Positions 1-24,348 of a stretch of DNA of 24,348 bases are shown here, in pieces. Below the pieces are notes generated by a model. That model saw only the letters and a program-made list of their open reading frames with translations, did not search any database and was not told the DNA's origin. The translations under genes were made by a program, and so were the position numbers. Position 1 is the stretch's first letter; the number at the start of each line of letters is the position of its first letter. Source of the DNA: a virus; the IMG/VR virus record IMGVR_UViG_3300004774_000016, positions 1 through 24,348 of that record; one strand, written 5' to 3'.

Positions 1-153
1 GCGACAATCGCGGAAATGAACCGGCAGATAACTGCACATCTTGATGCGGTCGATGCAATCCGACGTAACCGGCGCGCTGTTCGGGACGAAATGCTGCGGC
101 GGGAACTGGCCGGGATCAAAATGCGTTCTGTTGGTGAGGTTGGTGGTGAATGA
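1..153 (+). CDS. C-terminal end of an unrecognised rightward gene (partial)
   Basis: The first frame is open from base 1 to a TGA at 151-153 and encodes about 50 residues of the 3' end of a gene that begins outside the window. The fragment is rich in Arg, Glu, Ala and Met and reads as helical or coiled (for example DAIRRNRRAVRDEMLRRELA). It looks more like a real protein than the antisense frame does. It is on the strand opposite to the leftward operon that ends near 450, so the two transcription units converge here. I do not recognise the family; it could be the last gene of the neighbouring rightward unit. Confidence 0.5.
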   Translation, partial: ATIAEMNRQITAHLDAVDAIRRNRRAVRDEMLRRELAGIKMRSVGEVGGE

Positions 154-452
154 ACGCGGCAATCAGGAAGGCTCAATCCGGTTCCCTGTAGACCGGGAAC
201 GTCCCATATGAGATAGGCCCGATATTCCGCCGCGCGATCCATAATATCTCCGATGGTTGCACTCAGGGCATAGTTCACCCTTCCGCTACTCCTGCCTGCC
301 CCGCTTGGTGACGGGACGGACAGTTCCACAAATCAAGCCCCTGTTTAGCCGCACCGTCCTGTAACGTGGACCAGACGCTCCTGCATGCAATGGCGCGCCT
401 CTCGGCGTTCCTGGTTGGCTCGCACCAACCCCGTTGCATCCCGGTCGGAAGG
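154..452. other. Convergent, poorly coding stretch between the two operon ends
   Basis: No convincing gene is visible. Two short perfect inverted repeats stand out: GTTCCC/GGGAAC at 181-186 and 195-200 (8-nt loop), and GGTTGG/CCAACC at 413-418 and 425-430 (6-nt loop). Neither is followed by a T-run. They may help stop converging transcription, but this is inference. A leftward 54-codon open frame at 275-439 is listed separately with low confidence. Confidence 0.4.
275..439 (-). CDS. Possible 54-aa small protein
   Basis: A leftward ATG frame at 439 reads 54 codons to TGA at 275-277. The product has mixed composition with several Trp and Cys residues (for example RAIACRSVWSTLQDG). No convincing ribosome binding site precedes the ATG; a GGG run lies too close to it. 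I recognise no family, and it may be chance coding in GC-rich DNA at the distal end of the leftward operon. Confidence 0.22.
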   Translation of the reverse strand: MQRGWCEPTRNAERRAIACRSVWSTLQDGAAKQGLDLWNCPSRHQAGQAGVAEG

Positions 453-617
453 CTAGTCAGGCAATATGGGTGCGGTTATGCCCTTGGCCGTGAAAAGCCG
501 GCGGGCGGATCGGAAGGGTAAGTTATCCCAAGGGCAGTCCCGCGAAGTCGGAGCGCGGGCGGCTCCCCTTTGGTTCGGCCAGATCGGGCAGTTTGATGCT
601 GGGGGTGCCAGTGCCAT
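453..617 (-). CDS. Possible 54-aa small protein at the distal end of the leftward operon
   Basis: The ATG at 617 is preceded by AGGAAAGACG, a good Shine-Dalgarno with correct spacing, and the frame runs 54 codons to TAG at 453-455. The protein starts MALAPPASNCPIW. The CPIW segment and a later SARRLF segment faintly recall a small phage/restriction-associated protein family with a CPIWGT start, but the match is from memory and weak. The frame stays open upstream to 941, but that part overlaps the HNH gene and is probably a shadow. It lies about 220 nt downstream of that gene with a hairpin between them. Confidence 0.38.
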   Translation of the reverse strand: MALAPPASNCPIWPNQRGAARAPTSRDCPWDNLPFRSARRLFTAKGITAPILPD

Positions 618-797
618 CGTCTTTCCTGCAAGCCGCTTTCCCCGGAAGGTCCGGGGTGATGACGCCAGAACATGGACGCCAAAAACACGGGCAGAAGGTG
701 TTGCAAAAACGATGGGATGCGGATATAGACCGCTTATTGATGTTCTGCGTCGGTGGGTTTCTGCCAAGATTAGCACCGATGCCCCGTGTCTACTCCG

Positions 798-832
798 AAC
801 GCCTCGCAAGGTCAAGCCTCGCGGGGCGTTTT
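798..832 (+). terminator. GC-rich hairpin with T-run (putative rho-independent terminator)
   Basis: The arms AACGCCTCGC (798-807) and GCGGGGCGTT (821-830) pair with one G-U wobble. On the + strand the stem runs directly into TTTT at 829-832. On the - strand the same stem lies just after the stop codon of the HNH gene at 838, but without a U-run there. It could therefore stop rightward antisense transcription or weakly end leftward transcripts. Confidence 0.42.
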
Positions 833-837
833 GGCGT

Positions 838-1266
838 TCAGTCAAACCCGCGCATTGGGCGTATCGGCTTCCGTTCCTTCGCGGCCTTCTTCCTGCCCCT
901 GAATGGGCGCCTGGGTCCTTTGCGCTCCAAGGTGTAGGCAATCCCCAGCGCCATGCTTGCAGCCCATTTAGCGGCTACCAGGGCGAACGGGTCAAGCCCC
1001 TGCCCCAACCACCACGGCAATTCCTCCCCGGCATCGTGGAGCGATCCTGGGTATCCTGGGCCATGATGCCAGCCGCACAGGCCGGCGGCGTTGTTATCCC
1101 CGGCCTTCAATCCTCGGGCTTTAGGTTCGGGACCGCACGTCAGGTGGTGAGCGAACACAGGGCGCCGAAAGCAACCGGGGATGCAGCAATTCCCTTCCCC
1201 CAACCGTCTCAGGTGCCCCGGCGAGCGGATGCGGCCTTCGATAAAGTCGGGGGTAACGTCAGCCAT
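838..1266 (-). CDS. HNH-type phage protein, DUF968/Ref-like
   Basis: The 142-residue product carries the pattern CCIPGC, then AHHL, then LCGWHHG, then a WWLGQGLDP segment. In phage DUF968 proteins and the P1 Ref family this layout forms a Cys/His HNH fold: metal-binding Cys pair, catalytic His pair, second His pair. P1 Ref is a RecA-directed nuclease; activity of this protein is inferred. I chose the ATG at 1266 because it overlaps the stop of the upstream cytosine methyltransferase (ATGGCTGA); an ATG at 1299 also exists. The C-terminus is Lys/Arg rich (RGRKKAAKERK), fitting nucleic-acid binding. It is the last well-supported gene of the leftward operon. Confidence 0.75.
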   Translation of the reverse strand: MADVTPDFIEGRIRSPGHLRRLGEGNCCIPGCFRRPVFAHHLTCGPEPKARGLKAGDNNAAGLCGWHHGPGYPGSLHDAGEELPWWLGQGLDPFALVAAKWAASMALGIAYTLERKGPRRPFRGRKKAAKERKPIRPMRGFD

Positions 1267-2056
1267 GATCGCGCTCATAGGCCATGACAGCACGGCCAAG
1301 TATCTCGGGAATTTGGGGAACTACGGCGTTTCCAATGGCGGCAAGTCTGTGTGGCCAATCGGGAACCCCATCAACCATTCTGGTAGGATCGGGTTGATCC
1401 AACCATTGATAAGATAAGGCAGGCACCGTCGATCCCATTTCATGTCGAATCCGATCACTGCGCCGGATGGTCTTGTCTCGCCATTTTCGCGCCGGCTCAT
1501 TGTCAGCATTGAGAATGGGGTGAACCCGTTTCCTTTGTTTGGGGTAGGCCACCACCCACAATCGGTCTCGTATGTGTGGAGCGCCGATAGAGGAAGCTGG
1601 TATGCAATGCCATTCCGCATCATACCCGAGCGCGGAAAGGTCTCCGAGAACTCGGCCAATTCCCCGTCCAAGCAAAGCTGCGACGTTCTCCACGAACACG
1701 TATCGCGGTCGTATTTCGCCAATAAGGCGCGCGTATTCTGACCAGAGACCGGAGCGTTCGCCTTCGATCCCGGCGCGCAATCCTGCGTTGGAAATATCCT
1801 GACATGGGAACCCGCCGCAAATGGCGTCAACGGTAATTCCATCGGCAGCAAGTCTTGCGGCGGTGAGCGTCCTGATATCGTCATAACACGGAACCTCGGA
1901 CCAATGTTTCGCCAGCACGCGGCGCGGGAACGGTTCAATTTCACAGAACGCGACGGTTTTGAAGCCAAGAGACCTTTCGAGGCCAAGTGAAAACCCGCCG
2001 ATGCCGGAGAACAAGTCCAACAGGTTGAAACGGGCGTCACCCACTGGCAAGAGCAT
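1259..2056 (-). CDS. DNA (cytosine-5) methyltransferase, Dcm type
   Basis: The enzyme transfers a methyl group from S-adenosylmethionine to C5 of cytosine in duplex DNA. With the ATG at 2056 as residue 1 it has 265 residues. Visible motifs, in order: I, LDLFSGIGGFSLGLE (residues 13-27); IV, GGFPCQDIS with the catalytic Cys near 85; VI, FVENV near 123; VIII, IRDRLWVVAYP; X, GNAVVPQIPEILG near the C-terminus. The target-recognition region is short, typical of small phage enzymes. No restriction endonuclease gene lies beside it, so it is probably a solitary protective methyltransferase. Start choice is uncertain: GTG at 2044 is also possible and the frame is open to 2125, but residues before the 2056 Met do not look conserved. 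Confidence 0.93.
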   Translation of the reverse strand: MLLPVGDARFNLLDLFSGIGGFSLGLERSLGFKTVAFCEIEPFPRRVLAKHWSEVPCYDDIRTLTAARLAADGITVDAICGGFPCQDISNAGLRAGIEGERSGLWSEYARLIGEIRPRYVFVENVAALLGRGIGRVLGDLSALGYDAEWHCIPASSIGAPHIRDRLWVVAYPKQRKRVHPILNADNEPARKWRDKTIRRSDRIRHEMGSTVPALSYQWLDQPDPTRMVDGVPDWPHRLAAIGNAVVPQIPEILGRAVMAYERDHG

Positions 2057-2246
2057 CCCGACCGGCCCGCGTGATCGCGTAAGCCACTCCATCCCCACCC
2101 AGCCGGTATGCCCAACCCTTTGCAACCAGACGCGCGCCCATTGGTCCTCCGACTTTCACCCCGCCGAGAAATTCGCCGAGGTCGGACGGGACAAAATACG
2201 GGTGCTTTGCCAGCGCCGTGAGGGCCTTACGCTGCGGTTCGGTCAT
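2037..2246 (-). CDS. Small winged-helix-like protein
   Basis: The 69-residue product starts MTEPQRKALTALAKHPYFVP and ends AYAITRAGRDALASG. A helical N-terminal half followed by a Gly-rich turn and the ITRAGRDAL ending resembles a winged-helix DNA-binding fold, in which the ending would be the wing strand and last helix. The ATG at 2246 overlaps the TGA of the upstream gene (ATGA) and is preferred over an ATG at 2261. The gene sits between the two methyltransferase genes and overlaps the start of the cytosine methyltransferase by about 20 nt. A regulatory role is inference. Confidence 0.6.
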   Translation of the reverse strand: MTEPQRKALTALAKHPYFVPSDLGEFLGGVKVGGPMGARLVAKGWAYRLGGDGVAYAITRAGRDALASG

Positions 2247-2422
2247 CGCGGCCATTCCCATACGTGCCCAAACCCGAGCCTATCCAGGACCGCTCCCGCA
2301 GCCCTGTATCCCGCTGCCCGATCATCCGGGTTCCACACTACCCGACCGGCCGCAGTGGCGCTGATGTCGGCCGCTGCGGTGCCGATGGCGTTTGCGTGGA
2401 GCAATGCGGTATGGAGGGTCAA
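2243..2422 (-). CDS. Small hypothetical protein, probable TTG start
   Basis: The frame contains LHTALLHANAIGTAAADISA followed by AAGRVVWNPDDRAAGYRAAG and ends FGHVWEWPR. A TTG at 2422 overlaps the stop of the helicase-methyltransferase gene (TTGA), giving 59 residues. The frame stays open upstream to a Met at 2527, but that extension covers the end of the methyltransferase and is probably a shadow. The gene ends with an ATGA overlap to the next gene, which supports translation of this frame. No family recognised. Confidence 0.5.
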   Translation of the reverse strand: MTLHTALLHANAIGTAAADISATAAGRVVWNPDDRAAGYRAAGAVLDRLGFGHVWEWPR

Positions 2423-5007
2423 TCCGCCGCGTCCAAAAGATCGAACAGCGATGGGGTTGCCGCTTCTGCCTCGGCCGCTTGGCAGTATCGCATCGCGTCG
2501 CGCCAGTATGCCCCGGACAGTTCGCACCCATACCCGACGCGGCCGAGTTTCAACGCGCGAAGCGGAACGGTCCCGATGCCGCCGAACGGGTCAAATACTG
2601 TTTCACCCTTCATGGAAAACTGGATTATCAGCCGGTCGGCGATATCGTATTGCATCGGGCAAAGGTGGAACTCCTGCCCCTTGCGCTCTTGTTCCATGTT
2701 CAATGTCCGCATCCGCGCAACGTCGCTCCAAACGTCGGGGTGGACGGAGTGCGGCGGGAATAGCATGAACGTAGCGGGCAGGCGTTGCATTTCGTCCAGA
2801 GCCTCGCACACGGCGCGGTGTTCGGAATAGTCATAGACCCCGCCGGGAGCCGTGATCCGGGCTTCCCACCATTTATACATCGCTTCATGGGGCATATTGG
2901 CAAGTTCCGCAGTGGATAACAGCCTATCGCCATTGGACCGGGTGTATCCGTGGGCGTCAAGCTGCCACACAGCGCGGCTGTATCCCGTTCCAGGAACCGG
3001 GTGTTTCCAATTGTCTTTCTTATCAAAGGCCCGGACAACCCCTTCATTATCGGTGCAATCCGGCTTCTCCTTCACGATGGGATTATCCGCATAACCAACG
3101 CTCAGGTCTGTCGGTGGCTTGCGGAACATCAAGATATACTCGGGGGTTCCGCATCCCATGCGCGAACCATCCTTGCATTGTTCCGACCAGCCTAGGCGAT
3201 ACGTTTGATTGTTTTCCCTCACAACGTCGGTAGTGACAGTCTTCATTCCAAGGAAAGCAAAACCGTGCCGTTGATAGTGATATATCGCCTCGGCATGGAA
3301 CGGGTGGAGGGTCTGGAAACCCAGGCCGTTGATACCGCCGGGCACGATCCGGTCTTTAACGTGTATCATCGCGTTCCGGCCGGGCTTGAGCATACGCAGC
3401 AACGATGGCGTGAGGAAATCCATCTGTTTCCAGAAGTGGTCATTATCGTCGGTATGCCCAAAATCGTTATAGAGCGGCGTGTATTCATATTGCGTCGCGA
3501 ACGGGATGCTGGTCACAATCAGATCTACGCTATTGTCTGGCGCAGCGGCGCATTCCAGCACGCTATCGTTGTTCACGACACTCCAACCGATGCCGCGCGC
3601 CTCTTGCCGTTCGACGTTCATGCCCCGGTGTAGGGCTTGCGCGAAGGCTATATCGGCAAGGCCAAACTCTCGCACTAGGGCGCACATCCGCTGGACCATT
3701 TCAGTATGGCGCTTCCATTTCGCTTCAAGCGACCGCCGAACCTCCCGCTCTGCCTCAGTATAAATCAGGTCGATACGCACCGTCTTGCTTTGCCCAAATC
3801 GCTGCAACCGATGCACGGATTGGATAAAGTCATGGAACTTGAACCCGATGCCGAGGAAAATGGACCATGCACAGAACCGTTGCAGGTTTGTCCCCGCGCC
3901 GATCAGAACGGGCTTACCGGCAATTTCCTGATATTCGCCATCGCTAAAGCCGATGATAGCGGCTTCGCGTTCAACCAACGGTTGGGCACCGTAAACCGTC
4001 GTTATGCCCGGTATAGCAACCTCAATCGCGCGGCGCTCATCCTCCAAATCGTGCCAGATAATCCGATGGGCGCAGGGGTCCAGCGCGCGCAATTCCATCA
4101 TCTTTTCCATGCGTTGGACAAGGGAAGATCGCTTCTCGCCAGCGGTTTCCGACACGCCGAATGATGCATTGCGGAACATTCGGCCTTGTCCGTCGCGCTC
4201 TTGGCCGGCCTTGGTATGATCGGTCGCGACCTCATGCCAATGGACTTCAAGTTCTGGCATGACATAGCCGTCATCGGGGAAACCAAGGTCGGACGGCAGG
4301 AGCATGAAAATTGCCCATGATGACACCCACAACCAGAACTCACGCTCCTTGTGCGCGTGCAGCGTCAGCTTGTCGGCGTTGGAACTGTCCCGCTTGAAAA
4401 ACCGGGTTTTCGCTTCCCCAACGTCCATAACGCCAAGGAATGCAGCATAGGCCAGCAGCTCAATGTATTCGTTCGGAGAAGGTGTCGCGGTCGCCACAAA
4501 ACGGTATTTCGTCCCCTCGAACGTATTCATCAGCGCGCGGAAGGTTTTCGTTCCTCCGAACCCACGGAGCCGAGCGGCTTCGTCAAGGCAGACGCTTTCG
4601 AAAAGCGTCATATCCAGCTTTTCGTCCCGCGCCGTTTCGTAATTGGTGACGTAGACGCCGGGGCCGGCAACCTCATCCGTGCGTCGGATAAAGGTTACAC
4701 TCATGCCCATCTTTTCCGCGTCGCGGCGGAACTCCTGACGCACGCCGAGGGGCGCAATAATCAGCGTGGGTTTGCCGCTGGTCTGCGATATGATGCGCGA
4801 TATTTCCAACTGCATGGATGTTTTGTGCAGGCCGAACGATGCGAAGATCGCGGCCCGGCCCTTGCGTAGCGCCCATTCCACCATCGCGGCGGCGTGAGGC
4901 TTTAACCATGGGCAGATTGTCGCATTCGGAACCTCAAAGCCAAGGTTCTGTCCAAACGACACTTTGTCATTCAGAAACTTTTGATATTCAGTTAGGTTGA
5001 TTGTCAT
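2419..5007 (-). CDS. Snf2-type SF2 helicase fused to an N6-adenine-type DNA methyltransferase
   Basis: This large leftward gene (862 residues from the ATG at 5007) joins two enzymes. The N-terminal half (about 20-430) is a Snf2-like ATPase. It has a Walker A-like FGLHKTS near 60 (His where Gly is usual), a DEAA box in CLDEAARLR, a TATPSPN motif III and the motif VI pattern HRLQRFGQ. The C-terminal half (about 480-855) is a DNA methyltransferase with motif IV written TSIPF instead of DPPY, followed much later by the cofactor motif FDPFGGIGTVPL. That order (IV before I) is the beta-class N6/N4 arrangement. The ATG overlaps the stop of the preceding small gene. A GTG two codons upstream is possible. 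The role is probably protective modification of phage DNA, perhaps with ATP-driven DNA tracking. The target sequence is unknown. Confidence 0.88.
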   Translation of the reverse strand: MTINLTEYQKFLNDKVSFGQNLGFEVPNATICPWLKPHAAAMVEWALRKGRAAIFASFGLHKTSMQLEISRIISQTSGKPTLIIAPLGVRQEFRRDAEKMGMSVTFIRRTDEVAGPGVYVTNYETARDEKLDMTLFESVCLDEAARLRGFGGTKTFRALMNTFEGTKYRFVATATPSPNEYIELLAYAAFLGVMDVGEAKTRFFKRDSSNADKLTLHAHKEREFWLWVSSWAIFMLLPSDLGFPDDGYVMPELEVHWHEVATDHTKAGQERDGQGRMFRNASFGVSETAGEKRSSLVQRMEKMMELRALDPCAHRIIWHDLEDERRAIEVAIPGITTVYGAQPLVEREAAIIGFSDGEYQEIAGKPVLIGAGTNLQRFCAWSIFLGIGFKFHDFIQSVHRLQRFGQSKTVRIDLIYTEAEREVRRSLEAKWKRHTEMVQRMCALVREFGLADIAFAQALHRGMNVERQEARGIGWSVVNNDSVLECAAAPDNSVDLIVTSIPFATQYEYTPLYNDFGHTDDNDHFWKQMDFLTPSLLRMLKPGRNAMIHVKDRIVPGGINGLGFQTLHPFHAEAIYHYQRHGFAFLGMKTVTTDVVRENNQTYRLGWSEQCKDGSRMGCGTPEYILMFRKPPTDLSVGYADNPIVKEKPDCTDNEGVVRAFDKKDNWKHPVPGTGYSRAVWQLDAHGYTRSNGDRLLSTAELANMPHEAMYKWWEARITAPGGVYDYSEHRAVCEALDEMQRLPATFMLFPPHSVHPDVWSDVARMRTLNMEQERKGQEFHLCPMQYDIADRLIIQFSMKGETVFDPFGGIGTVPLRALKLGRVGYGCELSGAYWRDAMRYCQAAEAEAATPSLFDLLDAAD

Positions 5008-5200
5008 TCCCACGTTCCCCTCAAAATTGCCTCATGCAACGCCGCGATTTCTACCGGCCCATTAGCCTCCGATGGGTGGGTGATAAACTCGGCTGCCCAA
5101 TCTTCCATTTGCTGGTCATCGGCGCTGATTGCCCAGCGATATTCCAGGCGCCATTGGGTTCCACGACGATGGCAAAGCGGGCTTTGACGGTGTTGCTCAT
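5004..5200 (-). pseudogene. Small phage gene split by a one-base frameshift
   Basis: An ATG at 5200 overlaps the antirepressor stop (ATGA) and starts MSNTVKARFAIVVEPNGAW, then this frame degenerates to a stop at 5051. From the same spot another frame reads EYRWAISADDQQMEDWAAEF, then an acidic helical tail ending LRGTWE. It stops at 5004-5006, exactly overlapping the ATG of the next gene. The interval is 197 nt, one short of 66 codons, so one missing base near 5144 would rejoin a protein of about 65 residues. Both ends carry the operon's ATGA junctions, which argues that the composite is the ancestral gene. Alternatives are a sequencing indel or recoding (-1). Function unknown. Confidence 0.6.
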
Positions 5201-5943
5201 GGCACTATCTCCCCTTGGACGGGGAACGCCTCGGCCAGCTTGGCCAGACCCTTGGGCGTGACGCGGACCTGGGTGGTGATCCGCTCCGTGCCGTCCGTCC
5301 GGTGGATCGTGGTGACTTTGTGTTCCAGCCAGCCGGCGTTCAGCTTCTCAGCGCGCCCGACCCAATGGGATGTCCCCACCCTCATAAATATCCAAAGGTG
5401 CGCTTTCATCCAGGCGATCAAGTCCTTTGGGCGGACTTGGAGCGTCTTGGCTGTGTCCATCAAACAGAGCGAACCGTCTGTGTTAGCGATGCGATCTAGG
5501 GCTACAGCTTTGGGTTGCAATTCGCTAACGCGCCCCTCTAACGCGATCACTTTCTCGGTGTATCCCAGCAGAAGCGCGCGCATGGTCGCCGGGTCGCTGA
5601 GTGCTACCATCGGGTCGGAGGCTCCGTAGGAGCCGGTCTTGCGGATGGATGGGATAACCTCGGACGTGATCCACTTCCTGAACCGCTTTGCCTCGGGCTT
5701 CCGGCTGGTCAAGGTCAGGCTGTAAAGCCCGCTCTCATTGACGGTGGTCATGTTGGGGTTGCCGGGAGTTCCGTCGGTAATAGCGACGGTATTTTTTTCG
5801 TCATCATCCAGGCGCCCGGCGGCGTCGCGGGGGTTCGTGATTTCCAGCACGCGGCACACATCGGCCAGCACAAACCACGGCTCCCCGTCGCGGGTGATCG
5901 TCCGAACCGGCTGGTTGTCGAATGCGTAGGGGATCAAACTCAT
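5197..5943 (-). CDS. Phage antirepressor, BRO-N plus KilAC-like domains
   Basis: The 248-residue protein begins with a BRO-N domain (about 1-105), recognisable from ITRDGEPWFVLADVCRVLEI, a Leu/Asp-rich LDDDEK segment, VNESGLYSLTLTSRKPEAKR and FRKWITSEVIPSIRKTGSY. The C-terminal half (about 130-245) resembles the KilAC/ANT domain: SLCLMDTAKTLQVRPKDLIAWM, then RVTPKGLAKLAEAF. Proteins of this design act as antirepressors or DNA-binding regulators in temperate phages, displacing or bypassing the lysis repressor. Its start overlaps the stop of an HTH gene (ATGA), and its stop overlaps the start of the frameshifted gene. It is downstream of the strong palindromic operators at 6176-6229, so it may be controlled by the repressor that binds there. 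Confidence 0.9.
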   Translation of the reverse strand: MSLIPYAFDNQPVRTITRDGEPWFVLADVCRVLEITNPRDAAGRLDDDEKNTVAITDGTPGNPNMTTVNESGLYSLTLTSRKPEAKRFRKWITSEVIPSIRKTGSYGASDPMVALSDPATMRALLLGYTEKVIALEGRVSELQPKAVALDRIANTDGSLCLMDTAKTLQVRPKDLIAWMKAHLWIFMRVGTSHWVGRAEKLNAGWLEHKVTTIHRTDGTERITTQVRVTPKGLAKLAEAFPVQGEIVP

Positions 5944-6152
5944 GGCGGTGTTCCTTTCATGCGAACGGGGGGAGGGTCAGAAGCCATGGACGCGGCGCGG
6001 CGTTCAAGCCATGCGTCGATCTCGGGGGGGGCTTGTCCATCTGCCCGCATCCAGCGGCGCACGGTGCTTTCATCCCAGCCTAGAAGGTCGGCAAGGCCAC
6101 GCTGAGTCCAGTGTAGGGTCGCTAGGCATTGGCGGCGGCGGGTGGGTGTCAT
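5940..6152 (-). CDS. Small helix-turn-helix DNA-binding protein
   Basis: The 70-residue product contains a Cro/C1-type HTH: LHWTQRGLADLLGWDESTVRRWMRADG. The motif follows the Q-x3-A-x3-G-x5-V-x2-W pattern seen in XRE-like regulators. A purine-rich GGGAACAGTAGC precedes the ATG at 6152. It is the first gene after a regulatory gap containing two palindromes and is translationally coupled to the antirepressor downstream. It probably represses or modulates this operon, possibly by binding those palindromes; that pairing is inference. Confidence 0.75.
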   Translation of the reverse strand: MTPTRRRQCLATLHWTQRGLADLLGWDESTVRRWMRADGQAPPEIDAWLERRAASMASDPPPVRMKGTPP

Positions 6153-6175
6153 GCTACTGTTCCCAATCGTAAGTT

Positions 6176-6195
6176 AAGGGAATGGCTGTTCCCTT
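6176..6195. promoter_or_regulatory. Palindromic operator candidate 1
   Basis: AAGGGAA (6176-6182) and TTCCCTT (6189-6195) form a perfect 7-bp inverted repeat around a 6-bp spacer, total 20 bp. It lies 24 bp upstream of the HTH gene start at 6152 and 10 bp from a longer palindrome. A dimeric HTH repressor site is the simplest reading. A short RNA hairpin is possible but no T-run follows. Confidence 0.5.
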
Positions 6196-6204
6196 TCCTT
6201 GGCG

Positions 6205-6229
6205 AACTATCAAGTAAAACTTGATAGTT
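6205..6229. promoter_or_regulatory. Perfect 11-bp inverted-repeat operator candidate 2
   Basis: AACTATCAAGT (6205-6215) and ACTTGATAGTT (6219-6229) are perfect reverse complements separated by AAA. The AT-rich symmetric 25-bp element stands out sharply in GC-rich surroundings and resembles lambdoid/Cro-CI type operators in size and symmetry. It fills the gap between the genes at 5940-6152 and 6236-6424. TTGATA inside the leftward-reading strand could serve as a -35 box, but no good -10 follows. Confidence 0.65.
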
Positions 6230-6235
6230 GGACGC

Positions 6236-6424
6236 CTATATGGCATTCGCTGCTTTGATCCCGATTACGATAAGCTGCGCGAAATAGCGGGCTGTGTTTC
6301 CGGCAGGGTCAGCGACCAAGGAAGCGAGGATCGACGCCACCGGCACGCCTGCTTTTTTGGCCATGAAGTCGAGCGCCGCGTCTACGGTGATATTGCAGGT
6401 GGTAGCGAGTGCTTCGGTGGCCAT
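6236..6424 (-). CDS. Small hypothetical protein, 62 aa
   Basis: The product starts MATEALATTCNITVDAALDF and is mostly Ala, Val and Ile in helical pattern. A hydrophobic C-terminal stretch (FAQLIVIGIKAANAI) could be an amphipathic or membrane helix. A GAGGG Shine-Dalgarno lies 9 nt before the ATG, and a promoter-like element is found at 6473-6501 upstream. It is the only gene between that promoter and the operator cluster. No family recognised. Confidence 0.55.
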   Translation of the reverse strand: MATEALATTCNITVDAALDFMAKKAGVPVASILASLVADPAGNTARYFAQLIVIGIKAANAI

Positions 6425-6472
6425 CGGGGCAAACCCTCAATTCGCCGGGGTCCATTCCCTCGGCGTGGGTGA

Positions 6473-6501
6473 GTTATGCCGCATCCCGCGTATCGCGTCA
6501 A
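6473..6501 (-). promoter_or_regulatory. Leftward sigma-70-like promoter
   Basis: On the - strand TTGACG (-35, 6501-6496), a 17-bp spacer and CATAAC (-10, 6478-6473) are found. They match the consensus at 5/6 and 4/6. It lies in a 160-bp gap about 50 bp before the gene at 6236-6424 and could drive the regulator/antirepressor section. Confidence 0.5.
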
Positions 6502-6584
6502 TCGGGGAATGCGGCACCCAACGATTTATTTTGCGCAGCGCGCCCGCTGCCTCACATGCTGCCCGTCGAAGTTATAGGGTATGA

Positions 6585-6602
6585 GGCTCACGGCGGTGAG
6601 CC
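6585..6602 (-). other. Stem-loop over the stop of the Cro-like gene
   Basis: GGCTCAC (6585-6591) and GTGAGCC (6596-6602) pair perfectly around a 4-nt loop. The stem overlaps the stop codon of the Cro-like gene. No U-run follows in the leftward direction, so termination would be weak; it may instead punctuate or stabilise the transcript before the promoter at 6501. Confidence 0.4.
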
Positions 6603-6827
6603 TTCCGATATGGGTAGAACTACGTAAACGCGCTGCGGCGTTCCCATCAAGCCTAATCGGTTGCGAATTGCCTCCGTTGGTGATTTTTCTCCGGCCAGGA
6701 TTTGCCCGATAAATTGGCGCGTCACTCCGATATCACGCGCGAACGCTGCCTGCCCCCCCGCTGCCGCACACGCCTCCCGCAGGCGGTCGCGCATCTGTGC
6801 CTCGGTGATGATGGTTGGTGTGTTCAT
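6588..6827 (-). CDS. Cro/C1-type HTH regulator (YdaS-like)
   Basis: The 79-residue protein contains GGQAAFARDIGVTRQFIGQI and a following EKSPTEAIRNRLGL helix, a compact HTH of the kind seen in phage Cro-like/YdaS regulators. Its start overlaps the stop of the upstream Cys-rich gene (ATGA). A second ATG four codons into MTEA-like context is not seen, so the first ATG is kept. It probably binds phage operators, but which one is not shown. Confidence 0.75.
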   Translation of the reverse strand: MNTPTIITEAQMRDRLREACAAAGGQAAFARDIGVTRQFIGQILAGEKSPTEAIRNRLGLMGTPQRVYVVLPISEGSPP

Positions 6828-7120
6828 TGGTGGCTCTGTCGCTCTGCTTTCATTTCTCGATATGCTTTCATTTCCGCCTCAATTCTCCTCATTAAAAAAA
6901 TTATGCCCGGGGTCAAGTCTTCGCCTGATATACCATACACTCTCGACATGCCTCCGACCGTGCATCCACACTCGTCGTTTTCGAGGTGGTCGATGCATTC
7001 ATATGCGCCTTCGCCCGCAAAGTAACCCTCCCCCATTTGATCCCGTGGTCCATAAAGCTCTCTCAGTTTTTGCGCGGTATTGGAACACCAAGCGCATGGT
7101 ATTTTGCGGCGTGCGGTCAT
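6824..7120 (-). CDS. Cys-rich small protein, 98 aa
   Basis: The product has a CAWC pair near residues 9-12, and a later CIDH and CGC group (ECIDHLENDECGC). This suggests one zinc-binding site, followed by a helical Lys/Glu-rich C-terminus. The ATG at 7120 has GGGAG 8 nt upstream and is chosen over a TTG one codon earlier. The stop overlaps the Cro-like gene start. No family recognised. Confidence 0.6.
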   Translation of the reverse strand: MTARRKIPCAWCSNTAQKLRELYGPRDQMGEGYFAGEGAYECIDHLENDECGCTVGGMSRVYGISGEDLTPGIIFLMRRIEAEMKAYREMKAERQSHQ

Positions 7121-7167
7121 CAATCACTCCCGAGGTAGATCAAATTGGCGGTATGGTTTTATGATGA

Positions 7168-7731
7168 TCATGGCGCGCTCCCCATCGCGAAAACGGATGG
7201 CCGACGTGGCTGATATCCCCCAACTTTCGACGATGGCATAAGGCCGGGGTTCATCGGGATGGCAACGCGGAACGGAGGGATTTCTTGCTCAGCGCGAAAA
7301 GCGTTTACCGCGGCTAAGATCGACCCATCATCCGCATGAATCCCATGCTCGATGGCGTATTGGACAACCTCGGCCTCGGTCACGGGAACCGTGTCAACGT
7401 GCATTGCATCGCGGGCCAGCAACCTCCCCACGGCCGAGAGTATCCTGTCCGTTGCCGTGCGCCCTGCCGGCGCGTCCGACATGATCAGGAGTTCCGGCGG
7501 AGTATGCTTCAGATCCGCACGGGGGCGCCGCAGCCCAAAGGAATGCACGACAAAGCCTATGACCCCTTTCTTCGGTAGGCGAGGCCCACCCGCTGCCGTC
7601 AGCCGCTCTATGATGCCGTCATCCCCCTCCCATGGATGGTCGGCTGGGTAGTCCCGTCGCAGGATTTCCAGCCGGGCATGGGTCAGCCATTTGGAGCGGC
7701 CGACAAGGGAGGTAGGGGATGGTTCGGTCAT
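7168..7731 (-). CDS. Hypothetical protein with a Myb/GcrA-like N-terminal HTH
   Basis: The 187-residue protein has an N-terminal section with WLTHARLEILRRDYPAD, then IIERLTAAGG and KKGVIGFVVHSFGLRRPR. This Trp-start, helix, gap and VIG...LGLRR pattern resembles the helix-turn-helix of GcrA/Myb-like phage proteins, where the last helix reads the DNA. The rest (70-187) has no motif I recognise. The ATG overlaps the primase-helicase stop (ATGA), so it is translated from the same replication transcript. A DNA-binding role in early expression or replication is inference. Confidence 0.6.
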   Translation of the reverse strand: MTEPSPTSLVGRSKWLTHARLEILRRDYPADHPWEGDDGIIERLTAAGGPRLPKKGVIGFVVHSFGLRRPRADLKHTPPELLIMSDAPAGRTATDRILSAVGRLLARDAMHVDTVPVTEAEVVQYAIEHGIHADDGSILAAVNAFRAEQEIPPFRVAIPMNPGLMPSSKVGGYQPRRPSVFAMGSAP

Positions 7732-10475
7732 TGGGGTTCATTCCATGTTTTGCCAGATGGCGGGAAATTATCGGATGGGGCAGAATACCGACCGATAACG
7801 GGGTCATAGTTCATGATCGTGTTTTGCGGGTGTTGCCCCCAGCGGCGATGCCGGGATTTCCAAAGGTGGAATTCCGATACGCCAAGATCGGGACGATAAA
7901 TCGTAACGCCCATATCAGCTTTGTTATACCAATGGGCACTTCCGCTAATTGCGTAGGCTGTTGGCACTGCTGGCGCTTCCCCATTCTTAAGAGCTGGTTT
8001 TGCAGGATGGGCAATAATCCAGATATTGCACGCATGACGCAACGTGAATGCGCGGCACCGTTGAAGAAATCGACCGATATATTCTGTCTCGGTTATGCCG
8101 GTCGGGCGGCTGTTGTCCATTTCGTTTACGGGGTCAATGAGAAGGTCCGTTATCCCGTCGCGCAGCACCGCAGCGCGGGCGCGTTCGAAAATCCAATCAG
8201 CAGTCGGGGTCTGATCCTCCGCATCGCATACGATCATCGTAAGGCGCGGTCCGAACCATTCCTCGGCCTGCGCGGCTTCCTCATCGCTCATGGTCGGATA
8301 ACCCGGCTCGGGATAAAACGGATGCCCGGTCAATGGTTCCGCGCACGATACAACGAATTGCTGCCAGGGTTCCATTTCGGGGGAAAACACAGCCCATCGG
8401 CGTGCGTAGTTCTTCATTCCGTGTATCATGACAAACCGGACAAAAGCGGTTTTTCCGCTGCCTGGGTAGCCCGTGGTGACGATAACGGCACCTTCCAATG
8501 GGAACCGAACACCGATTTCGTCAACGGATGATACGCCCGTCGTCATAACGCCCGGCCTGGGGCGCCTGCGTAGCTCCCTGAGCGTGCCCGGCACGACCCG
8601 CTGCAATCCCTCAATCGGGTAGGGCTGGGCCGCCCTAACGCATTGCATCACGGTTTCCGGGCCATGCAACCGAAGCACGTCGCCAGCGTCCTTGCAGCCT
8701 TCGGGCCATTCCACGGTATGGCAGCGGTGGCGCCCCAGGCGGCGTGCAAGTTCCTCCCGCAACACCATGCCGGGTTCGTCGTTATCGCCGGCCAGGACGA
8801 TCCTGCGGGCTTTTGTGAGCATGTCTGAGTGGGTGCGTAGCGCCTCGAAACGCTTATCGGTTGGGGAGGGGTTGTCGGACAGTTTCGCGGGTGCGCCGTC
8901 TTTGAGCGATACCGCGTTCGGTATCAGGCACTCGAACATCGCCATCACATCGCAGTTACCAGATACCGTGACGGTGTTCTTTTGGCGAACCAACATCGCT
9001 CCCGATGGCACGGATAGACAAAAAACAGGACCGTCATAGGGCACGTCAGACCGGGACAAGAATTGAGTTCCCGTATGTTTTTTGCCATGTAGGAGCGAGA
9101 CTTTCAGCCATTCTCCCAAATCGTTGGAACGGGGTATAATGGTGCTGCAAAACCCAGATGTATGGGCCAGCGCCTGCACCCAAGATGCCAATTCGGGGAA
9201 TCGGCTGGAAAATTCAGTCTGATTACGGTTGGGGACGGAGTTCCCATCCCAATGGCGCAGTTCTTCAACGATTAACGCTCGCTGGCACGCCGTAGCATCG
9301 CTAATCCAAGACCACGGTAGAAAGCGTCCTGGTATCCAATCTGGCATGGCCAAGCACATACTTTGCTCTCCACTCGCCACGATGGCGTCAGAAAATTCCA
9401 ACCCGCATTCAGACAATAATTCTCTCAGTCTGTGTATTTTCCTTGGCTTTGTGAAGGCAAACCGCGCGTAGCGACGTTCCTTCGCCTTGTGTTTCCCTGT
9501 GTTTTTCCGTTCGTCAATTGCGGCATCCGCTGAAATCGCGATTGATAGCCTGATTTGAGCATCGGTCAATAATATACCAGCGCCGTCGCAAACCCCGGCG
9601 CGTGGTATCGAATACCGGCTATCGGGTTTCATGGAGCCGGCCTCAATAGCCGATATCCCGTGCCCCCTGCGCTGAATTATCAGCCGATGTTTTGGTGTGG
9701 TGGATGAGATAAATCCGCGCCCAGCCCATTGAACAAGATCGCCGTTATGTTCGCGTTGAATATATGCAATTGGCTTCACAAACTCAACGCGATGATCCTG
9801 CCATTGTGCCACTATGTCGGCTGGATTTATCGTGGCGATGTCAACCCACCCGCGTTGGGTTAGAACCTCGGTTCCGGGCGGAAAGCATTCCCCTTCCACC
9901 CAAACAATCTCGTCAGGGTCATCGCCCAATCGATCTACATTGTAGAGTGTTTGCAAGGCGTTCTTGTCTTGCATCATCGGATTTTTAGCGGGATGCGGCC
10001 TGTATTTACGATTTGATAATTCACCTTTGAACACGTAGGGAAAAACGATTGCATTCGAGGTTCCGACCGGATTGGGGAACCATCGAGTCGTCGCGTAAAC
10101 ACCAAATTGCTTGATCGTGTGCATCCCGATCTTGCGCTCGGTCCAAAAATCCCAGAACCATTGCGGGCGGTTTTCCGTCTCGGTTTGGGGTGCTGGCGTC
10201 GGCTTCACGATGGGGCGTTCCCGCACTATCGGGCGCTCATAGGTTCGGTCGGAGGATGGCACGCGGGCACCGCCTTTCCAGCCGCACGATCCCCGGTGAC
10301 AGACCCAGACGGCGCCCATAGCGTCCTGGTCGATCGTCACGGTGCAAGATAGTTCCCTGCTTCGGCCCCCTTCGCACTTTGGGCAAGTGACCTGCGATGA
10401 TGCCCCAGCGTGTTGCGATTTTGGCTTGAGCCGCGCGTCGGCCAGGATGTCGGACAGGCTGCGAACGTCGGCCAT
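7728..10475 (-). CDS. Bifunctional DNA primase-helicase (T7 gp4/Twinkle-like) interrupted by an intein
   Basis: The 915-residue precursor would give a 604-residue enzyme after splicing. Residues 31-64 are a zinc-binding primase domain (CPKC, then VCHRGSC). Residues about 185-196 and 508-600 form a TOPRIM domain: the catalytic Glu motif VEGE is directly followed by the intein, and the downstream metal motif is LAGDND (562-567). Residues 640-890 are a RecA-like replicative helicase with Walker A GYPGSGKT (669-676) and Walker B LLIDPVNEMD (778-787). It would synthesise primers and unwind the fork for the phage replisome. The ATG overlaps the DUF1376 gene stop (TGATG) and the stop overlaps the next gene. 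Confidence 0.92.
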   Translation of the reverse strand: MADVRSLSDILADARLKPKSQHAGASSQVTCPKCEGGRSRELSCTVTIDQDAMGAVWVCHRGSCGWKGGARVPSSDRTYERPIVRERPIVKPTPAPQTETENRPQWFWDFWTERKIGMHTIKQFGVYATTRWFPNPVGTSNAIVFPYVFKGELSNRKYRPHPAKNPMMQDKNALQTLYNVDRLGDDPDEIVWVEGECFPPGTEVLTQRGWVDIATINPADIVAQWQDHRVEFVKPIAYIQREHNGDLVQWAGRGFISSTTPKHRLIIQRRGHGISAIEAGSMKPDSRYSIPRAGVCDGAGILLTDAQIRLSIAISADAAIDERKNTGKHKAKERRYARFAFTKPRKIHRLRELLSECGLEFSDAIVASGEQSMCLAMPDWIPGRFLPWSWISDATACQRALIVEELRHWDGNSVPNRNQTEFSSRFPELASWVQALAHTSGFCSTIIPRSNDLGEWLKVSLLHGKKHTGTQFLSRSDVPYDGPVFCLSVPSGAMLVRQKNTVTVSGNCDVMAMFECLIPNAVSLKDGAPAKLSDNPSPTDKRFEALRTHSDMLTKARRIVLAGDNDEPGMVLREELARRLGRHRCHTVEWPEGCKDAGDVLRLHGPETVMQCVRAAQPYPIEGLQRVVPGTLRELRRRPRPGVMTTGVSSVDEIGVRFPLEGAVIVTTGYPGSGKTAFVRFVMIHGMKNYARRWAVFSPEMEPWQQFVVSCAEPLTGHPFYPEPGYPTMSDEEAAQAEEWFGPRLTMIVCDAEDQTPTADWIFERARAAVLRDGITDLLIDPVNEMDNSRPTGITETEYIGRFLQRCRAFTLRHACNIWIIAHPAKPALKNGEAPAVPTAYAISGSAHWYNKADMGVTIYRPDLGVSEFHLWKSRHRRWGQHPQNTIMNYDPVIGRYSAPSDNFPPSGKTWNEPQ
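8955..9887 (-). mobile_element. Intein in the primase TOPRIM motif, with LAGLIDADG-like endonuclease domain
   Basis: The 311-residue element runs from Cys197 to Asn507 of the precursor, with Cys508 as the +1 residue. Block A is CFPPGTEVLTQRGW; block B is TTPKHRLII with the TxxH signature. Block F/G reads VFCLSVPSGAMLV and ends VTVSGN. Between them, about residues 300-470, LSIAISADAAID and LIVEELRHWDGN look like the two LAGLIDADG helices of a homing endonuclease, each keeping an acidic residue. FTKPRKIHRLRELL and LPWSW...ACQRALI segments are typical spacers. The penultimate residue is Gly, not His. It splits VEGE from CD, so unspliced primase should be inactive. Confidence 0.88.
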
Positions 10476-11311
10476 CAGTAGGGACTCCCATAGGTCGGGG
10501 TTGTTTTGCGCGGGCCTACAGGTGCCAGGGGCAACGTATCAGCCTGGGTGGTCCATCGGGATTGATTGAGCCATGTCGTGGCCTGGGGGATGTATTTTCC
10601 GCCGTCCTTGGCGTCGAACGGGTATCGGGCAACCCCTCGAATTATCTCGTTTGGCTCCGCGCCGTTTTCGATGGCCTTGTCCCAGGCTTTTTTGGCAGTG
10701 ACCGGCCCCTCAATTTTGCGTGGGTATCGTCGCCAGAACTCGTCGAACGCGGGTGCCTCGCCGGGGGTGTATCGGGTCCGCTTGGCAACCGAAGGCTTCG
10801 CGCCACCCAGCGCCGAAGGCGCGGCCTGCGGTTGAACGCCAAAAGGGGGTATGGGGGTATTACTTATTTCCGTAGAAAGGTTAAGGTTAAGGTCGCGCGA
10901 CCTGTCAGGTGATATGCAAATACCATTCAATTGCTCTGCTTTTGCATGTGCAATTGCATTGCTTTTGCTATTGTTTTGCTTGGGTTTTGCACCCCATCTC
11001 GCTTCTGCAATCTGCCGTCTTTTATCGCTCAATTCGGATGCTTTTGCGCGCTCATGATCGGCCCGTTTTTGACGGAGAACGCCGTTGTCAGGGGTAAACA
11101 TGGCTCGGATCGTCGGCGCAGCCTCGGCCCATTCCCTGCGGCTCAGGCGGGCGATGGACGCCAGCCGAATATCATCGTCAGGAAGCGGGCCGGTGCGCCA
11201 GTATTGCATCAACAGCAGGAAATAGGCGCCATGCTCAATCGTCCGTAGGTGGCCCGTGTCAGCAAGGTAATCCCCGATGTGCAAGGGCATCCAAGTGTCC
11301 GCCTTACTCAC
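10475..11311 (-). CDS. DUF1376 replisome-organiser-like protein
   Basis: The 278-residue product starts with a DUF1376 (YdaU-type) domain: KADTWMPLHIGDYLADTGHL, then EHGAYFLLLMQYWRTGPLPD. Many phage replication-initiation proteins begin this way. The C-terminal part (FDEFWRRYPRKIEG, then KKAWDKAI) is the small helical module often found in replisome organisers and helicase loaders. I chose the GTG at 11311 because it overlaps the upstream stop (GTGA), follows GAGG, and starts exactly where the family normally starts; the frame is open to 11422. The gene sits immediately upstream of the primase-helicase, fitting a role in loading it at the phage origin. Confidence 0.85.
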   Translation of the reverse strand: MSKADTWMPLHIGDYLADTGHLRTIEHGAYFLLLMQYWRTGPLPDDDIRLASIARLSRREWAEAAPTIRAMFTPDNGVLRQKRADHERAKASELSDKRRQIAEARWGAKPKQNNSKSNAIAHAKAEQLNGICISPDRSRDLNLNLSTEISNTPIPPFGVQPQAAPSALGGAKPSVAKRTRYTPGEAPAFDEFWRRYPRKIEGPVTAKKAWDKAIENGAEPNEIIRGVARYPFDAKDGGKYIPQATTWLNQSRWTTQADTLPLAPVGPRKTTPTYGSPY

Positions 11312-11748
11312 AGGCTCGCCTCGGGCGCGCGGGTCTTCCATATCTGCCACATCGCGTTCGCCATCCCGGTCATATATGCCTCGGATTGCGGCGCGGAAAC
11401 TGTCTCGACATGCCGCACCCATTCCTTGAGAAAGGCGGTAGCGGTGCGTTCAAGTTCGGATTGGGGTGGTGGGCGAGAGGATAGAGCGGCCAACGGCGCG
11501 CTTGCAATTCTGGCGTCGGGTGGTATCTTATTCATGCAGCACGTCCTCACTACGTCGTTGCAACCGGCTCCGTCGCCGCCAGACTTCGGAGCCACGATTA
11601 TACGGCCGGGGTAGTAGCCTCGGCCGTTATCGTTTGGGTATCTTGCGCCTCTCGCCCGCAGTTCGTCAAGAGTTCCCTGCGTATTTCTACGCAGCGGGGT
11701 GCCGGTTCTTATACAGCCGGCGATATTTCCAGACCGGGACGTGGCCAT
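11308..11748 (-). CDS. Hypothetical protein, first well-supported gene of the replication operon
   Basis: The ATG at 11748 is preceded by GGAGGTAAAAC, the best ribosome binding site in the operon, giving 146 residues. An internal ATG at 11535, also with an upstream GAGG, would give a 75-residue product starting MNKIPPDARIASAPLAAL. The C-terminal half (ATAFLKEWVRHVETVS, then YMTGMANAMWQIWKT) is helical and looks like a real fold; the N-terminal half is Gly/Arg rich and may be disordered. The stop overlaps the GTG of the DUF1376 gene. No family recognised. Confidence 0.6.
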   Translation of the reverse strand: MATSRSGNIAGCIRTGTPLRRNTQGTLDELRARGARYPNDNGRGYYPGRIIVAPKSGGDGAGCNDVVRTCCMNKIPPDARIASAPLAALSSRPPPQSELERTATAFLKEWVRHVETVSAPQSEAYMTGMANAMWQIWKTRAPEASL

Positions 11749-11833
11749 GTTTTACCTCCATGGCGTCAGACACAAGAACCGCATTGACAACATGGAGTCC
11801 CTGCTGCGACATATTGCAATGGGGTTTACCCAT
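11687..11833 (-). CDS. Possible small protein upstream of the replication operon
   Basis: A frame from the ATG at 11833 (or 11812) contains LHVVNAVLVSDAMEVKHGHV and PVWKYRRLYKNRHPAA and overlaps the start of the next gene by about 60 nt. The codon choice and amino-acid sequence look natural, but no clear Shine-Dalgarno is visible and the frame also stays open upstream to 11980. No family recognised. Confidence 0.35.
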   Translation of the reverse strand: MGKPHCNMSQQGLHVVNAVLVSDAMEVKHGHVPVWKYRRLYKNRHPAA

Positions 11834-11876
11834 GACCTGTGGCGGTTCACACAATACAGGTCTTGCCCCGATTAAC

Positions 11877-12086
11877 GGCCTGGAGGTGCAACTCCAGGCC
11901 GCGCCATCGGTCGCGTAGGACGGCAGCGGAAGGCATCGCTGTGCGGCAGGCGGCGCACTTGGACGCGACACTGCGGCCATTAGGTTTTAGTCAAAAAAGG
12001 ACTTGAGGCCGCTGGGACTACGGCGACGGGTCAGGTTTCTCAGGCATGACCCGCCGCCGACTAGCCTACCCCCGGACCAACGGGGG
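11877..12086. other. Cluster of four inverted repeats upstream of the replication operon
   Basis: Perfect arms GGCCTGGAG/CTCCAGGCC are at 11877-11885 and 11892-11900. GCGGCC/GGCCGC at 11973-11978 and 12007-12012 enclose an AT-rich loop with AAAAAA. A 13-bp pair with one mismatch is at 12021-12033 and 12047-12059. CCCCCG/CGGGGG are at 12069-12074 and 12081-12086. From about 11980 to 12112 there is no credible gene. Such clusters can be a replication origin, structured leader RNA or transcription stops. The position next to replication genes makes an origin plausible, but there is no direct proof. Confidence 0.45.
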
Positions 12087-12112
12087 AACATCAACTTGCG
12101 ATAGGATCGCAC

Positions 12113-12241
12113 ATGACACATGAAACCATAACACCCTTCCTCTTCGATGGCGATATCTTAGTGAGGGTGATTGACGAAAATTTTAGGCTTGATTGGGTGA
12201 CGACGGACGTTTGTCGAGCGCTCGGGGTGCGGGCGCCCTAG
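12113..12241 (+). pseudogene. Truncated BRO-N domain gene, 42 aa
   Basis: An ATG at 12113, preceded by AGGATCGCAC, starts MTHETITPFLFDGDILVRVI. The frame continues to DWVTTDVCRALGV and hits TAG at 12239-12241. The F-F-x-G...VR and DVCRALGV pattern is the first third of a BRO-N domain, like the intact antirepressor at 5197-5943 (ADVCRVLEI). The rest of the domain is missing, and the frame after the stop is not convincingly BRO-like. It is probably a remnant, though expression of a short BRO fragment cannot be excluded. Confidence 0.6.
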
Positions 12242-12492
12242 CGGTCTATCGCCGGCTCGTATGACCACGTGAAACCGTCAGTGTAGCCCCCGGTAGCGAT
12301 CAGCGCCGCGAGCCACCCCGGAGGGAAAAAGCTTGTCATGGCGTTGATGCCTGTTTCTTTCCGCACCAAACGCCGGTCACAGATACTGCTGAAATCGTGA
12401 TGGCAGTTGTATTCGGACCGCGATTGGAGTGACATGAACGATCCCGCCCATAGCGCGGACCATGCGACGGCGATTACACAAAAAGTCTTCAC
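12238..12492 (-). CDS. Small membrane or exported protein, 84 aa
   Basis: The GTG at 12492 starts a product with an N-terminal hydrophobic stretch (FCVIAVAWSALWAGSFM) that could be a signal or membrane helix. It is followed by a Cys-containing polar part and a second weakly hydrophobic segment (FFPPGWLAALIATGGY). The GTG overlaps the TGA of a 14-codon frame with a strong ribosome binding site, so translation may be coupled. No family recognised; a lysis accessory or membrane protein is possible but unproven. Confidence 0.5.
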   Translation of the reverse strand: MKTFCVIAVAWSALWAGSFMSLQSRSEYNCHHDFSSICDRRLVRKETGINAMTSFFPPGWLAALIATGGYTDGFTWSYEPAIDR

Positions 12493-12533
12493 GGCTCACC
12501 CCATTCAGCCCGCATCCTGGGTTTATCGTCCAT
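12489..12533 (-). CDS. 14-aa leader ORF with strong RBS
   Basis: AGGAG lies 7 nt before the ATG at 12533. The frame encodes MDDKPRMRAEWGEP and stops in a GTGA overlap with the start of the 84-residue gene. It is either a coupling/leader peptide or a very small gene. The strength of the site compared with its neighbour suggests that ribosomes enter here and reinitiate. Confidence 0.4.
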   Translation of the reverse strand: MDDKPRMRAEWGEP

Positions 12534-12561
12534 GGTCGTTCTCCTGTTGGTGGTGGGGGTA

Positions 12562-12579
12562 AAGACCCCGAGGGGCCTT
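12562..12579 (-). terminator. Hairpin after the 60-aa gene
   Basis: Reading leftward, AAGGCCC and GGGTCTT pair over 7 bp (one G-U) around a CTCG loop, followed by a short TTTA. It begins 18 nt after the stop codon at 12597. The U-run is short, so partial termination is the likeliest effect. Confidence 0.42.
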
Positions 12580-12596
12580 CCTGGTGCCCGATGGGG

Positions 12597-12779
12597 TTAA
12601 GCGCGGGAGGTTTTGAAAGCCGCGACCCGTGCCGCCTTAGCTGCTGGGCTGTTGTCCGGCGCGGTGTAGAAGGCGAAGGCCGGAGAGACCGCGAAGCGGG
12701 GCGCCAGCGCGGCCATGAAACTGTAGAGCATCGTATCGTCGCTCGGGTAAACGCGGCCGGTGTCGATTGTATGTTCCAT
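12597..12779 (-). CDS. Small hypothetical protein, 60 aa
   Basis: AAGGAACGGGAAC precedes the ATG at 12779. The product starts MEHTIDTGRVYPSDDTMLYS, continues through FMAALAPRFAVSPAFAF and ends in an Ala/Lys-rich tail. It is the first gene downstream of the leftward promoter at 12855-12827, so it should be expressed early from the divergent control region. No family recognised. Confidence 0.55.
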   Translation of the reverse strand: MEHTIDTGRVYPSDDTMLYSFMAALAPRFAVSPAFAFYTAPDNSPAAKAARVAAFKTSRA

Positions 12780-12826
12780 GTTCCCGTTCCTTATCCCGTA
12801 GCGGCCATTCGCCGCCTGACAAGGGG

Positions 12827-12855
12827 GACATAGGGCGGGGAAACGGAGCCGTCAA
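12827..12855 (-). promoter_or_regulatory. Leftward promoter of the divergent control region
   Basis: On the - strand TTGACG (12855-12850), a 17-bp spacer and TATGTC (12832-12827) are seen. The -35 matches the sigma-70 consensus at 5/6 and the -10 at its first three positions. The distance to the gene at 12779 allows a leader of about 40 nt. Confidence 0.55.
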
Positions 12856-12864
12856 TAGAAAAAG

Positions 12865-12900
12865 TGACGCGACGTATTTTTTCCTTGACGCGACGTATTT
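12865..12900. repeat. Two 15-bp direct repeats between divergent promoters
   Basis: TGACGCGACGTATTT occurs at 12865-12879 and again at 12886-12900. The copies are identical and start 21 bp apart, two helical turns, on the same DNA face. They lie exactly between the -35 boxes of the leftward (12850-12855) and rightward (12905-12910) promoters. This is the layout of a regulator binding site; direct rather than inverted repeats suggest a protein binding as tandem monomers or dimers. Confidence 0.6.
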
Positions 12901-12904
12901 CCCC

Positions 12905-12933
12905 TTGGCGTGCGATGCGGGCGCTCTTATGTT
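12905..12933 (+). promoter_or_regulatory. Rightward promoter of the divergent control region
   Basis: TTGGCG (12905-12910), a 17-bp spacer and TATGTT (12928-12933) form a sigma-70-like promoter with 4/6 matches in each box. Its -10 resembles that of the leftward promoter (TATGT). It would drive the small regulatory operon starting at 12977. Confidence 0.5.
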
Positions 12934-12976
12934 GGGGTCATGGAAGCGGATAGGCCGCTCAGGAAGGATTGCCCCG

Positions 12977-13195
12977 ATGTTGTTCCAGACCAGCAGCACC
13001 CAAATCAAAGTCACCATTGCCTCAGTCAATCGCAGCCGTGGTTTCGTGGCCGGGTGGAAGACGAATAAACAGCGCGGCGGAACGTCTCCTTTCAGCGTCT
13101 ATTTCCGCGATGATGAGCCGGTGAAATTCGACGGCGCTAACGTTGCCCACCCGAAGCTGGTTCTAGCCGCCGCCTCCGCAGCATGGAGGAATTAG
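12977..13195 (+). CDS. Small hypothetical protein, 72 aa
   Basis: The ATG at 12977 follows AGGAAGG with slightly long spacing. The product starts MLFQTSSTQIKVTIASVNRS, contains WKTNKQRGGTSPFSVYF and ends in an Ala-rich helix. It looks like a small beta-strand-rich domain. It is the first gene of the rightward regulatory operon ending in the GcrA-like gene. The frame is open upstream, but that part crosses the promoters and repeats. No family recognised. Confidence 0.6.
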   Translation: MLFQTSSTQIKVTIASVNRSRGFVAGWKTNKQRGGTSPFSVYFRDDEPVKFDGANVAHPKLVLAAASAAWRN

Positions 13196-13198
13196 GCT

Positions 13199-13372
13199 AT
13201 GAGCTTCCGCGCCGACCGCTGGGATATTCTCTTGATAGGCGAAACTACCACTGCGCCCCGTAATAGAGCGGGGTTGAATCTTGCGCGGAAACGCTGGGCA
13301 GTCAGGATGGCCAGGCAATTTATGCCGGCGCGGTGGCTTATCGCACGCAAACCCAATCAGAGGAAACTATGA
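13199..13372 (+). CDS. Small basic protein, 57 aa
   Basis: GGAGGAATTAGGCT precedes the ATG at 13199, a very strong ribosome binding site. The frame runs 57 codons and its TGA overlaps the ATG of the next gene (ATGA). The product is strongly basic (RKRWAVRMARQF, then LIARKPNQRKL) with two short hydrophobic patches. It may bind nucleic acid. No family recognised. Confidence 0.68.
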   Translation: MSFRADRWDILLIGETTTAPRNRAGLNLARKRWAVRMARQFMPARWLIARKPNQRKL

Positions 13373-13716
13373 CCCCCGCCACCTTCCGCGCCCGCCTCAA
13401 GGCCATGCGTCTCCCGCTTGGGGAGTTCGCTGCCATAACCGGCGTCACCCCTGCCACCGTATCCCGTTGGGGCGGCGCGATCCCGACGTTTCCCGGCTGG
13501 GTGGATCGACTTTTGGCCGAGTGGGAGAGGAACGGGTTGCCGCAGATGCCGGTGCCGCCGATGCCGGTGCCGCCGATGGGCACGCTTCGCCGCGTCTACA
13601 CCGATATCCAGCAGCGGGCGATTGACCGGCTGGAAGCGCGGTTAATCGAGGCATTTGAGCGCATTGTGGCGCTGGAAGCCGAAACGGAACGGAATGGCAT
13701 GGGGTATCGGGGATGA
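13369..13716 (+). CDS. HTH-domain regulator, 115 aa, with a Pro-rich linker
   Basis: From the ATG at 13369 (AGAGGAAACT upstream, ATGA overlap with the previous gene) the product has an XRE-like HTH: RLPLGEFAAITGVTPATVSR followed by Trp-Gly. A MPVPPMPVPPM linker, made by two identical 15-bp repeats, joins it to a helical, Glu/Arg-rich C-terminal segment (DRLEARLIEAFERIVALEAE) likely to be a coiled-coil dimerisation helix. Its stop overlaps the GcrA-like gene. A transcriptional regulator acting with GcrA is plausible. An upstream in-frame ATG at 13333 is less likely because it lacks a ribosome binding site. Confidence 0.75.
   Translation: MTPATFRARLKAMRLPLGEFAAITGVTPATVSRWGGAIPTFPGWVDRLLAEWERNGLPQMPVPPMPVPPMGTLRRVYTDIQQRAIDRLEARLIEAFERIVALEAETERNGMGYRG
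13546..13575 (+). repeat. Tandem 15-bp coding repeat
   Basis: ATGCCGGTGCCGCCG occurs twice head to tail and encodes MPVPP twice in the linker of the HTH protein. The copies are identical, so copy number can change by slippage without breaking the frame. Confidence 0.85.
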
Positions 13717-14255
13717 ACAACAGCTACGATTGGAACGACGCGGCGATACAGCGGCTACGGGACCTGTGGGCAGAGGGTCATCCAACGGCTGAGATTGGGC
13801 GGCGAATGAATGTCTCGAAAAACGCCATTATCGGGAAAGCCCACCGCCTCGACCTGCCCATGCGGCCGAACCCGGTGCGGAAACTGAGCAGCGAGGGGCC
13901 GCGCAGGAATGTCCCGCCTGTCAGGTTACGCAAGAGCACTCTACCGCCGCTGCCTGAGCCTGTGGCGTTCATCCCCCCGGCCAAACCACACATTGACGCG
14001 CCTATGCCTGTCCAGCCCGATCCTACGCCAGCCGAGGCGGCTATTGAGGATGCGCATGTTATGCTGTTTGCGCCAGTGGCAGCCAGAGCCGGGCAGAGGG
14101 GGTGCTTATTCCCGATTGGACCGCGTCGCCCGATGGGTGGGTTTTTGGAATGCGGGGATGTGCGGGCAATCAGCGCGCGGACAGGGGGCGCCATGCCATA
14201 CTGCGATGCTCACGCGGGGGTCTGCTACACCACGTATCGGAGTGCGGCAGCATGA
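13713..14255 (+). CDS. GcrA-family cell-cycle regulator (phage-encoded)
   Basis: GcrA is an alphaproteobacterial factor that binds sigma-70 holoenzyme and promoters with methylated GANTC sites, activating cell-cycle genes. This 180-residue protein keeps both conserved parts. The N-terminal HTH (about 5-48) reads YDWNDAAIQRLRDLWAEG, then TAEIGRRMNVSKNAIIGKAH and RLDLP. The C-terminal part (about 130-175) has GCLFPIGPRRP, ECG and MPYCDAHAGVCY, matching the family's C-P-I-G...C...PYC.xH ending. A Pro-rich linker joins them, as in host GcrA. The phage copy probably redirects host RNA polymerase or tunes transcription to DNA methylation state. It ends the rightward regulatory operon. Confidence 0.88.
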   Translation: MNNSYDWNDAAIQRLRDLWAEGHPTAEIGRRMNVSKNAIIGKAHRLDLPMRPNPVRKLSSEGPRRNVPPVRLRKSTLPPLPEPVAFIPPAKPHIDAPMPVQPDPTPAEAAIEDAHVMLFAPVAARAGQRGCLFPIGPRRPMGGFLECGDVRAISARTGGAMPYCDAHAGVCYTTYRSAAA

Positions 14256-14380
14256 CGCCAAGCCGAGGAATCTACACGCGCAGGATGCCGGAGAAGTGGT
14301 CGAGTGCGCGATGCCTCGGGGAACGCCAGAACCCTGCGAACCGTCAACGGATGACAGCGCGCAGGGGATCGGGGAATTGA
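14252..14380 (+). CDS. Possible 42-aa reading frame after the GcrA-like gene
   Basis: An ATG overlaps the GcrA-like stop (ATGA) and reads 42 basic residues starting MTPSRGIYTRRMPEKW. A second frame over the same bases also looks natural (acidic, AQDAGEVVECAMP). Without a ribosome binding site I cannot choose. It may simply be the tail of the transcript before the convergent gene at 14388. Confidence 0.22.
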   Translation: MTPSRGIYTRRMPEKWSSARCLGERQNPANRQRMTARRGSGN

Positions 14381-14387
14381 GGGAACG

Positions 14388-14600
14388 TCAGGCTTCGATG
14401 GGGTGGGTGCGGTCCCTCACATCCGCCAGCCGAAGCCGAATGAGAATCGCCGCGCTGGTCCTGATCGGGTTTTCCCCTGCCAGCCATTTCCGCACGGTGC
14501 GAGGGTCCACGCCGATGGATCGCGCCAGGGCGGATTGATTGGTCCCGAGGATTTCAATTGCCTCGCGTAGTTTGGCGGGGGTCATGGTGTCGCCTCTCAT
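14388..14600 (-). CDS. Small HTH DNA-binding protein, 70 aa
   Basis: The product contains LREAIEILGTNQSALARSIG and VDPRTVRKWLAGEN, a clear Cro/C1-type HTH. The ATG at 14600 overlaps the upstream stop (ATGA), but the internal ATG at 14585 has the better ribosome binding site (GAGAGGCGACACC) and would give 65 residues. It is the last gene of the second leftward operon, so it may feed back on the control region at 16.66 kb; that is inference. Confidence 0.78.
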   Translation of the reverse strand: MRGDTMTPAKLREAIEILGTNQSALARSIGVDPRTVRKWLAGENPIRTSAAILIRLRLADVRDRTHPIEA

Positions 14601-14917
14601 AGCACCCTCGCCCGTTTCAGCATCTCGCGGGCGTCTTCACGGATTGCCCATTCAGCGGACCCGACCGGAAGATCGCGCCCGTCAGCGATCGTCAGCAACG
14701 CCCGGAATACCGCCTCGCAGGGCCGTGCCCAACCGCGCGCCTCGATCGCTTTGGCTTCGGCCGCCACGTACGCTTCGGGGGTTACGCAGTTCCCGTAACG
14801 CTCGCGGTTGGCGGGGGTATCTGCCGCAACACCCCCGCCAAAGATACCCCAGATATCGCCAAGATACGGCCGAAGCTCGTCGACCGTGGGGTGGTGGTAG
14901 TCGTATGGGCCTCTCAT
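14597..14917 (-). CDS. Hypothetical protein, 106 aa
   Basis: Starting at the ATG that overlaps the stop of the small membrane gene (14917, ATGA), the product begins MRGPYDYHHPTVDELRPYLG. It has a Gly-rich middle and helical segments such as AYVAAEAKAIEARGWARPCE. The frame is open upstream to 15031, but that part covers the membrane gene. No family recognised. Confidence 0.55.
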   Translation of the reverse strand: MRGPYDYHHPTVDELRPYLGDIWGIFGGGVAADTPANRERYGNCVTPEAYVAAEAKAIEARGWARPCEAVFRALLTIADGRDLPVGSAEWAIREDAREMLKRARVL

Positions 14918-15057
14918 GATGCCATCACTCCTATCAACACCTCTATGACCGCCAGGACGCCGATAGCGGTCCAGGCTCGCCGGTACGCTCGGCTCTTGCG
15001 GGGCAAAAATCGGGGCTGCGAGCGCCACCACAACGCGGCTGGAGAGTCGCCGATCAT
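14914..15057 (-). CDS. Small single-span membrane protein, 47 aa
   Basis: The ATG at 15057 is preceded by AGAGGAGTAACCCCCG within the duplicated 29-bp leader, so it is well supplied with a ribosome binding site. The product has a basic N-terminal half (RSQPRFLPRKSRAYRRAW) and a C-terminal hydrophobic helix (TAIGVLAVIEVLIGVMAS). This predicts one membrane span with the basic part in the cytoplasm. Its stop overlaps the next start (ATGA). Small phage membrane proteins of this shape can act in lysis or exclusion, but none is identified here. Confidence 0.65.
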   Translation of the reverse strand: MIGDSPAALWWRSQPRFLPRKSRAYRRAWTAIGVLAVIEVLIGVMAS

Positions 15058-15083
15058 CGGGGGTTACTCCTCTGTTGGGGGTT
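15055..15083 (-). repeat. 29-bp leader repeat, copy 1
   Basis: The 29 bp including the start codon of the membrane protein and its AGAGGAG ribosome binding site are identical to 15518-15546. The flanks differ, so only the translation-initiation leader is duplicated. AACCCCC also occurs at both edges of the unit. Confidence 0.9.
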
Positions 15084-15088
15084 CAGGG

Positions 15089-15520
15089 CTACCAGCGGCC
15101 GTCGGAGGCCATGAGGCGGCGCAGCCGGTCCATGTCGGCGGTCCACCAGGTCAGCCCAAAGTCGGCCGCCACTTGCGCGCGGATACGCTTGTTGCTGGTG
15201 TTGGACGGAGGCGCGGACACGATCGCCCGCACCTCGGCTCGTTGCTCTGGTGTGAGCGCCAGCCAACGCGCGGTATCAACGTCCCGCGCCTCCCGGTCCA
15301 GGCGCGCGCGTTCATGTTGCGCGTCCAGGCGCGCGATCAAGGGCTTCGCCAGCCGCTTAATTGTCGGGGTGTGCCGGCGGCGACCGAACGCCGAATCCTC
15401 CATGTTATCAGGCCAGTGGGTAACGTCGAGCTCGGCCAGTGCCTCGGCAGACGAAAGGCATCGCATCGCGGCATGGGTGTAGAAGGCGCCGGCCTCCATC
15501 TGGTTGATCGTTGCTTGCAT
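15089..15520 (-). CDS. Hypothetical protein, 143 aa
   Basis: The ATG at 15520 uses the second copy of the duplicated leader. The product is largely helical and charged, with RRHTPTIKRLAKPLIARLDA and ALTPEQRAEVRAIV segments and a C-terminal DFGLTWWTADMDRLRRLMAS. The QRAEVRAI and KRIRAQVAADFGLT parts might form a helix-turn-helix. No family recognised. Confidence 0.65.
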   Translation of the reverse strand: MQATINQMEAGAFYTHAAMRCLSSAEALAELDVTHWPDNMEDSAFGRRRHTPTIKRLAKPLIARLDAQHERARLDREARDVDTARWLALTPEQRAEVRAIVSAPPSNTSNKRIRAQVAADFGLTWWTADMDRLRRLMASDGRW

Positions 15521-15546
15521 CGGGGGTTACTCCTCTGTTGGGGGTT
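15518..15546 (-). repeat. 29-bp leader repeat, copy 2
   Basis: Identical to 15055-15083. It supplies the start codon and ribosome binding site of the gene at 15089-15520. The two copies are 463 bp apart, in the same orientation, and each ends in an ATG. Confidence 0.9.
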
Positions 15547-15618
15547 AGGTCGGGCCGCGCGCCACGGTGCGTTGCAGCAAGGCATGGGAATAGCGGGCGC
15601 GCGACCCGTTCGCGTTGC

Positions 15619-15632
15619 GGGGCTCGCGCCCC
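15619..15632 (-). other. GNRA-tetraloop hairpin between genes
   Basis: On the leftward transcript GGGGC, loop GCGA, GCCCC forms a stable 5-bp stem with a GNRA loop about 10 nt after the stop of the gene at 15642. No U-run follows. The gap 15547-15641 has no other visible feature. Confidence 0.4.
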
Positions 15633-15641
15633 CAGTTCGGG

Positions 15642-16109
15642 TTAAGTGGTGGCTTGTTTAATCACAGACACCGCTGCGGATCGCGCTGCGATAACCGCAT
15701 CCGCCATCGTGCCGCCAGCCTCGCGGCGCGCATCAAACGCCAGCTTGGAAGCCACCCACATTTCCATATCGCGGCGCAGTATATCGGGAACGCCGGCGCC
15801 ATAGGTGTCAGCCCATGTCTTTGCCTCGGCGCCGTTCGTGTATTCGGTCAGGCCGGACCATTTGACGTGGCCCTCGTCATTCAGGAACATGGCGCCAGCA
15901 AAGCGCGCATACGTCGAAGTTTTGGGCTTGTTCCATGTTCCCGGCCGCTTCGGGTTGCTCGATTGTTGCATCAACCGGGCGCCGCGTGTCGGATGGCAAT
16001 CCAGCCAATAGCGCATTTCGCAGCGCAGTCGGAACCCATAGGGGTAATCGGTGACGACGTAAGCGGTTTCTTGGCTGGTGTGGCCGGTCAGGATGGTAAT
16101 GGCGTTCAT
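15642..16109 (-). CDS. Conserved phage hypothetical protein, 155 aa
   Basis: The product begins MNAITILTGHTSQETAYVVT and contains YPYGFRLRCEMRYWLD, SNPKRPGTWNKPKTSTYARF and HVKWSGLTEY. I recall the same order of motifs in uncharacterised tailed-phage proteins of about 140 residues, but no function is known to me. A GAGGGAACAAGATC ribosome binding site precedes the ATG. It is the third gene of the second leftward operon. Confidence 0.75.
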   Translation of the reverse strand: MNAITILTGHTSQETAYVVTDYPYGFRLRCEMRYWLDCHPTRGARLMQQSSNPKRPGTWNKPKTSTYARFAGAMFLNDEGHVKWSGLTEYTNGAEAKTWADTYGAGVPDILRRDMEMWVASKLAFDARREAGGTMADAVIAARSAAVSVIKQATT

Positions 16110-16132
16110 GATCTTGTTCCCTCTGTGTGTGG

Positions 16133-16324
16133 TTAAGCGGCGAAGCGGAAAGCGGGGGCTTCAGCCACGATGTCGTACCCTGCTGCCCGGATCAGGCGCA
16201 GTGCATCGTCGGTCAGGGTTTTGGTCCCGGCCAGCGCCGCGAAAAACGCCGACTGTTTGCACGCGGGATAAATCGTCTCCCGGCCGTAGACGTTCTTGAC
16301 GGTGATTTTGATCGTCTTGGTCAT
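16133..16324 (-). CDS. Small hypothetical protein, 63 aa
   Basis: MTKTIKITVKNVYGRETIYP is a predicted pair of beta strands, followed by helical AFFAALAG and LTDDALRLIRAAGYDIVAEA. AGGATCAAGACC precedes the ATG. The composition and charge look like a compact phage accessory protein. Function unknown. Confidence 0.7.
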   Translation of the reverse strand: MTKTIKITVKNVYGRETIYPACKQSAFFAALAGTKTLTDDALRLIRAAGYDIVAEAPAFRFAA

Positions 16325-16349
16325 GGTCTTGATCCTTTGGAGGGAGAGA

Positions 16350-16377
16350 GGGGCCGAAGCCCCCCCCCGTTGGGGCT
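16350..16377 (-). other. Two overlapping alternative hairpins
   Basis: On the leftward transcript AGCCCC/GGGGCT (16377-16372 with 16363-16358) and GGGGC-UUCG-GCCCC (16363-16350) share bases and cannot form together. They begin at the stop codon of the gene at 16376. The second has the very stable UUCG loop. No U-run follows, so a processing or translation-control role is as likely as termination. Confidence 0.4.
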
Positions 16378-16624
16378 AGAGTGTGATACGATGCTCTGCC
16401 GCGAGGGCCTTGCCAGCAGCGGTGAAAAAAATGAAAACGTCGCCACGGTCGATGCCAGTCTCAATAAGGCCTGCGCGCTTCAGTTGCGTGAGATTGCCAC
16501 GCTCGGCCTTGTCGCCCCCTACGTTGCCGCCAACCAGCGGCTCGCCACCCCAATTACAGGCATCTTTGGCGTAAACGAGGAAAACGCGGAGGCTTTCGTC
16601 GGTGATTTTGATGGGGTTCGCCAT
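16376..16624 (-). CDS. Small hypothetical protein, 82 aa, possible winged helix
   Basis: The product starts MANPIKITDESLRVFLVYAK and ends in a pattern of helix, LTQLKRAGLIETGI, turn and FIFFTAAGKALAAEH. That is compatible with a winged-helix DNA-binding fold. GAGGAACACAGAC precedes the ATG. It is the first gene of the second leftward operon and lies next to a palindromic promoter, so it may be autoregulatory. This is inference. Confidence 0.65.
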   Translation of the reverse strand: MANPIKITDESLRVFLVYAKDACNWGGEPLVGGNVGGDKAERGNLTQLKRAGLIETGIDRGDVFIFFTAAGKALAAEHRITL

Positions 16625-16657
16625 GTCTGTGTTCCTCTGTGTTGTTCCGATAACCAG

Positions 16658-16686
16658 AGACTAGGCCAGCGCGGCCTATCTGTCCA
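16658..16686 (-). promoter_or_regulatory. Leftward promoter with an internal palindrome
   Basis: On the - strand TGGACA (16686-16681), a 17-bp spacer and TAGTCT (16663-16658) form a possible promoter, 5/6 and 3/6 matches. TAGGCC/GGCCTA (16662-16667 and 16673-16678, 5-bp spacer) is a perfect palindrome lying between the two boxes. A repressor bound there would block this promoter. Confidence 0.45.
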
Positions 16687-16778
16687 CCACAAAATGCACG
16701 GGGGGCAAAAAAAGTTGTATTCGCCGCACGGACCTATCTACCGTCTATCATTCACAAAATGCTTGACAGCAAAAAAAA
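16675..16778. repeat. Duplicated AT-rich control module
   Basis: CCTATCT, CACAAAATGC and GC followed by seven or eight A occur in the same order twice. The first set is at 16675, 16688 and 16705, the second at 16733, 16753 and 16769. Spacing between copies is 58-65 bp. Only the second copy carries TTGACA after the ATGC, and so makes a promoter. Confidence 0.5.
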
Positions 16779-16790
16779 GGCGGGCACAAT
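16763..16790 (+). promoter_or_regulatory. Promoter of the late (packaging/head) operon
   Basis: A perfect TTGACA -35 (16763-16768), a 16-bp A-rich spacer and CACAAT (-10, 16785-16790, 4/6) are seen. Transcription would begin near 16797 and run into the terminase genes. No other rightward promoter of this quality is visible before the terminase. Confidence 0.6.
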
Positions 16791-16874
16791 CCTTGTACTC
16801 CCTCTCAACCACTCCAAACCCATAACGCGCGGGCGCGGGCGCGGGGGAAGACTTTTGATCCACAACCAAACCGG

Positions 16875-16976
16875 ATGGCGGAAATGGACAGCGACAAGCC
16901 GATGATCGGAGCCATACGAGCGGGATACAACAAACGGCTCCCAACGGCTCGCGCGCGCGGGGTGGTCGATGACTGA
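16875..16976 (+). CDS. Possible 33-aa leader gene before small terminase
   Basis: An ATG at 16875 reads MAEMDSDKPMIGAIRAGYNK and stops at 16974-16976, overlapping the start of the terminase small-subunit gene. It has a natural amino-acid composition but no clear ribosome binding site. It may be a coupling leader for the terminase gene. Confidence 0.33.
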   Translation: MAEMDSDKPMIGAIRAGYNKRLPTARARGVVDD

Positions 16977-17355
16977 CACTGACGTGGAATTGATCCCTCA
17001 ACCGCACGGCGGCGCTTTGAGGCCGTTTCCGCCTCGCGCGGCGCAACTGTCCGGATCGTCATGGAAGAAGGCCAAGAAAGAGGCGTTGAACGCTCTACGC
17101 GACATGACGGGCGACGGCGTGGAGAAATTGCAGGCCCTCACAAACTCCCCCGACGATCGCGTCGCCATGGTCGCGGTGAAAGAGGTCCTGGACCGCACGT
17201 TGGGGAAACCCACGGACATGCCGCAGGGCGAGGATGACGGGCACGGGATGGTTGATCTATCAGCGTTGACGCCAGGGGAGCGGGCGGAACTGAGCGGGGC
17301 GCTGGCGACGATCAAGAGACTGACGGGACGCGGGCCGGGGGCTTTGACGATATGA
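16969..17355 (+). CDS. Probable terminase small subunit
   Basis: The 128-residue protein has helical segments typical of small terminases: SSWKKAKKEALNALRDMTGD, then a region with SPDDRVAMVAVKEVLDRTLGKP, a common C-terminal module in tailed-phage TerS proteins. In this role it recognises phage DNA and recruits the large subunit to cut and package it. It starts with GGGGTGG upstream and its stop overlaps the large terminase start (ATGA). Position directly before the large subunit supports the call; sequence alone would be weaker. Confidence 0.75.
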   Translation: MTDTDVELIPQPHGGALRPFPPRAAQLSGSSWKKAKKEALNALRDMTGDGVEKLQALTNSPDDRVAMVAVKEVLDRTLGKPTDMPQGEDDGHGMVDLSALTPGERAELSGALATIKRLTGRGPGALTI

Positions 17356-19853
17356 CGGACACAGGGCTTCTCGACCTGGAGGACCTGGACGACGTTGACG
17401 CCGGTTTGACGCGCGCGGATTTTGGCCGGTTTTGTGAGCGGGTTATTGGGGATCGCGGCTATGCCATCCAGCCGCACCAATGGTTGCTAATCCGAGAATT
17501 GGAGGCTGTTGCGCGGGGCGAAACCAAGCGGCTCATGGTTTTCATGCCCCCAGGGGCGGCGAAATCGACCTATGCGAGCGAGCTATTCCCCGCGTGGTTT
17601 CTCGCGACGCAACCCCGTCAATGCGTTGTCGGTGCGGCTCATACGAATGATTTTGCCGAGACTTTCTCGAAAAAGGTCATGGCCGTTGCGCGAGAATACT
17701 GCGGAGAGATAGGCTATTATCTTTCGTCTGAAAATATGAAGTCATGGACAACGACAAACGGCGGAGAATACAAAGCTGTCGGTATAGGCAGCAACATTAC
17801 CGGAAGGCGCGGGGACCTAGTTTTGATAGATGACCCCGTTCGGTCATATGAGGACGCGCAGAGCGAGACATACCGCGCCATCGCGTGGAATTGGTATCTC
17901 GCGGACGTGCGAACCCGTGCCAAACCCGGTATGCGCGTGGTTGTAATCATGACCCGCTGGCACGAAAACGATCTAGCGGGCCGGCTGTTGGAGGCTCAGG
18001 CGCATGACTGGCGCGTGGTGCGGCTCCCCGCCATGGCCGAGGACAACGACGCGCTCGGGCGCAAACCCGGGGAAATGCTTTGGGGGGACGATCCCAAATG
18101 GCCATGGGCGGAGGAGGCGCGCGCGATCAAGTCGGAGTTTGACCGATCCGGGGCTAGCCGCACATGGTCAGCGCTTTATCAACAAAACCCGGTGCCCGAC
18201 ACAGGGAGCTATTTCCTGCGCCAGTGGCTGGTGCCGGTGCCATCCCTGCCGCCGGTCTCTGCGCTCAAAATTTATGGCGCATCGGACTACGCGGTGACGG
18301 CAGCCGGTGGCGATTATACCGTGCATGTGGTTGTGGGGATGGATGCGGATGGCAGGTTGTGGATTTTGGACCTATGGCGCGAGCAAACCACGGCCGACGA
18401 ATGGGTGGAGGCGTTCTGTGCCCTCGTGAAGCGCTGGAAGCCGCTGGCATGGGCGGAGGAAGGCGGGCAGATCAAGGCGTCTGTTGGGCCATTCCTGACG
18501 CGCACGATGCGGGAGCGCCGTGCTTATGTGCATCGGGTGGATTTTCCGACGCGCGGCGACAAGGCGATCCGGGCGCAGTCTATTCGTGGACGAATGGCCG
18601 TCGATGGGATACGCTATCTCGCGACTGCGGAATGGCGCGGATCGTTTGAGCGCGAGATATTAAGTTTCCCCGTCGGAAAACATGATGACCAATGTTTGAT
18701 CGAGGGCACGCTGATCACGATGGCTGACGGGTCGCGCAAGCCGATTGAGGCTGTCCGCATTGGTGACGTGGTGGCGACGCATGAAGGCCCGTGCGATGTC
18801 GAAGCGTGCGGCGTGACCGATGAAGCGGCCGATGTAATGCAGGTTGCGTTCTCGGATGGCTCAGTGCTGACAGGAACGCCTAATCATCCGGTCCATGTTG
18901 TTGGAAGGGGCTTTGTTTCGTTGGGTTCGTTGGGTATAATGGACCAGATAACAACGGATCATGGTCAATGCGACGCGGCACGTCAAAGGCGGATGTGGTG
19001 GAATATCGGGGGCATCGGTATCGGAGATACCCTGAAAGCAAACACGTTCACCATGCCCGGTATTACACGGGTTCGGAACCAAGGCGTGGTTTCCTTCATC
19101 GGCATATATGGGAAGATGCGAACGGCGCTATCCCGCCGAAACATGATATCCACCACAAGGACGGGAACACTCTCAACAACGACCTATCAAACCTTGAATG
19201 TGTCCAAGAAGGGGATCACAAACGCATTCATCTCCGCCCCTTTGACGAAGCCATGGGCGAACATCTCGCTTCGATCCGCCCCATGGCGGGGGCTTGGCAT
19301 TCTAGCCCAGAGGGGTTGGCTTGGCATAAGCAACATGGTGCGGCGAGTTGGGACAACCGCGCAGCTATTTTTCACAAGGTCTGCGCTTCTTGCGGTGCCG
19401 GGTTCGATGCCTTTTTTGAACGGGCCATGTTTTGCAGCGGCGGGTGCAAGCAGCGGGGCATCGGTGGCGGAGCATCCAAGCGCGGGCGATTTGTGGCGGA
19501 AGGTGAAGCGGTCCTTTGCCGGTGTTGCGCGCGCTTGTTCACCACAAAATGGCCTGAGATCGCTGCTTATTGCTCAAAAGCCTGCGGTATGCGTTATCGA
19601 GAAAAGGGCGCTTTCGGAGAAGGCGAGGGTCCTAAATCTCACCGTAAGCCGCGCGCACGCCTTTTATGCGAACGGGGTGTTGACGCATAATTGCGACGCT
19701 CTTGGCCTAGTTGGCCAGTTGCTTGACCGCATGGAAAAGCCGGTGGCGCCGAAGCCCGTTGAACCGATCCGGGGCACGATGGAGATGACGATGTCTGAGG
19801 CGTGGAAGCTGGCGAACCCGAGGACGCTCGGCGGGAAGAGGGTGCGGATATGA
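17352..19853 (+). CDS. terL: Terminase large subunit interrupted by an intein
   Basis: TerL is the ATP-driven motor and nuclease that packages DNA into the prohead. The precursor has 833 residues; removal of the 333-residue intein leaves 500, normal for the family. The ATPase has Walker A MPPGAAKST (65-73) and Walker B LVLIDDP (156-162). The RNase H-like nuclease has ASD (310-312), an acidic EE pair at 369-370 and the HDDQ motif (444-447), which the intein splits from the following CDALG. The third acidic cluster is rebuilt only after splicing. The intein encodes a second protein in another frame (separate entry). Its stop overlaps the next small gene. Confidence 0.94.
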   Translation: MTDTGLLDLEDLDDVDAGLTRADFGRFCERVIGDRGYAIQPHQWLLIRELEAVARGETKRLMVFMPPGAAKSTYASELFPAWFLATQPRQCVVGAAHTNDFAETFSKKVMAVAREYCGEIGYYLSSENMKSWTTTNGGEYKAVGIGSNITGRRGDLVLIDDPVRSYEDAQSETYRAIAWNWYLADVRTRAKPGMRVVVIMTRWHENDLAGRLLEAQAHDWRVVRLPAMAEDNDALGRKPGEMLWGDDPKWPWAEEARAIKSEFDRSGASRTWSALYQQNPVPDTGSYFLRQWLVPVPSLPPVSALKIYGASDYAVTAAGGDYTVHVVVGMDADGRLWILDLWREQTTADEWVEAFCALVKRWKPLAWAEEGGQIKASVGPFLTRTMRERRAYVHRVDFPTRGDKAIRAQSIRGRMAVDGIRYLATAEWRGSFEREILSFPVGKHDDQCLIEGTLITMADGSRKPIEAVRIGDVVATHEGPCDVEACGVTDEAADVMQVAFSDGSVLTGTPNHPVHVVGRGFVSLGSLGIMDQITTDHGQCDAARQRRMWWNIGGIGIGDTLKANTFTMPGITRVRNQGVVSFIGIYGKMRTALSRRNMISTTRTGTLSTTTYQTLNVSKKGITNAFISAPLTKPWANISLRSAPWRGLGILAQRGWLGISNMVRRVGTTAQLFFTRSALLAVPGSMPFLNGPCFAAAGASSGASVAEHPSAGDLWRKVKRSFAGVARACSPQNGLRSLLIAQKPAVCVIEKRALSEKARVLNLTVSRAHAFYANGVLTHNCDALGLVGQLLDRMEKPVAPKPVEPIRGTMEMTMSEAWKLANPRTLGGKRVRI
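18693..19691 (+). mobile_element. TerL intein carrying an out-of-frame HNH gene
   Basis: The intein runs from Cys448 to Asn780 of the precursor, with Cys781 as the +1 residue. Block A is CLIEGTLITMADGSRKPIEA, block B is LTGTPNHPVHV (TxxH), and the C-terminal blocks read ARVLNLTVSRAHAFYANGV and LTHN, with the penultimate His present. All splicing residues look intact. The N-terminal splicing domain ends about residue 535 and the C-terminal domain starts about 735. The roughly 200 codons between them have no recognisable motif in this frame: they are the translation of an HNH gene in another frame. No in-frame endonuclease is seen. Confidence 0.9.
18968..19690 (+). CDS. HNH homing endonuclease overprinted inside the TerL intein
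   Basis: The 240-residue protein is read in a different frame from the intein. Its first part is a classical phage HNH (HNH_3-type) domain: a YRGHRYRRYPES strand pair, LHRHIWEDANGAIP at 43-56, catalytic DIHHKDGNTLNND at 60-72, then LSNLECV and DHKRIHL. Two zinc-finger-like motifs follow, CASC...FCSGGC (Cys139, 142, 156, 160) and CRCC...YCSKAC (Cys184, 187, 202, 206). They show that this frame stays under coding constraint to near its end. It stops one base before the intein ends. No strong ribosome binding site precedes the ATG, and the frame is open back only to 18884. It probably cuts intein-less terL alleles, spreading the element. Confidence 0.88.
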   Translation: MRRGTSKADVVEYRGHRYRRYPESKHVHHARYYTGSEPRRGFLHRHIWEDANGAIPPKHDIHHKDGNTLNNDLSNLECVQEGDHKRIHLRPFDEAMGEHLASIRPMAGAWHSSPEGLAWHKQHGAASWDNRAAIFHKVCASCGAGFDAFFERAMFCSGGCKQRGIGGGASKRGRFVAEGEAVLCRCCARLFTTKWPEIAAYCSKACGMRYREKGAFGEGEGPKSHRKPRARLLCERGVDA

Positions 19854-19959
19854 TGGGCGGGTTTCCGAGGCCCCTGCCAATCACGCCGCCGCCGTCGCTG
19901 ATGAGGAAGCCGCACGCGCTGAAATGTGGGGGATGACCCCGCTTACACCAAACGAATAG
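19850..19959 (+). pseudogene. Small gene after terL, possibly frameshifted
   Basis: An ATG overlapping the terL stop reads MMGGFPRPLPITPPPSLMRK and stops at 19934-19936 (28 residues). From the CCG-repeat onward another frame reads AVADEEAARAEMWGMTPLTP and stops at 19957-19959. A Pro-rich start followed by an acidic helix is a common design for small head-operon proteins. The interval of 110 nt is one base short of a whole codon number, so a single-base loss could have split a protein of about 36 residues. The 28-residue version may also be the true gene. Confidence 0.4.
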
Positions 19960-20163
19960 GGGAGCTGATAATCTCGCAGATTGCCTGCCGCTCACTCTAG
20001 CGCGAACCTAACGCCTCACCTCCCTATCGCAGCCGCGCCCCTTGGTTTTTAGCGCGCGCGAATGGGCAAACCTCGTCAGCCGCCGGGTAACCGGTCATTT
20101 TGTGGGGTAAGGTGAGGAAAGCGGCACACAATACGGCAGTGACACTGTCCTATCTCATGTGTT
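19960..20163. other. Gap between terL and portal
   Basis: About 200 bp without a credible reading frame. It has an AGGGGAG...CCTCCCT-like pairing over 19958-20023 that at first resembles a tRNA acceptor stem, but no T-arm or anticodon arm fits. No strong promoter or ribosome binding site before the portal start was found. Confidence 0.4.
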
Positions 20164-21744
20164 ATGGCCTTGGCCATGGTTGATATCAGCGCGTCCACGG
20201 ACATGATCGATGAGCGGGATGACCTCGGCGACGGGGACCCCGCTCTATGGGCTTTCTGGATGGGCCAAGACCGGATCGCGGGCAAGAAAGAGGACCTTTG
20301 GGCCAAGCGCGGCGAGAAAATCATCAAGCGCTACCGCGATGAGCGCGGAAGCACGGATCGCGGTCTACACCGGCTCAATATCCTCTGGTCCAATGTCCAG
20401 ACGCTGATACCCACGCTCTATGCCCGCACGCCGAAAGCCGATGTTCGACGCCGCTTTCTGGATGAGGACGATACAGGCCGGTATGCTTCGCTGCTGTTGG
20501 AACGGTGCCTCGCTTACGCGCTGGATCAGTGTTCATTTGACGACGTGATGAAGGGCGCGGTCGAGGACCGGTTGCTGCCAGGACGCGGCACGGCGCGGGT
20601 TGTGTATATCCCCCATTTTGGCGAGCCTTTGCCACCGATTGCCCCGGAAGCTGGGGCCGAGGGCGATCCGTCGGGCGAGCCTGATCCCGAGCCGCCGGAA
20701 GCCGCCCCGCGCGAAGTCGTTTTCGAGGAAGCGGCGATTACCTATCTGTTTTGGGGCGACTATCGCGAGGGACCGGCCAGGACGTGGCGCGAGGTCCCGT
20801 GGGTGCGGTATCAGTCCTATATGACCAAGGATGAACTGATCAAGCGGTTCGGCCAGAAGGGCAAGCGGGTCAACCTGGACCACACCCCGCCGGGCGCGGA
20901 AATGAACGTCGAAACAGCGACGCCGCCCGATATCTTCAAAAAGGCGCGGGTGTTTGAGTTTTGGGACAAGAGCAAGAAAGAGGTTGTGTGGCTGGCCCCT
21001 GGCACGCCTGACCTGATCCTGGACAAGCAGGCGGACCCGCTTTGCCTGCCAGACTTCTTCCCGTCGCCCAATCCTCTGTTAGCAACAACGACAACCGAGA
21101 GCCGCATCCCAGTTCCTGATTATGCCCAGTATCAGGATCAGGCGGACGCAATCGACAACCTGACGGCGCGAATTGATGTGCTGACGCGGGCGTTGAAGCT
21201 GTCGGGCGTCTACCCGGGCGTTCAGAAGGACATCCTCAACCGGCTGATATCGGCGGACACTGAAAACCAACTGATCCCGGTCGAGGATTGGAATGGATGG
21301 CAGGACAAGGGCGGTCTGGCGTCCTTCATCCAGTGGATGCCTATCAAAGAGGTTGCCGAAACCTTGGTGCAACTCTACGCCGCGCGCGAGAAAACCAAGG
21401 ATCTGCTTTACGAGGTGACTGGCATTGGCGACATCATGCGGGGCCAGACATCGCCCAATGAGACGCTCGGGGCGCAGCAGCTGAAGGCGAACTTCTCCAC
21501 GCGCCGGATCAAGCCGCAGCAGACGGAGGTCGCCCGGTTCGCGCGTGACCTGATCCGTCTTGTTGGTGGCGTGGTGGCGGAACACTTCGCGCCTGAGACG
21601 ATCAGCGCGATCACGGGATACCCACAGCTTAAAAAGGTGCCGCAGGTGCCGCCTGCACCTCCGATGTGGGTTCCCGCACCGATGCCACCGCCTCAGATGA
21701 TGGCGCCACCGCAACCACAGATGCCGATGGGGGCGCCGCAATGA
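20164..21744 (+). CDS. Portal protein, main part
   Basis: The portal is the dodecameric ring at the capsid vertex through which DNA enters. This 526-residue protein follows the large terminase, as usual. It has the long helical, charged body of podovirus/P22-like portals, with a stem region rich in aromatic and Arg residues (TWREVPWVRYQSYMTKDEL) and a VTGIGDIMRGQTSPNETLGA loop conserved in this group. It ends in a Pro/Met/Gln-rich tail (PPPQMMAPPQPQMPMGAPQ). In related phages the polypeptide continues into the domain that is here encoded by the next gene. The start could be at the first ATG (20164) or at 20176; neither has a clear ribosome binding site. Confidence 0.85.
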   Translation: MALAMVDISASTDMIDERDDLGDGDPALWAFWMGQDRIAGKKEDLWAKRGEKIIKRYRDERGSTDRGLHRLNILWSNVQTLIPTLYARTPKADVRRRFLDEDDTGRYASLLLERCLAYALDQCSFDDVMKGAVEDRLLPGRGTARVVYIPHFGEPLPPIAPEAGAEGDPSGEPDPEPPEAAPREVVFEEAAITYLFWGDYREGPARTWREVPWVRYQSYMTKDELIKRFGQKGKRVNLDHTPPGAEMNVETATPPDIFKKARVFEFWDKSKKEVVWLAPGTPDLILDKQADPLCLPDFFPSPNPLLATTTTESRIPVPDYAQYQDQADAIDNLTARIDVLTRALKLSGVYPGVQKDILNRLISADTENQLIPVEDWNGWQDKGGLASFIQWMPIKEVAETLVQLYAAREKTKDLLYEVTGIGDIMRGQTSPNETLGAQQLKANFSTRRIKPQQTEVARFARDLIRLVGGVVAEHFAPETISAITGYPQLKKVPQVPPAPPMWVPAPMPPPQMMAPPQPQMPMGAPQ

Positions 21745-22493
21745 GCGGGACAATGCCACCGCCCGTGCTACCGGCAGGGCCACCACAGGGGCAGCCTATG
21801 GCGCCTCCGGGGATGATGCCTAACCCTGCGTTCGCGCAGTGGTTGCAGCAGTATCAGGCCGCAATGGCGATTGAGCAATCGAACCAACAGGCACAAGCCG
21901 CGTTCATGGCCGCTTGTGAGTTGATGCGGAAGGATGGCGTTCGCGGGTTCCGTCTGGATGTCGAGGCTGACAGCACGATTGAACCGGACGAACAGGCGGA
22001 GAAGGCGGCGCGCGTCGAGTTCCTGCAACAGATGATCCCGATGCTTCAAACCGTGGTGCCGATTGCGCAGGGTAATCCCCCGCTGGCCGAAATGGCATCG
22101 CAGATGGTGCTATTCGCCATGCGCGGGTTCCGCGTGTCGAGGACGTTGGAAGAAGCGTTTGAGGAAGGGTTCGAGGCAATCGCGAAGATGCCTCCTCAAC
22201 AGCCGCCGGGGCAGAAAGGTGGCCACGGTCCTGACCCCGCCGTTGAACATGGCAAGATCGAAGCCAATGTTCATGGTGACGAGCTTAAGGCCAAGACGGA
22301 CATGGCGGCGATTGCTCAGAAGGCGCAAGCTGCCAACTTGCAGGCGCAGATTGCGCAGCAGCGGGCGGTGGCTGAAAATGAGCGCTCTCAGGCTGAAATT
22401 GCGATGGCTGGCGCGAAGCTGCAATCGGAACATGAGATTGAGCAGGCGCGGATGAACATGATGAACGCTCGCGCGGCCGGGAGGCTCGTATGA
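21741..22493 (+). CDS. Portal C-terminal part as a separate gene
   Basis: From the ATG overlapping the portal stop (ATGA), the 250-residue product starts with a Pro/Met-rich stretch and continues with ELMRKDGVRGFRLDVEADST and IEPDEQAEKAARVEFLQQMI. In other phages of this type I recall this section as the C-terminal region of the portal polypeptide. A long Ala/Gln-rich coiled coil (AQIAQQRAVAENERSQAEIA) ends it. Two Pro-rich tails flank the break, so the split lies in a linker. Either the portal is assembled from two chains or the two frames are joined by -1 frameshifting near a G-run at 21729. Confidence 0.72.
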   Translation: MSGTMPPPVLPAGPPQGQPMAPPGMMPNPAFAQWLQQYQAAMAIEQSNQQAQAAFMAACELMRKDGVRGFRLDVEADSTIEPDEQAEKAARVEFLQQMIPMLQTVVPIAQGNPPLAEMASQMVLFAMRGFRVSRTLEEAFEEGFEAIAKMPPQQPPGQKGGHGPDPAVEHGKIEANVHGDELKAKTDMAAIAQKAQAANLQAQIAQQRAVAENERSQAEIAMAGAKLQSEHEIEQARMNMMNARAAGRLV

Positions 22494-22720
22494 ACCACGA
22501 AGAGGAAATTGTCGGTTCAGGGTATGACGCGGCGCGGGATGTATTCACCTACACGGGGGCGCGGGACGGCAAGCGCTGGACCATTGAGATATCCAACAAG
22601 GAACTAGACCAATTTGGTCCGGTTTTGGGTATGAGCGCGGCACAGAACAGCACGCGGCGCCGGGATTATCTGGCACAGCGGATGAACGACGCGATGCGGG
22701 GGCCTGCCGATGGGGAATGA
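22490..22720 (+). CDS. Small head-operon protein, 76 aa
   Basis: The ATG overlaps the previous stop (ATGA). The product starts MNHEEEIVGSGYDAARDVFT, contains the strand-forming KRWTIEISNKELDQFG and ends in a helical Arg-rich part. No family recognised; in position it is a head-assembly accessory gene. Confidence 0.65.
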   Translation: MNHEEEIVGSGYDAARDVFTYTGARDGKRWTIEISNKELDQFGPVLGMSAAQNSTRRRDYLAQRMNDAMRGPADGE

Positions 22721-22871
22721 TGCGCGCGATATCCCGATCCGGGATCAGTTGGCGCAGTTCAACGCATGGCGGGCTGGCGTGTTGGGGCGCGAGCGTCCGC
22801 GACCCGGAGAGCGGTGGCCGCTTGAACGGTCTGGCACAGGCGGCGATGTAGAAGGTGATGACAATGAATAG
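22710..22871 (+). CDS. Small head-operon protein, 53 aa
   Basis: The ATG at 22710 overlaps the end of the previous gene by 11 nt. The frame runs to TAG at 22869-22871 and encodes MGNDARDIPIRDQLAQFNAW with an acidic tail (GGDVEGDDNE). The next gene's start lies inside its last codons. A tight fit on both sides argues for a real gene. No family recognised. Confidence 0.55.
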   Translation: MGNDARDIPIRDQLAQFNAWRAGVLGRERPRPGERWPLERSGTGGDVEGDDNE

Positions 22872-23124
22872 GTCTCTCGGCGAATGGGCTGATATCACGG
22901 CCGAATTGGCGAACCGGCGCTTGCCTGAATGGCGCGACCGGCTGAAACGCCCGGTTGAATATTCACGGGAGAAGCTCGGGGAGATTGCCCGCGCTGCCCA
23001 CAAGAATGGCATTTTGAGTGACGAGGCCGCGCTTGACGTGATCCAGTCCGGCTTTTCCGCGCATGAGTTTGCGTGGAACGTCGAGTGGGCCGCGCGCCAG
23101 AATATCAAAGCCACGAGGCACTGA
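22864..23124 (+). CDS. Small head-operon protein, 86 aa
   Basis: The ATG at 22864, with AAGG nine bases before it, is preferred over GTG 22855 or ATG 22858. The product starts MNRSLGEWADITAELANRRL. It has a helical body with REKLGEIARAAHKNGILSDE and a GFSAHEFAWNVEWAA ending. No family recognised. Confidence 0.65.
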   Translation: MNRSLGEWADITAELANRRLPEWRDRLKRPVEYSREKLGEIARAAHKNGILSDEAALDVIQSGFSAHEFAWNVEWAARQNIKATRH

Positions 23125-23462
23125 TGACACGTCGCACGTATGCGTATGATCCCGATCTTGACGCCGTCGTGCAGATACGCGGCCCGGGGAGTAACCATCC
23201 CGATGATCCGCCGTCTGGCGTGCAGATTATCCGGGACATCGAACCATACCGCACGGCAGGTAGCGACGTGGCAGCCGGTGGCAAGCGGATTGTGGTTGGC
23301 TCCCGTTCGACGCATCGGGCATTCCTATCGCGCAATGGCTACATCGAATACGGGAATGAACAACCGATGGCCCCGGCGCCCGCTGATACGAGCAAAGGCG
23401 AGCGGATCGAGGCTATCCGGCGTGCGCTTGGGGATTATGGATCGAACACGCACGACCGTTGA
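23124..23462 (+). CDS. Conserved small phage protein, 112 aa
   Basis: The ATG overlaps the previous stop (TGATG). The product starts MTRRTYAYDPDLDAVVQIRG and contains SRSTHRAFLSRNGYIEYGNE. I recall that RS-x-H-x2-FL-x2-NGY-x-E-x-GNE pattern in uncharacterised proteins located before scaffold/capsid genes in many phages. Function unknown; a capsid-assembly role is inferred from position. Confidence 0.7.
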   Translation: MTRRTYAYDPDLDAVVQIRGPGSNHPDDPPSGVQIIRDIEPYRTAGSDVAAGGKRIVVGSRSTHRAFLSRNGYIEYGNEQPMAPAPADTSKGERIEAIRRALGDYGSNTHDR

Positions 23463-23503
23463 TTGCTCATTGACACGACGCACCATGCCATGATAGCCGC
23501 TGA

Positions 23504-23526
23504 ATAGGTCAATAATGCTGACCTAT
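23504..23526 (+). other. Stem-loop before the scaffold gene
   Basis: ATAGGTCA (23504-23511) and TGACCTAT (23519-23526) form a perfect 8-bp stem with a 7-nt loop, 14 bp before the TTG start of the scaffold-like gene. No T-run follows. It could protect or process the capsid-region mRNA, or partly mask the ribosome binding site. Confidence 0.5.
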
Positions 23527-23540
23527 CTCGGAGGCTCCCA

Positions 23541-24348
23541 TTGACGTTGGACGATACCACCGGAACGCAAGACGAGGTTGTAGAGGCACCCGACGATATC
23601 CGGTCTGCCATCGCGGCGGCAATGGATGCAGTCGAACCCGCTGGCGACACGGCTGATCCTCCCGCTGATACGCGTGTCCGTGGTCCTGATGGCAAATTCG
23701 CCAAGGCAGAAACCACAGAAGCCGCCCCGGCTGAAACTGTCGAAGGTGTCGAAGGTGTCGCCAATCCTCCGGTTGAAGCCGAAAAGCCCGTCACCGAACC
23801 CACCGCGACCGGCGTAGAGCCTCCGTCCAATTGGAAAGATGCGGACAAGGCCGCGTTCAAGGGTCTGCCGCCTGATGCGCAGACGTTCCTCCTATCCCGT
23901 CATCGCGACATGGAGGCGGATTACACGCGCAAGACGCAGGAAGTCGCCGCTCTCAAACGCGATTTTGAACCCGTGGCTGGTCTACTCGCGCCGCACTACG
24001 AAACCATGCGCGCCGCTGGCCATACCCCTGCCACGCTGGTCAAAGCATGGATGGACGTTGAACAAGGGCTGCAAGAAGGTCGGGCCATCCCGATCATTGC
24101 GTCGCTGGTGAACGGCTACAAGGTTGACCGTGCCGCGCTTGCCGCCGCGCTTGGCTTGCATGGCACTCCGGCCCCCGGCACTGTCGCGCCCCCTGACCCT
24201 CAGAACCCGGCCCCGGCCGCACTCCCGCCCGAGGTTCTGGAAAAGCTTAATTCGTTTGATCAGTTTATCGCGACGCAGCATGAAACGCAGCGACTTGCGC
24301 AAGTTCGGCAGCACCAGGAATTGACCGGGCGCGTCGTCAGCGTAATCG
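23541..24348 (+). CDS. Scaffold-like capsid assembly protein (partial, TTG start)
   Basis: A TTG at 23541, preceded by GGAGGCTCCCA, opens a frame that continues to the end of the window (269 codons, no stop). The N-terminal third is acidic and low-complexity (Asp, Glu, Ala, Pro, Thr) and contains RGPDGKFAKAE. It is followed by PPSNWKDADKAAFKGLPPDA and a helical YTRKTQEVAALKRDFEPV. These motifs and the place after the portal fit proteobacterial phage scaffold/head proteins, which guide coat assembly and are later removed. An ATG-only gene search would miss it. The C-terminal third, usually a coat-binding helix, lies outside the window. Confidence 0.75.
   Translation, partial: MTLDDTTGTQDEVVEAPDDIRSAIAAAMDAVEPAGDTADPPADTRVRGPDGKFAKAETTEAAPAETVEGVEGVANPPVEAEKPVTEPTATGVEPPSNWKDADKAAFKGLPPDAQTFLLSRHRDMEADYTRKTQEVAALKRDFEPVAGLLAPHYETMRAAGHTPATLVKAWMDVEQGLQEGRAIPIIASLVNGYKVDRAALAAALGLHGTPAPGTVAPPDPQNPAPAALPPEVLEKLNSFDQFIATQHETQRLAQVRQHQELTGRVVSVI

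Follow-up and report, generated by a model that had tools for sequence, protein, structure and literature searches.

The terL locus and its insert

The window (here, the whole stretch of 24,348 nucleotides of the viral record IMGVR_UViG_3300004774_000016) harbors a gene for the large terminase subunit, terL, whose single reading frame (17352-19853, plus strand, as for all the features of this locus) runs without a stop through an inserted segment. Most of the RNase H-like nuclease domain lies, together with the ATPase, in the N-extein (17352-18692), which matches Pfam Terminase_6N (E=7.6e-12) and the PHROG_38 terminase large subunit (E=2.4e-94); TerL resumes, in the C-extein (19692-19853), exactly at HDDQ|CDALGLVGQLLD. 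The translation of the TerL frame delimits an intein of 333 aa in between (18693-19691), from Cys1 (C18693) to Asn333 (HN19691|C), with Cys as the +1 residue. Splicing blocks A and B, the latter with T62-x-x-H65, are embedded in the N-terminal Hint part (18693-18968), and blocks F and G, ending in HN|C, in the C-terminal one (19575-19691). C1, T62, H65 and N333 are invariant in the alignment, and the insert is matched by Hint_2 (E=2e-5) and, within TerL, by the intein C-terminal model (intein_Cterm, TIGR01443; E=6.7e-5), so that the sequence features expected of a Hint intein are present. No stop separates the N- and C-intein, as it would in a split intein. The insertion point adjoins a conserved Asp of the nuclease domain (a domain recognised by PHROG and Pfam matches), which we take to be catalytic in terminases.

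Within the intein lies a second gene, running in the -1 frame relative to terL from the ATG at 18968 to the TAA at 19688-19690 (18968-19690, 240 aa). Its product matches HNH_3 (PF13392, E=1.7e-14) and the PHROG_15471 HNH family (E=5e-26). The catalytic core (L43-H88, 19094-19231) embeds H62, H63, N70, N71, N75, H84 and H88, all invariant or nearly so in the alignments, and is followed by two zinc-ribbon-like CxxC...CxxxC motifs, the first (C139, C142, C156, C160; 19382-19447) invariant and the second (C184, C187, C202, C206; 19517-19585) nearly invariant. The HNH domain does not share the frame of the splicing blocks, as the in-frame endonuclease of an intein would. The first-pass annotation had proposed these coordinates and frames, the four splicing blocks in an open TerL frame, the HNH_3-like domain and the two cysteine motifs; all of them were confirmed, the intein frame matching Hint and intein models and the other one HNH_3 and PHROG_15471. 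The invariant codons of the catalytic His-Asn pair of the intein (CAT AAT) provide the HNH gene with its TAA stop, and in three other loci (L003, L005 and L006) the HNH stop likewise falls 1 nt before the intein end.

Elsewhere in the window, a Toprim/DnaB-like primase-helicase gene (7728-10475, minus strand) contains another intein-like insert, which begins with CFPPGTEVLTQRGW and ends with TVTVSGN|C, and in which Pfam recognised no endonuclease domain. The phage also codes for a GcrA-like cell-cycle regulator (13713-14252, plus strand; PF07750, E 7.7e-17), which suggests an alphaproteobacterial host, and for a SNF2-like helicase fused to an N6/N4 DNA methylase (2422-5013, minus strand), adjoined by a C5 methylase (1262-2125, minus strand).

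The structures of the two products were modelled with AlphaFold2 from alignments of the window and contigs, leaving out the rows of named phages. The model of the intein frame consists of two confident Hint parts, residues 1-92 and 295-333 (pLDDT mostly >90; 89-96 over residues 1-90 and >90 in the C-terminal part), separated by a disordered middle of about 200 residues. This middle (residues 93-294, 18969-19574; pLDDT <50) is the out-of-frame image of the HNH gene. The best PDB matches of the model are the Mtu RecA, gp41-1 and DnaB inteins, which points to a Hint fold. The predicted HNH protein is confident except for its first few and its last 16 residues, the latter lying over the code of the C-terminal Hint part. 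Its only plausible solved relative is I-HmuI (profile E 6e-4; Z 7.2 over 72 residues, a similarity that is modest alone); Foldseek returned no match at E<0.001 for the model and ranked I-HmuI first. Taken together, the PF13392 match, the invariant H/N residues and the Z score of 7.2 with I-HmuI are those of an HNH endonuclease in both motif and predicted fold.

The pattern of substitutions changes frame at the start of the HNH gene, in codon-position divergence as well as in omega. In the region of the N-terminal Hint part, variation is highest at the third positions of the intein frame, whose omega is 0.1-0.4; from the HNH start on, it is highest at the third positions of the HNH frame, with omega 0.09-0.19 wherever computable, the exception being the nearly identical pair formed by the window and L003 (0.44). 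Over the HNH gene the intein frame (residues 93-294) shows an omega of 1.1 to 3.1, that is, no protein-level constraint. Only in the final block, which encodes the C-terminal Hint part, is the HNH third-position divergence about halved (0.275), and only there are both frames constrained; real double constraint appears to be confined to roughly the last 100 nt. The comparison of dN/dS in the two frames, which the first-pass annotation had suggested, thus finds the HNH frame constrained in the middle and the intein frame at its ends. Since residues 93-294 combine an omega above 1 with predicted disorder, the overlap is mostly linker and not dual-constrained sequence. The earlier idea of more than 700 dual-coding bases can be retained in the sense that both frames appear to be translated, but not in the sense that both proteins are constrained along that length.

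Empty sites, recurrence and stop codons

An intein-free counterpart of the locus was found on a viral contig (L164), whose TerL nuclease segment is 97% identical in protein and 87% in DNA (95.7% in DNA to the right of the insertion site). It reads ...GACCAA|TGCGACGC..., that is, exactly the two flanks of the 999-bp intein, with the whole 999 bp absent. The TerL of Microcystis phage Mwe-JY13 reads HDDQVDALGL at the same place, with no insert. At both sites, removing the insert restores the host protein, as expected of an intein. When TerL nuclease segments are compared, the 80 nearest include two with the insert, both of them known relatives of the window, and 78 without it. A comparison of Highwayman with BP10 as an empty-site pair was dropped in favor of L164, the two TerLs being only 27% identical.

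At L164 (2912-2981) the +1 residue is a Cys, whereas intein-free TerLs otherwise have a Val there in nearly every case. Because of this residue, precise loss of an intein rather than gain is possible at L164, and the Cys might be either the footprint of that loss or the mark of a pre-adapted site. The identity close to the insert is often above that of the ATPase part of TerL; between L004 and L007 it amounts to 38% in the ATPase, 81% in the nuclease and 93% in the N-terminal Hint part. The raised identity would fit transfer with co-conversion, although the swapping of TerL domains could give the same pattern.

The search with the HNH protein retrieved loci at 57-100% identity, all showing the same one-base offset from an open TerL/intein frame except the distant L010, in which the HNH protein (31% identical) is freestanding. 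The locus set was then built from profile scans of viral and genome contigs, followed by custom Hint N and C models; the relatives were picked by similarity to the HNH of the window and are not fully independent. In at least 87 deduplicated loci (69 clusters at 60% identity) the Hint frame is open across an HNH gene lying in another frame, which is the -1 frame in 83 and the other alternative frame in four (L074, L099, L100, L108). They stem from dozens of phages of diverse kinds and, in a few cases, from contigs of bacteria and archaea. Nearly all lie in TerL, the host gene being a terminase by Pfam wherever it could be called, and nearly all have intein-type C-terminal junctions, the junction being unresolved in three. 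In all 82 loci whose intein boundaries are both resolved, the HNH ORF stops within the intein, 1-85 nt before the intein end, and the median distance from Cys1 to its ATG is 91 codons.

The layout is also present inside the annotated terL of three named phages, Tetrasphaera phage TJE1, Acinetobacter phage Highwayman and Rhodobacteraceae phage LS06-2018-MD07, in all of which the HNH gene is unannotated. A sequencing or assembly error, or compensating indels, can be dismissed, as L003, from another metagenome, differs across the element by substitutions only and keeps both frames, and as named phage genomes carry the same layout. No close homologue has its HNH in frame with the splicing blocks, and the intein frame is free of stops in all close relatives; an in-frame HNH, or many such stops, would have counted against an overprinted gene according to the first-pass annotation. 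In four loci (L066, L103, L117, L128) an apparent other intein, with LAGLIDADG and/or Intein_splicing Pfam matches, lies upstream of the overprinted one.

Whether an open intein frame is more than chance was assessed by shuffling synonymous codons within each HNH gene; this null model is conservative, since the HNH protein and its codon usage are retained. For the window alone a stop-free intein frame arises in 22% of the shuffles (p about 0.22), and its own open frame is not significant by itself; the significance therefore comes from the relatives. Of 99 intein-associated HNH loci, 86 have no stop in the intein frame, against 13.3 expected from the shuffles, and the remaining 13 have 3 to 16 stops each, none having one or two. 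In most of these 13 a separate C-intein ORF follows, and most of them look like split inteins with the HNH gene between the halves. In the 41 embedded loci of low GC, 110 stops would be expected; since an open frame is what defines the embedded set, a fair test has to take the whole set (86/99) and not the absence of stops in the 86.

Probable translation of the HNH gene and alternative readings

These data agree with the proposal of the first-pass annotation, an out-of-frame HNH gene within a mini-intein kept free of stops; the 87 loci and the freestanding controls, the empty site, the selection patterns and the structure models all lend it support. The reading that we consider very probable, on the basis of sequence comparisons and predicted structures, is that of a mini-intein in TerL with a homing endonuclease that is overprinted, and translated on its own, rather than fused to it; along most of the HNH gene, the intein frame would then need nothing more than to be free of stop codons. 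Ribosomes reading terL would cross both Hint halves and the unstructured image, about 200 residues long, of the HNH gene; the Hint halves would then come together in one fold and cut out the intein, joining the two parts of TerL again within the nuclease domain, as the intact blocks and the exact empty site suggest. Other ribosomes would start inside the intein, in the -1 frame, at an ATG about 91 codons after Cys1, and yield a separate I-HmuI-like HNH endonuclease with zinc ribbons, a step to which the conserved start and the Shine-Dalgarno sequences across the loci point. This enzyme would act on intein-less terL, cleaving it where the intein inserts, and the repair of the cut would copy in the whole element, as might be expected from the family of the enzyme and, indirectly, from the patchy presence of the insert and the empty sites. 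We infer protein splicing, HNH expression, cleavage of intein-less terL and homing alike from these comparisons.

As for the start, 65 of 72 loci have an ATG located 30-48 codons upstream of the HNH core, whereas that frame of the N-extein would predict 11.2. A Shine-Dalgarno sequence of at least 4 bases precedes 44 of 68 such ATGs and 61 of 297 control ATGs (p=5e-12), and one of at least 5 bases precedes 26/68 and 15/297, respectively. The evidence is weaker in the window, where the ATG at 18968 has only a 3-nt GGA as Shine-Dalgarno and where translation might instead start from a GTG at 18995 with AAGG.

The first-pass annotation had also considered that -1 recoding might join the N-extein and the N-terminal Hint part to the HNH domain, so that the endonuclease would be a fusion. 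Such programmed frameshifting might account for the -1 position of the HNH gene in 83 of 87 loci, and in the window the HNH frame is open over the 84 nt that precede the ATG. Yet 23 of 68 loci have an HNH-frame stop at most 9 nt before the ATG, which leaves almost no room for a frameshift, and four loci use the other frame. Freestanding HNH homologues have 3.3 stops per 100 codons in the -1 offset and 10.6 in the other; the predominance of -1 may thus be explained by the fewer stops that need removal in that offset, and is to be expected without any recoding. Since the ATG has a fixed place and its Shine-Dalgarno sequences are enriched, internal initiation fits better, and the fusion is disfavored to the point of being very unlikely.

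It is equally hard to believe that the HNH gene is inactive, a degraded or recently inserted sequence that is merely tolerated, as the weak Shine-Dalgarno at the start codon of the window might suggest: the omega of its frame is 0.09-0.19 in most pairs, its catalytic and zinc residues are invariant and its starts are conserved. A role in DNA packaging together with the terminase, instead of homing, would have a precedent in the HNH proteins for packaging encoded next to phage terminases (cited in PMC12613952), and homologues of the present gene also stand free beside terL. We consider such a role very improbable, given the I-HmuI-like combination of HNH_3 and zinc ribbons, the constant containment of the HNH gene in the intein and the patchy presence of the insert, absent from 78 of the 80 nearest TerL loci. 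Enzymes of the HNH_3 or I-HmuI type are characteristic of group I introns in phages, and I-HmuI is the closest solved structure to the HNH protein; that the insert is removed as RNA, a self-splicing intron with an HNH ORF and incidental intein-like blocks, is nonetheless scarcely credible in view of the conserved open frame, the Cys1, TxxH and HN|C blocks, the confidently predicted Hint fold and a search of Rfam that found no match at E<=1 over 18400-20150.

Known systems, possible origin and meaning

Inteins are usually described as having an in-frame endonuclease domain, as lacking one, or as split. The TerL intein shares with the canonical large inteins a Hint fold and an endonuclease at a comparable place between its halves; in those inteins the endonuclease belongs to the same polypeptide, whereas in the window it is a separate gene in another frame. 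An example of the canonical kind is L149, where a ribonucleotide-reductase-like gene of Thermosipho harbors an intein with its HNH in frame. The endonuclease domains of inteins reportedly all occupy one conserved site of the Hint domain (PMC6801210), and the HNH of the window is also placed between the Hint halves, but in a different frame. In split inteins of fractured genes the endonuclease is likewise translated separately between the N- and C-intein; there, stops separate the halves, which would splice in trans, whereas the single ORF of the window would splice in cis. The HNH core fold is shared with I-HmuI and other HNH_3 phage homing endonucleases, with the difference that I-HmuI is encoded in a group I intron and the HNH of the window inside an intein and with two C-terminal CxxC...CxxxC modules.

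The closest precedent is the ShiLan domain, an out-of-frame HNH insert in the DNA methylases of actinobacteriophages, in which no splicing domain was detected and which is thought to remain in the protein (Arsenault, Gosselin and Gogarten 2025; PMC11855218). The two elements have in common a zinc-finger HNH in the third frame, a stop-free host frame, a patchy distribution and an end made of an Asn codon with an overlapping TAA stop (mostly TAAC in ShiLan; PMC11855218). The window likewise has its HNH in an alternative frame of an uninterrupted host ORF, but differs from ShiLan in having all the splicing blocks and a predicted Hint fold, and in its host gene. In the literature covered, our search for out-of-frame endonucleases in inteins retrieved the ShiLan work and one genome note only. 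The element appears to be an intein by every sequence and fold test, with an endonuclease of a known kind; the combination of a splicing intein with an overprinted endonuclease did not turn up in the literature searched. The first-pass annotation knew of no described intein of this layout, which in that literature holds for the combination but not for out-of-frame HNH inserts as such. A 2025 preprint by Gosselin et al., 'Actinobacteriophage Inteins ... Non-Canonical Architecture', may deal with related layouts, to judge from its title and from its being cited for overlapping frames, and may anticipate part of the finding.

A single HNH family includes genes freestanding beside terL, genes overprinted in either frame and genes placed between the halves of split inteins. 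In a quick tree of 115 HNH proteins, with many weakly supported branches, it takes 18 changes to account for these architectures (overprinted in -1 or in the other frame, split, freestanding), whereas shuffled labels require 33.9. The layout is apparently inherited, yet has changed several times; the tree gives no direction of change. In nine loci (L084, L094, L109, L113, L118, L119, L121, L124, L125) an HNH gene of this family lies between the N- and C-intein ORFs of a split TerL intein, and these look like fractured terminase genes. HNH homologues stand directly beside terS/terL in five intein-free phages (L014, L017, L018, L020, L021), and such genes are candidates for the ancestral terL-targeting endonuclease. 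We propose, tentatively and as a possibility rather than a probability, that the overprinted HNH inteins represent a third widespread architecture bridging the in-frame and the split ones: a freestanding terL-targeting HNH gene would have landed out of frame in a TerL mini-intein, and stops arising later in the unconstrained linker would have split the intein, leaving the endonuclease gene freestanding between its halves.

The overprinted layout is a recurrent and largely unrecognised way to build a mobile intein, whose HNH genes are missed by annotation. Mobility and splicing would be encoded in two frames of one DNA and their products translated separately, and the loci form a large natural collection of gene overlaps in which freedom from stops is all that is kept in one of the frames. 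The layout also provides split inteins with a concrete path of origin and suggests how an out-of-frame insert might be tolerated in an essential gene, a question that the ShiLan domain raises: the host frame would be spliced.
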